Assembly: GCA_019634975.1 (NCBI GenBank)
Contig: JAHCAI010000002.1
Location: 248,001 to 312,000 of the forward strand
Length of the DNA: 64,000 bases
Source of the DNA: Burkholderiales bacterium
GTDB lineage: Bacteria > Pseudomonadota > Gammaproteobacteria > Burkholderiales > SG8-41
Direction of reading: 5' to 3'
Position numbers and translations under genes: made by a program
The notes under the pieces: model-generated
What the model was told of the DNA's origin: nothing
Seen by the model: only the letters and a program-made list of their open reading frames with translations
Databases searched by the model: none
Part shown: in pieces, positions 1-64,000 of the stretch
Layout of the letters: every line of letters starts with the position of its first letter
Position numbering within the stretch: the stretch's first letter is position 1

Positions 1-498
1 CAGATGCGCGAGCATACCGGGCTGCCGGAGAGCATGATCCGCGACCTGGTGATGATGAAGCTGCACGCGGTGGGCCTGCGCGGCGCGGCGAAGCTGATGC
101 CGGCGGAACTCTCGGGCGGCATGGCGCGGCGGGTGGCGCTGGCGCGGGCGATCGCGCTTGATCCGATGATCATGATGTACGACGAGCCATTCACCGGGCT
201 CGACCCGATCTCGCTGGGCGTGATCGCCAACCTGATCCGCGAACTGAACGACACGCTGGGCACGACCTCCCTGGTGGTGACCCATGACGTGCAGGAGGCG
301 CTCGATGTGGTGGATTATGTGTACTACCTGTCCGACGGCAAGATGATGGCCCACGGCACGCCGGAGGAACTGCGCGCCAACACCGATCCGCTGGTGCACC
401 AGTTCGTGCATGGCGAGGCGGAGGGGCCGGTGGCCTACCAGTACCCGAGCGGCGATTACGCGGCCGAGCTGAGGATGGAGGGGCGCCGTGCCGCATAG
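1..498 (+). CDS. mlaF: MlaF, phospholipid ABC transporter ATPase (5' partial)
   Basis: ATPase subunit of the Mla complex, which moves phospholipids between outer and inner membrane. The reading frame is open to the window edge, so the Walker A half is missing; the first visible ATG is internal. What remains has the ABC signature LSGGMARR, Walker B (IMMYDEP), the D-loop GLD and the switch histidine in VVTHDV, so this copy looks catalytically intact. It overlaps the mlaE start by 11 bases. A second MlaF-like gene lies on the opposite strand beyond murA and differs at two of these motifs. The family assignment is firm from the motifs and the mlaE-D-C-B genes that follow. Confidence 0.95.
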
Positions 499-1282
499 AT
501 CCCTGCCCACCGTGCGCAGCATCGGCGCCAATGCCATCGACACGGTGCTGCGCCTCGGCTACGCGGCGCGTTTCATCGGGCTGACGATCGCGCACTCGGG
601 CACCAGCCTCGCGCGGCCGCGCCTGATCGTGCGCGAGCTGTATTACACCGGCGTGCTGTCGCTGATCATCATCCTGGTGTCGGGACTGTTCGTCGGCATG
701 GTGCTCGGCCTGCAGGGTTACCAGACGCTGACCACCTACGGCTCGGAGTCGGCGCTCGGCGTGCTGGTGGCGCTGTCGCTGGTGCGCGAGCTCGGACCGG
801 TGGTGTCGGCGCTGCTGTTTGCCAGCCGCGCCGGTTCGGCGATGACCGCGGAGATCGGGCTGATGAAGGCGACCGAGCAGCTGTCGGCGATGGAAATGAT
901 GGCGGTCGATCCGATAGCCCGCGTGGTGGCGCCGCGTTTCTGGGCGGGCGTGATCTCGATGCCGCTGCTGGCGGCGATGTTCAGCGCGATGGGCGTGTTC
1001 GGCGGGTATGTCGTGGGCGTGGTGCTGATCGGCGTTGACGAGGGTTCCTTCTGGTCGCAGATGCAGAGTGCGGTCGACGTGCGCGAGGATGTCCTGAACG
1101 GCGTGATCAAGAGTTTCGTGTTCGGTGTCGCGGTGACCTGGATCGCGCTGTTCGAGGGCTACGACGCGCCGCCGACGGCCGAGGGCGTTTCGGGCGCGAC
1201 GACGCGCACCGTGGTAACTTCGTCGCTGGCGATACTGGGTCTGGATTTCATCCTGACCTCCTTCATGTTCAGTGCTGTTTAA
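488..1282 (+). CDS. mlaE: MlaE, phospholipid ABC transporter permease
   Basis: Inner-membrane permease of the Mla system (MlaE/YrbE family), 264 aa, the normal family length. A GTG start overlapping the mlaF end fits translational coupling. The protein shows an amphipathic N-terminal segment followed by hydrophobic stretches, and the conserved central part [21 protein letters not shown] with the [11 protein letters not shown] loop that contacts the ATPase. It is followed 18 bp downstream by mlaD. No abnormal residues were seen. The assignment rests on this conserved segment and on gene order. Confidence 0.95.
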
Positions 1283-1300
1283 GATGCGCAAGGGTGCCTA

Positions 1301-1774
1301 ATGGAACGATCGATGCTGGATTTGTGGGTGGGCCTGTTTGTCGTCGCGGGCATTGCCGCGCTGGTGATCCTGGCGTTCAAGGTCGGCAACATGTCGAGCA
1401 TGGGCGGCGGCGAGACCTATGTGATCAGCGCCAATTTCGACAACATCGGCGGCCTGAAGCCGCGGGCGCCGGTCAAGAGCGCGGGCGTCGTGGTCGGCCG
1501 GGTGACCTCGATCAGCTTCAACAACGACCGCTTCACCGCGAAGGTGTCGATGGCGATCGAGAAGTCATACCAGTTTCCCAGGGACACCACGGCCTCGATC
1601 CTGACCTCGGGGCTGCTGGGCGAGCAGTACATCGGGCTCGAGGGCGGGGGTGACGACCAGATGCTCAAGGCCGGCGACAGTATCCGGCTGACCCAGTCGG
1701 CGGTGGTGCTGGAGAAGCTGATCAGCCAGTTCCTGTTCGACAAGGCGGCCGAGGGCGGCGGCGCGAACAAGTAA
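1301..1774 (+). CDS. mlaD: MlaD, MCE-domain lipid-binding subunit
   Basis: Periplasmic MCE-domain protein anchored by one N-terminal membrane segment (about residues 5-25, LWVGLFVVAGIAALVILAFK). In the Mla complex it forms a hexameric ring on MlaE that receives lipid from MlaC. The MCE core is recognisable as FDNIGGLKPRAPVKSAGV about 45 residues in, followed by ILTSGLLGEQYIGLEGG. Length (157 aa) is typical of compact MlaD proteins. The start is placed at MERSMLD, just before the membrane anchor. Only 38 bp separate it from mlaC, so there is no mlaA between them. Confidence 0.94.
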   Translation: MERSMLDLWVGLFVVAGIAALVILAFKVGNMSSMGGGETYVISANFDNIGGLKPRAPVKSAGVVVGRVTSISFNNDRFTAKVSMAIEKSYQFPRDTTASILTSGLLGEQYIGLEGGGDDQMLKAGDSIRLTQSAVVLEKLISQFLFDKAAEGGGANK

Positions 1775-1812
1775 AATGTGCGTCCCTTGCCCCGGCAAGA
1801 TACGGAGAGACC

Positions 1813-2430
1813 ATGATTAAGTATTTGATTTCATTGATATTTTTGTCAATTCTTGGCGCGGGGCCTGCGCTCGCCAGCACGCCCCCCGACGTGCTCGCGC
1901 GCCAGGTCACGGATGAAGTGATCTCGATCATCCGCGCCGACAAGGACATCCAGTCCGGCAACCAGAAAAAGGCCCGCGAGCTGATCGAGACCAAGATTGC
2001 GCCGCATTTCAATTTCGCCGGGATGACCCAGCTCGCGCTGGGCCGCAACTGGGGCGCGGCGAATGCCGAGCAGCGCAGGGCGCTGACCGCGGAATTCCGC
2101 ACCCTGCTGGTGCAGACCTATACCGCGTCGCTGGTGCTGTTCAAGGACCAGAAGATCGAGTACCGGCCGCTCAAACTCGCGCCGGACGACAATGACGTGA
2201 CGGTGCGCTCGCTGGTGCGCCAGTCCGGCGGCGGCGAGCCGGTGCAGGTGGATTACGGCATGGAAAAAACCGACGCCGGCTGGAAGGTCTACAACGTGAA
2301 GATCGGCGGCATCAGCCTGGTCGAGAATTACCGCAGCACCTTCAACACCGAAATCCGCAAGGGCGGGGTCGACGGCCTGATCGCGTCGCTGCGCGACAAG
2401 AACCGCGCGCTGGTGGCCCAGGCGAAATGA
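1813..2430 (+). CDS. mlaC: MlaC, periplasmic phospholipid-binding protein
   Basis: Soluble periplasmic shuttle of the Mla system, 205 aa, with the family pattern: residues KARELIETKIAPHFNF, then MTQLALGRNWGAA, and a C-terminal part containing YNVKIGGISLVENYRSTF. The N-terminus MIKYLISLIFLSILGAGPALA is a signal peptide with a plausible cleavage after ALA. Its codons are unusually AT-rich for this genome and match an intergenic repeat found at five other places in the window. The ATG follows a GGAGAGA ribosome-binding site. The stop overlaps the mlaB start (ATGA). Confidence 0.93.
   Translation: MIKYLISLIFLSILGAGPALASTPPDVLARQVTDEVISIIRADKDIQSGNQKKARELIETKIAPHFNFAGMTQLALGRNWGAANAEQRRALTAEFRTLLVQTYTASLVLFKDQKIEYRPLKLAPDDNDVTVRSLVRQSGGGEPVQVDYGMEKTDAGWKVYNVKIGGISLVENYRSTFNTEIRKGGVDGLIASLRDKNRALVAQAK
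1819..1845 (+). repeat. AT-rich ~26-bp interspersed repeat, copy 1 (inside mlaC signal peptide)
   Basis: The core reads TATTTGATTTCATTGATATT, part of a longer AAGTA...TTTTTG unit. Other clear copies lie at 6476, 13757 (minus), 37957, 48671 (minus) and 54249. This copy is the only one inside a gene and encodes residues 3-11 of the MlaC signal peptide (KYLISLIFL). The other copies would encode similar strings (KYLILLI, KYLFLLIFL) if read in the same phase. Confidence 0.7.
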
Positions 2431-2708
2431 TTGAATGCAATGACGGGCACTGCACGCTGAAGGGTGCCGTCAACCTCGAGACCGCACTTGCCCTGCGCGA
2501 GGACGGCCTGCGACTGTTCACGGCGCCGGAAACGACGCTGGACCTCTCCGGCGTCACCGAGGTCGACTCGGCGGCGGTCAGCCTGCTCTTCGAATGGCGC
2601 CGCGCCGCGCTCGCCGCCGGCCGCAACATCCGCTACGTCAACCTGCCCGACAACCTGAAAAGCCTGGCGCGGCTCTACGGCGTGACCGAGCTGGTCGGCG
2701 CGGAATAG
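2427..2708 (+). CDS. mlaB: MlaB, STAS-domain protein of the Mla complex
   Basis: Cytoplasmic STAS-domain protein, 93 aa, expected to bind MlaF and stabilise or activate the transporter. The STAS core is visible as TTLDLSGVTEVDSAAVSLLFEW, with the loop serine after the aspartate, followed by IRYVNLPDNLKSLARLYGV. The ATG overlaps the mlaC stop (ATGA), so translation is probably coupled. It closes the mlaFEDCB operon; the next gene begins 47 bp further on the same strand. Confidence 0.9.
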   Translation: MIECNDGHCTLKGAVNLETALALREDGLRLFTAPETTLDLSGVTEVDSAAVSLLFEWRRAALAAGRNIRYVNLPDNLKSLARLYGVTELVGAE

Positions 2709-2755
2709 CCCCTCATCCCGTGCCGCCGCAAGGGCGGCAGCCGTGCCAGACAAGA

Positions 2756-3655
<900 letters not shown>

Positions 3656-3662
3656 GGAGCGA

Positions 3663-4034
3663 GATGTGAGGGGTTGGGAGTTAAGAGCGCCTAACAGAAT
3701 GAAACACGTGTGCGTTACAGCCAGAATCGGTTCTGACGCGAAGCGCGGCGCAGTTCATATCGCGAATATGAGCAAGCCGCGCGACAAAGTCAGGGCCGAT
3801 TCTGGCTGTAACCCGATGATATTGTTGAATATTTCAAGTGCCTGCCGGGCTGGCGCGATTTTGGCCGGAGGCGGCGTCCCAGTCCTTGCGAATATTCCCG
3901 ATATTCGCTGCGGACTGCTCCTTGCCTCCAGCCAAAATCGTGACAGCGCATCACGCGTTTCATTCTGTTAGGCGCTCTAAGTGTGGGGGATGGTTTGGAT
4001 CCCGCTCCTCACGCCTGACCCCTTACTCCTGACT
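3663..4034. repeat. Degenerate inverted repeat flanking the multi-hairpin element
   Basis: The outer flanks of the intergenic region are themselves complementary: GTGAGGGGTTGGGAGTTAAG on the left, and a right-hand CTCACGCCTGACCCCTTACTCC read in reverse. Similar purine-rich wording appears in the tatA-tatB gap (14816-14884). The 295-bp element appears to have landed inside an older short inverted repeat of this type. Apart from these two layers, the 387-bp gap between the ATPase and permease genes holds no credible gene. Confidence 0.5.
3684..3978. repeat. 295-bp multi-hairpin inverted-repeat element (MITE/cruciform-like)
   Basis: A perfect 22-bp outer inverted repeat (core GCGCCTAACAGAATGAAAC) at 3684-3705 and 3957-3978 encloses two long hairpin arms. 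Arm 1 has a perfect 17-bp stem, GTTACAGCCAGAATCGG at 3714-3730 with its complement at 3796-3812, and nested stems GCGCGGC/GCCGCGC and TCATAT/ATATGA. Arm 2 has CGATTTTGGC-type stems at 3856-3872 and 3924-3940, nested CAGTCC/GGACTG and a GCGAATAT/ATATTCGC tip with a 5-nt loop. TAAG lies at both outer edges and could be a 4-bp target duplication. No transposase is present, and no second copy was found in the window. Confidence 0.85.
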
Positions 4035-4042
4035 GCTGAAAA

Positions 4043-4798
4043 ATGACCGGTTTCCACACCCTGTTCTACAAGGAATGGCTGCGCTTCTGGAAGGTCAGCG
4101 TGCAGACCGTGCTCGCGCCGGTGCTGACCGCGCTGCTCTACCTGCTGGTGTTCGGCCACGCGCTGCGCGACCGGGTCGAGGTTTTCCCGGGGGTGGATTA
4201 CATCGCCTTCCTGGTGCCGGGGCTGGCGATGATGTCGGTGCTGCAGAATGCCTTCGCCAATGCCTCCTCCAGCCTGATGCAGTCCAAGATGACCGGCAAC
4301 ATCGTGTTTGTGCTGCTGCCGCCGCTGTCGCACCGGGAGTTTTTCCTCGCCTACCTGCTGGCGGCGATGGCCCGCGGCCTGGTGGTGGGCGCCGGAGTGC
4401 TGCTGGCAACGCTGTGGTTCACCGACCTGGGCATCGCCCACCCCTGGTGGGTGCTGCTGTTCGGCGTCTTCGGCAGCGCGGTGATGGGCGCGCTGGGGAT
4501 CGTCGCCGGCATGCACTCCGACAAGATCGACCAGCTCGCGGCCTTTACCAACTTCATCATCCTGCCGCTGACCTTCCTGTCCGGGGTGTTCTATTCGATC
4601 CAGTCGCTGCCCGCGTTCTGGCAGGCCGCCTCGCACCTGAACCCGGTTTTTTACATGATCGACGGCTTCCGCTACGGTTTCTTCGGCGCTTCGGATACCT
4701 CGCCGTGGCTGAGCCTGGCGATTGTCGGCGGCAGTTTTGCCGCCTTATCATGGCTGACGCTCTCGCTGCTGAAATCGGGATACAAGCTGCGGCACTGA
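4043..4798 (+). CDS. ABC-2 type exporter permease (YadH-like)
   Basis: Integral membrane partner of the upstream ATPase, 251 aa with about six hydrophobic segments typical of ABC-2 permeases. It begins MTGFHTLFYKEWLRFWKV, the usual amphipathic start before the first membrane segment. The late motif ILPLTFLSGVFYSIQSLP followed by LNPVFYMIDGFRYGFFG is characteristic of the YadH/NodJ family. The cargo cannot be read from sequence. Distance from the ATPase gene is 387 bp because of the inserted element, so co-transcription may be attenuated. Confidence 0.88.
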   Translation: MTGFHTLFYKEWLRFWKVSVQTVLAPVLTALLYLLVFGHALRDRVEVFPGVDYIAFLVPGLAMMSVLQNAFANASSSLMQSKMTGNIVFVLLPPLSHREFFLAYLLAAMARGLVVGAGVLLATLWFTDLGIAHPWWVLLFGVFGSAVMGALGIVAGMHSDKIDQLAAFTNFIILPLTFLSGVFYSIQSLPAFWQAASHLNPVFYMIDGFRYGFFGASDTSPWLSLAIVGGSFAALSWLTLSLLKSGYKLRH

Positions 4799-4837
4799 GC
4801 GCTGGGCCTGCCCCACACGAAACGGAAAGAGGCGAAC

Positions 4838-5077
4838 ATGGTTACTGCGGAAAGCATCAAACAGTCGATCGCGGCCGGTCTCGACTGCGCGCATGTCGAG
4901 GTCGCCGGCGACGGCCATCACTGGGAGGCGGTGATCGTCAGCGCGGCCTTCCAGGGCAAAAGCAAGGTCCAGCAGCACCAGCTGGTGTACCGGGCGCTGG
5001 GTGACCGCATGCGCGAGGAAATCCACGCGCTGTCGATGAAGACGCTGACGCCGGAGCAGTGGACGGGAAATACCTGA
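4838..5077 (+). CDS. ibaG: BolA-family protein (IbaG-type)
   Basis: Small BolA-like protein of 79 aa. In other proteobacteria IbaG partners with monothiol glutaredoxins and Fe-S cluster handling, and it is typically adjacent to murA. The family core is present: HVEVAGDGHHWEAVIVS (helix-loop-strand), FQGKSKVQQHQLVYRALGD, and the ending HALSMKTLTPEQW. The ATG has a good GGAAAGAGG ribosome site. Position between the Mla-linked exporter and murA is the standard betaproteobacterial order. Confidence 0.92.
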   Translation: MVTAESIKQSIAAGLDCAHVEVAGDGHHWEAVIVSAAFQGKSKVQQHQLVYRALGDRMREEIHALSMKTLTPEQWTGNT

Positions 5078-5091
5078 AATCCTTAAAAACC

Positions 5092-6459
<1,368 letters not shown>

Positions 6460-6475
6460 GCCCGGGATTCTTGCC

Positions 6476-6500
6476 AAGTAATTGTTTTAATTGAACATTT
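6476..6500 (+). repeat. AT-rich ~26-bp interspersed repeat, copy 2
   Basis: AAGTAATTGTTTTAATTGAACATTT lies between the convergent ends of murA and the second mlaF-like gene. It overlaps the latter's TAA stop. It is the most diverged of the six clear copies. Confidence 0.55.
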
Positions 6501-7305
6501 ATGCCGGCAGATCGAGGTCTGCGGCATAGGCGTTCTGGCGGTAATGGAAAGGCACCGGGCCATCGGGCAGGCCGCCGATGAACTGGCGGACGAAAGGATC
6601 TTCCGATTTTTTCACGTCCTCGGTGCTGCCCTGCGCCACCACCTTGCCGTCGGCTAGGAAATACACGTAGTCGATGCAGCGCAGCGACTCCTGCGCGTCG
6701 TAGGACACCACGACCGAAGTCACACCCAGCGCGTCGTTCAGGCGCCGGATCAGCTTGCCGACGACGTTGCAGGAGATCGGGTCGAGGCCGGCGAAGGGCT
6801 CGTCGTACATGATCAGGTCGGGGTCGAGGGCGATTGCGCGCGCGAGACCGACGCGCCGTGCCATGCCGCCGGAGCATTCCGAGGGCATCAGCTTCGCCGC
6901 GCCGCGCAGGCCGACGGCATTGAGCTTCATCAGCACGAGGTCGTTGATCATGTCCTCGGGCAGGTCGGTTTTCTCGCGCATCTGGAAGGCGATGTTCTCG
7001 AACACCGAGAGATCGGTGAACAGGCCGCCCTGCTGGAACTGCATGCCCATCTTGCGCCGCATCCGGTAAAGGTCGTTGCGGTCGAGTTCATGGATGTTTT
7101 CGCCGAGCACCCTGACGCTGCCCCTTGAAGGGCGCAGCTGGGCGCCGATCAGGCGCAGCAGCGTCGACTTGCCGCTGCCGCTGGCGCCCATGATCCCGAC
7201 GACCTTGCCGCGGGGGATGGTGAGGCTCACGGATTTGAAGATCTCGTGCGCTCCGTAGGAGAACGCGAGGTCGCGGATTTCAACGATGTTGTCGACGGCG
7301 GGCAT
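6499..7305 (-). CDS. Stand-alone MlaF-like ABC ATPase with altered motifs
   Basis: A second MlaF-type ATPase, 268 aa, convergent with murA and not followed by permease or MCE genes. It closely resembles the operon mlaF (for example [25 protein letters not shown]). Walker A is intact (GASGSGKST, residues 40-48) and Walker B is LIMYDEP (164-170). Two catalytic elements differ: the switch histidine is tyrosine (VVSYD, Tyr202), and the first signature residue is cysteine (CSGGM, Cys144) instead of leucine. It probably arose by duplication and may work with MlaE at reduced turnover, or as a regulatory ATPase. The ATG lies 180 bp from hisG, which is divergent. Confidence 0.85.
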   Translation of the reverse strand: MPAVDNIVEIRDLAFSYGAHEIFKSVSLTIPRGKVVGIMGASGSGKSTLLRLIGAQLRPSRGSVRVLGENIHELDRNDLYRMRRKMGMQFQQGGLFTDLSVFENIAFQMREKTDLPEDMINDLVLMKLNAVGLRGAAKLMPSECSGGMARRVGLARAIALDPDLIMYDEPFAGLDPISCNVVGKLIRRLNDALGVTSVVVSYDAQESLRCIDYVYFLADGKVVAQGSTEDVKKSEDPFVRQFIGGLPDGPVPFHYRQNAYAADLDLPA

Positions 7306-7485
7306 GAGGGCGACGGGTGCGGTCCAGGCCGGAGAGTGTAACCGCTGAAGCCCCTTTCGGGAACCGCGCGGACCCCGGGTGAGAGGAGAGATGCGCTACA
7401 ATTCAGGCCTTTCCGCGCGCCGCCGCGCCGGGTGCCCGACGCATCGCCTTGAACCTGATTCGACCGTGCCGCAGCCTGCCCCGCC

Positions 7486-8133
7486 ATGATCACCATTGCC
7501 CTGTCGAAGGGCCGCATTTTTGACGAAACAGTGCCGCTGCTGAAGGCGGCAGGCATCGTCTCGCGCGAAAATCCCGAATCCTCGCGCAAGCTGATCCTTG
7601 CGACCAATCGCCGGGACGTGCGCCTGATCATCGTCCGTGCCAGCGACGTGCCGACCTATGTCCAGTACGGCGGCGCCGACCTCGGTGTTGCCGGCAAGGA
7701 TGTGCTCGACGAGCACGGCAGCGCCGGGCTTTACCAGCCGCTCGACCTCAACATTGCCCGCTGCCGGATGATGGTTGCCGTGCGCAGGGACTTCGATTAT
7801 TCCGGCGCGGTGCGCCGCGGTGCGCGGCTCAAGGTGGCGACCAAGTATGTGCAGACGGCGCGCGAGCATTTCGCGGCAAAGGGCATGCATGTCGACCTGA
7901 TCAAGCTCTACGGTTCGATGGAACTCGCGCCCCTGGTCGGCCTTGCCGATGCCATCGTCGACCTGGTCAGCACCGGCGGCACGCTGAAGGCCAACGACCT
8001 GGTGGCAGTGGAGGAGATCGCACCGGTCAGCTCGCGGCTGGTGGTCAACCAGGCTGCGCTGAAGGTCAAGCGCGCGATGATGCAGCCGCTGATCGATGCC
8101 TTCTCCCGCGCCGTCGTCGCCGCGGCGGGCTGA
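7486..8133 (+). CDS. hisG: HisG, ATP phosphoribosyltransferase (short form)
   Basis: Catalyses the first step of histidine synthesis, ATP plus PRPP to phosphoribosyl-ATP. At 215 aa it is the short form, which lacks the regulatory C-terminal domain and needs HisZ for activity; hisZ is not in this window. The family core is visible as [34 protein letters not shown] and the PRPP loop [12 protein letters not shown]. It opens a his operon with close or overlapping genes. A TACAAT hexamer at 7397-7402 upstream could be its -10 box, but no good -35 is visible. Confidence 0.96.
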
Positions 8134-8135
8134 CC

Positions 8136-9440
8136 ATGCGCAGGCTGTCCACGACCCAGGCCGATTTCGACCCGCGGCTCGCCGAGCTGCTGGCTTTCGA
8201 GTCGGCGCAGGATCCCCAGGTGGATGCCGCCGTCGCCGCGATACTGGCCGACGTCAAGGCGCGCGGCGACGCGGCGGTGCTCGAATACACCGCGCGTTTC
8301 GACGGCGTCAGCGCGAAGTCGCTGGGCGAACTGGAGATCCCGCAGACCGATCTGCAGGCGGCGCTGGCGCGCATACCCGCCGCACGCCGGGAAGCGCTGG
8401 AGGCGGCGGCTGCGCGGGTGCGTGAATACCACGAAAGACAGCGCGCGCAATCCTGGGGCTATACCGACGCCGACGGCAACGAGCTCGGCCAGCAGGTGAC
8501 GCCGCTCGACCGCGCCGGCCTCTACGTGCCCGGCGGCAAGGCGGCCTATCCCTCCTCGGTGATCATGAACGCGGTGCCGGCGAAGGTGGCCGGCGTCGGC
8601 GAAGTGATCATGACCGTGCCGACGCCGCGCGGCGAGAAGAACGACCTCGTGCTCGCCGCCGCGGCGATCTGCAGTGTCGACCGCGTATTCACCATCGGCG
8701 GCGCGCAGGCGGTTGCGGCGCTGGCCTACGGCACGGCGACGATTCCGCAGGTCGACAAGATCACCGGCCCCGGCAATGCCTACGTTGCCGCCGCGAAGCG
8801 CCGCGTGTTCGGCGTGGTCGGCATCGACATGGTGGCCGGCCCCTCCGAAATCCTCGTCGTCTGCGACGGATCCACCGACCCGGACTGGGTGGCGATGGAT
8901 CTCTTTTCGCAGGCCGAGCACGACGAGCTGGCACAGTCGATCCTGCTGGCGCCGGATGGGAAATACCTGGATGCGGTCGAGGCCAGCATTTCGAAATTGC
9001 TGCCGGAGATGCCGCGGCGCGCGGTGATCGAGGCCTCGCTGGCCGGGCGCGGCGCGCTGATACTCGTGCGTGACCTCGACGAAGCCTGCGCGCTGGTCAA
9101 CCGCATCGCGCCCGAACACCTCGAGCTTTCGGTCGAGGATGCCGGCGCCCTGCTGCCGAAGATCCGGCACGCCGGCGCGATCTTCCTCGGCCGCTACACT
9201 TCCGAGGCGCTGGGTGATTACTGCGCCGGACCCAACCACGTGCTGCCGACTTCCCGTACCGCGCGTTTCTCCTCCCCGCTGGGCGTTTACGATTTCCAGA
9301 AACGTTCCAGCGTGATCCGCGTTTCGCCCGCGGGTGCCGTCAAGCTCGGTCGCATCGCGGTCGAACTGGCGAACGGCGAAGGCTTGCCGGCGCACGCGCG
9401 CTCGGCAGCCCTGCGCCTGCGCAGCAAGGGCGGGCAATGA
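8136..9440 (+). CDS. hisD: HisD, histidinol dehydrogenase
   Basis: Performs the last two NAD-dependent oxidations, L-histidinol to L-histidine, as a zinc enzyme. The 434-aa length is standard. It contains the [22 protein letters not shown] segment, [10 protein letters not shown], the zinc-binding [11 protein letters not shown] and the catalytic region [11 protein letters not shown]. The start lies 2 bp after hisG and the stop overlaps hisC (ATGA), supporting a single transcript. Confidence 0.97.
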
Positions 9441-10504
9441 GCCGCTACTGGAGCGAGGTGGTGCGCGGTTTGACCCCGTACGTACCGGGCGAGCAGCCGA
9501 AGCTGCCCAATCTGGTCAAGCTCAACACCAACGAATGTCCCTATGGCCCCAGCCGCCGCGTGCTGGAGGCGCTGCGTGCCGAGATCGGCGACACGCTGCG
9601 CCTCTACCCGGACCCCGCCAGCGACCGCCTGCGCGCGGCGATTGCCTCCCGCCACGGCGTGACGCCGGAGCAGGTGTTCGTCGGCAACGGCTCCGACGAG
9701 GTGCTGGCGCATGTCTTCCTCGGTCTGCTCAAGCATGAGCGGCCGGTGCTGTTTCCCGACATCACCTACAGCTTTTACCCGGTGTACTGCGGGCTCTACG
9801 GCATCGGCTACGAGCAGCAGCCGCTCAACGCGCGTTTCGAGATCGCGGTCGACGATTACCTGAAGCCCAACGGCGGCATCATTTTTCCGAATCCCAATGC
9901 GCCCACCGGCTGCTTCGTGCCGCTGGCGCAGATCGAGAGGCTGCTGCAGGCGAACACCGACTCGGTGGTGGTCATCGACGAGGCCTATGTCGATTTCGGC
10001 GGTGAATCCGCGGTGCCGCTGGTCGCGAAATATCCGCAGCTGCTGGTCACGCACACGCTGTCGAAGTCGCGGGCGCTGGCCGGATTGCGCGTCGGCTATG
10101 CCATCGGGCAGTCCGATCTGATCGAGGCGCTGAACCGGGTCAAGGACAGCTTCAATTCCTATCCGCTGGACCGTTTCGCCCAGGCCGGCGCCACGGCAGC
10201 GATGGAGGACGAGGACTATTTCAGGGCGATGTGCCTCAAAGTCGTCGCGACCCGCGGCAAGCTGGTGCAGGACCTGCACAGCCTCGGCTTCGAAGTGTTG
10301 CCCTCGGTGGCCAATTTCGTGTTCGCGCGCCTGCCCGGCCGCGACGGCGCCGGCATCGCCGCAAGGCTGCGCGAGCGCAGCATCATCGTGCGCCACTTCC
10401 GCCAGCCGGCGCGCATTGCCGGGTTCCTGCGCATCACGGTCGGCACCGACGAGCAGTGCGCCGGGCTGATCGAGGCACTGCGTGAGATCACCGAGGCGGG
10501 CTGA
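9437..10504 (+). CDS. hisC: HisC, histidinol-phosphate aminotransferase
   Basis: PLP-dependent aminotransferase converting imidazole acetol phosphate to histidinol phosphate, 355 aa. The PLP lysine lies in [20 protein letters not shown]. Substrate and cofactor motifs [33 protein letters not shown] and [10 protein letters not shown] are all present. It overlaps hisD by 4 bases. The 58-bp gap before hisB contains TATACT at 10524-10529, possibly an internal promoter -10 box. Confidence 0.97.
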
Positions 10505-10562
10505 GGCCGGCAACGAATTGGTTTATACTCTGCAATCAACAACTTACTGATCCGGAACAGCC

Positions 10563-11150
10563 ATGGCGCGCAAGGCGCAGGTCACCCGCAACACCCAGGA
10601 GACGCAGATCAGCGTCAAGCTCGATCTCGACGGCAGCGGCCAGGCGAGGCTCGCCAGCGGCGTGCCTTTCCTCGACCACATGCTCGACCAGATCGCCCGC
10701 CACGGGCTGGTCGATCTCGAGGTCAAGGCGAAGGGGGACCTGCACATCGACGCGCACCACACCGTTGAAGACATCGGCATCACGCTGGGCCAGGCTTTCG
10801 CGAAGGCTGTCGGTGACAAGAAGGGCGTGCGCCGCTACGGCCACGCCTACGTGCCGCTCGACGAGGCGCTGTCGCGCGTGGTGATCGATCTTTCCGGCCG
10901 TCCCGGACTGGAGATGAGCGGCAAGTTCGCCCGCGCGCGCGTCGGCGATTTTGATGTCGACCTGGTGCGCGAGTTTTTCCAGGGCTTCGTCAACCATGCC
11001 GCGGTCACGCTGCACCTCGACAACCTGAAGGGCGTCAACGCCCATCACCAGGTGGAGACGCTGTTCAAGGCCTTCGGCCGCGCGCTGCGCATGGCGGTGG
11101 AGCTCGATCCGCGCGTGAAGGGTGTGCCGTCGACCAAGGGAAAGTTGTGA
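10563..11150 (+). CDS. hisB: HisB, imidazoleglycerol-phosphate dehydratase
   Basis: Monofunctional dehydratase (195 aa), without the phosphatase domain found fused in enterobacteria. Both metal-binding histidine pairs are visible: [10 protein letters not shown] and [12 protein letters not shown], with [13 protein letters not shown] near the N-terminus. It makes imidazole acetol phosphate for HisC. It is followed by an unusually long gap (217 bp) before hisH, in an operon whose other gaps are mostly short or absent. Confidence 0.97.
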
Positions 11151-11367
11151 GTCCGGGCTGAGCTACTGCGCGGCCCGGTGACGGCGTCGCGCAGTGCTCG
11201 TAACCCCGCCTATCCTTTGCGATATGTCCCGGTTCCTGCGCGCCGCGAAGCAAGTCCTCTTCGGGGAGCGCTGTGCTCCTTGTCACCGGACCGCTCGCTA
11301 CGCTCATCCTGCAGCTCGTTTTTTCATTCTGCCAACTGTTGTTCAATCGGCAACATAAATTCGGATC
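11151..11367. other. hisB-hisH intergenic spacer
   Basis: A 217-bp stretch without a credible gene. It contains GCTCGCTACGCTCATCCTGC and a T-rich GTTTTTTCATTC run near its end. No ribosome site or clear terminator structure was recognised. It may be the remnant of a lost gene or of an interspersed repeat. Confidence 0.4.
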
Positions 11368-12012
11368 ATGAGCATCGACATCGCAGTGATCGACTACGGC
11401 ATGGGCAATCTGCGCTCGGTGTCGAAGGCGATCGAACACGTCGCGCCCGGCTGCAGGGTGGTGGTGACGGGCGACCCGCGCGAGGTCGCCGCGGCGGCGC
11501 GCGTGGTGTTCCCGGGCCAGGGCGCGATGCCCGACTGCATGCGCGAGATGGAGGCGCGCGGGCTGCGCCGGGCGCTGCTCGATGCCGCGCGCGACAAGCC
11601 CTTTCTCGGCATCTGCATCGGCCTGCAGATGCTGTTCGACCACAGCGAGGAAGGGGATACGCCGGGGCTGGGCCTGTTGCCGGGGCGGGTGCGGCGGTTT
11701 CCGGCCGAGCGCATGACCGGTGCCGATGGCAGCAAGCTGAAGGTGCCGCACATGGGCTGGAACGAGGTCGAGCAGGTGCCGCATGTGCTGTGGTCCGGCA
11801 TTCCCGACCGCAGCCGCTTCTATTTCGTGCACAGTTACTACCCGGAACCCGCCGACGAGGCGCTGGTTGCCGGGTGGAGCCGCTACCCCTTCCGCTTCGC
11901 CTGCGCCGCGGCGCGCGGCAACGTGTTCGCGGTGCAGTTTCACCCCGAGAAAAGCCATGATGCCGGGCTGCGCCTGCTAGCGAATTTCGTGGCCTGGGCG
12001 CCGTCCGCCTGA
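11368..12012 (+). CDS. hisH: HisH, glutamine amidotransferase subunit of IGP synthase
   Basis: Class I glutamine amidotransferase, 214 aa, which feeds ammonia to HisF to form imidazole glycerol phosphate. The nucleophilic cysteine lies in FLGICIGLQMLFD and the catalytic His-Glu pair in VQFHPEKSHD. The N-terminal IAVIDYGMGNLRSVSKA is typical. It is separated from its partner hisF by hisA, the usual order in this group. Confidence 0.97.
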   Translation: MSIDIAVIDYGMGNLRSVSKAIEHVAPGCRVVVTGDPREVAAAARVVFPGQGAMPDCMREMEARGLRRALLDAARDKPFLGICIGLQMLFDHSEEGDTPGLGLLPGRVRRFPAERMTGADGSKLKVPHMGWNEVEQVPHVLWSGIPDRSRFYFVHSYYPEPADEALVAGWSRYPFRFACAAARGNVFAVQFHPEKSHDAGLRLLANFVAWAPSA

Positions 12013-12149
12013 AAGCGGCCTGCATGTGCTGCGGCTGGTGTATCATCGGACCACGTCAATGATTCCGCCCGTGACTGACTGATCCGGTTTACCCGTCGCC
12101 CCTTTCGACCAAACCGTTTCGCAATCCGTTCCGCAATCCGCTTATCCCC

Positions 12150-12896
12150 ATGCTGATCATTCCCGCCATCGATTTGAAGGACGGCAAGTGCGTGCGCCTG
12201 AAGCAGGGCGACATGAACGATGCCACGATATTTTCCGAGGATCCCGGTGCGATGGCCCGACAGTGGCTGGAGCAGGGCGCGCGGCGCCTGCACGTGGTTG
12301 ACCTCAACGGCGCTGCAGCCGGCAGGCCCAAGAACGAGGCGGCGATCAAGGCGATCGTCAGGGCGGTGGGTACCGATCTGCCGATACAGCTCGGCGGCGG
12401 CATCCGCGACCTCGATACCATCGAGGCCTACATCGACGCCGGCATCAGCTACATCATCATCGGGACCGCGGCGGTGAAGACCCCGGGATTCCTGCAGGAT
12501 GCCTGCACCGCTTTCCAGGGGCACATCATCGTTGCCCTTGATGCGAAGGACGGCAAGGTTGCCGTTGACGGATGGTCGAAGATGACCGGCCATGACGTCG
12601 TCGATCTCGCGAAGAAATTCCAGGATTACGGCGTCGAGGCGGTGATCTATACCGACATCGGCCGTGACGGCATGCTGACCGGGGTCAACATCGAGGCAAC
12701 GGTCAATCTCGCGCGCCAGCTGAACGTGCCGGTGATTGCCAGCGGCGGCATCACCGATCTCAAGGACGTCGAGAAGCTCTGCGCGGTGGAGGCCGAGGGC
12801 ATCATGGGCGCCATTACCGGACGCGCGGTCTACCAGGGCACGCTCGATTTCGCGGCGGCGCAGAAACTCGCCGATAAACTGACGAAGAAAGGCTGA
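12150..12896 (+). CDS. hisA: HisA, ProFAR isomerase
   Basis: A (beta-alpha)8 barrel isomerase, 248 aa, converting ProFAR to PRFAR. The N-terminal catalytic aspartate is in [15 protein letters not shown] and the second in [12 protein letters not shown]. Phosphate-binding glycine motifs LGGGIRD and ASGGITD are present. The TGA stop is immediately followed by the left arm of a CACAGAGG-type palindrome that fills most of the space to hisF. Confidence 0.97.
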
Positions 12897-12971
12897 GCCA
12901 CAGAGGTCACAGAGTGCACAGGGATTTCAGTTGTCACGCCGTTCTCTGTGTTCTCTGTGACCTCTGTGGCT
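12897..12971. repeat. CACAGAGG-type palindromic repeat, copy 2 (hisA-hisF)
   Basis: The left arm is GCCACAGAGGTCACAGAG and the right arm CTCTGTGACCTCTGTGGC, complementary over 18 bases, with a second CTCTGTGTT unit in the right half. The element ends 8 nt before the hisF ATG, so the hisF leader lacks a recognisable Shine-Dalgarno site outside the repeat. Related elements precede murA and the aconitase small-subunit gene. Confidence 0.85.
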
Positions 12972-12979
12972 GATGTTTT

Positions 12980-13750
12980 ATGGGTTTGGCCAAACGCATC
13001 ATTCCCTGCCTCGACGTCACTGCCGGCCGCGTGGTGAAGGGCGTCAATTTCGTCGAACTGAAGGATGCCGGCGATCCGGTGGAGATCGCGCGGCGCTACG
13101 ACGAGCAGGGCGCCGACGAACTGACCTTCCTCGACATCACCGCCAGCAGCGACGATCGTGACCTGATTCTCGGCATCATCGAGGCGGTCGCCGCGCAGGT
13201 GTTCATTCCGCTGACGGTCGGCGGCGGCGTGCGCGCCGTCGAGGATGTGCGGCGGCTGCTCAATGCCGGCGCCGACAAGGTCAGCATCAACACTTCCGCG
13301 GTGCAGAACCCGCAGCTGGTGGCGGACGCCAGCGGCCGTTACGGCTCGCAGTGCATCGTCGTCGCCGTCGACGCCAAGCGCGTGCCCGGCGACGGGCCGC
13401 TGCGCTGGGAGGTCTACACCCATGGCGGCCGCAGGGCCACCGGACTCGATGCGGTGGAGTGGGGTCGCAGGATGCAGGCGCTGGGCGCCGGCGAAATCCT
13501 GCTCACCAGCATGGATCGCGACGGCACGCGCATCGGCTTCGATCTTGAGCTGACCCGCGCTTTTTCGTCGGCGCTCGATATCCCGGTGATTGCCAGCGGC
13601 GGCGTCGGCAACCTGGATCACCTGGCCGATGGCGTCATCATCGGCCATGCCGATGCGGTGCTCGCGGCGAGCATTTTCCATTACGGTGAATACACGGTGC
13701 GCCAGGCCAAGCAGCACATGGCGCAACGGGGTATCGAGGTGCGCTTGTAG
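12980..13750 (+). CDS. hisF: HisF, cyclase subunit of IGP synthase
   Basis: A (beta-alpha)8 barrel cyclase, 256 aa, which forms imidazole glycerol phosphate and AICAR with ammonia from HisH. Catalytic aspartates are in [15 protein letters not shown] and [13 protein letters not shown]. The phosphate loops VGGGVRAV and ASGGVGN are present. The start follows directly after the palindromic repeat, with the weak context GTTTTATG. An inverted copy of the AT-rich repeat lies in the 62-bp gap to hisI. Confidence 0.97.
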
Positions 13751-13756
13751 GCGCCA

Positions 13757-13783
13757 TAAAATTCCATTAAAATCAGATACTTA
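13757..13783 (-). repeat. AT-rich ~26-bp interspersed repeat, copy 3
   Basis: On the minus strand it reads AAGTATCTGATTTTAATGGA followed by ATTTT. It lies in the hisF-hisI gap. It is the only clear copy oriented against the genes on both sides of it. Confidence 0.6.
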
Positions 13784-13812
13784 TAAATAGAGCAGGGCCC
13801 AGACGCAAACCC

Positions 13813-14199
13813 ATGGACTGGCTGGACCGCATACGCTGGAACGCCGACGGCCTGGTGCCGGTGATCACGCAGGAGCAGGGCTCCGGGCGTGTGCTGACCG
13901 TGGCCTGGGCCAACCGCGAGGCCCTGCGGCAGACCGCGGCGACCGGCGAGGCGCACTACTGGTCGCGCTCGCGCCGGAAACTCTGGCGCAAGGGCGAAGA
14001 GTCCGGCCATGTGCAGAGGGTCAAGGCGCTGCGGCTGGATTGCGATGCGGATGCGGTGCTGCTCGAGGTCGAACAGGTCGGCGGCATTGCCTGCCACACC
14101 GGGCGGCACAGCTGCTTCTTCCTGGAATTGCGCGAAGGAAACTGGGTCGAGGTCGACCCGGTGCTCAAGGATCCCGCGGCAATTTACGGAAAGGAATGA
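13813..14199 (+). CDS. hisI: HisI, phosphoribosyl-AMP cyclohydrolase
   Basis: Zinc- and magnesium-dependent cyclohydrolase, 128 aa, opening the adenine ring of PR-AMP. The metal ligands are visible in [16 protein letters not shown] and [10 protein letters not shown], and the conserved [18 protein letters not shown] segment precedes them. It is a separate gene rather than the HisIE fusion of enterics. Its stop overlaps the hisE start (ATGA). Confidence 0.96.
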
Positions 14200-14525
14200 C
14201 GGCGGTGGACAAGGACATACTGCAGCGGCTGGGTGAGACGATCGCGGCGCGCAAGGCGGCGGATGCCGGCAGCTCCTATGTCGCCGGACTGCTGGCGAAA
14301 GGAGAGGACGCCATCCTGCGCAAGGTGCTGGAAGAGGCGGCGGAAACCCTGCTGGCCTCGAAGGAGGGTGATAAACTGCATGTGGTCCGCGAAACGGCGG
14401 ACCTGTGGTTTCACACGCTGGTGCTGCTCGCCTGGCATGGCGCCGGCCCCGAAGACGTGCTGGCGGAACTGCAGCGGCGCGAAGGCACTTCCGGCATTGC
14501 TGAAAAAGCGTCGCGCGGCAAATAG
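14196..14525 (+). CDS. hisE: HisE, phosphoribosyl-ATP pyrophosphatase
   Basis: Removes pyrophosphate from PR-ATP, 109 aa from the ATG that overlaps the hisI stop. The MazG-like helical core is recognisable as [17 protein letters not shown] followed by [19 protein letters not shown], with the acidic metal-binding EEAAE. The frame is open further upstream inside hisI, but the coupled ATG matches family length. This is the last his gene; tatA follows 57 bp later. Confidence 0.95.
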
Positions 14526-14582
14526 GCGCCGAGGCGGCAGATTTTTTTCCCGTGCCCGCGCACGGATCACGAGGAGCAAGTT

Positions 14583-14813
14583 ATGGGTTCGTTCAGCATC
14601 TGGCATTGGCTGGTCGTGTTGCTGGTGGTGGTGCTGGTGTTCGGCACCAAGAAGCTGCGCAACATCGGCTCCGACCTCGGCGGCGCGGTCAAGGGATTCA
14701 AGGAAGGAATGAAAGCCGAGGACGGCAAGTCCGAGCAGGCCAAGTCCGAAATCCCGCCCTCCGCCGGCCAGACCATCGACGGCGAGGCGCGCAAGGAAAC
14801 GACGAAATCGTAA
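14583..14813 (+). CDS. tatA: TatA, twin-arginine translocase subunit
   Basis: Pore-forming subunit of the Tat pathway, 76 aa. A short N-terminal membrane helix ([16 protein letters not shown]) is followed by the [20 protein letters not shown] hinge and amphipathic helix, the diagnostic TatA pattern, and then a polar tail. The start has a GAGGAGC ribosome site. Placement after hisE is standard in betaproteobacteria. Likely Tat substrates in this window are the amidohydrolase at 30.2 kb and PetA. Confidence 0.95.
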
Positions 14814-14815
14814 GG

Positions 14816-14884
14816 TGTCGGGAGTGAAGCGTCAGGAGTAGCACGGGACGCCTCACCCCTTTCTCCTCGCGCCTCGCGTCCGCT
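14816..14884. repeat. Degenerate inverted repeat between tatA and tatB
   Basis: A purine-rich half (GGGAGTGAAGCGTCAGGAG) is followed by a pyrimidine-rich half (CGCCTCACCCCTTTCTCC) that is its approximate complement. The wording resembles the flanks of the multi-hairpin element near 3.7-4.0 kb. Confidence 0.45.
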
Positions 14885-14888
14885 TCCC

Positions 14889-15284
14889 ATGTTCGACATC
14901 GGCTTCTCCGAACTGATGGTGATTGCGGTGGTGGCGCTGCTGGTCATCGGCCCGGAAAAACTGCCCAGGGTGGCACGTACTGCCGGTCACCTGTTCGGCC
15001 GCATGCAGCGCTATGTCAACGACGTCAAGGCGGACATCAGCCGCGAGATGGCGCTGGACGACCTGCGCAAGCTGCAGGCAAGCATGCAGGAAACCGCGCA
15101 GTCCCTGGAGCAGTCGGTCAACGAGTCCGTGCGCTCGGCGGAAACCGAGATGAACCGGATCGCCGCAGACCTGCCGCCGGCCGCTGCGGATGCCCCCGCA
15201 GAGCCTGCCCCGGGCGGGGCCCCCGCAGCCGGCGAAGCCCCCGCTGCGGAGGAGCGCGCGAAGCCGGCGCGGCCCGCACAGTGA
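14889..15284 (+). CDS. tatB: TatB, twin-arginine translocase subunit
   Basis: Forms the Tat receptor complex with TatC, 131 aa. The N-terminal MFDIGFSELMVIAVVALLVIGPEKLP is diagnostic, with the conserved Glu8 and the GPEKLP hinge. An amphipathic and coiled region follows, then a Pro/Ala/Glu-rich tail of about 35 residues (AAADAPAEPAPGG). The stop overlaps the GTG start of tatC by 4 bases. Confidence 0.95.
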   Translation: MFDIGFSELMVIAVVALLVIGPEKLPRVARTAGHLFGRMQRYVNDVKADISREMALDDLRKLQASMQETAQSLEQSVNESVRSAETEMNRIAADLPPAAADAPAEPAPGGAPAAGEAPAAEERAKPARPAQ

Positions 15285-16090
15285 GCGAAGACACTTTCAT
15301 TTCCCACCTGGTCGAGTTGCGCGACCGCCTGCTGCGGGCGCTGGTCGCCTTCGGCGTGGTGCTGCTGGTGCTGATTCCCTTCGCCTCGTCGCTCTATGAC
15401 CTGCTGGCAACGCCGATGATGCAGGCCCTGCCCGAGGGTTCGAAGATGATCGCCACCGGCGTGGTGACGCCTTTCCTGGTGCCGATCAAGGTCGCGATGA
15501 TGGTGGCCTTCGTGCTGACGCTGCCGTACACGCTGTACCAGGCCTGGTCATTCGTGGCCCCGGGGCTCTACAGCCACGAGAAGCGCCTGGTGCTGCCGCT
15601 GGTGGTGGCGAGCACCCTGCTGTTCGTGATCGGCATCGCGTTCTGCTACTTCTTCGTGTTCAACACGGTGTTCCACTTCATCAACCAGATCGCGCCGAAA
15701 AGCATCTCGGTGGCGCCGGACATCGAGAACTACCTGAATTTCGTGCTGACCATGTTTCTCGCCTTCGGCCTCACTTTCGAGACGCCGATCGTGGTGGTGA
15801 TGCTCACGCGCATGGGCATCGTCACGCTGCAGCAGCTGCGCGAGATCAGGCCCTATTTCATTGTCATCGCCTTCGTCATCGCCGCCATCGTCACGCCCCC
15901 GGACGTGGTCTCGCAGCTGCTGCTGGCGATACCGATGTGCCTGCTGTTCGAGGTGGGACTTTTTGCGGCCCGTTTCGTCGGCAGCCGGCCGCGGCATGGT
16001 GACGATGGGGATGACTACCGTGCTCCCGGCGACGCCGAGCAGGATGCGGAACTCGACCGCATCGAGGCGGAGGAACGCGGCCGCCAGTGA
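15281..16090 (+). CDS. tatC: TatC, twin-arginine translocase subunit
   Basis: Six-helix inner-membrane protein that binds the twin-arginine signal, 269 aa. It begins with a GTG codon coupled to tatB. The conserved opening FISHLVELRDRLLRA and the periplasmic loop FVAPGLYSHEKRLVLP carry the known TatC signature residues. A charged tail (DDGDDYRAPGDAEQDAELDR) follows the last helix. It is convergent with the DegS-like protease; only 6 bp separate the two stops. Confidence 0.96.
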   Translation: MSEDTFISHLVELRDRLLRALVAFGVVLLVLIPFASSLYDLLATPMMQALPEGSKMIATGVVTPFLVPIKVAMMVAFVLTLPYTLYQAWSFVAPGLYSHEKRLVLPLVVASTLLFVIGIAFCYFFVFNTVFHFINQIAPKSISVAPDIENYLNFVLTMFLAFGLTFETPIVVVMLTRMGIVTLQQLREIRPYFIVIAFVIAAIVTPPDVVSQLLLAIPMCLLFEVGLFAARFVGSRPRHGDDGDDYRAPGDAEQDAELDRIEAEERGRQ

Positions 16091-16096
16091 CGCCGC

Positions 16097-17266
16097 TTAC
16101 TCGGCCGGGGCGCGCCGCGTCTGTGCCGGCCGCTTGCCGACCGTGACCTTCAGGTCGAGCGTTCTGGCTTCGCGCATGACGCGCAGCACGGCCTGGCTGC
16201 CGGGCTCCAGCGCCGCGATCAGGTTGAGCATGGTCGCGGAATCGGTCACCGGCTTGCCGTCGACGGCGATCAGCACGTCGCCGACCCTGACCCCGCCGCG
16301 GTCTGCCGGCATGCCGCGGAAGACCTCGGTAATCAGTGCGCCGCGCGTTCCCGGAATCCTGAACGATTCGGCGATCTCCTTGCTGAGATCCTGCACGCCG
16401 ACGCCGATCCAGCCGCGCTGAACCGATCCGTTACGGATGATCTGCTCCATCACGCTTTTCGCGGTGCTCGCGGGGATCGCGAAGCCTATGCCCAGCGAGG
16501 CGCCGCCGGGAGTTTTCGAATAGATCGCCGTATTGATGCCGATCAGGTGGCCGTTGATGTCGACCAGGGCGCCCCCGGAATTGCCGGGGTTGATCGCGGC
16601 GTCGGTCTGGATGAAATTCTCGAAGGTGTTGATGCCGAGGTGGCTGCGGCCCAGGGCGCTGACGATGCCCAGCGTCACCGTCTGGCCGACGCCGAAGGGA
16701 TTGCCGATGGCGAGCACGACATCGCCGACCCGCGCGCTGTCGGGTGCGCTGAAGGTGATCGCGGGCAGCTTCGGCAGGTCGATCTTCAGCACCGCAAGGT
16801 CGGATTCGGGATCGGTGCCGACCACCCGGGCGTTGACCCGCCTCGTGTCGGCCAGCGCGACCTCGATGCCGTCGGCGGCTTCGACGACATGGCTGTTGGT
16901 GAGGATGTAGCCGGATTCGCTGACGATGACGCCGGAGCCGAGATTGGTGCTCGGCTGCACCTGGGCGTCGAACTGGTCACCGAAAAAAAAACGGAACAGA
17001 GGGTCGTCGCGCAGCGGGTGTTGCGGCCGCTTGACGGCCTTGGAGGTGTAAATATTGACCACCGCCGGCATGGCTTTCTGCGCCGCGTTGCTGTACGACG
17101 CCGCGGCCGGCGAGCTGGCGTCTGCCGCCATCGGCTTGACGGTGGTGATCACTGCGCCCTGTGACGCACTGCCGTTCAGCAGATCGGGGCGCAGGGTGCC
17201 GACGACGAACAGTGCGGCGAGGCAGATGGTCGCTGTCTGACAGAAGATCAACCAGAGTTTTCGCAT
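16097..17266 (-). CDS. DegS/AlgW-like periplasmic serine protease
   Basis: HtrA-family trypsin-like protease, 389 aa from the ATG directly before the membrane anchor; an in-frame extension upstream looks non-coding. One N-terminal membrane helix (LIFCQTATICLAALFVVG) suggests an anchored DegS-type enzyme rather than soluble DegP. The catalytic triad is visible: His126 (TNSHVVEA), Asp156 (ESDLAVL), Ser220 (NPGNSGGAL). A single PDZ domain follows (about 260-365, with RGWIGVGVQDL and GVRVGDVLIAVDG). In DegS this domain senses unfolded porins to start the sigma-E response; that role is inferred. The position after tatC is typical. Confidence 0.92.
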   Translation of the reverse strand: MRKLWLIFCQTATICLAALFVVGTLRPDLLNGSASQGAVITTVKPMAADASSPAAASYSNAAQKAMPAVVNIYTSKAVKRPQHPLRDDPLFRFFFGDQFDAQVQPSTNLGSGVIVSESGYILTNSHVVEAADGIEVALADTRRVNARVVGTDPESDLAVLKIDLPKLPAITFSAPDSARVGDVVLAIGNPFGVGQTVTLGIVSALGRSHLGINTFENFIQTDAAINPGNSGGALVDINGHLIGINTAIYSKTPGGASLGIGFAIPASTAKSVMEQIIRNGSVQRGWIGVGVQDLSKEIAESFRIPGTRGALITEVFRGMPADRGGVRVGDVLIAVDGKPVTDSATMLNLIAALEPGSQAVLRVMREARTLDLKVTVGKRPAQTRRAPAE

Positions 17267-17325
17267 GAAAGGTGCCGCGGGTGCGCGTTTACAATGTTCA
17301 CTGACCGGTGAACGGACGGATGACC

Positions 17326-18072
17326 ATGGAACGTGCTGCGCTCGACGCTTATCTCGCGGATTTTCTGCAAGTCCCTGATTTCCGGGATTATTGCCCAAAC
17401 GGCCTGCAGGTGGAAGGGCGCTCCGAGGTGCGCTGCATCGTCACCGGGGTAACGGCATCCTCGGCGCTTATCGAGGCCGCCCTCGCCGAGGGCGCCGATG
17501 CGCTGCTCGTCCATCACGGCTACTTCTGGCGCGGCGAAGATGGCCGCATTACCGGCATGCGCCGCCGCCGCCTGGGCGCCCTGCTGCGGCACGACCTGAA
17601 TCTGTTCGCCTACCACCTGCCGCTGGATGTGCACCCCGAGGTGGGCAACAACGCGCAGCTGGGGCTGCGGCTGGAATTGAAGCCGGAGGGACGTTTCGGG
17701 GAGCAGGACATCGGCATGCACGGGGTGCTCGCGCAGGCGCTCGATCTCGCCGGGTTCACGCGGCGGGTAGAGCAGGAGACCGCGCGGGCTCCGCTGGTGA
17801 TCGGGGACCCGGGACGCCGGGTGCGCCGCGTCGCCTGGTGCACTGGCGGCGCCCAGGGCCTTTTCGAGCAGGCCATCGCACTTGGCGTCGACGCCTATAT
17901 CAGCGGCGAGATTTCCGAGCCCACCGTGCACGCCGCGCGCGAATCCGGTGTCGCCTACATCGCGGCGGGGCATCATGCGACGGAACGCTACGGGGTGCAG
18001 GCGCTGGGCGAGCATCTCGCGCAGCGCTTCGGGCTGCGCCACCGCTTCATCGATATCGACAACCCGGTCTGA
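17326..18072 (+). CDS. Nif3-like dinuclear metal-centre protein (YbgI family)
   Basis: Member of the widespread NIF3/YbgI family, 248 aa from the chosen ATG ([14 protein letters not shown]). This start has GGACGG upstream; GTG or ATG starts 18 or 6 bases earlier are possible. The family's hexamers hold a two-metal site; the ligand regions [28 protein letters not shown] and a late [19 protein letters not shown] are visible. Biological function is poorly defined; some annotations call it GTP cyclohydrolase type 2-like. It is divergent from the protease gene. Confidence 0.9.
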
Positions 18073-18188
18073 GCTGGCCGGCGGCCATCCGCTGCCGCGG
18101 CGGTTACATTCTGAAACAATTTGGCCTGCACCGGCCCGCGGCCGCGGGACTATCATGGCGGCATGATGAGAGCGGGAGGACTGGAGCC

Positions 18189-18584
18189 ATGCGCAAGACC
18201 CTGTTGCTGATGCTCGCCGCAGTCGTGCTGGCGGCGAGCCTGCCGGCGGCCGCGCACGGCGGCCGCGGCCACTCCAAGCTGCGCGTGGGCGTGATGATCG
18301 GCGCGCCTGTGGTTTTTGCGCCGTGGTGGTCTTCGCCCGCCTACCCCTACTACCATCCGGCACCGCCGGTGGTGTTGCGCGAGCGGGTGGTCGTCCGCGA
18401 GCCGCTGGTGTTCTACGACGAGCGCGGCAATCCGGTGCCGCCGGCGCAGGTTCAGGGGCCGCCCCAGCCGGGCAGCGCGACACCGGTCTGGCATTTCTGC
18501 CCCGATTCCCAGGCCTACTATCCCTACGTCCAGACCTGCGCGTCCCCCTGGCAGCGCGTGATGCCCCACCCGCCGCCGCAATAG
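18189..18584 (+). CDS. Small secreted protein with WxFCPDSxAYYPYVxTC motif
   Basis: Unknown function, 131 aa with a clear signal peptide (MRKTLLLMLAAVVLAASLPAAAHG). The mature part is rich in Pro, Tyr and Val, then ends with WHFCPDSQAYYPYVQTC and a Trp-Gln-Arg-Val tail. This cysteine-containing ending is seen in many small proteobacterial envelope proteins of unknown role. The ATG follows a GGAGGACTGGAG stretch, a strong ribosome site. It is convergent with the HbpS-like gene. I do not assign a function. Confidence 0.75.
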   Translation: MRKTLLLMLAAVVLAASLPAAAHGGRGHSKLRVGVMIGAPVVFAPWWSSPAYPYYHPAPPVVLRERVVVREPLVFYDERGNPVPPAQVQGPPQPGSATPVWHFCPDSQAYYPYVQTCASPWQRVMPHPPPQ

Positions 18585-18606
18585 CGGCGCCGGCGCGGAG
18601 GCCGGC

Positions 18607-19074
18607 TCAGTTTTTCAGGCGCACGTGCTGGGACAGGCCCGCGCAGTCCTCGTCGGTTTTCAGCCCCGCGGCGCGGATGCCGTGTGCAGCCAGTTCCTCA
18701 TCCCGTTCCTGGGTGTCGCCGGTGACGCCCACCGCGCCGAGCAGCCCGCCATCGACGGAACGGATGAGCATGCCTCCGCCCTCGGCGAAAATGCGGTCCT
18801 GCGAGGCCTTGAACAGGAAGTCCATGAACAGCGGCCTCTCCTCGGTGCGCATCCGCACCAGGGACGAGGAGCGGCCGAGTGCAAGCGCGGCATGCGCCTT
18901 TCCGAGCGCCATCTCGAATCGCATCATCGCAGAGCCGTCTTCCTTCTTGAATGCCTTGACCACCGCGCCGTGCTCGACCACCACGACCGAAATCGGACGG
19001 CAGTGCAGTTCCCGCGCGCGCTCGAGGATGGCATCGATGATGGACTCGGCCTGGGACAGGGTGATCATGGACAT
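18607..19074 (-). CDS. HbpS/GlcG-like protein
   Basis: Member of the GlcG/HbpS fold family (often annotated heme-binding), 155 aa. It starts MSMITLSQAESIIDAILERA, matching the family's opening helix, and contains FEMALGKAHAALALGRSSS and the glycine-rich GGGMLIRSVDGGLLGAVGVTGDT. No signal peptide is present. It is divergent from the Bug receptor gene that starts about 100 bp away, which suggests shared regulation with tricarboxylate uptake. A second family member lies at 62.5 kb, also near catabolic genes. The heme link is family-level only. Confidence 0.8.
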   Translation of the reverse strand: MSMITLSQAESIIDAILERARELHCRPISVVVVEHGAVVKAFKKEDGSAMMRFEMALGKAHAALALGRSSSLVRMRTEERPLFMDFLFKASQDRIFAEGGGMLIRSVDGGLLGAVGVTGDTQERDEELAAHGIRAAGLKTDEDCAGLSQHVRLKN

Positions 19075-19176
19075 GGCGCTTGCCTTTGCGGTTTGAAAAT
19101 GAATGCGGAGTATACTCACGGGCCGAAAAAAATCCCGCTCGTTCCGCGGCGGGGACAAATCCAGTCTGGGGGGTGC

Positions 19177-20166
19177 ATGAATCATCGAAAAATGAAATCG
19201 CGTGTCGTGCTGTGCGCATTTGCCGGCCTGCTGGCATTGCCGGCTACCGCCGCCGAACCGGCCGATGCCTATCCCGTCAGGCCGATCCGGTTTCTGGTCG
19301 GATTTGCCGCAGGCGGGGCCAACGACCTCGTTGCCCGCCTGGTGGCCGGCAAGCTCGGTCCGCGCCTTGGCCAGCAGATCATCGTCGATAACCGGCCCGG
19401 CGGCGGCGGTCAGCTGGCGCATGAATTGCTGGTGAATGCCGCGCCCGACGGCTACACGATGATTCTCGCGTCGGTGACCGGTCTGGCGATGGCGCCCGGG
19501 CTGCGCGGCAAGCTCCCCTACGATCCGGTGCGCGATTTTGCGCCGGTGGTGCAGGTGGTTGATGCCGCCACCCTTTTCTCGGCGAATCCCTCGAGCGCCT
19601 CGCGTTCGCTGGGCGACTTCGTGGCGCGGGTGAAGAAGGAGCCGGGGAAGATTACCGTCGGCAATCCCGGCACCGGCAGCGTCGGGCACCTGGCCTTTGA
19701 ACGCTTTGCGAGCGCCGCCGGCATCCGCGTCGTCAATGTGCCCTACAAGAGCGGGGGGCAGGCTGCGACTGCCGCGATATCCGGCGAGGTGGAACACCTG
19801 GCCGGAATCATTTCCTCCGGGGCGCCCCATGTCAGGGCCGGCAAGCTTCGCGGCCTCGGAGTGACCAGTGCCCGCCGCTCGCAGACGCTGCCCGATGTGC
19901 CAACGGTTGCCGAGCAGGGTTATCCCGGCTTCGAGGCCAGCGGCTGGCTGGGCATCGCCTTGCCGGCGAGGACGCCGCCGGGCATCGTGCAGCGGCTGCA
20001 CCGGGAAACGCAGGCCGTGATGGCCCAGGCCGACACCCGGGCGTTTCTCGACAAGGCGGGGCTCGATATCGTGATGAAAAACCCCGAGGAGTTCCGCGCC
20101 TACATCAAGACCGAGCTCGATCGCTGGACGCGCCTGATCCGCGAGGCGGGCATCAAGGTGGATTGA
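19177..20166 (+). CDS. Bug/TctC-type solute-binding receptor (tripartite tricarboxylate transport)
   Basis: Periplasmic receptor of the Bug family, 329 aa with an N-terminal signal peptide ending near ATAAEPADA. The first binding loop reads YPVRPIRFLVGFAAGGANDLVARLV, and NRPGGGGQLAHELL and VPYKSGGQA follow at the usual spacing. The receptor should deliver a carboxylate to the TctA-TctB permease encoded convergently just downstream (30 bp between stops). The ligand cannot be read from sequence. The start is the first ATG before the signal peptide, with a GGGGGGTGC leader. Confidence 0.92.
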   Translation: MNHRKMKSRVVLCAFAGLLALPATAAEPADAYPVRPIRFLVGFAAGGANDLVARLVAGKLGPRLGQQIIVDNRPGGGGQLAHELLVNAAPDGYTMILASVTGLAMAPGLRGKLPYDPVRDFAPVVQVVDAATLFSANPSSASRSLGDFVARVKKEPGKITVGNPGTGSVGHLAFERFASAAGIRVVNVPYKSGGQAATAAISGEVEHLAGIISSGAPHVRAGKLRGLGVTSARRSQTLPDVPTVAEQGYPGFEASGWLGIALPARTPPGIVQRLHRETQAVMAQADTRAFLDKAGLDIVMKNPEEFRAYIKTELDRWTRLIREAGIKVD

Positions 20167-20196
20167 AGTCCGCTGACACGCACGACCTCCGGCGGG

Positions 20197-21723
20197 CTAA
20201 CGCGCCTTGGCCTGCTCGAGCGCGGACTGCCCCGACCGCGCCGGACGGCGCATCGATGTGACGATTGCCCAGACCAGCAGCGCCACGGTGATGCCGATGA
20301 AGACGGCACTGATCGGGCGCTCGACAAAGACCATGAAGTCGCCACGCGAGATCAGCAGGGCTCTCCTCACGTTTTCCTCCATCAATGGGCCCAGCACGTA
20401 GCCCAGAAGCAACGGTGCCGGAGGGAAGTCGAGCAGGCGCATTGCATAGCCCATGGCGCCGAAGATCGCGACGATCCATACGTCGAATGTGCTGTTGTTG
20501 ATGCTGAAAACGCCGATGCATACCAGTACCAGCACCGCGGGATAAAGCAGGTGGTAAGGCACAGCCAGCAGGCGTACCCAGACACCGATCAGCGGGATGT
20601 TCAGTACCAGAAGCATGATGTTGCCGATCCAGAAACTCATGATAAGGCCCCAGAAAAGGTCGGGCTTCTCGGTCATCAGTTGCGGGCCCGGCGTTATGCC
20701 GTGGATCATCAGGGCGCCCAGCATCAGCGCCATGCTGACGGTTCCGGGAATGCCCAGCGTCAGGGTGGGAATGAAGGCGGTCTGGTCGCAGGCGTTGTTG
20801 GACGACTCCGGCCCGGTCACCCCTTCCACCGCGCCCTTGCCGAAACGCGAGGGATCCCTGGCCAGGCGCTTTTCAACGGCATAGGACATGAAGGAAGCGA
20901 TGGTGCCGCCGGTTCCCGGAAGCGCGCCGAAAAACGATCCGATGGCCGAGCCGCGGGTCATGGGCATCCAGGATCTGCGCCAGTCGTCGCGTGACGGGAT
21001 CATCGAGCGTAAGGTGATGCTCTTGCGGTCGACCTGGCCGCGGCGTATCCGGTTCACACTGGCGATCACTTCGGCGATGCCGAACAGACCCATGGCGATG
21101 GCGACCAGGCTGATGCCGTCCGTCAGTTCCGGGAAGCCGAATGAAAAGCGCGCCATGCCGCTGTTGACATCGGTGCCGATCACGCCGATCAGAACGCCGA
21201 GCACGACCATGGCGATACCCTTGACCGGCGCCCCCGAAGAGATGGTCGACGCCGCGACGAGGCCCAGCAACATCATCGAGAAGTACTCTGGCGCGCCGAA
21301 TTTCAGGGCGACCTCGGCAATGGCTGGCGAGAACAGCATCAGGATGATGATGCCCACGGTGGCGCCGAAGAACGAGGCGATTGTCGTCATGAACAGCGCG
21401 ACCCCCGCGCGTCCGCTTTGCGCCATGGGATAGCCGTCTAGGCAGGCGACGGCCGAGGACGGCGTACCGGGCAGATTAAGCAGGATCGATGCGGTGGATC
21501 CCCCGTAGGTCGACCCGTAGTAGACGCCCGCCAGCATGACGATGGCATTGGTCGGATCGAGGTGGAAAGTGACCGGTAGCAGCAGGGCTATCGTCGCGAG
21601 GGCGCCGATGCCGGGCAGAACCCCGACCAGGGTGCCGAGGAGCACGCCCAGAAAGCAGTACCAGAGGTTGGAGAGCGACAGCGCGCTCTCCATGCCGATG
21701 ATGAAGTAGTCGAGGAGTTCCAT
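20197..21723 (-). CDS. tctA: TctA, large permease subunit of tripartite tricarboxylate transporter
   Basis: Large integral membrane subunit, 508 aa with about 11-12 hydrophobic segments. The family's duplicated glycine/proline signatures are present: GVLPGIGALATIALLLP near the N-terminus and FFGALPGTGGTIASFMSYAVEKR in the middle. The VYYGSTYGGSTASILLNLPGTP segment is highly typical. The start ATG overlaps the tctB stop by one base (TGATG), so the two are translated together. With TctB and the adjacent Bug receptor this is a complete uptake system. Confidence 0.95.
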   Translation of the reverse strand: MELLDYFIIGMESALSLSNLWYCFLGVLLGTLVGVLPGIGALATIALLLPVTFHLDPTNAIVMLAGVYYGSTYGGSTASILLNLPGTPSSAVACLDGYPMAQSGRAGVALFMTTIASFFGATVGIIILMLFSPAIAEVALKFGAPEYFSMMLLGLVAASTISSGAPVKGIAMVVLGVLIGVIGTDVNSGMARFSFGFPELTDGISLVAIAMGLFGIAEVIASVNRIRRGQVDRKSITLRSMIPSRDDWRRSWMPMTRGSAIGSFFGALPGTGGTIASFMSYAVEKRLARDPSRFGKGAVEGVTGPESSNNACDQTAFIPTLTLGIPGTVSMALMLGALMIHGITPGPQLMTEKPDLFWGLIMSFWIGNIMLLVLNIPLIGVWVRLLAVPYHLLYPAVLVLVCIGVFSINNSTFDVWIVAIFGAMGYAMRLLDFPPAPLLLGYVLGPLMEENVRRALLISRGDFMVFVERPISAVFIGITVALLVWAIVTSMRRPARSGQSALEQAKAR

Positions 21724-22181
21724 CAGAAGGGCCACACGAACGGATGGATGGGAATGCCGAGGCCGAAGAGGAAGATCAGCACAGCGGCCGCGGAAAGCGC
21801 GGCAGCCAGAAGCAGCGTACCGATGATGCCCAGCTTGCTGTCGGCCAGGACTGAGAGACCGGTCAAGAGGAATATTGCGGGGACCACTCCGATGCGCTCG
21901 ACGGTCAGGGCGAATACCAGAGTGCCAAGCAGCACGAAGAACAGCGGGCGGAATTCCGGCCTGGGCAGGCTGCCGCGACGGAACCATGCGGGCAAGGCTA
22001 TCAGCAGCCCGAGCGCGGCCAGCACGTAGCCCAGCACCGCCGGGAACATGCCGGGCCCCATGCGGCTGACGCTGCCCAGCGGGTAGTGATGCGCTGCATA
22101 CAGTGCGCAGAACATGCCGATCGCGATCAGCAGCGCGCCTGCGATGAGGTCGCGACCGTCCTTTTGTCGTAACCAGTTCAT
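21723..22181 (-). CDS. tctB: TctB, small permease subunit of tripartite tricarboxylate transporter
   Basis: Small four-helix membrane subunit, 152 aa, starting MNWLRQKDGRDLIAGALL after a strong GGAGGAAATCAC leader. The family pattern is a first helix, then GSVSRMGPGMFPAVLGYVLAALG, followed by two or three further hydrophobic helices. It forms the first gene of the tctBA transcript and is divergent from the tctD-tctE sensor pair. Confidence 0.92.
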   Translation of the reverse strand: MNWLRQKDGRDLIAGALLIAIGMFCALYAAHHYPLGSVSRMGPGMFPAVLGYVLAALGLLIALPAWFRRGSLPRPEFRPLFFVLLGTLVFALTVERIGVVPAIFLLTGLSVLADSKLGIIGTLLLAAALSAAAVLIFLFGLGIPIHPFVWPF

Positions 22182-22486
22182 GTGATTTCCTCCAGCGTTG
22201 AACCGCGCACGGTCCTTGGCTCTTGACTTTTGCCGTTGCGCAGACGGACATGCTTGCCTGTCATCGACGGGCGTCCTTACTCGCGGCGGGAACCTTAGCG
22301 GGGGCAGCCTGCGTCCCGCTGAATCGTGGCTTGCACGGAACTGAAAGCGCGCATTTTTATGCTTTCTGTGCCCGCTGATGCCTCCGCCGCGCTTTTGCGG
22401 CAACCGATCATCGATTAGAGTGTCTGCAGAACGGGAGCGGCAGGCTCTGTCGCCTGTTCGGCGTATTGACAAGGAGCCATATCCGG
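22182..22486. promoter_or_regulatory. tctB / tctD divergent intergenic region
   Basis: A 305-bp region between divergently oriented transporter and two-component genes, where TctD would be expected to act. It holds the ribosome sites for both genes (GGAGGAAAT on the minus side, AAGGAG on the plus side). I see no strong promoter pair and no clear TctD operator; the only small palindrome noted is ATCGAT within CGATCATCGATTAG near 22407-22420. Confidence 0.4.
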
Positions 22487-23167
22487 ATGCATGTGCTGAT
22501 CGTGGAGGATGACAAGGCCCTGGGCGAAGGGCTGGTCCGTTACCTGCTGCAGGCCGGACATCGGGTGGAGCTTGCGACCAGCGGCCGCGAAGCGGACCTG
22601 CTGATGGCGCACGAGGAGTACGACCTCGTGATACTCGACATCGGTCTGCCGGGCATGGACGGGTTCGAGGTGCTGCGCAGGGCGCGGCTGCGTGAGCGCT
22701 ATGTCCCCGCGCTCGTGCTCACCGCGCGCGACTCGGTCGCGGACCGGGTGCATGGACTGGATCTCGGCGCCGATGACTACCTGATCAAGCCGTTCTCGCT
22801 GATGGAGCTCGAGGCGCGGATGCGCGCGGTGATCCGGCGCGGGCAGCAGACGGCGGAGACCCAGATCGTCTGCGGGCAGCTGAAGGTGGACATCGCCGCG
22901 AAACGGGTCTGGGTTGCGGGCGATCCGGTGCGGCTGACCGCGCGTGAATGGGGCGTGCTCGAGTTCCTGGTGCTGCGCGCCGGCAAGATCGTCAGCAAGG
23001 AGCAGATCGTGTCGGCGATCAGCAGCGCGGACGAGGACCTGAACCTCAATGTGGTCGAGGTCTACATCTCGAGGCTGCGCAACAAGCTCGGGCCGGCGGG
23101 CGTCAAGATCCACTCCATCCGCGGCTTCGGCTACTACCTGGACAAGACTGCCGACGATGCAAGTTAG
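22487..23167 (+). CDS. tctD: TctD-like response regulator (OmpR/PhoB type)
   Basis: Response regulator of 226 aa. The receiver domain has acidic residues Glu7-Asp8-Asp9, phospho-acceptor Asp51 (LVILDIGLPG) and Lys101 (YLIKPF). A C-terminal winged helix (ARTWGVLEFLVLRAGKIVSKEQI-like pattern, ending NVVEVYISRLRNKLG) binds DNA. The start is at MHVLIVEDD, 10 bases after AAGGAG; an upstream in-frame ATG lacks this site. It overlaps the sensor kinase gene by 11 bases. Placement beside tctBA strongly suggests it controls that transporter. Confidence 0.92.
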   Translation: MHVLIVEDDKALGEGLVRYLLQAGHRVELATSGREADLLMAHEEYDLVILDIGLPGMDGFEVLRRARLRERYVPALVLTARDSVADRVHGLDLGADDYLIKPFSLMELEARMRAVIRRGQQTAETQIVCGQLKVDIAAKRVWVAGDPVRLTAREWGVLEFLVLRAGKIVSKEQIVSAISSADEDLNLNVVEVYISRLRNKLGPAGVKIHSIRGFGYYLDKTADDAS

Positions 23168-24518
23168 CATACGCCGCCTGCTGTTCCGGTGGCTCGCGCT
23201 GCTGCTGCTGCTCGCCGTCGTGGCCGCGACGCTGCTCGGCCACGCTCTCGCGCTGCGCCCGGTGACGGCGGCGTACGACTGGGTGCTGGTCGATACCGCG
23301 CTGTCGCTGACCCGCCTGATCAATTCGCGGCCGGACGTGAACCCGGAGGCGCTGTCGAACTCCGCCGACATGCTGCTGCGCACCGACCAGTTCGACCGCA
23401 TTTACTACTCGGTGCATGACAGCCGCGGGCGCCTGATCGCCGGCGATGCCCAGCTGCGGCCGCCGCGCATGGAGTCGCTGGAGGCGGGCGAGCTGCTCTA
23501 CGACGCGAGGGTGGACGGCGAGCAGGTCAGGGTGGCGGCAATGCGCGTCAGCCTGCGCGGCGTCGATGCCATCGTTCAGGTCGCGGAGACCGGGGTCAAG
23601 CGCAGCGAGCTGACGCGGCAGATCGTCACCGGCATGATCGCGATCGAGGTGATGCTCGTCGTCTCCGTGGTGATCCTGGTGATGTTCGGCGTGGGCAAGG
23701 GGCTCGAACCGCTGGATCACCTGCGCGCGGAGATCGGCGCGCGTTCCCACCGCGACCTGCGCCCGATAGACCCGGAGCGCGCGCCGGTGGAGGTGCGCCC
23801 GCTGGTGGTCGCGCTGAACGAGCTGCTCGCGCGCCTGGACCGCACGCTGCAGTCGCAGCAGCAGTTCGTCGCCAATGCGGCCCACCAGCTGCGCACGCCG
23901 CTCGCCGGTCTGCGCATGCAGGTCGAATACGGATTGAGCCAGACCGATCCGGGGGAGCATCTGCGGGTGCTCAGGGAGCTGGGACTGTCGACCGAGAGGG
24001 CGGTGCGCCTGGCCAACCAGCTGCTGACGCTGGCGCGCGCGGAGGCAGGATTCTCCCAGGCCGATTCGATGCGCCCGCTGGATTTGCGCGGCGTGGCGGA
24101 GGACGTCGTGGAGAGCTGGATGCCGGCCGCGATACGCAAGAAGATCGATCTCGGCCTGAGCCTGGAGGCGGCGCCGGTGCTGGGCGATGTTTTCCTGCTG
24201 CGGGAACTGCTGTCGAATCTCATCGACAACGCCATTGCCTACACGCCCTCCGGCGGCCGTGTCACCGTTGCCACCGGCTGCCGGGGCGATGTCGCTGTGC
24301 TGCGCGTGGAGGATGACGGTGTCGGCATACCGGAGGCACTGAGACCGCGGGTGTTCGACCGTTTTTATCGGGCCGACGGCGCCGGTGGCGAGGGTTGCGG
24401 ACTGGGGCTCGCCATCGTGCGCGAAATCGCCCACCTCCACGGCGGCAGCGTCGATATTGCCGCGCCGCCGGCCGGGCGCGGCACCGTCGTCACTCTGCAA
24501 CTGCCGCGCCGCGGCTGA
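23157..24518 (+). CDS. tctE: TctE-like sensor histidine kinase
   Basis: Membrane histidine kinase, 453 aa. The first membrane helix is residues 9-30 and the second about 157-178, framing a periplasmic sensor domain of about 125 residues. The phospho-acceptor is His243 (NAAHQLRTPLAGL). The ATPase domain shows the N box (LLSNLIDNAIAYTP), G1 (VEDDGVGIP) and G2 (GCGLGLAIV). It is co-translated with the regulator upstream. It probably senses the carboxylate brought in by the neighbouring transporter. Confidence 0.93.
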   Translation: MQVSIRRLLFRWLALLLLLAVVAATLLGHALALRPVTAAYDWVLVDTALSLTRLINSRPDVNPEALSNSADMLLRTDQFDRIYYSVHDSRGRLIAGDAQLRPPRMESLEAGELLYDARVDGEQVRVAAMRVSLRGVDAIVQVAETGVKRSELTRQIVTGMIAIEVMLVVSVVILVMFGVGKGLEPLDHLRAEIGARSHRDLRPIDPERAPVEVRPLVVALNELLARLDRTLQSQQQFVANAAHQLRTPLAGLRMQVEYGLSQTDPGEHLRVLRELGLSTERAVRLANQLLTLARAEAGFSQADSMRPLDLRGVAEDVVESWMPAAIRKKIDLGLSLEAAPVLGDVFLLRELLSNLIDNAIAYTPSGGRVTVATGCRGDVAVLRVEDDGVGIPEALRPRVFDRFYRADGAGGEGCGLGLAIVREIAHLHGGSVDIAAPPAGRGTVVTLQLPRRG

Positions 24519-24583
24519 ATTGCTTCTGCGCGTGTGCGGGTTTCAGTAATATATTGAATTAATTGGGTATTTTCAGTTTTTGC

Positions 24584-24613
24584 TTAACTTTTCCCGGTCC
24601 TCGCGTGTAAAAT
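24584..24613 (+). promoter_or_regulatory. Candidate promoter for petABC
   Basis: TTAACT and TAAAAT are separated by 18 bp and lie 44 bp before the petA ATG, in an AT-rich island inside GC-rich DNA. A further AT-rich stretch just upstream (24544-24573) loosely resembles the AT-rich repeat family and could serve as an UP-type element. Confidence 0.45.
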
Positions 24614-24656
24614 ATGCGCTTTTTCGCAGACGCAAGACGCAGAGGGGACTACGGGC

Positions 24657-25250
24657 ATGTCCGATAAAGATACCGATCAGGGTAAACGGCAGTTTCTGGT
24701 TGCCGCCACCACGGTGGCCGGCGGCGTGGCTGCCGGCGCAGCAGCGGTGCCGTTCGTGGCGAGCATGATGCCGTCGGAGCGCGCCAAGGCCGCCGGCGCG
24801 CCGGTGGAAGTCGATGTCAGCGCGCTGGCGCCCGGCGAACGCATCACCGTCGAGTGGCGCGGCAAGCCGGTTTGGGTGGTCCGCCGCACCAAGGAAATGC
24901 TGGAAACCATCCGCGCCAACGATGCCAATGTCGCCGATCCGGAGTCGAAAAAGCCGATGCAGCCGCCCTACGCGGCAAACGCGACCCGCGCGATCAAGGA
25001 CGAGTTCCTCGTGGTCGTGGGCATCTGCACCCACCTCGGCTGCTCGCCGGTCGACAAGTTCGCGAAGCAGGCGGAGGCTTTCGACCCCAACTGGCAGGGC
25101 GGCTTCTACTGCCCCTGCCACGGCTCGCTGTTCGACCTCGCCGGCCGCGTCTACAAGAACCGTCCCGCGCCTGACAACCTGGTGGTGCCGCCGCACACCT
25201 ACCTGTCGGACACGCGCATCCTGATCGGCGAAGATTCAAAGGGAGCCTGA
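24657..25250 (+). CDS. petA: PetA, Rieske iron-sulfur subunit of cytochrome bc1
   Basis: Rieske protein, 197 aa, the 2Fe-2S electron acceptor of the bc1 complex. Cluster ligands Cys124/His126 (CTHLGC) and Cys152/His155 (CPCHGS), and the disulfide cysteines 129 and 154, are all present. A single N-terminal helix acts as an uncleaved Tat signal-anchor. Its twin-arginine motif reads GKRQFLVAATT, Lys-Arg instead of Arg-Arg. It is followed by petB after 7 bp. Confidence 0.96.
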   Translation: MSDKDTDQGKRQFLVAATTVAGGVAAGAAAVPFVASMMPSERAKAAGAPVEVDVSALAPGERITVEWRGKPVWVVRRTKEMLETIRANDANVADPESKKPMQPPYAANATRAIKDEFLVVVGICTHLGCSPVDKFAKQAEAFDPNWQGGFYCPCHGSLFDLAGRVYKNRPAPDNLVVPPHTYLSDTRILIGEDSKGA

Positions 25251-25257
25251 ACACAAC

Positions 25258-26679
25258 ATGGCTGCTACTCCTAAAGAACCCGTGCAGTTCCGCGGCGCAG
25301 GCCCGCTCAATGCCCCGATCAGCGGACTGCTGACCTGGGTCGACCAGCGTTTCCCGCTGATGTCGCTGTGGCGAGACCACCTGTCGCAGTATTACGCGCC
25401 GAAGAACTTCAACTTCTGGTACTTCTTCGGTTCGCTGGCGATGCTGGTGCTGGTGATCCAGATCGTCACCGGCATCTTCCTGGTGATGCATTACAAGCCC
25501 TCGGCGGCCGAAGCCTTCGCCTCCGTCGAATACATCATGCGCGACGTGCCCGGCGGCTGGTTCATCCGCTACATGCACTCGACCGGCGCCTCGGCGTTTT
25601 TCATCGTCGTCTACCTGCACATGTTCCGCGGTCTGATGTACGGCTCCTACCGCCAGCCGCGCGAGCTGATCTGGATTTTCGGCATGCTGATTTACCTGTG
25701 CCTGATGGCAGAAGCCTTCTTCGGCTACCTGCTGCCCTGGGGCCAGATGTCGTTCTGGGGCGCGCAGGTGATCGTCAACCTGTTTGACGCGCTGCCGGTG
25801 ATCGGCCCCGACCTGTCGACGTGGATCCGCGGCGACTTCGTGGTGTCGGATGCGACGCTGAACCGCTTCTTCGCCTTCCACGTGATCGCGCTGCCGCTGG
25901 TGCTGCTGGGGCTCGTCGCCGCCCACATCATGGCGCTGCACGAAGTGGGTTCAAACAACCCCGACGGCGTCGAGATCAAGAAGCACAAGGACGAAAAAGG
26001 ACGGCCGCTGGACGGCATTCCCTTCCACCCGTACTACACGGTGAAGGACATCGTCGGCGTCGTGGTCTTCCTGTTCCTGTTCTTCCTGGTCGTGTTCTTC
26101 ATGCCGGAGATGGGCGGCTACTTCCTCGAGTTCAACAACTTCATTCCCGCCGATCCGCTGAAGACCCCGCCGCACATCGCGCCGGTCTGGTACTTCACGC
26201 CGTACTACTCGATCCTGCGCGCGATCACCGAGGAGTTCATGCTGGTGCTCGCGATCGGCGTTGCCGCCTACGTCGTGCTGATCTGGCTCACCGCGCGCGA
26301 CAGCCGCGTCAAGCTCGCCGCCGCGGCTATCGGCCTGGTCGTGATCGTGCTGATGAAGGGCGGCCCGCTGGCGCTCGACGCCAAGGTCTGGGGCGTGGTC
26401 ATGATGGGTGCGGCCACCCTGATCTTCTTCCTGCTGCCCTGGCTCGACCGCAGCCCGGTGAAGTCGATCCGCTACAAGGGCACGCTGTTCCGCACCGCGC
26501 TGACCGTGTTCGTGATCACCTTCATTGTCCTCGGCTACTACGGGGTGCAGGTGGTGACGCCGGTCGGCACCGTGATCTCGCAGATCGGCACGCTGCTCTA
26601 TTTCGCGTTTTTCCTGCTGATGCCCTGGTATTCGGCGATGGACAAGACCAAGCCGGAACCGGACCGGGTGACCATGTGA
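25258..26679 (+). CDS. petB: PetB, cytochrome b subunit of cytochrome bc1
   Basis: Di-heme cytochrome b, 473 aa, somewhat longer than the core family because of an extra hydrophobic C-terminal part. Quinol-site and heme-region motifs include GWFIRYMHSTGASAFF, LPWGQMSFWGAQV and the HVIALPLVLLGLVAAHIMALH heme-histidine segment. The PEWY quinol motif is not seen where expected; the corresponding stretch reads PVWYFTPYYSILRA, a variant. The stop overlaps the petC start by one base. Confidence 0.96.
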   Translation: MAATPKEPVQFRGAGPLNAPISGLLTWVDQRFPLMSLWRDHLSQYYAPKNFNFWYFFGSLAMLVLVIQIVTGIFLVMHYKPSAAEAFASVEYIMRDVPGGWFIRYMHSTGASAFFIVVYLHMFRGLMYGSYRQPRELIWIFGMLIYLCLMAEAFFGYLLPWGQMSFWGAQVIVNLFDALPVIGPDLSTWIRGDFVVSDATLNRFFAFHVIALPLVLLGLVAAHIMALHEVGSNNPDGVEIKKHKDEKGRPLDGIPFHPYYTVKDIVGVVVFLFLFFLVVFFMPEMGGYFLEFNNFIPADPLKTPPHIAPVWYFTPYYSILRAITEEFMLVLAIGVAAYVVLIWLTARDSRVKLAAAAIGLVVIVLMKGGPLALDAKVWGVVMMGAATLIFFLLPWLDRSPVKSIRYKGTLFRTALTVFVITFIVLGYYGVQVVTPVGTVISQIGTLLYFAFFLLMPWYSAMDKTKPEPDRVTM

Positions 26680-27443
26680 TGGCGGACAACATGAACAAAT
26701 TCAAGAATCTCATTGCCGCACTGCTGTTCGCGCCCGCGCTGGCGCTTGCCGCCGGAGCCGATGTCAAGCTCGACCGTGCGCCGATCGACGAAACCGACCA
26801 GGCCTCGCTGCAGCGCGGCGCGCGGCATTTCGTCAACTACTGCCTGAACTGCCACAGCGCGAACTACATGCGCTACAACCGCCTGAAGGACATCGGACTC
26901 ACCGACCAGCAGATCCTCGACAACCTGGTATTCACCGGCGTCAAGGTCGGAGACCTGATGCGGGTGGCGATGGATGCGAACGAGGCGCGCGAGTGGTTCG
27001 GCGCGGCCCCGCCCGACCTGACGGTGATCGCGCGCTCGCGCGCCTCCCATGCCGGCAGCGGCGCCGACTGGCTCTACAGCTACCTGCGCGGCTTCTACCG
27101 CGATGCGGAGCGCCCGTCGGGCTGGAACAACACCGTCTATCCCAATGTCGGCATGCCGCATGTGCTGTGGGAACTGCAGGGCGAGCAGGTGCTGGCCGAA
27201 CGCAAGGTGCAGGGAGCCGGCTTCGAGAGGACGGAGATGGCACTGAAGCTCGACAAGCCCGGAAAGCTGAGCCCTGTGGAATACGACCGCATGGTCGCCG
27301 ACCTGGTGAACTACATGGTGTTCATGGGCGAACCCGTGCGCAATGACCGCAAGACCATCGGCATGTTCGTGCTGCTGGCGCTCGGCCTGCTCTTCGTGCT
27401 GGCCTACGCGCTGAAGAAGGAGTACTGGAAGGACGTGCACTGA
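26679..27443 (+). CDS. petC: PetC, cytochrome c1 subunit of cytochrome bc1
   Basis: Membrane-anchored cytochrome c1, 254 aa from the ATG overlapping the petB stop; a second ATG four codons later is equally plausible. The signal peptide runs to about ALALAAG, heme c binds at Cys55-x-x-Cys58-His59 (CLNCHS), and a C-terminal anchor helix (TIGMFVLLALGLLFVLAYAL) ends in positively charged residues. The likely distal heme ligand region includes NVGMPHVLW. A hairpin terminator candidate follows. Confidence 0.95.
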   Translation: MADNMNKFKNLIAALLFAPALALAAGADVKLDRAPIDETDQASLQRGARHFVNYCLNCHSANYMRYNRLKDIGLTDQQILDNLVFTGVKVGDLMRVAMDANEAREWFGAAPPDLTVIARSRASHAGSGADWLYSYLRGFYRDAERPSGWNNTVYPNVGMPHVLWELQGEQVLAERKVQGAGFERTEMALKLDKPGKLSPVEYDRMVADLVNYMVFMGEPVRNDRKTIGMFVLLALGLLFVLAYALKKEYWKDVH

Positions 27444-27463
27444 AGTCCGGGCAATCCCGGCCG

Positions 27464-27497
27464 GGGCCGTGCGCGAGGACTGCGTCACGGCCCTTTG
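27464..27497 (+). terminator. Candidate terminator after petC
   Basis: An 8-bp GC-rich stem, GGGCCGTG pairing with CACGGCCC across a 14-nt loop, is followed by TTTGTG. The T-tract is short, so termination may be partial; sspA follows 60 bp later. Confidence 0.5.
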
Positions 27498-27556
27498 TGC
27501 CTCAGGCACCGGTCCGGCGAACCACTGAACTGCTGTTCCGTTACGGATAAACCATC

Positions 27557-28156
27557 ATGATGACACTCTATTCGGGCACCACCTGCCCATTCAGCCAGCG
27601 CTGCCGCTTCGTGCTCTACGAGAAGGGCATGGATTTCCAGATCATCGACGTCGACCTGTTCAACAAGCCGGAAGACCTCGCGGTGATGAACCCCTACAAC
27701 CAGGTGCCGGTGCTGGTCGAGCGCGACCTGATCCTCTACGAGTCGAACATCATCAACGAGTACATCGACGACCGCTTCCCGCACCCGCAGCTGATGCCGG
27801 CAGATCCGGTGATGCGTGCCCGCGCGCGGCTGTTCCTGTTCCGCTTCGAGCAGGAGATGTTCTCGCACGTCATCGCCATCGAGAAGGGCACGCAGAAGCA
27901 GGCCGACAAGGGTCGCCAGACCATCCGCGACGCGCTGACCCAGATCGCCCCGGTGTTCGCCAAGCAGAAGTACATGCTGGGCGAGGAGTTCTCGATGCTC
28001 GACGTGGCGATCGCGCCGCTGCTGTGGCGCCTTGACCACTATGGCATCCAGCTCGGCAAGCAGGCCGCGCCGCTGATGAAGTATGCCGAGCGCCTGTTCA
28101 GCCGGCCGGCCTACATCGACGCGCTGACGGCGTCCGAGAAGGTGATGCGGAAATGA
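27557..28156 (+). CDS. sspA: SspA, stringent starvation protein A (GST fold)
   Basis: RNA-polymerase-associated protein with a glutathione S-transferase fold, 199 aa. The N-terminal thioredoxin-like domain shows LYSGTTCPFSQRCRFVLYEKG and NPYNQVPVLVERDLILYESNIINEYIDDRFPHP; a helical C-terminal domain follows. The tyrosine and cysteine after SGTT are typical of SspA proteins. It lies next to sspB, and the petABC-sspAB order is characteristic of beta- and gammaproteobacteria. Confidence 0.93.
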   Translation: MMTLYSGTTCPFSQRCRFVLYEKGMDFQIIDVDLFNKPEDLAVMNPYNQVPVLVERDLILYESNIINEYIDDRFPHPQLMPADPVMRARARLFLFRFEQEMFSHVIAIEKGTQKQADKGRQTIRDALTQIAPVFAKQKYMLGEEFSMLDVAIAPLLWRLDHYGIQLGKQAAPLMKYAERLFSRPAYIDALTASEKVMRK

Positions 28157-28167
28157 CGGTGACGGGC

Positions 28168-28237
28168 GCTGAATGATGAACGCGGAGCGAAACTGCTGGT
28201 CTGAGGTTGTTCATCATTCATCGTTCCGCATTCATCG
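28168..28237. repeat. Inverted repeat between sspA and sspB
   Basis: GAATGATGAACGCGGAGCGA on the left is approximately complementary to the right-hand half, which repeats ATCATTCATCGTTCCGCATT. The words GATGAA and GCGGA recur within each arm. A similar CCGCTCCGCGCTCATCAATC string appears after the gene ending at 47976. Confidence 0.5.
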
Positions 28238-28246
28238 CTGAATTCC

Positions 28247-28672
28247 ATGGCCGAACGCTCGACCAAGCCGTACCTGATCCGCGCCGTCCACGAATGGGCC
28301 TGCGACAGCGGCCTCACGCCGTACCTGTCGGTGAAGGTCGACGAGAACACCCGCGTTCCCGTGGAGCACGTCAAAAACGGCGAGATCGTGCTCAACCTCA
28401 GCTATGACGCGACTCACAAGCTGACCATCGGCCAGGACCTGATCCAGTTTTCGGCGCGTTTTGGCGGCGTGTCGCGCGAATGCTCGATTCCGGTGTCCGC
28501 GGTGCAGGGCATCTTCGCCCGCGAAAACGGCCAGGGCCTGTTCTTTCCCGAAGAGTCGCAGGCCCAGTCCACCGCACCGCAGCCGGCTCCGGCTTCTCTT
28601 GAGCCGCCGGATGACCCCAAGCCGGACGGCCCGGCGCCGGGGGGCCGTCCGCGGCTGCAAGTGGTCAAGTAA
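28247..28672 (+). CDS. sspB: SspB, ClpXP adaptor protein
   Basis: Adaptor that delivers ssrA-tagged proteins to ClpXP, 141 aa. The folded domain is clear: KPYLIRAVHEWACDSGLTPYLSV, then EIVLNLSYDATHKLTIG and FSARFGGVSRECSIPVSAVQGIFARENG. A Pro-rich flexible linker follows, and the C-terminus ends in RPRLQVVK, the short tail that docks on the ClpX zinc domain. It is translated from an ATG just after the inverted repeat. Confidence 0.94.
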   Translation: MAERSTKPYLIRAVHEWACDSGLTPYLSVKVDENTRVPVEHVKNGEIVLNLSYDATHKLTIGQDLIQFSARFGGVSRECSIPVSAVQGIFARENGQGLFFPEESQAQSTAPQPAPASLEPPDDPKPDGPAPGGRPRLQVVK

Positions 28673-28684
28673 GCTTTCCACGAA

Positions 28685-28706
28685 GACGTCTAATCATCTA
28701 GACGTC
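28685..28706. terminator. Hairpin downstream of sspB
   Basis: A perfect 8-bp stem GACGTCTA / TAGACGTC with the 6-nt loop ATCATC lies 13 bp after the sspB stop and precedes an AT-rich ATATATTATTTT stretch. It could act as a weak terminator or mRNA-end stabiliser. The rest of the 248-bp gap before the next gene holds nothing recognised. Confidence 0.45.
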
Positions 28707-28920
28707 CGTCATATATTATTTTCAGGGCGCCAGTTTTCGAGTAAGCTCGACTCTGCCCGTTCACATATTGCGCCCTGTTCTGCCTGACACAGGCGGCAAA
28801 ACCGGCATCGTTTCGTGGGCCGGCCAACATCCGGACTGACCGGAAAATACAAGAACGCGAGGAGGCTCCCGGAATGCGTAGTCCGCTTTACGCGACCATC
28901 GCCTGCACCGATGGAGTCAA

Positions 28921-29907
28921 TTGTTGAATACGGAAGTATTCAACGATTTACGCCCCGATCCGGAATTCCAAGCGCTGGCTCTTGCCCGCCATGCCGGCAA
29001 TCCGCCAGCGCTGACCGAGTTGGCGCTCCGACTGTTTATCGGCAGGACTGCGCCGTTATCTCCCGTCGATGGCGAAGCGCTGCTCGCAGAGGCGGCGCGG
29101 CAGGGTGATGCGACAGCTTGGCATTTTCTCGCCGTGCTGAAGTTGGCGGGCGCAGTGCGCGGTCCGACGATTGAAGGGGCGTGGGCGGCACTGTGCCGAG
29201 CAGCGGAGCTTGGACACACCCGTTCCATTGCCCAGTTGCGCTTGCTCCAAGGGAGCGGCATCACCTCTTCTGACAGCTTGCAGTCCTGGCTGATGCCACC
29301 GCCGGCGCGGCAGGTGTGCGCGAACCCGCGCATGCTCGCCTTCGCGGGTTTCATCATGCCGGCATGGTGTGATCACCTGCGCTCCGCGGCTGCCGGTCGT
29401 CTCGAACGCGCGCAGGTCCACGATGCCAAAAAGGGAGGGCTGCGTACTGATCCCATGCGTACGGGGAGCAACTTCGCATTTTCGGTGGTTGACACCGATT
29501 TCGTCATGCAGATGGTTCGCCTGCGCATTGCGCGCGCGGCCCGTGTCGAGGCGGCTGCTCTGGAGCCGCCGGAGATCCTGCATTATTCCCGGGGCGAGCA
29601 GTATCGTCTGCATGTCGATTTTTTCCATCGTTCGCTGCCGCATTATCCGGAAATCATGGCCCTGGGAGGACAGCGCATCAAGACCTGCCTTGTTTACCTC
29701 AACGAGGATTATGAGGGCGGAGAAACCGAGTTTCCCGAACTGGACATCCGGTTTCGCGGGCGTTGCGGGGAGGCCTTGCTGTTCGAGAATACGGGCTCCG
29801 ACGGCGAAGGCGACATGCGCACCAGGCATTCCGGTATGCCGGTGATGAGCGGGAGTAAGTGGCTGTTTTCACAATGGATCAGGAACAGGCGACAGCCCTT
29901 GGCCTGA
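28921..29907 (+). CDS. 2-oxoglutarate/Fe(II) oxygenase (prolyl 4-hydroxylase-like) with helical N-terminus
   Basis: 328 aa from a TTG codon; no in-frame ATG is available upstream, so the exact start is uncertain. Residues about 15-110 are Ala/Leu-rich helical repeats resembling Sel1/TPR units (EALLAEAARQGDATAWHFLAV). The C-terminal half is a prolyl 4-hydroxylase-like catalytic domain: iron ligands His231 and Asp233 (YRLHVDFF), distal His303 (TRHSGMPV) and 2-oxoglutarate-binding Lys313 (GSKW). The motif CLVYLNEDYEGGETEFPEL is diagnostic. The substrate is unknown. It stands alone between sspB and the amidohydrolase. Confidence 0.82.
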   Translation: MLNTEVFNDLRPDPEFQALALARHAGNPPALTELALRLFIGRTAPLSPVDGEALLAEAARQGDATAWHFLAVLKLAGAVRGPTIEGAWAALCRAAELGHTRSIAQLRLLQGSGITSSDSLQSWLMPPPARQVCANPRMLAFAGFIMPAWCDHLRSAAAGRLERAQVHDAKKGGLRTDPMRTGSNFAFSVVDTDFVMQMVRLRIARAARVEAAALEPPEILHYSRGEQYRLHVDFFHRSLPHYPEIMALGGQRIKTCLVYLNEDYEGGETEFPELDIRFRGRCGEALLFENTGSDGEGDMRTRHSGMPVMSGSKWLFSQWIRNRRQPLA

Positions 29908-30153
29908 GTGTCCGGAGGGATGAGGCGTTCCTGCATGACAGCCAGAACCGGCCGCCGCCTGTCAGCGAGGGCCGCACCCGTTTCATCCGCTCAGGCCTTC
30001 GTGATGCCGGCGACGGGCGCAGAAGGGAAGGTTTGACAGTGCCCAAGCCTGGTCGCACACTCTGCTGACGCCCGTATCGAGAACAAAAAGCCGTCCTGCG
30101 AGCGGCCGGCCGCGGCGCATGCTCAGCAATCCATCCCGTATTGGAGGAGTGCC

Positions 30154-31662
30154 ATGCTCAGTCCGGAAGAGCTTGAACAGCTGGACCCCGCAGAATCGAT
30201 ATTCCCGTCGCCGATCCCCGTGCAGTGCGTGTCCAGTGACGAGTACCTGCCCTGTCCGCAGACGGAGCAGCAGCGGGAATTCGAAGCACGCATCAAGCAG
30301 TACGGCGCCGAACTGGCCAAGAAGCAGGGTGTCAGCCGCCGCCGTTTTTTCCAGTCGGCGGCGGGCATGGCAGCGGCCTTTGTCGCGATGAACGAGACCT
30401 ACGGCCCGTTCTACATGGTCAGCCGCGCCGAGGCCGCGACGCCGGAAATGGCCAACGAACGGGCGAGGGCGCTGAAAAACCAGTTCATCATGGACATGCA
30501 CACGCATTTCCTGCGCGATGACACGCCGATCAAGACCTTTGTCGCCCAGCGCGCGACCGTCGGCAAGCTGGGCTGGAACCTGCAGATCGGCGAGAAGGAG
30601 CAGACCATCGACGACCTGAAGTTTCCCAATTACTTCAAGGAGATCTACCTCGACAGCGACACCAAGGTCGGCTGCATCAGCGGTTCCTATTCGGTCGATC
30701 CGGCGTATTCCTTCCTGACCAACGACATGAAGTATGCCGCCCGCGAGAAGATCAACAAGGAGGCGGGCACCAAGCGCAGCTATTCGCATGCCATCTTCAC
30801 CCCGGGTCATGCCGGGTGGCTGGACAAGGTCGAGGAGGAGCAGGCGCGGCTCAAGCCGGATTCCTGGAAGGGCTACACCATCGGCGACAACACCAACAAG
30901 CACCTGTCGAAATGGCCGTTCCGCCTCGACGATGAAAAGGTGATGTACCCCTTCTACGAGAAGCTGGTGAAATGGAGCAGGACCAATCCGACGGTGGTCA
31001 ATGTCTGCATCCACAAGGGCCTTTTCCCGCCGCAGATCGAGCAGAAGTTTCCCCACCTGCTCGAATACTCGGACGTGCGTGATGTCGGCAAGGCCGCGAA
31101 GGACTGGCCGCAGCTCAATTTCATCATCTATCACTCGGGCTGGCGCTGGACCGGCCCCAACGCGCCGAAGGCTGCGTGGGAGCATTTCGAGAAGACCGGC
31201 CGCATCGAGTGGGTCACCGACCTTGCCGAGATCCCGGAGAAATACGGCGTCAAGAACGTCTATGGCGACCTCGGCCAGCTCTTTGCCTGGACCACCACCG
31301 CCAACCCGCGGCTGGGCGCGGCGGTGATGGGCACGCTGGTCAAGGGCCTCGGCAGCAGCAACGTGGTCTGGGGCACCGACGCGGTGTGGACCGGTGCTCC
31401 GCAGTGGCAGATCGAGGCGCTGCGCCGGCTGGAGATTCCGGAAGACATGCAGAAGAAGTACGGCTACAAGCCGCTCGGTGCCGCCGACGGCCCGGTGAAA
31501 AACGCCATTTTCGGCGGCAACAATGCGCGGCTCTACCGTGTCAGTCCGAAGCAGCAGGCGGAAATCGTCACTGACCGCGTGGCGCAGATCAAGGAAACCT
31601 ACGAGCAGGAAGGACCGGGGCGCACCAACATGGCTTACGGCTTCGTCGCGAAAAAAGCCTGA
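30154..31662 (+). CDS. Tat-exported amidohydrolase (COG2159/ACMSD-like)
   Basis: Metal-dependent hydrolase or decarboxylase, 502 aa, with a strong GGAGGAG ribosome site before the ATG. A twin-arginine signal (SRRRFFQSAAGMAAAFVAM, residues 61-79) is preceded by an unusual 60-residue polar N-terminal region. The mature enzyme begins near 95 and carries the metal-binding His116-x-His118 (MDMHTHFL). Later segments IIYHSGWRW and VWGTDAVWTGAPQWQ carry the other expected metal-site residues (His, Asp). The substrate is unknown. A strong terminator follows. Confidence 0.85.
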   Translation: MLSPEELEQLDPAESIFPSPIPVQCVSSDEYLPCPQTEQQREFEARIKQYGAELAKKQGVSRRRFFQSAAGMAAAFVAMNETYGPFYMVSRAEAATPEMANERARALKNQFIMDMHTHFLRDDTPIKTFVAQRATVGKLGWNLQIGEKEQTIDDLKFPNYFKEIYLDSDTKVGCISGSYSVDPAYSFLTNDMKYAAREKINKEAGTKRSYSHAIFTPGHAGWLDKVEEEQARLKPDSWKGYTIGDNTNKHLSKWPFRLDDEKVMYPFYEKLVKWSRTNPTVVNVCIHKGLFPPQIEQKFPHLLEYSDVRDVGKAAKDWPQLNFIIYHSGWRWTGPNAPKAAWEHFEKTGRIEWVTDLAEIPEKYGVKNVYGDLGQLFAWTTTANPRLGAAVMGTLVKGLGSSNVVWGTDAVWTGAPQWQIEALRRLEIPEDMQKKYGYKPLGAADGPVKNAIFGGNNARLYRVSPKQQAEIVTDRVAQIKETYEQEGPGRTNMAYGFVAKKA

Positions 31663-31681
31663 AATTGTTTCAGAGCATTAC

Positions 31682-31710
31682 AACGGCGCGGTGATCCCGC
31701 GCCGTTTTTT
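31682..31710 (+). terminator. Rho-independent terminator after amidohydrolase
   Basis: A perfect 10-bp stem AACGGCGCGG / CCGCGCCGTT with a 5-nt loop is followed by TTTT, 20 bp after the stop codon. Confidence 0.9.
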
Positions 31711-31715
31711 ATGCC

Positions 31716-31742
31716 GTCATTCCGGCGAACGCCGGAATCCAG
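31716..31742. repeat. Short GTCATTCCGGC hairpin repeat
   Basis: ATTCCGGC gaac GCCGGAAT forms an 8-bp hairpin within the wording GTCATTCCGGC...CGGAATCCAG, which is typical of a short repeat very common in proteobacterial intergenic DNA. Only one copy is present in the window. Confidence 0.6.
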
Positions 31743-31766
31743 AGGGGCTTTGGCAAAAGAACTGAA

Positions 31767-32086
31767 CTTCAACTTCGCCGGGGGCGCCCCTGACACGGTA
31801 TCGCGTAGCGCCGGTGCGGGAAGGGGTGCCTGGCGGCTGCTCCCGCAAGCGGGCCTTCGGCCAACGTGTCGCAGCCGCCTCCCGGCGGCTGGTTACTTTC
31901 TTTTGTGCGGCCAAAAGAAAGTAACCAAAGAAAAGGCCGCCCCGATTCACCGGTCCTGCGGGCTTCCCAGCGCTGCTCCCCTTGCCGGGCGGCTGCGCAA
32001 CTCGCCCTCGCAAAAACGCGAGGGCTCAGACAGTGCTCGCCGACTTTCCCCGCCAAGCCTGCGCTGCCCGGCGGTTCACAGGGGGG
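31767..32086. repeat. CTTCAACTTCGCC-type hairpin repeat, copy 1
   Basis: 320 bp between convergent genes. It begins CTTCAACTTCGCCGGGGGC and contains a 15-bp hairpin (GGTTACTTTCTTTTG at 31891-31905 with its complement at 31912-31926). A CCAAAGAAAAGG segment follows, and later a CCCTCGC/GCGAGGG hairpin. Compared with the second copy at 39757-39985 it has about 90 extra bases after the opening motif. Beyond this element and the short repeat before it, the 467-bp region holds no credible gene. Confidence 0.8.
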
Positions 32087-32129
32087 CAAGCCAATGGCGA
32101 GGCCTGAACTTGCGCTCTGATTTTTTGGG

Positions 32130-32999
32130 CTATTGGCCTCTGCGGCGGATCTCGCGGATTACCGCGGCATTGTCGAGTTCGGCCTCGCCGGCCTTCATGC
32201 AGCCTTCGACGATGTCGGTGTAGGTGCTGGCCAGCGGCAGCTGCTGCTGCAGCTTGGCCGCAACCGCCTGCATCAGCGTGAAATCTTTCAGCGTCTGCGC
32301 GATCTTGCCGTGGGGACTGAAGTCGCCGGCAATCATCTTGGCGCCCTTGACGTCCATGATCTGCGAATAGGCGGCCGAATCACGCGCCACCGCGAGGAAG
32401 GGCGTCAGCGGCAGGCCCATGCGCTCGGCGAAGACCAGGCCTTCGGCCAGCGCCGCGCGGTTGATGCCGAGAATCAGGTTGATCGCGAGCTTGGCGCGGC
32501 CGCCGTTGCCGGCGGCGCCAAGGTGGTGGCGGCGCGGGCAGATCGCGTCGAGCACGTCCTTTACGGCGTCGGCCGCGGCCGGATCGCCGCCGACCAGGCC
32601 CAGCGCCTCGCCGCGGGCGGTCTGGTCGCTGGTGCCGGAGACCGGCATCTCGACGAAGCGCAGCCGCTCCGCCGGCAGGCGGGCGGCGAGTGCGGCGATG
32701 CGGTCCGGGTCGCAGGTGCTGACGCAGACCACCGTCAGTGGCGGCGCATCCGGCGGCAGTGCCGCGAGTAGCGCGTCTGTTGCCTGCTCGGCCTGCTCGG
32801 TGTTGAAGACCGCGAGAATGGCGACGCGGCAGCGCAGGGCGATTTCGGCCAGCGAAGCCGCGGCATCCCCGCCGATGGCTGCGCCCTTCGCCGCATCGAT
32901 GTCGTAACCGGCAACGGCGTGGCCGGCCGCGGTCAGGCGTTGCGCACAGGCACTGCCCATCAGGCCGCAGCCGATGATGCCTACTGGATGGCGGATCAT
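32130..32999 (-). CDS. NAD(P)-dependent beta-hydroxyacid dehydrogenase (HIBADH family)
   Basis: 289 aa from ATG (MIRHPVGIIGCGLMGSA); an upstream in-frame ATG adds 12 unlikely residues. The Rossmann motif GxGxMG is at residues 10-15. The substrate-binding segment EMPVSGTSDQTARGEA and the catalytic lysine (GGRAKLAINL, Lys170) match the 3-hydroxyisobutyrate/tartronate-semialdehyde reductase family. The exact substrate cannot be decided. It is a single gene, reading away from the tRNA-Thr gene. Confidence 0.87.
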   Translation of the reverse strand: MIRHPVGIIGCGLMGSACAQRLTAAGHAVAGYDIDAAKGAAIGGDAAASLAEIALRCRVAILAVFNTEQAEQATDALLAALPPDAPPLTVVCVSTCDPDRIAALAARLPAERLRFVEMPVSGTSDQTARGEALGLVGGDPAAADAVKDVLDAICPRRHHLGAAGNGGRAKLAINLILGINRAALAEGLVFAERMGLPLTPFLAVARDSAAYSQIMDVKGAKMIAGDFSPHGKIAQTLKDFTLMQAVAAKLQQQLPLASTYTDIVEGCMKAGEAELDNAAVIREIRRRGQ

Positions 33000-33065
33000 G
33001 TGATGGTGTGTCCGGTGTGTGGATCGGAGGCGCAATTATAGGAGGCCTGCCCTGCGGCGAGACGC

Positions 33066-33071
33066 TATAAT
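33066..33071 (+). promoter_or_regulatory. -10 box of tRNA-Thr
   Basis: A perfect TATAAT lies 12 bp before the tRNA 5' end. No convincing -35 hexamer is visible. Confidence 0.6.
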
Positions 33072-33082
33072 CCGGACTTCCC

Positions 33083-33158
33083 GCCGGCATAGCTCAGTTG
33101 GTAGAGCAACCGCCTTGTAAGCGGTAGGTCGTCTGTTCGAGTCAGACTGTCGGCACCA
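33083..33158 (+). tRNA. tRNA-Thr (anticodon UGU)
   Basis: A 76-nt cloverleaf with encoded CCA. The acceptor stem GCCGGCA pairs with TGTCGGC (one G-U), the D arm contains AGCTCAGTTGGTAGAGC, the anticodon stem ACCGC/GCGGT encloses the loop CTTGTAA (anticodon TGT at 33116-33118), and the T arm contains GTTCGAGTC. It reads ACA codons and others by wobble. Confidence 0.97.
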
Positions 33159-33232
33159 CCGCTGCCGGCGCGGAACTGCAGCATTCCCGGGGCGGTAAAA
33201 TAATCCAATATAATCAATGGGTTATGAATTTT

Positions 33233-33248
33233 CACCCGTTTGCGGGTG
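33233..33248 (+). terminator. Hairpin downstream of tRNA-Thr
   Basis: CACCCG tttg CGGGTG is flanked by TTTT on the left and AGGGTTTT on the right. It is a short stem, probably sufficient as a tRNA terminator. Just upstream (33196-33224) lies an AT-rich stretch that, on the minus strand, loosely matches the AT-rich repeat family. Confidence 0.5.
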
Positions 33249-33363
33249 AGGGTTTTCGCGTGGCGGCGCGAGGGCCATTGAATTTTTACGCAGCGGTCCC
33301 ATCTAAGGGTCCACAAAAACGGCGCAGCTGCACAATGGCCGCGCACTACAACGGAGAGAGGAA

Positions 33364-34116
33364 TTGATCAACGTCGAACACCTGGTGAAGGCCTTCGGCC
33401 CGAAGCTGGCGGTGAATGATGTGTCATTCAGCGTCGAGCGCGGCGAAGTGCTGGGGTTCCTGGGCCCCAATGGCGCCGGCAAGTCAACCACGATGCGCAT
33501 GATCACCGGCTACTATCCGCCGACCTCGGGGCGGATCACGGTCGGCGGCCACGACATGGTCGAGAATCCGATCGCTGCCAAGCGCCTGATCGGCTACCTG
33601 CCGGAGAACGCGCCCGGCTACGCCGACATGACGGTGCACGGCTTCCTCAATTTCTGCGCCGAGCTGCGCGGTCTGCAGGGCGATGCGCGCAAGCGCGCGG
33701 TACACCGGGCGGTGGAACTCTGCTTTCTCGAGAACGTGCTCTACCAGTCGATCGACACGCTGTCCAAGGGCTACAAGCACCGCACCTGTCTCGCACAGTC
33801 GCTGATCCACGACCCCGACGTGCTGATACTGGACGAGCCGACCGACGGCCTCGACCCCAACCAGAAGCACGAGGTGCGCGGCCTGATCAAGCGCCTCGGC
33901 GAGAGCAAGGTGGTGATCTTTTCGACCCATATCCTCGAGGAAGTCGAGGCCGCCTGTTCGCGGGTGATCATCATCGACCGCGGCCGCATCGTCGCCAGCG
34001 GCACTCCGGCGGAACTGAAGGCGCGCTCTCCCGAAGGCAAGCTCGACGAGGTCTTCCGCGCGATCACGCTGCCCGACACCGTCAAGCACGACGTTCATCA
34101 CGAGGTGCACGCATGA
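33364..34116 (+). CDS. ABC transporter ATPase (GldA-like)
   Basis: ATPase of a four-gene ABC-type system, 250 aa from a TTG start preceded by GGAGAGAGGAA. Walker A is GPNGAGKST, the signature LSKGYKHR (Lys-Gly instead of Gly-Gly, common in this subgroup), Walker B VLILDEPTDGLDP and the H-loop STHILEEVE. It overlaps the permease gene by 4 bases. In Bacteroidetes GldA/F/G support gliding; in proteobacteria this cluster has no settled role and no gliding genes are nearby. Confidence 0.88.
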   Translation: MINVEHLVKAFGPKLAVNDVSFSVERGEVLGFLGPNGAGKSTTMRMITGYYPPTSGRITVGGHDMVENPIAAKRLIGYLPENAPGYADMTVHGFLNFCAELRGLQGDARKRAVHRAVELCFLENVLYQSIDTLSKGYKHRTCLAQSLIHDPDVLILDEPTDGLDPNQKHEVRGLIKRLGESKVVIFSTHILEEVEAACSRVIIIDRGRIVASGTPAELKARSPEGKLDEVFRAITLPDTVKHDVHHEVHA

Positions 34117-34856
34117 ACTCCTGGGCCAACATCCGCACCATCATGAAGCGCGAGCTGGCGGGTTACTTCACTTCGCCGATTGCCTACGTGTTCCTGGTGA
34201 TCTTCCTGCTGTTGACCGGGTTCTTCACCTTCACCATCGGCAATTTCTTCGAGCGCGGCGAAGCCTCGCTGGTGTCCTTCTTCACCTGGCATCCCTGGCT
34301 GTACCTGTTCCTGGTGCCGGCTGCCGGCATGCGCCTGTGGTCGGAGGAGCGGCGGCTGGGCACGATGGAGCTGCTGCTGACGATGCCGGTGACCAACTGG
34401 CAGGCCATCGTCGGCAAGTTCCTTGCCTCCTGGCTGTTCCTCGCGCTGGCGCTGGCGCTGACCTTCCCGGTGGCGATCACGGTCAACTACTTCGGCGACC
34501 CCGACAACGGCGTGATCTTTGCCGGTTACGTCGGCAGCCTGATGCTGGCCGGGTCGTACCTTGCGGTGAGCTGCATGACCTCGGCGATGACCCGCAACCA
34601 GGTGATCAGCTTCATCCTGTCGGTGATGATCTGCCTGTTCCTGATCCTCGCCGGCTACACGCCGGTCACCGACCTGCTGTCGCGCTTTGCGAGCCCGGTG
34701 GTGGTCGACATCGTCGCCGCTTTCTCGGTGATGACCCATTTCGAGGGCTTCCAGCGCGGCGTTCTCGATACGCGCGACGTGGCGTTCTTCGCATCGGTGA
34801 TCGGCTTCATGCTGTTCGTCACCGGCGTCATCATCCGCAACCAGCGCGCGGGATAA
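34113..34856 (+). CDS. ABC transporter permease (GldF-like)
   Basis: Six-helix ABC-2 type permease, 247 aa. It opens NIRTIMKRELAGYFTSPIAYVFLVIFLLL and contains the typical cytoplasmic segment MRLWSEERRLGTMELLLTMPVT. Start and stop are tightly packed with the neighbouring genes (4-bp overlap upstream, 4-bp gap downstream), so the four genes form one transcript. Substrate unknown. Confidence 0.88.
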   Translation: MNSWANIRTIMKRELAGYFTSPIAYVFLVIFLLLTGFFTFTIGNFFERGEASLVSFFTWHPWLYLFLVPAAGMRLWSEERRLGTMELLLTMPVTNWQAIVGKFLASWLFLALALALTFPVAITVNYFGDPDNGVIFAGYVGSLMLAGSYLAVSCMTSAMTRNQVISFILSVMICLFLILAGYTPVTDLLSRFASPVVVDIVAAFSVMTHFEGFQRGVLDTRDVAFFASVIGFMLFVTGVIIRNQRAG

Positions 34857-34860
34857 GGCG

Positions 34861-36780
34861 ATGAAAAACAAGAATCTCGAAACCCTGATGTATTCGGCCG
34901 GCGGCATCGTCGCCCTCGCGCTCGTGCTGATCGCCGCCAATTTCATATTCAGCGCCTTCAACGCCCGTGTCGATCTGACCGATGGCCGCGTCTACACGCT
35001 GTCCGACGGCACGCGCGCCATCGTGTCGAAGCTCGAGGCGCCGGTGAAGATCCGTTTCTACTACACCCAGGGCAGCACCGCGGTGCCGCCGGGCCTGAAG
35101 ACTTTCGCCGGCCGCGTCGAGGACCTGCTCAACGAGTACAAGGCGGCCTCCAACGGCAAGGTCATCATCGAGAAATTCAATCCGGAGCCGGACTCGGACG
35201 CCGAGGAGTCGGCGGCGCTCGACAACGTCGAGGGCCAGATGACCAATACCGGCGAGAAGTTCTACCTCGGCCTCGCGGTGTCCTTCCTCGACCAGAAATC
35301 GTCGATCCCCGTGCTGACCCCGGACCGCGAGCGCCTGCTCGAGTACGACATCACCCGCGCGATTTCCCAGGTCTCCCAGGCGAAGAAGCCGGTGGTCGGC
35401 GTGATGAGCGCGCTGCCCGTGCTGGGGCGGCCGCTGGATCCCTCGAAAAAGCAGCAGCCGCTGGAACCCTGGGTGCTCGCCTCCGAACTGAAGCGGATCT
35501 TCGACGTGCGCGAAGTGCCGGTGACGGCGACCAAAATCGACGACGACATCAAGGTGCTGCTGGTCATCCACCCGCGCGACATCCTGGAGCCGGCCGAGTA
35601 CGCGATCGACCAGTTCGTGCTGCGCGGCGGCAAGCTGATCGCCTTCGTCGACACCTACGCCTACTTCGACCAGCAGCCTGACCTGCAGAACCCGCTCGGC
35701 GGCAATGCCGCGGGCCAGTCGACGCTGTTCAACCTGTTCAAGGGCTGGGGCGTCGAGCCGAGCACCGGCAAGGTGGTGGCCGACCTGACCTTCGCCAGCG
35801 GCGAGGGCCCGCGCCTGCTGCCGACGCTGCTGTCGCTGAACAACGAGGCGCTGAACATGGATGACGTGGTGACCAGCCAGGTCGGCACCCTGCTGATTCC
35901 CTTCGGCGGCAGCTTCACCCTCAAGCTGCCGGAGCACCTGAAGCACACGCCGCTGGTGCACACCTCTAAGAACTCGATGCTGACCGACCTGATCGTCGCC
36001 ACGCTGTCGGGCGAGCCCTCCACCCGGGGCTTCCAGCCCTCGGGCAAGGAAGAGCCGCTGGCCTTCCGGCTGACCGGCAAATTCAAGACGGCTTTCCCCA
36101 ACGGCAAGCCGGCCGATCCTTTCGCCCGCGGCAAGCCGGTGGATCCGGAGCAGTTCGAGGCCGACCGCAGGGCGCACCTGCGCGAGGCGGCGGAGGAGAA
36201 CACCGTGGTCATCGTCGGCGACGTGGACATGCTCACCGACGGCGCAGCCGTGGAAATCCAGGAAATCTTCGGCCAGCGCGTGGCGGTGCCGCGCAACGGC
36301 AACCTGGCCTTTGCCCAGGGCCTGGTCGAGCAGATGGCCGGCGACAGCGCGCTGATCAACCTGCGCAGCCGCGCCGCCTTCAGCCGGCCGCTGACGGTGA
36401 TCAAGCAGATGGAGGCTCGCGCGCAGCAGGCCTACCTCGGCAAGATCAAGGCGCTGGAGGACGAGCTGAACCAGACCACCGAGAAGCTGCAGGCCATGCA
36501 GCGGGGCGGCCAGTCCGGATCCGCCACCGGCGGCGCCATCCTCACGCCCGAGCAGCAGGCGGAGATGGACAATTTCCGCAAGGTCATGGTGGAGACCCGC
36601 CGCGAGCTGAAGGAGGTGCGCAGGAACCTGCGCGAAGAGACCGAGACGCTGCAGATGTGGACCAAGATCATCAACATCGGCCTGGTGCCGCTGCTGGTGA
36701 CGCTGCTCGGCATCACGCTGGCGATCATCAAGCGCCGCAAGGCCAACCTGAGGATACAAAGCGGGGCGCGCGCATCATGA
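34861..36780 (+). CDS. GldG-like ABC auxiliary protein
   Basis: 639-aa membrane-tethered periplasmic protein. One helix near the N-terminus (IVALALVLIAANFIFSAF) is followed by a large extracytoplasmic domain of the ABC-auxiliary type (VYTLSDGTRAIVSKLEAPVKIRFYY, PVVGVMSALPVLG, GGKLIAFVDTYAYF). A coiled segment (LEDELNQTTEKLQAM) precedes a C-terminal helix and a basic tail. It overlaps the next gene by 4 bases (ATGA). The function in proteobacteria is not established. Confidence 0.87.
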   Translation: MKNKNLETLMYSAGGIVALALVLIAANFIFSAFNARVDLTDGRVYTLSDGTRAIVSKLEAPVKIRFYYTQGSTAVPPGLKTFAGRVEDLLNEYKAASNGKVIIEKFNPEPDSDAEESAALDNVEGQMTNTGEKFYLGLAVSFLDQKSSIPVLTPDRERLLEYDITRAISQVSQAKKPVVGVMSALPVLGRPLDPSKKQQPLEPWVLASELKRIFDVREVPVTATKIDDDIKVLLVIHPRDILEPAEYAIDQFVLRGGKLIAFVDTYAYFDQQPDLQNPLGGNAAGQSTLFNLFKGWGVEPSTGKVVADLTFASGEGPRLLPTLLSLNNEALNMDDVVTSQVGTLLIPFGGSFTLKLPEHLKHTPLVHTSKNSMLTDLIVATLSGEPSTRGFQPSGKEEPLAFRLTGKFKTAFPNGKPADPFARGKPVDPEQFEADRRAHLREAAEENTVVIVGDVDMLTDGAAVEIQEIFGQRVAVPRNGNLAFAQGLVEQMAGDSALINLRSRAAFSRPLTVIKQMEARAQQAYLGKIKALEDELNQTTEKLQAMQRGGQSGSATGGAILTPEQQAEMDNFRKVMVETRRELKEVRRNLREETETLQMWTKIINIGLVPLLVTLLGITLAIIKRRKANLRIQSGARAS

Positions 36781-37886
36781 ACCGCAAACAGTTCCTGTGG
36801 CTGATGCTCGCGGTGCTGGTGCTCGGCGGCGCCGGCCTCGCGATGTTCTGGAAGGATCTCACGGCCTATCGCGACAGCGGCGCGAAGATCGGCGCGCCGC
36901 TGCTGCCGGAGCTGAAGGCGAGCGACGTCGCCAGGCTGCGGCTGCAGGATGGCTCGGCCGAAGTCACCCTCGTGCTGAAGGACAAGGTCTGGCGCGTCGA
37001 GCAGCGCGGCGGCTATCCCGCGGATTTCGCCGAGATCAGCGGCCTGATCCTGAAGCTGCTCGATGCCAAGGTGGTGCAGTCCGAAACCGTCGGCAAGAGC
37101 CTGCACGGCCGTCTCGACCTGCTGGCCCCCGGCAAGGACGTGAAGGAGGGTGCCGGCACGCTGCTCGAGATCGGCGACGCGGCCGGCAAGACCCTGGCGA
37201 AGATGGTGCTCGGCCGGGTGTCGCTGAAGAAGGATCCGCTGAACCCGCTGCCGAATGCGCGCGACGGTGTTCCTGCCGGCCGGCATATCCTGGTGGAGGG
37301 TCGCGGCGAAAACGTGGTCGTCGTGTCCGATCCGCTGGAGAAGGCGGTGGCGCGGCCCGGCGCCTGGGTGGCGCGCGACTTTTTCAAGGTTGACCGCATC
37401 CGCAGGCTGCAGGTGTCGGGCGAGCGCGGCAGCTGGGCGATTGCGCGCGACGAGGAATGGGGACAGTGGAAGTTCGCCGCGGGCGGCGGACAGCTCGACC
37501 CCAGCGCTGCGGTCAGCGCAAACAACGCGCTGTCCAGCCTGTCGTTCAGCGACGTCATCGTCGACGACGAAACCGGCGCCAAGCCGGCGCTGACGATCAC
37601 CGCGGAGACTTTCGACAACCTGACATACACCATCGGCCTCGCGCCGCAGGCCAGCGGCGATTTCGTGCTGCGCTTCAAGGTGGCCGGCGATCCGCCGAAG
37701 GCGCGCAAACCGGAACCGAACGAGAAGCCCGAGGAAGCCGGAAAGCTGGACAAGGAATTTGCCGAGAACCGGCAGCGCCTCGAAGCCCGGGTCATGCTCG
37801 AACAGGCGCGCTCGCAGTGGGCCTATGTCGTGCCGGCGAAACAGCTGGCACCTCTGCTCGCCGGACGCGAACAGCTCGCGCGTTAG
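36777..37886 (+). CDS. DUF4340 protein of GldG-type ABC cluster
   Basis: 369 aa from the ATG overlapping the gldG-like stop. An N-terminal helix (FLWLMLAVLVLGGAGLAMFW) anchors a periplasmic domain with repeats of the DUF4340 type, seen as VTLVLKDKVWRVEQRGGYPADFAEI and a similar later segment (GSWAIARDEEWGQWKFAAGG). This protein regularly follows GldA/F/G-like genes. Its role is unknown, perhaps substrate presentation or sensing. It is the last gene of the cluster. Confidence 0.85.
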   Translation: MNRKQFLWLMLAVLVLGGAGLAMFWKDLTAYRDSGAKIGAPLLPELKASDVARLRLQDGSAEVTLVLKDKVWRVEQRGGYPADFAEISGLILKLLDAKVVQSETVGKSLHGRLDLLAPGKDVKEGAGTLLEIGDAAGKTLAKMVLGRVSLKKDPLNPLPNARDGVPAGRHILVEGRGENVVVVSDPLEKAVARPGAWVARDFFKVDRIRRLQVSGERGSWAIARDEEWGQWKFAAGGGQLDPSAAVSANNALSSLSFSDVIVDDETGAKPALTITAETFDNLTYTIGLAPQASGDFVLRFKVAGDPPKARKPEPNEKPEEAGKLDKEFAENRQRLEARVMLEQARSQWAYVVPAKQLAPLLAGREQLAR

Positions 37887-37956
37887 GTTCCGCGGTGGCG
37901 CAAGCCGGCGGCTGCGCGACGCGGCCGCCGTGCAACGGCCTTGGGTGATTCGTCAT

Positions 37957-37982
37957 AAGTATTTGATTTTATTGATAATTTG
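37957..37982 (+). repeat. AT-rich ~26-bp interspersed repeat, copy 4
   Basis: Contains TATTTGATTTTATTGATAAT preceded by CATAAG. It lies between the DUF4340 stop and the lipoprotein start, in a 126-bp gap. A TATACT hexamer 18 bp downstream could be a -10 box, so this copy may feed a promoter. Confidence 0.7.
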
Positions 37983-38012
37983 TTAGAAAGGCGGGCATTA
38001 TATACTGCAGAC

Positions 38013-38405
38013 ATGTTCCGCCTCTTCCTGATCGCCCTGCTGCTCCTGCTGCACGGTTGTGCGGTGACGCTGCATGGCCAGCAGACAACGGGTGGCGGCC
38101 AGTCTGCGACCACTTTGGGCAGCAGCGTGCAGGGCGGCGCCCGCATCGGCAACGCGCGCATCGGCGGATCCTTCGGCGCGCCGCCGCCGGCGAACGCTGC
38201 CGGCGGGCAAATCACTTTTTCCCGTGGCGCTTCGGCAGCCCTGGTGCTCGGCGTGCTGATCGCCGGTGCGATCGATGAAATCGGCGGCTGGTTCCGGTCG
38301 CCGGCGCCGGTGCGGGTCGAGCGCCTGCCGGAAACGGGCATCTCCCACACCTGCTCCTGTTACGGCTGGCAACCGCAATTGACGCCCGAGGCCGCGGCGC
38401 AGTAA
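38013..38405 (+). CDS. Predicted small lipoprotein
   Basis: 130 aa of unknown function. The N-terminus MFRLFLIALLLLLHGCAV is a lipoprotein signal with the lipobox LLHGC, so lipidation at Cys15 is likely. A glycine-rich stretch with repeated GGARIGNARIGGSFG precedes a hydrophobic segment (SAALVLGVLIAGAI) and a tail with CSCYGW. The start is at the lipoprotein signal; an in-frame ATG 11 codons upstream would disrupt it. A TATACT -10-like box lies just upstream. Confidence 0.7.
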   Translation: MFRLFLIALLLLLHGCAVTLHGQQTTGGGQSATTLGSSVQGGARIGNARIGGSFGAPPPANAAGGQITFSRGASAALVLGVLIAGAIDEIGGWFRSPAPVRVERLPETGISHTCSCYGWQPQLTPEAAAQ

Positions 38406-38453
38406 GTTCCGGCTTCCCCGCCGATCCATTTTTTCAACCGACAGGCCATTTCA

Positions 38454-38660
38454 ATGAGCAATACCCGAGACCTGCAATCGCCCCTGCCCTCGCCGGTGTT
38501 CCCGCAAGGCAAGCAGTGGGATGCGAAAAAACGCGAAGGCATTTACGAGTCCGACGTGACGGCGCTGGTGCGCCGCATGCTCGAGGACGAATCCATACGT
38601 GAAGACCAGCGCCGCGCCTGGGAGCGCTGGCGCAATGACCCGGAGGCCCTGCAACGATGA
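38454..38660 (+). CDS. Hypothetical 68-aa protein coupled to Bug receptor
   Basis: Small polar protein without signal or membrane segment, containing YESDVTALVRRMLEDESIRED and ending RWRNDPEALQR. Its stop overlaps the ATG of the receptor gene (ATGA), the usual sign of coupled translation. I do not recognise the family. It could be a real small protein or an upstream ORF that sets receptor expression. Confidence 0.55.
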   Translation: MSNTRDLQSPLPSPVFPQGKQWDAKKREGIYESDVTALVRRMLEDESIREDQRRAWERWRNDPEALQR

Positions 38661-39616
38661 AGACCCAACTGATCCTCGGCGCGGCACTGCTCGCCGCAAC
38701 GACCGTCGCCGCCGCGCAGAACTATCCGCAGCGGCCCGTCCGCTTCGTCGTGCCCTATGCGCCCGGCGGCAGTACCGATACCCTGGCCCGCTCCATGGGC
38801 GGCAAGCTCTCCGAGCTGCTGGGCCAGCAGGTGGTCGTGGACAACCGCCCCGGCGCCAACGGCGACATCGGCATGAGCATCGTCGCCAAGGCGCCGCCCG
38901 ACGGCTACAGCATCGTGCTCGGTTACATCGCCAATCTGGCCATCGGACCCAGCCTCTACGCGAAGATGCCCTATGACCCGGTCAAGGACTTCGCCTCGAT
39001 CACCCAGGTCGCCGGCGCGTCGAACATTTTCGTGACCCATCCTTCCTTGCCGGCACGGAATTTCAAGGAGTTCATTGCCTACACCAAGGCCAACCCGAAA
39101 AAGGTGAGCTTTGCCTCCGCGGGCGTCGCGAGCGTCGGCCACCTGACCGGCGAACTGCTCAACGACATGGCCGGCATCGACATGCAGCACGTGCCGTACA
39201 AGGGCAGCGGCCAGGCCATTTCGGACCTCGTCGGCGGCCACATCAAGGTCATGATCAGCGGCATGGCCTCGACCCTGCCGCATGTGCGTTCCGGCAAACT
39301 GGTCGGCATCGTCACCACCGGACTCAAGCGCACGCCGGCGACGCAGGATATCCCGACCATCGCCGAGACCTACCCCGGTTTCGAGTCGAGTTCCTGGTTC
39401 GGCGTGCTCGCGCCCGCCGGCACGCCGCGGCCGATCATCAGCCGGCTCAATGCCGACATTCACAAATCGCTGCAGGACCCGGAGGTCGCAAAACGCCTTT
39501 CCGGGGTCGGCTTCGAGATCACCTACGGCACGCCGGAGCAGTTCACCGCCTATATCCAGTCTGAGATCAAGAAATGGGCGAGGGTGGTCAAGCTGTCGGG
39601 GGCCAAGCCGGAGTAA
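38657..39616 (+). CDS. Bug/TctC-type solute-binding receptor
   Basis: Periplasmic receptor, 319 aa with a signal peptide ending TVAAAQ. It shows the Bug ligand-loop pattern RPVRFVVPYAPGGSTDTLARSM, DNRPGANGDIGMSIVAKAPPDGY and VPYKGSGQAISDLVGG. No TctA/TctB genes are adjacent, so it must borrow a permease encoded elsewhere or act in sensing. A strong terminator follows. Confidence 0.92.
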   Translation: MKTQLILGAALLAATTVAAAQNYPQRPVRFVVPYAPGGSTDTLARSMGGKLSELLGQQVVVDNRPGANGDIGMSIVAKAPPDGYSIVLGYIANLAIGPSLYAKMPYDPVKDFASITQVAGASNIFVTHPSLPARNFKEFIAYTKANPKKVSFASAGVASVGHLTGELLNDMAGIDMQHVPYKGSGQAISDLVGGHIKVMISGMASTLPHVRSGKLVGIVTTGLKRTPATQDIPTIAETYPGFESSSWFGVLAPAGTPRPIISRLNADIHKSLQDPEVAKRLSGVGFEITYGTPEQFTAYIQSEIKKWARVVKLSGAKPE

Positions 39617-39632
39617 GCGATGGTCCTGCTCT

Positions 39633-39667
39633 AAAACAGAACCCCGCTGCGGCGGGGTTCTGTTTTT
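39633..39667 (+). terminator. Rho-independent terminator after Bug receptor
   Basis: An 11-bp stem CAGAACCCCGC / GCGGGGTTCTG with a 4-nt loop, flanked by AAAA and TTTTT, so it may also work on the other strand. Confidence 0.92.
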
Positions 39668-39686
39668 GGGGAATGGAAAAATTTAG

Positions 39687-39727
39687 CCCCCTCGCCCCGC
39701 TTGCGGGGAGAGGGTTGGGGTGAGGGG
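39687..39727. repeat. REP-like CCCTCGCCCC / GGGGTGAGGGG repeat
   Basis: CCCCGCTTGCGGGG at its centre forms a hairpin inside the wording CCCTC...GAGAGGGTTGGGGTGAGGGG, a common extragenic repeat type in beta- and gammaproteobacteria. One copy is present in the window. Confidence 0.65.
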
Positions 39728-39756
39728 CTGCGTAAGCGTATTGATTGCCGCAGGTG

Positions 39757-39985
39757 CTTCAACTTCGCCGGGGGCAGCCCGGCGGCTGGTGACGTTCTTT
39801 TGCTTGCCCAAAAGAAAGTCACCAAAGAAAAGGGCACCCTGCTTCGCCGGTCCTTCGGACTTCCCTGCGCTGCTCGTCCCGCCGGGCGGCTGCGGAACTC
39901 GCCCTCGCAAAAAACGCGAGGGCTCAGACAGTCCTCGCCGACCCCTCCCAGCGTGACTGCGCTGCTCGGCGGCTCACAAGGGGGG
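39757..39985. repeat. CTTCAACTTCGCC-type hairpin repeat, copy 2
   Basis: 229 bp sharing with copy 1 the opening CTTCAACTTCGCCGGGGGC, the CGGCGGCTGGT segment, the hairpin, CCAAAGAAAAGG and the CCCTCGC/GCGAGGG hairpin with GGCTCAGACAG. The main stem has GGTGAC/GTCACC where copy 1 has GGTTAC/GTAACC, a compensatory change. The rest of the 450-bp gap holds the terminator, the REP-like repeat and an AT-rich leader of the next gene. Confidence 0.82.
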
Positions 39986-40066
39986 TATTCTTGGGGGGCA
40001 GTAGATTAAAAATAGTCACAATAAGTATTCAGAAAACACATCGAATCCATTTGTCGTTGGGTAATT

Positions 40067-40819
40067 ATGACTGCGCCAGATCCGCTCGTTGAGAAGGTCG
40101 AGAGATTACAAAATACCTTGGTGGCTCATGCCACTGGTGGCGGAGCTGATGGCGACGAATACCAAGAATTGCGAAATGAGTTACTGGGTAATCCATTGAC
40201 GAAATCTGGACTTCCTAGGTGTGTGCATACATGTCGCGATCTTTCCCAGTTTTGGCAGTTCATTAAACGAAAATTCGGAACATATGCGGAACGGAGAGAG
40301 TTTTTATGGAATGAATTTAGGCCGCTCCTTGAGGCGTTGGAGTCGCGCCCAAATTTACCAATGCAGCCCTCGGATGAGGATTTACTATCTCGTCTCAGCG
40401 CGGAAGCTGTTCAGGTTGTCTGGAACAGGGCCCTTGAGCGACGACTATCCGATCCTGAGGGAGCGATTACATCTGCGAGGGCATTGCTTGAAACCGTATG
40501 CAAACACGTTCTTGATGATTTCGGTATTGACTATGACGACAATACCGATCTTCCGAAACTTTATCGTCTCACTTCTGATGCGTTGAATATTGCACCGAGT
40601 CAGCATTCCGAGCAGGTATTCAAGCAGATACTTGGCGGTTGTACGTCTGTTGTTGAAGGTCTGGGTGCGCTTCGTAACAGGCTCGGTGATGCTCATGGGG
40701 GAGGAAGGCGAAGAGTAAAGCCAGCGCCTCGACATGCTCAATTAGCAGTCAATCTGGCTGGGTCTATGACGTCCTTTCTTGTCGCAACATGGGAAGCTAA
40801 AAGGAATACAGCAAGCTAA
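40067..40819 (+). CDS. Abortive-infection family protein (Abi_C domain)
   Basis: 250 aa, clearly AT-richer than its neighbours and with different codon use, so probably acquired. The C-terminal 110 residues match the Abi_C pattern: ITSARALLETVCKHVLDDFGI, KLYRLTSDALNIAPSQHSEQVFKQILGG, then LGALRNRLGDAHGGG and RHAQLAVNLAGSMTSFLV. The N-terminal half (RDLSQFWQFIKRKF, RREFLWNEFRPLLE) resembles the partner domain found with it. Such proteins are annotated as phage-abortive factors; the mechanism is unknown. It sits directly after the repeat block as a lone gene. Confidence 0.8.
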   Translation: MTAPDPLVEKVERLQNTLVAHATGGGADGDEYQELRNELLGNPLTKSGLPRCVHTCRDLSQFWQFIKRKFGTYAERREFLWNEFRPLLEALESRPNLPMQPSDEDLLSRLSAEAVQVVWNRALERRLSDPEGAITSARALLETVCKHVLDDFGIDYDDNTDLPKLYRLTSDALNIAPSQHSEQVFKQILGGCTSVVEGLGALRNRLGDAHGGGRRRVKPAPRHAQLAVNLAGSMTSFLVATWEAKRNTAS

Positions 40820-40856
40820 TCTGGTATTCGTGCTTGTCGTTACTTAACCGAGTGCG

Positions 40857-42107
40857 TTATCTCCGGGCAATCCCCAGTTTCTCGTAAATCGGCCGGATGC
40901 CGGCGCGGATTTCGTGGCGCCTGCGCGCCAGCAGAAGTGCGGCCCCTGCGCAGCCGAGTCCGCCCAGCGTCAGGGTCAGTTGCGGCCCCGCGATGTCCGC
41001 GAGCGCGCCGGCGGCCAGCGCGCCGAAGGGCGAGACGCCGAGAAATGCCACGGTGTAGAGGCTCATCACCCGGCCGCGCTTGTCGTCGTCGACGATGGTC
41101 TGCAGGATCATGTTGACCGACACCGAGGTCACCAGGATGCCGCAGCCGACCACCGCCAGCAGCGGCAGGGCGTACCAGGTCGACGGCGCGTTGGCGAACA
41201 GCACCAGGGCCGTGCCGGCCGCGAAGGCGGCGATGATGATCAGCCGGATCAGGCCGCGGGCGTTGGAGCGCGAGGCAAGGTAGAGCGTACCGGAAATCGC
41301 GCCGAGCCCGCTCGCGCCCATCAGGTAGCCCATTTCGTCGGCTGCGCCCTGGAATGCCTCGCGCACCATCACCGGCATCAGCGCGGCATAGGGCGTGGCG
41401 ACAAAGGCGACCGTGGCCAGCAGCAGCAGCAGCGCGCGGATCGGCAACTGCCCCCAGGCGTAGGCGAAACCCTCCTGCAGTCCGGCGAGCACCGGCTTGG
41501 ACGAGGGCAGGCGCGGCTGCGCGCGCACGCGGATCAGCAGAAAGCTCACCACCACGGCGATATAGCTCAGCGCGTTGATCAGGAAACAGTGCGCCTCGCT
41601 GAACAGGCCGATCAGGATGCCGGCCACGGCAGGCCCGACCATGCGGCCGCTGTTGGCCATCAGCGAGGTCAGCGCGATCGCGTTGGGCAGGTCTTCCTTG
41701 CCGTCGACCAGTTCCAGCAGGTAGGCGTGGCGTATCGGCAGTTCGATCGCCACCAGCACGCCCATCACCATCGCCAGCGTGATGATGTGCCAGGGCGCGA
41801 TGATGCCGGCCAGCGCGAGCCCCGCCAGCGTCGCCGCCTGCAGCAGCTCGAGGATCTGGGTGGCGAACATGGCACGGTGCAGGTTGCAGCGGTCGGACCA
41901 CCAGCCGGCGATCGGCGAGAGCAGCAGGATCGGCAGGCTGCCGGCGAAGGCGAGCACGCCGAGCAGCGTCGCTGATTCCGTGAGCCGGTAGAGCAGCCAG
42001 CTCTGGGCCACCATCTGGATCCAGTAACCCACCAGCGCAAAGATCTGGCCCGCAAGGAACAGCCGGAAATTGCGGTGACGCAGAGCGCGCAGGGCGGGGA
42101 GGGGCAT
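40857..42107 (-). CDS. MFS transporter (enterobactin-exporter-like)
   Basis: 416-aa major facilitator with 10-12 membrane segments. It opens ALRHRNFRLFLAGQIFALVGYWIQMVAQSWL, the MFS_3/EntS-type start, and has the cytoplasmic loop WWSDRCNLHR and a late VDDDKRGRVMSLY. The start is placed at MPLPALRALRH; an in-frame ATG 8 codons earlier is possible. The substrate is unknown; exporter function is likely for this subgroup. It is divergent from the tandem MFS pair. Confidence 0.85.
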   Translation of the reverse strand: MPLPALRALRHRNFRLFLAGQIFALVGYWIQMVAQSWLLYRLTESATLLGVLAFAGSLPILLLSPIAGWWSDRCNLHRAMFATQILELLQAATLAGLALAGIIAPWHIITLAMVMGVLVAIELPIRHAYLLELVDGKEDLPNAIALTSLMANSGRMVGPAVAGILIGLFSEAHCFLINALSYIAVVVSFLLIRVRAQPRLPSSKPVLAGLQEGFAYAWGQLPIRALLLLLATVAFVATPYAALMPVMVREAFQGAADEMGYLMGASGLGAISGTLYLASRSNARGLIRLIIIAAFAAGTALVLFANAPSTWYALPLLAVVGCGILVTSVSVNMILQTIVDDDKRGRVMSLYTVAFLGVSPFGALAAGALADIAGPQLTLTLGGLGCAGAALLLARRRHEIRAGIRPIYEKLGIARR

Positions 42108-42191
42108 GGCTGGCGGGGAAAAGGAAGGCATTCTACTTGATGGACTTGGAGGCGGGCGCGATGCCGCGCTGCGGTAAAATGCGCCATTCCC

Positions 42192-43367
42192 ATGTCTGAC
42201 ACCTCCACCGCGGGCGGCCTCCCGAGCCGGCTCATCACCATCTACCAGATCATGGCCGTGGTGGTGCTGTGGAACAGCGCCTACAAGGGCGCGCGCGTGC
42301 TCAACACGCTCTACGCGCTGGAACTCGGCGCAACGCCCCTGCACATCGGCCTGCTGCTCGCCGCCTACGGCGTGTTCCCGCTGCTGATGGCGGTGGCTGC
42401 GGGGCGCATCGCCGACCGTTACGGCTCGCGCATTCCCGTGATCTTCGGCATGGTCGTTTGCACGCTGGGCGCGGTGCTGCCCTGGTTCGCCCCCAGCCTG
42501 ACGCTGCTGTTCGCCGCGGCGCTGGTCACCGGCTTCGGCTTCATCCTCGGCCAGGTGGCGCTGCAGTCGCTGGTCGGTTCGCTGGGTGAGGGCGAGGCGC
42601 GCACCCGCAACTTCAACAACTACGCGCTGATCGTGGCGATGGCCGATTTCGTCGGCCCGGTGGTCGCCGGATTCTCCATCGACCATCTTGGCCATGTCGC
42701 GGCTTACCTGGTCATGGGCGCCTTCGGCCTGACCTCCGTGGTGACCATACTGGTGCTGGCGCGACGCATTCCGCTGCGCCGCAGGCCCTCGCCGACGCCC
42801 GCCGGGCAGAGCATGCTCGACCTTTTCCGTGATGCCGACATGCGCCGGGTGCTGATCGCCAGCGCCGTGGTGATGACCGGCATCGATCTGTTCCAGCTCT
42901 ACATGCCGCTCTACGGCCACCAGGTAGGGCTTTCGGCCTCGGCGATCGGCATGGTGCTCGGCGCCGCCGCCGCGGCAACCTTCGTGTCGAGGGCGCTGCT
43001 CCCGGTGCTGGCTTCTCATTACGGCAAGGAAACGACCCTGCTCTACTCGCTGTTCCTGACCGCGGCGATGTTCACGCTGATCCCGCTGTTCAGCAACGGC
43101 ATCATCCTCGGCCTGATCTGCTTCGTGCTCGGACTCGGCATGGGGCTCGGCCAGCCGCTGACGGTGATGCTCTGCTACCAGTATTCGCCGAAGGGGCGTT
43201 CCGGCGAATCGCTGGGTCTGCGCATCGCGATCAACAACTCGATGCACGTGGCGGTGCCGGCGGTATTCGGTGCCGTGGGCTCGGCCTTCGGCCTGGCGCC
43301 GGTGTTCTGGGTCAGCGCCGGCGTGATCGCGAGCGGCAACTGGTACGCCCGCCGGCGGCCGGACTGA
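42192..43367 (+). CDS. MFS transporter, tandem copy A
   Basis: 391-aa major facilitator. The loop between helices 2 and 3 is GRIADRYGSRIP, and the central part RTRNFNNYALIVAMADFVGPVVAGF is shared almost exactly in pattern with the next gene. Twelve helices are expected. A TAAAAT hexamer 18 bp before the ATG may be its -10 box. It is separated by 14 bp from copy B, with the same strand and order, so both probably belong to the operon that continues into the dehydrogenase and ThDP-enzyme genes. Confidence 0.86.
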   Translation: MSDTSTAGGLPSRLITIYQIMAVVVLWNSAYKGARVLNTLYALELGATPLHIGLLLAAYGVFPLLMAVAAGRIADRYGSRIPVIFGMVVCTLGAVLPWFAPSLTLLFAAALVTGFGFILGQVALQSLVGSLGEGEARTRNFNNYALIVAMADFVGPVVAGFSIDHLGHVAAYLVMGAFGLTSVVTILVLARRIPLRRRPSPTPAGQSMLDLFRDADMRRVLIASAVVMTGIDLFQLYMPLYGHQVGLSASAIGMVLGAAAAATFVSRALLPVLASHYGKETTLLYSLFLTAAMFTLIPLFSNGIILGLICFVLGLGMGLGQPLTVMLCYQYSPKGRSGESLGLRIAINNSMHVAVPAVFGAVGSAFGLAPVFWVSAGVIASGNWYARRRPD

Positions 43368-43381
43368 GGCGAGGACGCACC

Positions 43382-44515
43382 ATGCCGATCGCCCTGCTCC
43401 TGTTCGTGGTGCTGGTCAACATGAGCGCCTTCCGCGGCAGCAAGGTGCTGGTGTCGCTGTTCGCGCTGGAACTGGGCGCCCCGCAGATCATGCTCGGCGT
43501 GATCGTCGCGCTGTACTCGCTGTGTCCGATGCTGCTCGCGCTGTACGCGGGAAAGCTCTCCGACCGTTTCGGCGTGCGCTGGCCGCTGGCGCTAGGCTCG
43601 CTGGGCGTGGCACTGGCGCTGCTGCTGCCGGGCGCGCTGCCCTCGCTGAACATGCTCTACCTGTCGGCGCTGCTGATCGGCTTTTCCTTCGTTTTCTACA
43701 ACGTGTCGGTGCAGAGCCTGGTCGGCATGCTGAGCAGCATCGATGCACGCACCCGCAACTTCAGCAACCTGAGCCTGATGATCGCCTCGGGCGGCTTCGT
43801 CGGCCCATTGATCGCGGGATTCGCCATCGACAGCTTCGGCCACGCCGCCGCCTACCTGTGCATAGGCGCGCTGCCGCTGGTGTCCGCCGCCATCCTGTTC
43901 CATGCCCGTCGCGGACTGGCGGCGCTGGGCGGCGGCAAGTCGAAGAACGAGGAGGCGGGCGGCTATGCGGTGGGGCTGCTCGCCAACCCGCCGTTGCGGC
44001 GCACGCTGATCACCAGCGGCATCATCCTCACCGCGATCGACCTGTTCCAGTTCTACATGCCGATCTACGGCCATGCGATCGGCCTGTCCGCCTCCGCGAT
44101 CGGCATGGTGCTGGCGATGTTCGCGGCAGCGGCCTTCATCGTGCGCACCATCCTGCCGCAGATCGTGTCGCGCTTCGGCGAGGAGCCGGTGCTGGTGGCT
44201 TCCATTTTCATCGCCGCCGGCACCTACCTGCTGTTTCCGCTGGTCGAGAGCGGCCTGCTGCTGGCGGCTATTGCCTTCCTGCTCGGGCTCGGCACCGGCT
44301 GCGGCCAGCCGCTGACCCTGATGATGATCTATGCCCGCGCGCCGGAGGGCCGCACCGGCGAGGCACTGGGCCTGCGCATGAGCATCAACAACCTGACCCA
44401 TATCGTCGTGCCGCTGTTCTTTGGTGCCATCGGCACCGCGTTCGGCGTGGCGCCGGTATTCCTGGCGAACGCTGCCATGCTGGGGGCCGGCGGCGTGCTC
44501 AGCCGGCGGCGCTGA
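43382..44515 (+). CDS. MFS transporter, tandem copy B
   Basis: 377-aa major facilitator, paralogous to copy A: AGKLSDRFGVRWP in the first cytoplasmic loop, QSLVGMLSSIDARTRNFSNLSLM in the middle, and HAIGLSASAIGMVLAM against GHQVGLSASAIGMVLGA in copy A. It lacks the short hydrophilic N-terminal extension of copy A and begins at the first helix. It is followed 37 bp later by a D-2-hydroxyacid dehydrogenase, hinting at an organic-acid substrate. Confidence 0.86.
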   Translation: MPIALLLFVVLVNMSAFRGSKVLVSLFALELGAPQIMLGVIVALYSLCPMLLALYAGKLSDRFGVRWPLALGSLGVALALLLPGALPSLNMLYLSALLIGFSFVFYNVSVQSLVGMLSSIDARTRNFSNLSLMIASGGFVGPLIAGFAIDSFGHAAAYLCIGALPLVSAAILFHARRGLAALGGGKSKNEEAGGYAVGLLANPPLRRTLITSGIILTAIDLFQFYMPIYGHAIGLSASAIGMVLAMFAAAAFIVRTILPQIVSRFGEEPVLVASIFIAAGTYLLFPLVESGLLLAAIAFLLGLGTGCGQPLTLMMIYARAPEGRTGEALGLRMSINNLTHIVVPLFFGAIGTAFGVAPVFLANAAMLGAGGVLSRRR

Positions 44516-44552
44516 ATATCCACAAGCTGACTTTTCCCGGAGAGAGACTGAC

Positions 44553-45524
44553 ATGAAGATCGCCATCATTGACGACTACCAGGACGCCTTCCGCAGGCTG
44601 GATTGCGTGAAGAGGCTTGCCGGCCACGAGCTGGTGACCTACACCGACACCGAGAAGGATCCGGCCAGGCTCGCGGCACGCCTGCAGGATGCCGACATCC
44701 TGGTGCTGACCCAGCAGCGCTCGAAAATGCCGCGCGCGGTGCTGGAGAAGCTGCCGAAGCTGAAGCTGATCAGCCAGACCGGCCGCAACGCCAACCACAT
44801 CGACCTTGCGGCCTGCACCGAAAAGGGCATCGTGGTCTCGGCCGGCGGCGCCGGCAATCCCAATCCGACCGCGGAGCTGGCCTGGGGGCTGATTCTCGCC
44901 GCGCTGCGCCGCATTCCGCAGGAGGTGCAGCGCCTGAAGAACGGCCAGTGGCAGGGTTCGGTGGGCAGCGGGCTCTCTGGCAGGACGCTGGGCATCTATG
45001 CCTACGGCCGCATCGGCAGTCTGGTCGCGCAGGTCGGCAAGGCCTTCGGCATGCGCGTCTGGTGCTGGGGCCGCGAGGGTTCGACGGCCAAGGCGAAGGC
45101 GGCCGGCTACGAGGTGGCGCCGTCGCGTGAAGCCTTTTTCGCCGAATCCGACGTGATATCGCTGCATTTGCCGCTGAATGACGGCACCCGCGGCATCGTC
45201 ACCGTGGAGGACCTCGCGCGGATGAAGACCACGGCCTTGATCGTCAACACCAGCCGCGCGCCGATCATCGCCAGGGACGCGCTGGTCAATGCGCTGAAGG
45301 CGGGGCGCCCGGGCCGCGCGGCGATCGACGTCTACGAGGACGAGCCGGTGCTCAATGCTGCCCATCCGCTGATCGGCATGGACAACGTGGTGTGCACGCC
45401 GCACCTGGGGTATGTCGAGGAACGCACCTACGAAGCCTACTACGGCGCCGCAGTGGAGCAGATCCTCGCCTTCGTCGACGGCAAGCCCGTCAACGTCGCG
45501 AATCCGGAAGTGCTGAAAAAGTAA
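44553..45524 (+). CDS. D-2-hydroxyacid dehydrogenase
   Basis: NAD-dependent dehydrogenase, 323 aa, starting MKIAIIDDYQDAFRRL after GGAGAGAGACTGAC. The nucleotide-binding loop is LGIYAYGRIGS (Tyr replaces the second glycine of GxGxxG), and the catalytic Arg-Glu-His set is visible in VNTSRAPII, DVYEDEP and CTPHLGYV. Family members reduce 2-keto acids or oxidise D-2-hydroxy acids, and this subgroup includes phosphoglycerate-like enzymes. It lies between the MFS pair and a ThDP enzyme, so a shared 2-oxo-acid route is plausible. Confidence 0.9.
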   Translation: MKIAIIDDYQDAFRRLDCVKRLAGHELVTYTDTEKDPARLAARLQDADILVLTQQRSKMPRAVLEKLPKLKLISQTGRNANHIDLAACTEKGIVVSAGGAGNPNPTAELAWGLILAALRRIPQEVQRLKNGQWQGSVGSGLSGRTLGIYAYGRIGSLVAQVGKAFGMRVWCWGREGSTAKAKAAGYEVAPSREAFFAESDVISLHLPLNDGTRGIVTVEDLARMKTTALIVNTSRAPIIARDALVNALKAGRPGRAAIDVYEDEPVLNAAHPLIGMDNVVCTPHLGYVEERTYEAYYGAAVEQILAFVDGKPVNVANPEVLKK

Positions 45525-45553
45525 CGCATTAACGCAACAGAGGAGAACAAGGC

Positions 45554-47251
45554 ATGGCCAGGAAGACAATGCGCTGCGGTGTCGCCGCGGTGGAGGCGCT
45601 GCGCGTCGCCGGTGTGAAGAAGGTGTTCGGCCTGATGGGCTCGAGCACGCTGGAAATGTACGATGCGCTGTATGACCTCAAGGACGAGATCGAGTACATC
45701 GGCGTGCGCCACGAGAACTGCGGCGCGCACATGGCCGACGCCTACGGCCGGGTGACCCAGACCCCGGGCGTGTTCATCTGCGGCCAGGCCGGCCCCGGTT
45801 CGGCGAACATGGTGCTGGGCCTCGCCCAGGCGAAGTTCGCCTACTCGCCGGTGGTGGCGATCACCGGTCTCGCCGCGACCGAACACCTCGGCCGCGACGC
45901 CTTCCAGGAGATTGACCAGAACACGCTGTTCCTGCCGGTGACCAAGCGCGTGATGACGGTGCCGCGGCCCGACCGCATCCCCGAGTTCATCCTCGAGGCC
46001 TTCCGCATCGCCAACAGCGGGCGCCGCGGGCCGGTGGTGGTCAACATTCCGCGCGACATTTTCAACCACGACATCGAGGTCGACCTGCCGCAGGGCCTGC
46101 CGGAGATCCGGCCGCCGGCCGCCGACCCCGCGGTGCTGGCCGAGATCCAGAAGCTGATCCTCGCCGCGAAAAAACCGGTGATCCACGCCGGAGCCGGCAT
46201 CAAGTGGTCGCGCGCGAGCGCGAAGCTGGCGATGCTCGCCGAGAAGCTGCAGATCCCGGTGACCAGCTCGGCCGGCCATGCCGACATCCTGCCGATGGAC
46301 TTCAAGCTCCACGCTGCCGGCGTCGGCCCCCGCGGCAATCCGGTGGCCAGCCAGCTGACGCGCGAAGCCGACCTGATCATCGCGCTCGGCACGCGGCTGG
46401 GATTCAACACCACCTTCTACAAGCACACCGACATTTCGCCGACCGCGAAGATCATCCAGGTCGACATCGATCCGCTGGCGCTGGGGCGGTATTTCCCGGT
46501 GGCACTGGCGGCGGCAGCCGACGCCGGCGCGGTGATCGACGGCCTGCTCGCGCTGATGTCTCCGGTCGCTGCGGATGCGGCGCCCTGGCGTGCGCGCAAC
46601 GAGCAGTACTTCAAGGCGCGTGCCGCCTTGTGGGCCGAGCGCGAAGCCTCGGGCGCGCGCGACGGCACGCCGATGCATCCCGACGTGATCTATGCCGAAG
46701 TGAGGAAGGCGGCGCCGCGCAACGCGATTTTCACGCTCGACGCCGGGACCACCGGCTTCCAGGCCACCGACCAGCTGCCCTGCTACGAGGCGCCGGCGCT
46801 GCTGACGCCGCTCGACTGCGGCATGGTCGGCTTTTCGTACTCGGCGGCGCTGGGCGCCCAGGTCGCGGCACCGCACCGCCGCGCGATTTCGCTGATGGGC
46901 GACGGCGGCTTCGGCATGACCATGGGCGAGATGACCACCGCGGTGGCGAGCAACATTCCGGCTGTCGGCATCGTCATGGACAACGGCACCTGGGGCTCGG
47001 AAATCGCCTACCAGCGCGATTTCTACAACGAGCGCTACATCGGCGCCCATGTCCACAGCCCGCGTTTCGACGAGGTCATGAAGCTGACCGGCGGCAACGG
47101 CTACCACCCGACGGCGCCCGGCGAGACCGCCGATGCGCTGCGCGATGCGCTGAAGGCGGGCAAGCCGGCGATCATCCATGTCAAGGTCGATCCCGAGGCG
47201 ACGATCAGCTTCCGCAAGGACGCGCTGAAGAAACGCCAGCCCGGATCCTGA
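45554..47251 (+). CDS. Thiamine-diphosphate-dependent enzyme (acetolactate synthase-like)
   Basis: 565-aa ThDP enzyme with three domains. The catalytic glutamate that activates the cofactor is Glu54 (VRHENCGAHMADAYGR). The ThDP/Mg motif reads LMGDGGFGMTMGEMTTAVASN ending in MDNGTWG. The middle domain carries HAGAGIKWSRASAKL and ALGTRLGFNTTFY. It could be an acetolactate synthase-like, sulfoacetaldehyde acetyltransferase-like or 2-oxo-acid decarboxylase-type enzyme; sequence alone does not decide. No small regulatory subunit is adjacent, arguing against a biosynthetic acetolactate synthase. The RBS is GAGGAGAACAAGGC. Confidence 0.85.
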   Translation: MARKTMRCGVAAVEALRVAGVKKVFGLMGSSTLEMYDALYDLKDEIEYIGVRHENCGAHMADAYGRVTQTPGVFICGQAGPGSANMVLGLAQAKFAYSPVVAITGLAATEHLGRDAFQEIDQNTLFLPVTKRVMTVPRPDRIPEFILEAFRIANSGRRGPVVVNIPRDIFNHDIEVDLPQGLPEIRPPAADPAVLAEIQKLILAAKKPVIHAGAGIKWSRASAKLAMLAEKLQIPVTSSAGHADILPMDFKLHAAGVGPRGNPVASQLTREADLIIALGTRLGFNTTFYKHTDISPTAKIIQVDIDPLALGRYFPVALAAAADAGAVIDGLLALMSPVAADAAPWRARNEQYFKARAALWAEREASGARDGTPMHPDVIYAEVRKAAPRNAIFTLDAGTTGFQATDQLPCYEAPALLTPLDCGMVGFSYSAALGAQVAAPHRRAISLMGDGGFGMTMGEMTTAVASNIPAVGIVMDNGTWGSEIAYQRDFYNERYIGAHVHSPRFDEVMKLTGGNGYHPTAPGETADALRDALKAGKPAIIHVKVDPEATISFRKDALKKRQPGS

Positions 47252-47337
47252 CGGACCGGGCCGGCCTTGCGCCGGACGCAGCGGGACGCTTTGCACCGCT
47301 GGTCCGGCGCGCTTCGAACCCTGATAGGCTGCCGCCG

Positions 47338-47976
47338 ATGACCCTTTCGATCACCCCGCTTCAGCTGATGGACTACCTCGGCGTCGCCGTGTTCGCCGTC
47401 AGCGGCGTGCTCGCCGCCGGGCGCAAGCACCTCGACTGGTTCGGCGTGCTGGTGATTGCAACGGTGACTGCAATCGGCGGCGGCACGCTGCGCGATCTGC
47501 TGATCGACCGCCCGGTGTTCTGGCTCACGGGCACCGGCTACCTGTGGGTCATCCTCGTCGCCACGCTCGCCACCATGCTGGTGGTGCGGGTGCGCGGGAT
47601 TCCGCTGCGTGCGCTGCTGATTGCCGATGCCCTGGGCCTCGCGCTGTTTGCGATCAGCGGCGCGCGCATTGCCGAGGCCGCCGGTTTCGGCGGCATCATC
47701 GCGGTGATCCTGGGCACGATGACCGGGGTTGCCGGCGGCGTGTTCCGCGACATGCTGCTGGCGGAGATTCCGCTGCTGCTGCGCAACCGCGAGATTTACG
47801 CGACCGCGGCGATTGCCGGCATCGTGCTCTACCTGCTGCTGCAGGCCGGCGGCTTCGAGCGCGCGACCGCCGCTTATGCCGGCATGGCGGCGATCGTGGT
47901 GATCCGCTTTGCCGCGATCTTCCTCGACCTGCAGATGCCCGCCCTGAAACTCGGGGATTCCGAAAAAGGGAAATAA
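47338..47976 (+). CDS. UPF0126/TRIC-type membrane protein (YicG-like)
   Basis: 212-aa protein with six or seven membrane helices arranged as two repeats, the TRIC-like fold of small cation channels. Each repeat carries a Gly-rich signature: VTAIGGGTLRDLLIDRPVFWL and MTGVAGGVFRDMLLAEIPLLL. The start is at MTLSITPLQLMDYLGV, although the frame is open upstream through the ThDP gene. The physiological role in bacteria is uncertain. It is likely co-transcribed with the upstream operon (86-bp gap). Confidence 0.87.
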   Translation: MTLSITPLQLMDYLGVAVFAVSGVLAAGRKHLDWFGVLVIATVTAIGGGTLRDLLIDRPVFWLTGTGYLWVILVATLATMLVVRVRGIPLRALLIADALGLALFAISGARIAEAAGFGGIIAVILGTMTGVAGGVFRDMLLAEIPLLLRNREIYATAAIAGIVLYLLLQAGGFERATAAYAGMAAIVVIRFAAIFLDLQMPALKLGDSEKGK

Positions 47977-48030
47977 GAGAGGAAGCGGGTTCTCCGCTCC
48001 GCGCTCATCAATCCGCGTTCCGCGCTGCTT

Positions 48031-48591
48031 TCAGTGCAGATGACGGTTGCGCGGATGCAGCGGAATGACGGTCGAGTTGCCGGTCGCCGCCGGGCCGCTG
48101 CCCGATGACTTCTGCGGGGTGTGGGCATCGAACATCTTCGTCACCAGCGAGGTGACTTCCTCGACTTCCTGCTTGCCGAGGTGGCGCGACAGCATGTGGT
48201 TGAGGTCTTCCACCACGCACTGGCGGCGGAATTCGTGGATGGCTTCCGGCGTGGGGCCGACGAAAAACTGGTAGAACTCGTCCTCGCCGCTGTCCTGGTA
48301 ATAGGTGATCTCGACTTCCGAGGCGTACTCGGTCAGCGGGCCGAGGTTGTTGCAGGCTTCGGTCAGCTTGTTGTGGAAGCTGCGGCCGACGTCGCCGGTC
48401 CAGCAGATGCTGACCACGCGCTCGCCGGCGTCATAGACGATGCCCGGCTCGTCGCGCTCGAGGCTCTTGGCGTCGGCGAGGTGGTCGGCATCCACGTAAT
48501 CCAGCCAGGGACGCAGCGCCAGTTCGACCTGCGCCAGGCGCACGCCCTTGCACAGGAAAACGCTGCCATGGACATGTACTTCGGTTTTCAT
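48031..48591 (-). CDS. Conserved-looking hypothetical protein, 186 aa
   Basis: Soluble protein of unknown function. It starts MKTEVHVHGSVFLCKGVRLAQVELALRPWLDYVD and contains YDAGERVVSICWTGDVG and EVEITYYQDSGEDEFYQFFVGPTPEAIHE; the middle is strongly acidic. The C-terminal tail is low in complexity and ends in histidines. No membrane segment or signal is seen. It lies directly downstream of the signal-less Bug-like gene on the same strand, with an AT-rich repeat between them. I do not recognise a family with confidence. Confidence 0.65.
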   Translation of the reverse strand: MKTEVHVHGSVFLCKGVRLAQVELALRPWLDYVDADHLADAKSLERDEPGIVYDAGERVVSICWTGDVGRSFHNKLTEACNNLGPLTEYASEVEITYYQDSGEDEFYQFFVGPTPEAIHEFRRQCVVEDLNHMLSRHLGKQEVEEVTSLVTKMFDAHTPQKSSGSGPAATGNSTVIPLHPRNRHLH

Positions 48592-48670
48592 CGTTGCCGA
48601 CTCCGGTGGGATGACTCGGGTCGTCGCCGGGGGCGACGCGGGGCGACAAGGATACCACAGCAGGGAATTA

Positions 48671-48697
48671 CAAAAATATCAATAAAAACAAATACTT
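48671..48697 (-). repeat. AT-rich ~26-bp interspersed repeat, copy 5
   Basis: On the minus strand it reads AAGTATTTGTTTTTATTGAT then ATTTTTG. It overlaps the TAA stop of the Bug-like gene and lies before the next minus-strand gene. Together with the flanking GTAATTC it is the closest match to the mlaC copy. Confidence 0.7.
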
Positions 48698-49619
48698 ATG
48701 ATGGATCGTCTGAGGCGCGCAGCGCCAGCCCGGCGAGCAGATCGCCGAGCATTCCGCGCTCGCGCTCGAGCAGGTCGCGGGTCGCGGCCGGACCGGCCCA
48801 GGTGTCGAGCCAGTACTGGCGCCGCAGTTCGTCCCGCCAAGCCGCGCTGGCGACGGCCTTGCCCAGAGCGTTCTCCCACCAGGCAATCTGTTCGGCACCC
48901 AGTCCGGCCGCCCCGATGACGCCGCGCCAGGTGCCGATCACGCAATCGACGCCCAGTTCCTGCCAGGTCGGGGTGTCCGCATAGAGCTGGCCGAGGCGCT
49001 GCGGCGCCGATACCGCAAGCGCCCGCAGGCGAGCGGCGGCGAGCTCCGGCGCGGCGCTGACCGCGGTGATTGCGGCGGCCTCGGCCTTGCCCTCGAGGAG
49101 GTCGGCGACGGCGTAACGCGCCGAATCGAAAACGTGCAGCGCGAGTCCGCGCGGATCGGCGCCGCCATGGCGCGCAAGCTGCGCCAGCGCCATGTGGTTG
49201 GTATTGCCGCGCGCGGTGGCCATCGCGATGGTGATCGCCGCCGGATCCCGCAGCCGCGCCAGCAGCGCGGCCGCATCGGCGAGCGGCGAATCGGCGCGCA
49301 CCAGGAAGGCGATGTATTCGGTGTAGAGCGTGGCCAGCGGTGTCAGCGCGCGATCGTCGAAATCGCTGACGCCGAGCTGGCGGTTGGTGATGATGGTCGG
49401 CGAGTTGATCGCGACCACATGCGGATCGCCGGGATGCCGCGCCAGGTAATCCCAGGCATTGCCGCCGCCGCGCCCCGGAATGTTGGTGAGCCGCGCCGGG
49501 ACGTCGATCAGGCCCCGGGATTCCAGCACCTGCAGCAGCGCGCGCGCCGGACGGTCCTGGCCGCCGCCGGCGGGCGTGCCGGCGACCAGCTCGATCTCCT
49601 GCCGGGGTTGCCAGCTCAT
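48696..49619 (-). CDS. Bug/TctC-like protein without signal peptide
   Basis: 307 aa related to Bug receptors (IELVAGTPAGGGQDRPARALL, NIPGRGGGNAWDYLARHPGD, PTIITNRQLGVSDFDDRALTPLATL) but beginning only a few residues before the first binding loop: MSWQPRQEIEL. No hydrophobic leader exists in this frame upstream, where it overlaps the MFS gene. The start overlaps the MFS stop (ATGA), so the two are translationally coupled. It is therefore predicted cytoplasmic, unlike the other three receptors in this window. It may sense or bind an imported acid, or be a decayed receptor. Confidence 0.78.
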   Translation of the reverse strand: MSWQPRQEIELVAGTPAGGGQDRPARALLQVLESRGLIDVPARLTNIPGRGGGNAWDYLARHPGDPHVVAINSPTIITNRQLGVSDFDDRALTPLATLYTEYIAFLVRADSPLADAAALLARLRDPAAITIAMATARGNTNHMALAQLARHGGADPRGLALHVFDSARYAVADLLEGKAEAAAITAVSAAPELAAARLRALAVSAPQRLGQLYADTPTWQELGVDCVIGTWRGVIGAAGLGAEQIAWWENALGKAVASAAWRDELRRQYWLDTWAGPAATRDLLERERGMLGDLLAGLALRASDDPS

Positions 49620-50857
49620 GTTGCCGTGCGCGTGCCGTCCTTCGGCACGAACACCACCAGCAGGTTGGCGGCGACGATGGTGGCGGCGAGGAAGTAGAAG
49701 GCGGTGTAGACGCCCCAGGTGTCGGCGATGACGCCGAAGGTCGCCGGCGCGATGCTGCCGCCGATCGACAGGATCGTGAACTGCAGCCCGACGCCCGTGC
49801 CGGCGAGGCGCTTGGGTGTGTTCTCGACCGCCCAGGCCTGCATCACCGGCCGCATCGCGTAGAGAAAGAAGCCGACCAGTGCGACGAACACGATGAACAT
49901 GAAGGATTGTCCCGCAAACACCATGCCGACGATGGTCACGCCGGTGAGCACCATGCTCGACAGCACGACATGGCGGCGGCCGAACTTGTCGGAGACATGG
50001 CCGGCAATCGGCCCGGCGATCAGGCCGGCGACCTGCAGCACCGTCATGCAGACGCCGACGGCGATCGGCGAATAACCCTGTTCGTACGCGAGGTAAACCG
50101 GCAGGAACACCATCAGACCGACCTGGGTCAGCGTGCGGAAGCCGCCGCTGACGCAGATCAGCATCAGCGCGCGGTTGCGCAGCAGGCTGCCGAGGTCGCG
50201 CAGGTACTGGCGCGCATCCCAGCCGCCGCTGGCGGCGTTGACATCCCCGCCTTTTTTCGTGCCCTCGCGGACGGTGGTCAGCGCGCCGACCATGACCAGG
50301 ATCAGCGTCGCCATCACCAGCCCCGGCACGATGTTGATGACCACCACCTCGCGCCAGCTGAACCAGGCGAGCAGCGCGCCGGCCGCCATCGGTGCCAGCG
50401 CCTCGCCGATGTTGCCGCCCATGCCGTGGAAGGACAGCACCAGCCCCTTGCGCTGCGGATACTGGTGGGCCAGCGTCGGGATCGCCGCCGGGTGCCACAG
50501 GTTGTTGCCGATGCCGACCAGCATCAGGCAGATCACCAGCATCCACATGCTGTTGGTCAGGCTCATCAGCGCGTACGGAAAGCCCACCCAGAACAGCGAG
50601 GCCGCCATCAGGTAGCCCTTCTTGCCGATGGAGTCGACGATCATGCCGCCCGGCAGGTTGGACAGCGCGCCGGCGATGTGCTGCATGCTCATCAGGAAGC
50701 CGATCTGCGTATAGGAGAGACCGAGTTCCTTGCCGATCAGCGGCAGCAGCACGTAGAAGGTGGCGGGATACCAGTGGGTGAGGCCGTGTCCGGCGGAGAT
50801 CAGCCAGACATCGCGGAACGGGCGTGACGGCAGAACGGCGCTTGCGGGGGTGCTCAT
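49616..50857 (-). CDS. MFS transporter (FSR-like)
   Basis: 413 aa with 12 expected helices, starting MSTPASAVLPSRPFRDVWLISAGHGLTHWYP. The segment LIGKELGLSYTQIGFLMSMQHIAGALSNLPGGMIVDSIGKKG and GHVSDKFGRRHVVL are typical of the fosmidomycin-resistance-like branch. An upstream in-frame extension to 50911 was rejected because it has no family match. It is the first gene of a minus-strand transcript with the Bug-like gene. Confidence 0.85.
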   Translation of the reverse strand: MSTPASAVLPSRPFRDVWLISAGHGLTHWYPATFYVLLPLIGKELGLSYTQIGFLMSMQHIAGALSNLPGGMIVDSIGKKGYLMAASLFWVGFPYALMSLTNSMWMLVICLMLVGIGNNLWHPAAIPTLAHQYPQRKGLVLSFHGMGGNIGEALAPMAAGALLAWFSWREVVVINIVPGLVMATLILVMVGALTTVREGTKKGGDVNAASGGWDARQYLRDLGSLLRNRALMLICVSGGFRTLTQVGLMVFLPVYLAYEQGYSPIAVGVCMTVLQVAGLIAGPIAGHVSDKFGRRHVVLSSMVLTGVTIVGMVFAGQSFMFIVFVALVGFFLYAMRPVMQAWAVENTPKRLAGTGVGLQFTILSIGGSIAPATFGVIADTWGVYTAFYFLAATIVAANLLVVFVPKDGTRTAT

Positions 50858-50980
50858 AATATGGTCCTGAACGGCTCGCATTGATCTTAGCATGGGGCGG
50901 TGCGCGGACACCGCGGCGTATAATCAGGGCCTTCCCGCCGCAACAAATTTCCAATTCCGAAACACTGATCACCGTCCCTC

Positions 50981-53104
50981 ATGCGTACCGACATCGAGCG
51001 TTTTTTCAGCCCCAAGTCCATCGCCATCATCGGCGCCTCGCAGGACCTCGTCACCATCAGCGGCCAGCCGCTGAAACACCTGCTGTCCCACGGGTACAAG
51101 GGCAAGCTCTACCCGATCAATCCGAAGTACCAGGAGATTTCGGGGGTCAAATGCTGGCCTTCGATCGAGTCGCTGCCGGAGACGCCGGAGCTCGGCCTGA
51201 TCCTGGTCAATGCCACGCGCGTGGCCGACATGCTCACCGCCTGCGGCAAGAAGGGCATTCCCTATGTCATCATTTTCAGTTCCGGTTTCTCGGAGACCGG
51301 AGGCCAGGGCGTGGCGATGCAGCAGCAGCTCGCCGATATCGCGAAGCAGTACAACATCGGCGTCATCGGCCCCAACTGCCAGGGCATGATCAATCCCGCC
51401 GACGCGGTCTACGCCGGCTTCGGTTCGGTGTTCAACGCCGACTACACCGCCGGCACGGTGAGCATGGTGTCGCAGTCCGGCGGCTTCGGCTTTTCGGTGA
51501 TGAACCTGTCCTCTCTCGACGGCGGCCTGCCGTTCCGGCAGATGGTCACCACCGGCAACGAGATCGGCGTGTCGACGCTGGACTTCCTCGAGTATTTCAT
51601 CCGCGATCCGCAGACCGAGATCATTGGTGCCTACATCGAGGGCGTGAAGGATGCGCGGCGGATCCTCGACGTCGGCGACCAGGCGCTCGCGGCCGGCAAG
51701 CCGATCCTGATGTGGAAGGTCGGCAACACCGAGCAGGGCCAGAAGGCGGCAGCCTCTCACACCGCCAACCTCGGCGGCGCGATGGCCCTGTACAAGGCGG
51801 CGTTCAAACAGAAGGGGATCATCCAGGTCGACGACATCCAGGACCTCGTCGACTATGGCCGCGCGCTGCGCGCGAAGCGCCTGCCGCGCGGCAACCGCGT
51901 GGCGATCATCACCATTTCCGGCGGCGCCGGCATCCTGATGACCGACGAAATCGTCGCCCGCGGCATGCGCATGGCCGAGCTCGCGCCGCAGACCGTTGCC
52001 AAGCTGAAGGAGTTCGTGCCGTCCTTCGGCTCGGTCGGCAATCCGGTGGATGTCACTGCCGCCATTTTCAACGACCTGAGCCTGATCAACCGCACGCTGC
52101 AGGCGATCAACGACGACCCGGGCGTGGACTGCATCGCGATGATCAATGCCTCGCTGCAGGGCGAGATCGCGCAGAAGGTCGCCGGTGAAATCGTGTCTGT
52201 CGCGGCGCAGACCGAGAAGCCGATTTTCATTTCGTGGAGCGCGCGCGACGTGGTGGCACCCGAAGCCTATGCCGCTCTGGATGCCGCGCGGATCCCGCAT
52301 TACAAGTCACCGGTGCGCTGCGGGCGCGCGCTGGCGGCGGTGTCCTGGTATGCCGAGGCGGTACGCCGCAACGCAGCGCAGAAAAACGACAAGCCGCCGG
52401 TGATCAGCCGTCCGGCCGCGCAGGCCCTGCTGAAGGGCAAGACGGGAGACGTTGCCGAATACGCGGCGAAGCAGGTGCTCGCCGAGTACGGGATTGCGGT
52501 GACCCAGGAACAGCTGGCGACCAGCCGCGATGCTGCAGTTGCTGCCGCGCAGAAGATCGGCTTCCCGGTGGCGATGAAGGTGCAGTCGGCCGACATCTCG
52601 CACAAGACCGAAGCGAAGGCGGTGAAGCTCAACGTCGCCGACGCCGCCGGTGTCGCTGCCGCCTACGACGAGATCCTGAACAACGCCAAAGCCTACAAGG
52701 CCGATGCGCGCATCGACGGCGTGCTGGTGCAGGAGATGGTCGGCGGCGGCATAGAGGCCATCGTCGGCGTCACCAACGACGCGCTGTTCGGGCCGGCGGT
52801 GATGTTCGGCCTCGGCGGCATCTTCGCCGAGGTGCTGAAGGACGTGTCCTTCCGCCTCGCGCCGATCACGCCGGCGATGGCGCGCGAAATGATCGGGGAG
52901 ATCAAGGGCTACCCGGTGCTTGCCGGCGCCCGCGGCAAGCCGCCGGCGGACGTCGACGCGCTGGCCGATGCGCTGGTGAAGCTGTCGGCGCTGGCGGTGG
53001 ACCTCAAGGACCAGGTCGCCGAACTCGACATCAATCCGCTGATCGTGATGCCGAAGGGCGGGGGCGTGAAGGCGGCGGATGCGCTGATCCGCATGAAAGG
53101 CTGA
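50981..53104 (+). CDS. Acyl-CoA synthetase (ADP-forming type)
   Basis: 707-aa two-part enzyme of the acetyl-CoA/acyl-CoA synthetase (NDP-forming) family. The N-terminal CoA-binding part begins RFFSPKSIAIIGASQD and contains GPNCQGMINP; the phosphohistidine segment is ASHTANLGG. The C-terminal ATP-grasp part starts near residue 490 (AKQVLAEYGIAVTQEQL) and carries FPVAMKVQSADISHKTEAKAV and ELDINPLIV. The family makes acyl-CoA from organic acids with ATP. It is followed 3 bp later by an acyl-CoA dehydrogenase, suggesting activation of a carboxylic acid for oxidation. Confidence 0.9.
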   Translation: MRTDIERFFSPKSIAIIGASQDLVTISGQPLKHLLSHGYKGKLYPINPKYQEISGVKCWPSIESLPETPELGLILVNATRVADMLTACGKKGIPYVIIFSSGFSETGGQGVAMQQQLADIAKQYNIGVIGPNCQGMINPADAVYAGFGSVFNADYTAGTVSMVSQSGGFGFSVMNLSSLDGGLPFRQMVTTGNEIGVSTLDFLEYFIRDPQTEIIGAYIEGVKDARRILDVGDQALAAGKPILMWKVGNTEQGQKAAASHTANLGGAMALYKAAFKQKGIIQVDDIQDLVDYGRALRAKRLPRGNRVAIITISGGAGILMTDEIVARGMRMAELAPQTVAKLKEFVPSFGSVGNPVDVTAAIFNDLSLINRTLQAINDDPGVDCIAMINASLQGEIAQKVAGEIVSVAAQTEKPIFISWSARDVVAPEAYAALDAARIPHYKSPVRCGRALAAVSWYAEAVRRNAAQKNDKPPVISRPAAQALLKGKTGDVAEYAAKQVLAEYGIAVTQEQLATSRDAAVAAAQKIGFPVAMKVQSADISHKTEAKAVKLNVADAAGVAAAYDEILNNAKAYKADARIDGVLVQEMVGGGIEAIVGVTNDALFGPAVMFGLGGIFAEVLKDVSFRLAPITPAMAREMIGEIKGYPVLAGARGKPPADVDALADALVKLSALAVDLKDQVAELDINPLIVMPKGGGVKAADALIRMKG

Positions 53105-53107
53105 GCC

Positions 53108-54244
53108 ATGGCCGTTTCCGAGGAAGTCCGCCTGCTCTGCGACGAAGTCGCGAAATTCGTGCGCGCCGAGGTCGATCCGCGCTCGCGCTGGATCGAGGAG
53201 AACGATGCGATCCCCGACGATCTCGTCCAGCTCGCCCGCGACATGGGCCTGTTCGGGCTGACGATTCCCGAGGAATACGGCGGCAGCGGCCTCGACCTCG
53301 CCGGCAAGTGCGCAATCGAGGAGGTCATGGGGCGGACCAACTACGGTTTCGCCACGCTGATCGGCAACCACACCGGCATCAGCACCACCGGCATCGTCGC
53401 GCTGGGCAATACCGCGCAGAAAAAGAAGTTCCTGCCGCGCATGGCCAGCGGCGAATGGGTCGGCGCCTTCGCGTTGACCGAACCCCAGGCCGGCTCCGAT
53501 CCCGCGGCGATGCGCACCACCGCGGTGAGGAAGGGCGATCGCTACGTGCTCAACGGCGAGAAGATCTACATCACCAACGCCGGGCTGGCGCAGGTGTTCA
53601 CGGTGATGGCGATCACCGACAAGTCGAAGGGGATCAAGGGCATCTCGGCCTTCGTCGTCGAGCGCGGCACGCCGGGTTTCGCCATAGGCAAAAACGAACT
53701 GAAGATGGGCATGCACGGCTGCACCACGGCGCCGCTGTCCTTCACCGACTGCGAAGTGCCGGCGGAAAACCTGCTCGGCGAGGAAGGCATGGGTTATGTG
53801 CAGGCGATGAAGACGCTGACCGCAGGCCGGGTGACGGTGTCGGCGCGCTGCTGCGGCATGATGGACAAGCTGATCGAGCAGACCGCCGAATACATGAAAA
53901 CCCGCAGCCAGGGCGGCAAGCGGCTTGCCGAACACCAGGGCCTGCAGTGGATGCTCGCCGACATGGCGGTCGCGCGCGACGCGGCGCGCGGACTGACGCA
54001 GCGCGCGATCGACACGCTGCTGCGTGGCGAGCGCGGCACGATGGAGGCCTCGACCGCGAAACTGTTTGCCACCGAGGCGCTCGGCCGTGTCGTCGACGCC
54101 GCGGTGCAGATCCACGGCGGCATGGGTTACATGCGCGAGGTCGGCATCGAGACCACCTTCCGCGACGCGCGTATCGTGCGCATCTACGAGGGCACGTCCG
54201 AGATCCAGCGCAATATCATCGCCGGGCTGTTGCTGAAGGATTGA
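53108..54244 (+). CDS. Acyl-CoA dehydrogenase
   Basis: 378-aa flavoprotein. FAD-binding segments GAFALTEPQAGSD and IYITNAGLAQVF, and the signature VQIHGGMGYMREVGIE, are all present. The catalytic base is the glutamate in IYEGTSEIQRNI near the C-terminus. The C-terminal domain also contains MEASTAKLFATEALGRVVDAAVQ. It probably oxidises the acyl-CoA made by the upstream enzyme; chain length and branching cannot be deduced. An AT-rich repeat sits between it and the SDR gene. Confidence 0.94.
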   Translation: MAVSEEVRLLCDEVAKFVRAEVDPRSRWIEENDAIPDDLVQLARDMGLFGLTIPEEYGGSGLDLAGKCAIEEVMGRTNYGFATLIGNHTGISTTGIVALGNTAQKKKFLPRMASGEWVGAFALTEPQAGSDPAAMRTTAVRKGDRYVLNGEKIYITNAGLAQVFTVMAITDKSKGIKGISAFVVERGTPGFAIGKNELKMGMHGCTTAPLSFTDCEVPAENLLGEEGMGYVQAMKTLTAGRVTVSARCCGMMDKLIEQTAEYMKTRSQGGKRLAEHQGLQWMLADMAVARDAARGLTQRAIDTLLRGERGTMEASTAKLFATEALGRVVDAAVQIHGGMGYMREVGIETTFRDARIVRIYEGTSEIQRNIIAGLLLKD

Positions 54245-54248
54245 TATA

Positions 54249-54275
54249 GCTACTTGTTTTAATTGATATTTTTAG
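54249..54275 (+). repeat. AT-rich ~26-bp interspersed repeat, copy 6
   Basis: TACTTGTTTTAATTGATATT followed by TTTAG lies 7 bp after the acyl-CoA dehydrogenase stop and 21 bp before the SDR start codon, in the same direction as both genes. Confidence 0.65.
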
Positions 54276-54296
54276 AATATTCTGCAGGAGTCGGTA

Positions 54297-55073
54297 ATGG
54301 CAAAAGTCCAGGAATTGATGAACCTCGAGGGCCAGGTCAGCGTCGTCACCGGCGGCGCCACCGGCATTGGCCTCCAAATGGCGAAGGGTCTGGCGGAAGC
54401 CGGCTCGAACATCGTGATCTGCTCGCGCCGTGTCGAGGTCTGCGAAGAGGCCGTCGGCCAGATTGAGAAGCTGGGCGTGAAAGCGCTGGCCATCGGCTGC
54501 GACGTGACCAAGGCCGACCAGGTCGAGGCGATGAAAAACGAGGTGCTGAAAACATTCGGCCGCGTCGACGTGCTGGTCAACAATGCCGGCCGCGCCTGGG
54601 TCGCGCCGCCCGAGGACACGCCGCTCGAACGCTGGCAACAGGTGTTCGACCTCAACATCACCGCGCCCTTCCTTTGCGCGCAGGCCATCGGTCGCGAGTT
54701 CATCAAGCAGAAGCGCGGCAAGATCATCAACATCGCCTCGATCGCCGGCCTTGTCGGGCGCAACCCCGCCGCCTACAACTCGATCGCCTACGGTTCGAGC
54801 AAGGGCGCGCTGGTCAACTTCACCCGCGACCTCGCGGTGAAATGGGCGCAGCACAATATCCAGGTCAACGCGATCTGCCCGGGATTCTTCGTGACGCCGA
54901 TCAACGAGAAGATGTACGTGAAGAACAAGGACAACGTCGAGCGCGAGATTCCGCTCGGCCGCACCGGCGGCCCCGACGACCTCAAGGGCATCGCCGTGCT
55001 GCTGGCTTCACAGGCCTCCAACTTCATGACCGGCGCAATCATCCCGGTCGACGGCGGCGCGGTGGCCTGGTAA
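54297..55073 (+). CDS. Short-chain dehydrogenase/reductase (SDR)
   Basis: 258-aa classical SDR. The cofactor motif is TGGATGIGLQMA (an early TGxxxGxG), the structural NNAG is NNAGRAW, and the catalytic Ser-Tyr-Lys set is INIASIAG and AYGSSKGAL. The C-terminal EREIPLGRTGGPDDLKGIAVLLASQAS is typical of the oxidoreductase branch. It may act as the hydroxyacyl or alcohol dehydrogenase of the same acid-degradation operon. The stop abuts the convergent YeeE gene with no gap. Confidence 0.92.
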   Translation: MAKVQELMNLEGQVSVVTGGATGIGLQMAKGLAEAGSNIVICSRRVEVCEEAVGQIEKLGVKALAIGCDVTKADQVEAMKNEVLKTFGRVDVLVNNAGRAWVAPPEDTPLERWQQVFDLNITAPFLCAQAIGREFIKQKRGKIINIASIAGLVGRNPAAYNSIAYGSSKGALVNFTRDLAVKWAQHNIQVNAICPGFFVTPINEKMYVKNKDNVEREIPLGRTGGPDDLKGIAVLLASQASNFMTGAIIPVDGGAVAW

Positions 55074-55628
55074 TCAGCGCTGTTCCACGCCGCTGCGCTC
55101 GATCGCCACGAACACTGCAATCGCGGCGGCGGCCAGCAGCGCGAGCAGCAGGCCCTGCGGCAGCCCGGTGACGCCGGACAGCGTCACCTTGCCCAGTTTC
55201 CATACCGACAGGATGTGGCTGTTCACCCAGGCGAAGGACACAGCGTAGAGCATCGCACCGAACAGCATGCCCGCAGCCCCGACCAGTGCATGGATCTTGC
55301 CGGTCGCGATCGCGGCGACACCGGTACCCGGGCAGTAGCCGTAGAGCACCATGCCGACACCGAATATGGCGGCGCCGATGATGGTGCCCAGCATGTTGGC
55401 GTCGCGGACATGGAACTTTGCAGCGCCGAGATTCACCAGCACCAGCACGCCGATGCCGCCGACCACGATGGCCGTGAACATGACCTTGAGCACGGTGAAA
55501 TCGCGGAAGCGGAACTGGTTGATGATGACGTCGTAATCGAGCAACCTGCCGCGGTGCAACAGCCAGCCGAAGGCGGCGCCGAAGAGGACCGCGAGAATCA
55601 GGGCAGCATTGCCGGTAATCGGGAACAT
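55074..55628 (-). CDS. YeeE/YedE-family half-transporter B
   Basis: 184-aa membrane protein with about five helices. The family motif with a conserved cysteine is GAAIFGVGMVLYGYCPGTGVAAI. YeeE/YedE (TsuA-like) proteins import thiosulfate or related sulfur compounds; here the function is split into two small proteins encoded by adjacent genes, as in PmpA/PmpB pairs. It lies 25 bp downstream of half-transporter A on the same strand. Confidence 0.88.
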   Translation of the reverse strand: MFPITGNAALILAVLFGAAFGWLLHRGRLLDYDVIINQFRFRDFTVLKVMFTAIVVGGIGVLVLVNLGAAKFHVRDANMLGTIIGAAIFGVGMVLYGYCPGTGVAAIATGKIHALVGAAGMLFGAMLYAVSFAWVNSHILSVWKLGKVTLSGVTGLPQGLLLALLAAAAIAVFVAIERSGVEQR

Positions 55629-55653
55629 GTTGATTTCTCCTTTATCGGTGGGA

Positions 55654-56178
55654 TCAGTGGCGCGGACGGAACAGCAGCCAGGCAGTGCCCAGTCCCGATG
55701 CGAACATCACCACGAGGAAGGTCCAGCCCACCACCGCGAGCTGCAGTCCCTGTGAAATCCCGTTGCCGCTGGTGCAGCCGCCGGCCATGCGCGCGCCGTA
55801 CATCGCCAGCGCACCGCCGACGAAGGCCACCACCATGCGGCGTGTCACCGAGGGACCGAAACGCTCGCGCCATACCGGGGGAATGGTCTCGATCCTGAAA
55901 CTGCGCGAGGTCAGAGCCGAGAGCAGGGCGCCGAGGAAGGTGCCGACCAGGAACAGGGTGCCGTAGTCGAGTTTCATCGGATGTTTCGCCCAGTACGGAT
56001 TCTGTGCCACGGTTTCTCCGCCGATGGCCACGCTGGCGGCACCGCCGGCCAGCTGCGAGATCGCGGTGGTGATGCCGATGGGGTTGGCGACCACCACGAA
56101 CACCACCCAGCTCAGTACGCCGATGCCGGCGCCGACGAGGTAGGGCGACCAGTTCACTCGTTTCAGACTCGGATTCAT
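55654..56178 (-). CDS. YeeE/YedE-family half-transporter A
   Basis: 174-aa membrane protein with about four or five helices. The second family motif is seen as GGALAMYGARMAGGCTSGNGISQG, with the conserved cysteine in GGCTSG. It is the first gene of the minus-strand pair and divergent from a Crp/Fnr regulator. A GTGAC-N4-GTCAC palindrome lies 70 bp upstream of its start. Sulfur transport is inferred from family; substrate not known. Confidence 0.88.
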   Translation of the reverse strand: MNPSLKRVNWSPYLVGAGIGVLSWVVFVVVANPIGITTAISQLAGGAASVAIGGETVAQNPYWAKHPMKLDYGTLFLVGTFLGALLSALTSRSFRIETIPPVWRERFGPSVTRRMVVAFVGGALAMYGARMAGGCTSGNGISQGLQLAVVGWTFLVVMFASGLGTAWLLFRPRH

Positions 56179-56247
56179 GTGCTACTCCTTCGGACGGATT
56201 CCGGTTCCGGTTCAGGCGAGTATGCAGAAGGCAGGGACTTGGCTTCA

Positions 56248-56261
56248 GTGACTGCGGTCAC
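56248..56261. promoter_or_regulatory. Palindromic operator candidate GTGAC-N4-GTCAC
   Basis: A perfect inverted repeat GTGAC tgcg GTCAC between the YeeE pair and the Crp/Fnr gene, with the spacing of Crp/Fnr-type sites. It matches the second site at 56988-57003 under GTRAC-N4-GTYAC. Its centre is about 50 bp before the regulator ATG. Confidence 0.65.
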
Positions 56262-56291
56262 AGAACCCCGGAGCCTGCCGAGCGGGACCGG

Positions 56292-56297
56292 TATACT
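56292..56297 (+). promoter_or_regulatory. -10 box close to the Crp/Fnr start codon
   Basis: TATACT ends 7 bp before the ATG, with no Shine-Dalgarno sequence between them, which would place the transcript start at or next to the ATG. Confidence 0.45.
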
Positions 56298-56304
56298 CGT
56301 CGCA

Positions 56305-56970
56305 ATGGAGGCGAAGATTCTGCGCGAGCGGGTGCTCGGTCATTTTCCGGCCCTGGCGGGGTTGCCCGAACAGCGGCTCGACCGGTTGCTGGCGACAGCA
56401 CAGTTCGTGCAGGTGCCGGCGGGCACGGTGCTTTTCGATGTGCAGGATCCCTGCCGGGGCTTTCCTCTGCTGCTGGAGGGCGCCGTCCGGGTGGTGAAGA
56501 CCGCAGCCAACGGACGGGAAATCCTGCTCTACCGCGTCGAGCCCGGGGATGGCTGCGTACTGTCCGGGGGGTGCCTGCTGGGGCAGGCCGATTACAACGC
56601 GACAGGCACCGCCGAGAGTGCTGTCATCCTGCTGTTGCTGCCGCCGGAATCTTTCCAGGCACTGATTCTGGAGCACGAACCTTTCCGCCGCTTCGTGTTC
56701 GGGCTCTATGCCTCGCGGCTGGCCGAAGTCATGGAACTGGTGGAGGAAGTGGCTTTTCGCCGGCTGGATCAGCGCCTTGCCCAGCTGCTGATCCGGCGCG
56801 GCCCGGTCATCCAGGAAACCCACCAGGCACTGGCCGACGAGCTCGGCAGCGTACGCGAGATCGTGAGCCGGCTGCTGCGCAGCTTCGAAACCCGCGGCTG
56901 GGTCAGCCTGTCGCGCGAAAAGGTCACTGTCAGCAATCCCAGGGCGCTGTCGGACATCGCCCGCGGATGA
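56305..56970 (+). CDS. Crp/Fnr-family transcription regulator
   Basis: 221 aa. The cyclic-nucleotide-binding-type beta-roll runs about 20-120 (TVLFDVQDPCRGFPLLLEGAVRV), followed by the dimer helix and a winged-helix DNA-binding domain whose recognition helix is ELGSVREIVSRLLRSFE. Cys50, Cys84 and Cys90 lie in the sensor domain, so a redox- or persulfide-type signal is possible; the classical Fnr cluster cysteines are not obvious. The start is the ATG at MEAKILRERV; longer in-frame versions run into the neighbouring gene. It probably controls the YeeE pair and the DUF2892 gene. Confidence 0.9.
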   Translation: MEAKILRERVLGHFPALAGLPEQRLDRLLATAQFVQVPAGTVLFDVQDPCRGFPLLLEGAVRVVKTAANGREILLYRVEPGDGCVLSGGCLLGQADYNATGTAESAVILLLLPPESFQALILEHEPFRRFVFGLYASRLAEVMELVEEVAFRRLDQRLAQLLIRRGPVIQETHQALADELGSVREIVSRLLRSFETRGWVSLSREKVTVSNPRALSDIARG

Positions 56971-56987
56971 CCGGCAGTGGAGCCTTA

Positions 56988-57003
56988 TGTAACCCAGGTT
57001 ACA
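56988..57003. promoter_or_regulatory. Palindromic operator candidate TGTAACCCAGGTTACA
   Basis: A perfect 16-bp palindrome TGTAACC-CA-GGTTACA lies 64 bp before the DUF2892 start and 17 bp after the regulator stop. Its core GTAAC-N4-GTTAC has the same layout as the site upstream of the YeeE pair. Confidence 0.7.
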
Positions 57004-57067
57004 GACGGACACCGGCAAGCGGCCCAGAATTCTTCAGTCCATCAACCTGAAACTGACGGAGGCGAGA

Positions 57068-57256
57068 ATGAAGGCGAATGTGGGTGGAATCGATCGCGTG
57101 TTGCGTATTGCTGCCGGGCTGATCCTGATCGGACTTGCGGCGACCGGCACCGTGGGAACCTGGGGCTGGATCGGCGTGCTTCCCCTGGCCACTGGCCTCA
57201 TCGGATGGTGTCCGGCCTACCTGCCCTTCGGCTGGTCAAGCTGCCGTAGCCGGTAA
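57068..57256 (+). CDS. DUF2892 membrane protein
   Basis: 62-aa inner-membrane protein with two helices, MKANVGGIDRVLRIAAGLIL and WIGVLPLATGLIGWCPAYLPFG. The pattern NVGxxDRxxR...GWCPxYxPFG..C is diagnostic of DUF2892 (YgaP-tail type), often found with sulfur-metabolism rhodanese and YeeE genes. It has a GGAGGCGAGA ribosome site and follows the palindromic operator. A hairpin closes the unit. Confidence 0.9.
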   Translation: MKANVGGIDRVLRIAAGLILIGLAATGTVGTWGWIGVLPLATGLIGWCPAYLPFGWSSCRSR

Positions 57257-57262
57257 GCACAA

Positions 57263-57286
57263 GCTGCGCCTTCGGCAAGGCGCAGC
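57263..57286 (+). terminator. Hairpin after DUF2892 gene
   Basis: A perfect 10-bp stem GCTGCGCCTT / AAGGCGCAGC with the tetraloop CGGC lies 6 bp after the stop. No T-tract follows, so termination strength is uncertain. Confidence 0.55.
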
Positions 57287-57399
57287 CCTGCTGTTTGTTG
57301 GTCGAGCCCAACCGATAAGCCGTTGCGGGCTCGATATGCGGCGGGTGACGCTGTATCGCGACGGGGAGAGGAACCCGGTTCCGCGCCGAGACAGGATTC

Positions 57400-58365
57400 T
57401 CAATTCGGCTGGATGCCGGCGGCCCGTATCACCTTTCGCCATTTTTCGATTTCGGACTGGATGTGCCGCGCGAACTCGGCGGGCGTGTTGCCGACGGGAT
57501 CGGCGCCTTCCTTCGACAACCGATCGTTCATTTCCGGGCTTTTCAGGATCGCGACGACTTCAGCGCTGAGTTTGCCGACGATATCTGCCGGAGTTCCAGC
57601 TGGCGCCAGAAGGCCGTACCAAGTGGATGATTCGTAACCCTTGACGCCCGCTTCGATCATTGTCGGCAGTTCCTTCGCTGCGGGTGAACGCTGGGCACCA
57701 GTCACCGCGAGCGGACGCAGGCGGCTGTTCCTGACCTGCGGCATTGCGGAAATGATGCTGGCGAAAGTCATCGACACCTGGCCGCTGACCACGTCGATGA
57801 GTGCCGGCTGCACCCCTTTGTAAGGCACATGCAGCAGGTCGACACCCGCAAGCATCTTGTAGAGCTCGCCCGAAAGGTGTCCGCCGGTGCCGTTGCCGGC
57901 CGAGGCGAAGGACAGCACGCCGGGTTGCTTCTTTGCGATGGCCGTCAGTTCCCTGACCGATTTGGCCGGCACTGACGGGTGGATCAGCAGCATCAGGTTC
58001 TGGGTCGCGACCAGCGAGATAGGCGAGAAATCCTTCACCGGGTCGTAAGGCAGCGATTTGCGCAGGCTTACATTGGTCGCGAACGAGGCCACGGTGCCCA
58101 TGATCAGCGTGTAGCCGTCGGGCGGTGACTTCGCCACGATTTCAGCAGCAATCGCGCCGCCCGCGCCGGGGCGGTTGTCCACCAGCACTTGCTGGTTCCA
58201 GCGCCCCGCGAGCTTGGGGCCGACCGTGCGCGCCAGGGTATCGACGCTGCCGCCCGGCGTGCTGACGACGACGATGCGGATGGGCTTGGTCGGATAGCTC
58301 TGGGCAACGGCCATTCCCGGGGCGGCTAGGGCTGTGGCAATCAGCAGGATGGATGTTATGCGCAT
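57400..58365 (-). CDS. Bug/TctC-type solute-binding receptor
   Basis: Periplasmic receptor, 321 aa with a signal peptide (MRITSILLIATALAAPGMAVAQ). Ligand loops YPTKPIRIVVVSTPGGSVDTLARTV, VDNRPGAGGAIAAEIVAKSPPDGY and VPYKGVQPALIDVVSGQ are present. No TctAB genes are adjacent. It shares a strand with and follows the isocitrate-lyase-family gene (41 bp apart), so it probably belongs to that catabolic unit. Confidence 0.92.
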   Translation of the reverse strand: MRITSILLIATALAAPGMAVAQSYPTKPIRIVVVSTPGGSVDTLARTVGPKLAGRWNQQVLVDNRPGAGGAIAAEIVAKSPPDGYTLIMGTVASFATNVSLRKSLPYDPVKDFSPISLVATQNLMLLIHPSVPAKSVRELTAIAKKQPGVLSFASAGNGTGGHLSGELYKMLAGVDLLHVPYKGVQPALIDVVSGQVSMTFASIISAMPQVRNSRLRPLAVTGAQRSPAAKELPTMIEAGVKGYESSTWYGLLAPAGTPADIVGKLSAEVVAILKSPEMNDRLSKEGADPVGNTPAEFARHIQSEIEKWRKVIRAAGIQPN

Positions 58366-58406
58366 GTCGGGTCTCCTCGTTTATTGTAAGCAGCAGTCTC
58401 GCGGGA

Positions 58407-59342
58407 TCAGGGCTGAAAGCCGACTGAACCTTCGTACTTGGCCAGCACTTCGGCACTGGGCAGGAATTCCTCTTCCAGCTTTTTGATGTCTGAAAACCCG
58501 ATGAAGGCATGCATGTTGCCGGCGGGATGATCCTTCGTTCGCGCCTCGAAGCGCTTGACGGCCTCGACGTCGTCTTTGGCGAACTCAGCAAAATAATCGA
58601 CCATCGCAACCGTAGACGAGCGCAGCGAACCTGTGGCATTGGACACCATCGCAATGCCGAGTTCATTCAGGCGTGACACCGGCAATCGCGGCGACACGCC
58701 GGTGCGGTTGAAATGCAGCGGCCCTCTGATTTCCCTGGCGCAGCGCTCGAGCTCCGCTTCCGAGGTCAGCGCCTCCGGGAAAATCATGTCGGCGCCGGCA
58801 TCGATGTAGGCATTGGCGCGGCGGATCAGTTCATCGACGCTGCCCCCGGAGACGCCGCGCGCGTCACAGCGCGCGATCAAGACAAAATCCGGATCGAGTT
58901 CACGGCGCACATGGTCGGCGGCGCGCAGTTTTCCGGTCATTTCCTCCAGCGGGATGATCTGCTTGCCGGCGACATGGCCGCAGCGCTTGGGCGCCACCTG
59001 GTCCTCGATGTGGATCGCTGCTGCGCCGGCAACGATGAAGTCCTCGACCGTGCGCATGACGTTGATGGCATTGCCGAAACCGGTGTCGGCATCTGCGATT
59101 ACCGGGATACTGACAGCGCGGGCGATGTAACGGGTGATCATCACGATTTCATCCAGCGTGATCAGGCCGACGTCGGGCTTGCCGAGCAGTGACGCTGAAA
59201 CCCCGTAGCCGGTGACGCCGCAGCACTGGAAGCCGGCCTTTTCGATGATCATCGCCGACAATGCGTTGAAGGCGCCGGGCTTGACCAGGGTTTTTCCGCC
59301 TTTTAACAGTCGTCTCAGCTCGGTGGTGGTCTTCGTGCGCAT
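58407..59342 (-). CDS. Isocitrate lyase/PEP mutase-family enzyme, copy A
   Basis: 311-aa barrel enzyme of the isocitrate lyase/PEP mutase superfamily, starting MRTKTTTELRRLLKGGKTLVKP. The metal-binding segment is IADADTGFGN, and the lyase loop with the catalytic cysteine is EDQVAPKRCGHVAGK, so it is a C-C lyase type rather than a PEP mutase. It resembles 2-methylisocitrate or dimethylmalate lyases. Together with the divergent paralog and the hydratase genes it suggests cleavage of a hydroxylated dicarboxylate to pyruvate or an analogue. Confidence 0.85.
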   Translation of the reverse strand: MRTKTTTELRRLLKGGKTLVKPGAFNALSAMIIEKAGFQCCGVTGYGVSASLLGKPDVGLITLDEIVMITRYIARAVSIPVIADADTGFGNAINVMRTVEDFIVAGAAAIHIEDQVAPKRCGHVAGKQIIPLEEMTGKLRAADHVRRELDPDFVLIARCDARGVSGGSVDELIRRANAYIDAGADMIFPEALTSEAELERCAREIRGPLHFNRTGVSPRLPVSRLNELGIAMVSNATGSLRSSTVAMVDYFAEFAKDDVEAVKRFEARTKDHPAGNMHAFIGFSDIKKLEEEFLPSAEVLAKYEGSVGFQP

Positions 59343-59448
59343 GAGGATCTCCGGTGAAGGGCGCATTTTAGTCGAGTGCGATCCTTTGTTCGTGGGTGAG
59401 TCCATTATCCGATATATCAAGCCGGCATTGTTCATTCGTATTGATAGA

Positions 59449-59458
59449 ATGCATGCAT
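59449..59458. promoter_or_regulatory. ATGCATGCAT palindrome in divergent lyase intergenic region
   Basis: A 10-bp perfect palindrome lies in the 138-bp gap between the two divergent lyase genes, 22 bp before the plus-strand ATG. The gap is AT-rich for this genome (TATCCGATATATCAAG, ATTCGTATTGATAGAAT) and would hold both promoters; a regulator site is possible but not identified. Confidence 0.35.
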
Positions 59459-59480
59459 ACATTATCAGGAGAAATTTCAC

Positions 59481-60374
59481 ATGATGAGCAAAGGGAAGCA
59501 GTTCAAGGAACTGATCAATAGCAAGGAAATCCTGATCCAGCCCGGCGTCTACGACGGCTACAGCGTGCGTCTGGTCGAGCAGGCCGGTTTCAGGACGGCG
59601 TCGATCTCCGGCGCCGGCGTCTCGGAGAGCCGCATGGGCTGGGCCGACCGCGGCGTGATGACTTTCGAGGAGAATCTCAACAATGCGCGGCGGCTCGCGG
59701 ATTGCTCCGATTTGCTGCTGCGCGCCGACGCCGATACCGGCTACGGCAACGCGATGACGGTGCACTTTGTCGTGCGCGCATTCGAGAAGGCCGGCATGGC
59801 CGCGCTGATGATCGAGGACCAGGTCTGGCCCAAGCGCTGCGGCCACATGGCCGGCAAGGCCTGCATACCCGCCGAGGAGATGGTGCAGAAGGTCAAGGCC
59901 GCGGTGGACGCGCGCCGCGACAACGACTTCGTCATCGTCTCGCGCACCGATGCCGCCGGCCCCCATGGCGTCGACGAGGCGATACGCCGCCTGAACCTGT
60001 ACGCCGAGGCCGGCGCCGACGTGATGTATGCCGATGCCCTGCTGTCGAAGGAGGACATCGCCAAGGTGGCGAAAAACGTGCCCAAGCCGCTGATCGTCAA
60101 CATGGGGCTGGGCATGCGCCCGCGCAAGACCACACCGCTGATGAGCCCTAAGCAACTGCAGGACATCGGTGTCGCCGCCGTGAGTTATCCGCGCCTGCTG
60201 ACCACTGCCGCGCTGCGCGGCATGATGAACGCGCTGGCGGTGTTCAAGGACGAGGTCGTCGGCCAGAACAAGGTGGTTGAACGCACCGACCTGCAGGTCG
60301 GCTTCGAGGAGCTCAATGACCTGATGGGCATGAAATTCCTGGATCAGCTGGAAGAGAAATACAAGGGGGGCTGA
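59481..60374 (+). CDS. Isocitrate lyase/PEP mutase-family enzyme, copy B
   Basis: 297-aa paralog of the divergent neighbour. It keeps the metal site RADADTGYGN and the lyase loop EDQVWPKRCGHMAGK with its cysteine, and has a later TDAAGPHGVDEAIRRLNLY. The start follows TCAGGAGAAATTTCAC. The two copies differ clearly (for example VWPKRCGHM against VAPKRCGHV), so they may act on different hydroxy acids or form a heteromer. It is followed by a heptamer-repeat region and the aconitase-type genes on the same strand. Confidence 0.86.
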   Translation: MMSKGKQFKELINSKEILIQPGVYDGYSVRLVEQAGFRTASISGAGVSESRMGWADRGVMTFEENLNNARRLADCSDLLLRADADTGYGNAMTVHFVVRAFEKAGMAALMIEDQVWPKRCGHMAGKACIPAEEMVQKVKAAVDARRDNDFVIVSRTDAAGPHGVDEAIRRLNLYAEAGADVMYADALLSKEDIAKVAKNVPKPLIVNMGLGMRPRKTTPLMSPKQLQDIGVAAVSYPRLLTTAALRGMMNALAVFKDEVVGQNKVVERTDLQVGFEELNDLMGMKFLDQLEEKYKGG

Positions 60375-60389
60375 TCAACGGCAGAACCC

Positions 60390-60488
60390 GTGATTGGGTG
60401 ATTAAGTGATCAGGTGATTGGCGCGTCCGGGACCCCGTTTCCACCCACCAATTACCAGTTACCAATCACCAGTCACCAGTCACCAGCC
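60390..60488. repeat. Heptamer-repeat inverted element
   Basis: The right half holds six head-to-tail 7-mers of the form ACCARYY (ACCAATT, ACCAGTT, ACCAATC, ACCAGTC twice, ACCAGCC) at 60447-60488. The left half (60390-60421) carries TGATTGGGTGATTAAGTGAT, which is roughly complementary. The whole could form a long imperfect hairpin just before the aconitase-type gene. Confidence 0.6.
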
Positions 60489-60521
60489 CCCCATCACTCA
60501 TCAGTCCGAAAGGTGCCATCC

Positions 60522-61778
60522 ATGGGCATGACCATTGCCGAGAAGATTCTTGCCGCAAAAAGCGGCCGCAAAACCGTGGCGCCGGGCGATGTGGTCACGG
60601 TCGATGTCGACACCGTGATCCTGTTCGACAACAACTTCATGCCGAACAACTGGCGCGACATCCTGAAGGTTGCCGATCCGGAGAAAATCGTTGTGACTTT
60701 CGATCATCGCGTGCCGGCGCCGACGCAGCAGGCTGCGGCGGCCCAGGTCACCGGCCGCGCCTTCGTCAAGAAGTTCGGCATCCGGCGTTTCCACGACGTC
60801 GGCCACAACCAGGGCATCAGCCACCAGCTGGTGGCTGATTACGGCTATGCGCTGCCGGGCTCGGTGCTGCTGTGCAGCGATTCCCACACCTGCAGCGCCG
60901 GCGTGTTCAACTGCCTCGCGCGCGGCGTCGGCGGACCCGACATCATCTATGCCGCGATCAAGGGCCAGACCTGGTTCCGCTGCGGCGAAACCGTGCGCTA
61001 CGAGCTGAGCGGCAAGCTGTCGCCGGCGGTCACCGCGAAGGACGCCTTCCTGCAGATCGCCGGCGTGCACGGCGCGCATGCGACGATGAATGTCGAATAC
61101 GGCGGACCGGGACTGGCCGATCTGTCGGTCAACGCGCGCAAGACCATGGCCGCTATGTCGGCCGAGCTGTCGGCGGAGTTCGCGACCTTCGAGGCGGATG
61201 ACAGGCTCGCTGAATGGATGCGTGCGCGCAACCCGGCGCCGTTCCAGCCGGTCAAGCCGGATCCCGATGCCCAATACCTCGCGGTGCGCGCGGTTGACCT
61301 GTCCGGCCTCGAGCCGCTGGTCGCGCTGCCCGACAGCGTGGTCAACAACTCGCGGCCGGTGGGCGAGGCTGCAGGCACGCGCATCGACCAGGCCTATATC
61401 GGTTCCTGCGCCAACGGTACTCAGGACGACATCGAGCTGGCGGCGAGCGTGGTGAAGGGCCGCCGGGTCGCGCCGGGCGTGCGCTTCATCGTCACGCCGG
61501 CTTCACAGGTTGTGTATCGCGACGTGGTCGCCAGCGGCGCAGTGCAAACGCTGCTCGAGGCCGGCGCGATGATCGCGCCGCCGACCTGCGGCGCCTGCGG
61601 CGGCGGCCACATGGGCGTGCTCGGGCCGGAGGAGGTCTGCATCACCTCCAGCACGCGCAACTTCAAGGGCCGCATGGGCGATCCGAGTGCACAGGTTTGG
61701 ATGGCCTCGCCGGCGACGGTCGCGGCCTCTGCGCTGACCGGCACGATCACCGATCCGCGGGAGTTTTTGGGTAATTAG
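60522..61778 (+). CDS. Aconitase-superfamily hydratase, large subunit (LeuC/homoaconitase-like)
   Basis: 418-aa Fe-S hydratase large subunit, the short type used by 3-isopropylmalate, homoaconitate and dimethylmaleate hydratases. The 4Fe-4S cysteines are in CSDSHTCSAG, IGSCANGTQ and PTCGACGGGH. The start MGMTIAEKILAAKSG is typical; the in-frame stretch upstream is repeat. A leu-biosynthesis role is unlikely because leuA/leuB are absent and lyase and receptor genes surround it. It works with the small subunit encoded downstream. Confidence 0.88.
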   Translation: MGMTIAEKILAAKSGRKTVAPGDVVTVDVDTVILFDNNFMPNNWRDILKVADPEKIVVTFDHRVPAPTQQAAAAQVTGRAFVKKFGIRRFHDVGHNQGISHQLVADYGYALPGSVLLCSDSHTCSAGVFNCLARGVGGPDIIYAAIKGQTWFRCGETVRYELSGKLSPAVTAKDAFLQIAGVHGAHATMNVEYGGPGLADLSVNARKTMAAMSAELSAEFATFEADDRLAEWMRARNPAPFQPVKPDPDAQYLAVRAVDLSGLEPLVALPDSVVNNSRPVGEAAGTRIDQAYIGSCANGTQDDIELAASVVKGRRVAPGVRFIVTPASQVVYRDVVASGAVQTLLEAGAMIAPPTCGACGGGHMGVLGPEEVCITSSTRNFKGRMGDPSAQVWMASPATVAASALTGTITDPREFLGN

Positions 61779-61797
61779 AGATCAAAGTCAAAAGCAC

Positions 61798-61899
61798 AGC
61801 CACAGAGGTCACAGAGAGCACAGAGAACCTCAAAAACCAGATTCGGTTATGAAACAACGGTTCAGGTTTTTCTCGGTGTTCTCTGTGACCTCTGTGGCT
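61798..61899. repeat. CACAGAGG-type palindromic repeat, copy 3 (between hydratase subunit genes)
   Basis: The left arm AGCCACAGAGGTCACAGAG and the right arm CTCTGTGACCTCTGTGGCT are perfectly complementary over 19 bases, with further inner pairing (AACCTcaaaAACC against GGTTcAGGTT). It ends 16 nt before the small-subunit ATG, leaving only AAAGGGG as the ribosome site. Confidence 0.88.
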
Positions 61900-61915
61900 T
61901 AAAGGGGTTAAGACC

Positions 61916-62419
61916 ATGAATTTCAAGGCACGCGTGTGGATCGTCGGCGACAACATCAACACCGACCTGATCCTGCCCAACAAGGCTTTCTACCTGACGC
62001 ACGAGGAACAGGCCCAGTTCGTGTTCCATGCCAACCGGCCGGGCTGGGCGCAGCAGGTGCGCAAGGGCGACATCCTGATCGGCGGCCGCAATTTCGGCAT
62101 GGGTTCCAGCCGTGCTGCAGCACGCTCGCTGAAGAATCTCGGGCTTGCCTGCCTGGTTGCGGAGTCGCTGAACGGCCTGTTCCTGCGCAACTGCGTGAAC
62201 TTCGCGTTTCCGGCGCTGGAGTGCCCGGGCGTGCACGCGGCTTTCAGCGAGGGCGAGGAGGCCGAGGTCGATTTCGAGGCCGCCCGTGTGCGCAACGTCA
62301 GCCGCGGCAGCGAGCTGGCCGGCAGGCCGCTGCCGGGGCCGCTGATGGCGCTGGTGCGCGCGGGTGGCGTCTACCAGCTGCTCGAACGCGAAGGACTGAT
62401 TGCGCCGAGAGTGGCCTGA
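61916..62419 (+). CDS. Aconitase-superfamily hydratase, small subunit (LeuD-like)
   Basis: 167-aa swivelling domain. It contains DNINTDLILPNKAF and the substrate-binding GGRNFGMGSSRAAARSLKNLG, with Met where the Cys of many LeuD proteins occurs and the SSR triad conserved. The large subunit is encoded 137 bp upstream, so the pair forms a heterodimeric hydratase. Substrate is not decided by sequence; small hydroxy- or alkyl-dicarboxylates are likely. Confidence 0.88.
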   Translation: MNFKARVWIVGDNINTDLILPNKAFYLTHEEQAQFVFHANRPGWAQQVRKGDILIGGRNFGMGSSRAAARSLKNLGLACLVAESLNGLFLRNCVNFAFPALECPGVHAAFSEGEEAEVDFEAARVRNVSRGSELAGRPLPGPLMALVRAGGVYQLLEREGLIAPRVA

Positions 62420-62535
62420 GCCGCCTCGTTGACACCGAATCCGCGGCCTTTGTATAGTCCTCTGCCCATTCCGCGGGCCGTCCACAGGGCGGTCCGTGTC
62501 CACGCGGTTGCTGTCCACCCATCACGGAGAAACGC

Positions 62536-62964
62536 ATGTCCAAGATCACGCTGCAGCAGGCAAACACCCTGATCGAAAAAGCCTTCGCCAAGGCGAAGGA
62601 AATGAAAGTGAACCCCCTGGCGGTGGTGGTGCTCGATGCCTCGGGCCACATCGTCGCGGCGCAGCGCCAGGACAATGCCTCGATGTTCCGTTTCGACGTG
62701 GCGCTGGGCAAGGCCTGGGGCGCGGTGGCGATGGGCATGTCCAGCCGCGCGCTCGCGGGACGCGCCAAGGACAATCCCAATTTCATGATCACGCTGGCAT
62801 CCACGGCCCAGGGCAAGTTCCTGCCGCAGACCGGCGCAGTCGTGCTCAAGGATGCCGCCGGCAATATCGTCGGTTCCGCCGGCGCCAGCGGCGGCACCGG
62901 TGACGAGGACGAGGCGGTCTGCGCCCATGGCGCCGAACAGGCGGGGCTCAAGGCGGTCATCTGA
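62536..62964 (+). CDS. HbpS/GlcG-like protein
   Basis: 142-aa member of the GlcG/HbpS family: opening helix KITLQQANTLIEKAFAKA, FDVALGKAWGAVAMGMSSRAL, and the ending GSAGASGGTGDEDEAVCAHG with its conserved acidic and cysteine pattern. It has no signal peptide, like the family member at 18.6 kb. It starts an apparent operon with the cupin (20-bp gap) and PLP-enzyme genes. Heme or cofactor binding is known for some members only. Confidence 0.82.
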   Translation: MSKITLQQANTLIEKAFAKAKEMKVNPLAVVVLDASGHIVAAQRQDNASMFRFDVALGKAWGAVAMGMSSRALAGRAKDNPNFMITLASTAQGKFLPQTGAVVLKDAAGNIVGSAGASGGTGDEDEAVCAHGAEQAGLKAVI

Positions 62965-62984
62965 ACCCAGCGGGGAGCCACATC

Positions 62985-63437
62985 ATGTCCGATGCAGAAA
63001 CCAAGACCAAGGGCGCCGTCAAGGGCGGCAACGGCAAATTCATTTTCCCGCTGACGGAAATGGGCAAGATCGAGGCCGGCACCGGTTATTCGACGGCGAT
63101 GGGCCCGGTGGTCGAGGGCGAGCGCATGCAATGCGCGCTGGTCACCAAGGAGAAAGGCACCGGCTCGCGTCCGCACCTGCATCCCAACGAGCAGTGGAAT
63201 TACATCGTCAAGGGGCGGATGCGGGTCAAGGTCGGCGACGGCCCGGAGCAGATCTGCGGTCCCGGCACGCTGCTCTATTTCCCGGCGAACATCGTGCATT
63301 ACACGATTGCGATGCCCGAGGAGGACGCGATGTTCTTCGCGGTCAAGGACATGTCCCACGGCATCATCGGCAAGGCTGCTGACGGCACCATGGCCGGCGG
63401 CTATTACGGGCCGGAGCACGGCAAGAAGGACGCCTGA
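62985..63437 (+). CDS. Cupin-domain protein
   Basis: 150-aa single-domain cupin. The two metal-binding motifs are seen as GSRPHLHPNEQWNYIVKGRMRVKVG (first) and GPGTLLYFPANIVHYTI (second), with histidines from both motifs as likely metal ligands. Such small cupins are often isomerases, dioxygenases or sugar/acid-binding proteins; the reaction here is not known. The start of the next gene overlaps its stop by one base. Confidence 0.82.
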   Translation: MSDAETKTKGAVKGGNGKFIFPLTEMGKIEAGTGYSTAMGPVVEGERMQCALVTKEKGTGSRPHLHPNEQWNYIVKGRMRVKVGDGPEQICGPGTLLYFPANIVHYTIAMPEEDAMFFAVKDMSHGIIGKAADGTMAGGYYGPEHGKKDA

Positions 63438-64000
63438 TGCCGAAAATCCCGCCCGCGCGGCCGGGCATGGATCTCGCGGACGTCGACACTCCCGCGCTGC
63501 TCCTCGACCTCGATGCCTTTGAGCGCAACCTGCAGCGGATGAGGGAGTCGCTCGCCGGCCGCAACATCATGCTGCGGCCGCATGCGAAAAGCCACAAGTG
63601 TCCGCAGATCGCGCTGCGCCAGATCGCGCTGGGCGCGGTCGGCGTCTGCTGCCAGAAGGTCAGCGAGGCGGAGGCCATGGTCGAAGGCGGCGTGCCGGAC
63701 GTGCTGATTGCCAACGAGGTCGTCGGCATGGCAAAGCTGCGGCGGCTCGCCGCGCTGGCGAAACAGGCCAAGGTCACCGTCTGCGCCGACGACGCCGGCA
63801 ATGTGAAGGACATCGATGCCGCCGCGCACGAATTCGGCGTCGTCATCGATGTGCTGGTCGAGGTCAATGTTGGTGCCAACCGCTGCGGCGTCGAGCCCGG
63901 CGAGCCGGCGCTGAAGATTGCCCAGGCCGTTGCCGCCTGCAGGAACCTGCGCTACGCCGGGCTGCAGGCCTACCAGGGGGCGGCCCAGCATTTTCGGAGT
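63437..64000 (+). CDS. DSD1/D-threonine aldolase-family PLP enzyme (3' partial)
   Basis: The N-terminal 188 residues are visible; the gene runs past the window end. It has the alanine-racemase-type barrel of the D-threonine aldolase/D-serine dehydratase-like family: VDTPALLLDLDAFERNLQRM, then the PLP-lysine region LRPHAKSHKCPQIAL, and VLVEVNVGANRCGVEPGEP. Family members cleave or dehydrate D-3-hydroxy amino acids such as D-threonine and D-serine, with a metal. It is translationally coupled to the cupin gene. Confidence 0.85.
   Translation, partial: MPKIPPARPGMDLADVDTPALLLDLDAFERNLQRMRESLAGRNIMLRPHAKSHKCPQIALRQIALGAVGVCCQKVSEAEAMVEGGVPDVLIANEVVGMAKLRRLAALAKQAKVTVCADDAGNVKDIDAAAHEFGVVIDVLVEVNVGANRCGVEPGEPALKIAQAVAACRNLRYAGLQAYQGAAQHFRS

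Follow-up and report, generated by a model that had tools for sequence, protein, structure and literature searches.

A probable MITE with a conserved cloverleaf core in a Burkholderiales exporter operon, and the IS5-type ends of its relatives

Known palindromic repeats and the exporter-locus element

MITEs are usually viewed as decayed copies of one IS. The closest described systems are IS5-family ISs (IS5_3 NF033580; ISPa67-like) and the MITEs derived from them, which have the same terminal inverted repeat (TIR) sequence as the element analyzed here and a TWA, TA, or CTAG target; the interior of our element, however, is unlike that of the ISs, and its conserved cloverleaf is found under many TIRs. 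Neisserial Correia/NEMIS repeats and ERIC are likewise palindromic and MITE-like, lie between genes, and become part of mRNAs, but they differ in sequence and size, whereas the core described here is conserved across the phylum and across TIR types. REPINs/BIMEs, mobilized by RAYTs (PMC3116915, PMC2817692), are dispersed repeats with two inverted hairpins. The likeness is in architecture only, because our element is about 270–300 bp long, bears DDE-type TIRs and target duplications, and has much larger arms. The intergenic P. fluorescens repeats R200 (320 bp) and R26 (352 bp) are of similar size and may include members of the family, but the passages retrieved from that source (PMC2718517) describe neither a core nor an exchange of jackets (the TIRs around a core). 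A literature search returned no clear earlier description of the cloverleaf core family, and a text search for TIR and core strings matched only a PCR primer; because ISfinder, subscription papers, and supplements lay outside the search and R200-like families could overlap with this one, we file the element family as a form of MITE and not as a separate new category.

The window, i.e., the whole 64,000-nucleotide stretch analyzed from a Burkholderiales bacterium, contains the element between the ATPase and permease genes of an ABC exporter (Table 1). When the window copy is aligned with other copies, its ends read GAGCGCC...GGCGCTC, giving an element of 293 bp with a 21-bp perfect TIR; the longest overlapping ORF encodes only 101 aa. 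The initial annotation had described a perfect 22-bp outer repeat, with TAAG at both edges suggesting a 4-bp duplication. This repeat is present (3684–3705 / 3957–3978), but its outermost A/T pair is fortuitous, since the element starts at 3685, and TAAG is replaced by a 3-bp TAA duplication (compare copy C1, which reads TTA/GAGCGCC...GGCGCTC/TTA/T). The two nested hairpin arms were found as claimed, and the suggested folding check returned a strong fold: the 303-nt stretch reached −184 kcal/mol as RNA compared to −100.5 ± 5.3 kcal/mol for dinucleotide shuffles (z = −15.7), with 0 of 100 shuffles folding as well, and DNA parameters gave z = −15.5.

Table 1 Coordinates of the window element, its surroundings, and related features in other sequences (window positions unless a locus or accession is given)
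Feature	Position	Strand	Remarks
Whole element, 293-bp MITE	3685..3977	+	Borders from copy and flank comparison
Target duplication TAA, left copy, 3 bp	3682..3684	.	Flank comparison
Target duplication TAA, right copy, 3 bp	3978..3980	.	Flank comparison
Left terminal inverted repeat GAGCGCCTAACAGAATGAAAC	3685..3705	+	First 18 bp equal the TIR of the L186 IS5-family IS bar one base
Right terminal inverted repeat	3957..3977	-	Inverted-repeat and copy comparison
Conserved cloverleaf core	3711..3955	+	245 nt in the window, about 217 nt in most relatives; covariance model R1, alignments A1, A3
Hairpin arm A	3714..3812	+	Two conserved internal loops
Mini-hairpin CCC/GGG	3813..3848	+	3-nt loop in most relatives; about 30 nt longer in the window subfamily
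Hairpin arm B	3849..3948	+	Diverged inverted copy of the arm A motif
Upstream ABC exporter ATPase gene	2756..3655	+	Start inferred
Downstream ABC exporter permease gene	4043..4798	+	
Older short-unit hairpin of the intergenic gap, site of MITE insertion	3651..4013, arms 3651-3665/3999-4013	+	
Complete 902-bp IS5_3 ISs	L186:673-1574, L191:1501-2402		Genomes G030 and G079
Integron integrase of the source genome, full length	G000:C18:120756-121697 (L362/L364)		TIGR02249, 473 bits
Carrier Azotobacter chroococcum pAcX50f	NZ_CP010421.1:19134-19401		Unannotated gap
Carrier Pseudomonas aeruginosa plasmid	NZ_CP017294.1:8550-8817		Unannotated gap

Copies, empty sites, and an IS5-family partner

The window element is very probably a MITE whose interior belongs to a conserved-core family, because it occurs in multiple copies, is flanked by a TAA duplication, is absent from orthologous loci, and has ends matching those of an autonomous IS5-family IS of ~902 bp. 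The MITE reading of the initial annotation was thereby borne out, together with the further copies and empty orthologous sites that it had suggested looking for. The source genome contains about six copies, four of which (on contigs C12, C1, C2, and C15) are 92–100% identical, whereas one is degenerate (C5) and one is split over the ends of contigs C16 and C2. Because the flanks of the two halves correspond to those of one intact insertion in the congener G004, they are probably one copy that was inserted before the species split, and this common insertion appears to show stable inheritance of another copy. A search across genomes found matches in 20 of 61, and identical 3-bp flanks were present in 29 of 64 distinct pairs with the window TIR (chance expectation about 1), all of them TTA or TAA. 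Versions of only 48–50 bp, barely longer than two TIRs, were also observed (L105:4649-4698, L117:5892-5939, L145:5963-6012, L151:6306-6355), with 3-bp target duplications TAA, TTA, and TGA.

Congeners encode the same ATPase-permease pair, and none of the 18 with a readable gap holds the element. In the closest one (G015), the permease is 92% identical and the 80-bp gap has flanks homologous to those of the window. These comparisons show insertion, at a TAA target between the two genes, into a pre-existing gap, and the element is not a conserved regulatory element of the exporter operon. As the gene pair is present in congeners that lack the element, one part of an earlier proposal, that of a structured regulatory RNA, finds no support, namely a cis-regulatory role at the exporter locus; its other part stands, because the fold is conserved and covaries phylum-wide. 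The mobile-element and structured-nucleic-acid readings are compatible. The congener gaps themselves (L198, L201-L203, L205, L210, L213) are either short (4–46 bp) or filled by a hairpin built of short repeats, the units of which vary by species (GGATTGAGG, GTGAACGGGTGAACGGG, GAGTGAGG, and their complements), i.e., a fast-changing hairpin at one site, of which window positions 3651–3665 / 3999–4013 are the counterpart.

The route to the partner IS began at contig ends in the G005 genome, where the terminal sequences of multi-copy elements led to complete ISs in two other genomes. These ISs have the TIR GAGCGCCTAACAAAATGA and TTA/TAA duplications, i.e., the same TIR type and TWA duplication as the MITE, and their transposase belongs to the IS5 family (DDE_Tnp_1 PF01609, 3e-23; IS5_3 NF033580, 1e-38). 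Identity between MITE and IS ends after about 18–21 bp of TIR, which excludes an origin of the MITE by internal deletion from the 902-bp IS. An origin as an internal-deletion derivative of an IS5-family IS was likewise rejected, since the MITE interior shares nothing beyond the TIR. We infer that an IS5-family transposase would move the MITE in trans. The initial annotation had proposed looking in the source genome for a transposase with matching ends, and a search of that assembly found no IS5_3 transposase. The mobilizer may be absent or lost there, although this absence is weak evidence because in G005 the transposase falls in assembly gaps. Because GAGCGCCTAACAAAATGA-type ends also flank unrelated interiors (CCCTCACCCTCGGTCCCTCTCCC, GTAGCCCGGATGGAGCGCAGCG) in repeats at six other loci (L174, L175, L176, L181, L178, L107), one TIR of the IS5 type apparently serves several unrelated cargoes.

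The cloverleaf core and its jackets

The core is composed of stem P1 (which continues the TIR), arm A, an invariant CCC/GGG mini-hairpin, and arm B. The interior is not IS debris but a structured core of two inverted hairpins around the mini-hairpin, closed by the TIR stem. The arm A profile matched the reverse complement of arm B with a score of 48.6 (shuffled maximum 28.9), compared to 16.1 for arm B on the same strand, so the element is an inverted dimer in which two copies of one hairpin motif have diverged. All 41 of 41 cores have the unpaired A3784, and conservation is at least 93% at A3774, A3775, G3750, and T3877. A subfamily with an additional hairpin-rich insert between the arms (L229, L230) is multi-copy in the G026 genome.

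Searches with the window copy also matched elements that have only the interior in common with it and end in AGGGCCTGTTAAC... and AGAACCTATCTCAATAAT.... When 23 cores were aligned, they showed a common cloverleaf (mean pairwise identity among representatives 0.64) with double compensatory changes in 41 of 58 predicted pairs. A covariance model (R1) matched, mostly over its full length, in 137 of 399 genomes from the order, representing 68 of 158 genera, and in 70 of 398 from the phylum. Raw match counts exceed true copies, because the quasi-palindromic element is also reported on the opposite strand; per-genome copy numbers rest on a rescan of ten genomes, which in closed genomes located up to about 25 places each (G247, G251, G116). 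A sequence-only HMM from the element's own bacterial family, run to exclude the matching of hairpins in general, recovered 17 of 17 phylum-level loci (E 1e-6 to 1e-42 at Z = 5 Mb). Occurring in roughly one third of the genomes sampled from one order, the core is a new structured family to annotate that has no Rfam entry, and it accounts for unannotated hairpins inside many operons. With lenient thresholds, Rfam yielded no meaningful match for the window element or 35 related loci, and membership of a known RNA family was rejected on this ground.

Covariation was evaluated in 41 diverged cores aligned with MAFFT without structure (80 pairs). Paired cells amounted to 85.7%, compared to 64.5% in shuffled controls and 34–41% with slid partners, so the stem pairing that the initial annotation had wanted checked in relatives is kept. 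Double changes occurred in 71 of 80 pairs, with 640 double-changed cells versus 200 (shuffled) and 134–233 (slid). The structure was derived from the same alignment, which biases the slid control in its favor; the size of the pairing gap goes well beyond this bias. Mean information was 0.69 bits in unpaired and 0.89 bits in paired columns, so that, on average, the unpaired columns showed no greater conservation.

TIRs vary widely across the family while the core persists with the same architecture under all jackets, and the interior has a wider distribution than any single set of ends. Cores that are 75–85% identical bear TIRs at background identity (core/TIR identity: L330/L338, 85%/47%; L293/L297, 81%/55%; L326/L329, 79%/50%), and near-identical TIRs are found on cores with <50% identity. 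The two identities still correlate overall (r = 0.57), so part of the TIR change is ordinary divergence that accompanies that of the core. Matching IS5-family ISs were identified for four jackets, the first being that of the window. The closed genome G247 contains ~25 elements with AGAACCCATTTCATAAATAGG and 12 near-identical ~857-bp IS5_3 ISs with AGAACCCATTTCATAAATAGC, and AGAACCCATTTCATAAATAG is common to both. Annotated IS5-family ISs in Polaromonas JS666 and Variovorax SRS16 end in AGGGCGTGTTAACACTAAT, close variants of which occur in Cupriavidus and Enterobacter, and ISPa67 of Raoultella ends in a near match to AGGGTCTGTTGACGTTT; for these jacket matches from Polaromonas to Raoultella, the E-values of individual 30-base BLAST searches are mostly weak, but a second, inverted end was confirmed in five of six cases, all except that in Paracoccus. 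On these comparisons, jackets appear to have been exchanged instead of drifting base by base, and a Pseudomonadota-wide core lineage may repeatedly have taken the ends of different IS5-type elements. Our best reading, at about even odds, is that the family is a phylum-wide satellite lineage in which a heritable folded core persists by swapping in the ends of resident IS5-type transposons. If true, this would be a bacterial parasite that exploits many transposons and whose defining part is a structured, possibly functional non-coding core. It offers a testable case of a non-coding element changing its transposase partner and a natural experiment on which part of a MITE is under selection.

Alternative explanations, role, and spread of the core

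An integron origin was considered because the ends GCCTAAC/GTTAGGC had been noted to fit attC core sites, and the source genome encodes an integron integrase (473 bits). These ends are part of the TIR common with the IS5-family IS, and the copies lie scattered, with TWA duplications on either side. Within the 20 kb around the integrase, no attC-like pair whose core sites are perfectly complementary was found, and its contig has no MITE copy. G247, rich in copies, lacks any match over the integron-integrase cut-off. That the element is an attC-like site or integron-associated mobile unit is thus highly improbable. Direct attC membership was rejected, as the element was not found in a cassette array next to intI.

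The palindrome might instead be kept by DNA mechanics alone (template switching, quasipalindrome correction) in an ordinary, diversified, and functionless MITE family. Long hairpins can self-correct, and compensatory changes in palindromes also arise by template switching without selection; the partial correlation of TIR and core identities, the average conservation of unpaired columns, and the small number of near-invariant unpaired positions agree with such an origin. We consider it unlikely, given that sequence homology extends across the phylum, that near-invariant unpaired bases lie in the same internal loops, and that the architecture is identical in all jackets. Less easily set aside, if still the weaker prospect, is a structured RNA that is active when transcribed in operons (as an RNase III substrate or an mRNA stabilizer/attenuator), for which the MITE form only spreads the core. 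The very stable fold, phylum-wide covariation, and some invariant unpaired bases would suit this idea, as would the position of the window copy within a co-directional exporter gene pair; MITE transcripts are described as forming stable stem-loops that could act on the mRNAs containing them (review PMC10969869). Against an RNA, the arms are inverted copies, placing one motif on both strands, the exporter locus of congeners lacks the element, Rfam gives no match, and orientation relative to genes shows no significant bias (41 vs. 27, p = 0.11, from crude ORF calls). Without such a bias, host regulation has no positive support.

Our reading remains that of a MITE with a conserved core, for which the least secure step is that the core may have a strand-symmetric role as folded DNA or RNA. 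Because the arms are symmetric on both strands and orientation is not significantly biased, we lean to the DNA level: with slightly less than even confidence, we suggest that the folded arms could act on either strand, as a cruciform or as hairpins of single-stranded DNA to which a protein of the host or of transposition binds, and increase the persistence of the element. A phage search for the element and a plasmid search with the window copy gave no matches, and a plasmid search with a gammaproteobacterial variant matched sequences in Azotobacter, Pseudomonas, and Halomonas (two carriers in Table 1).
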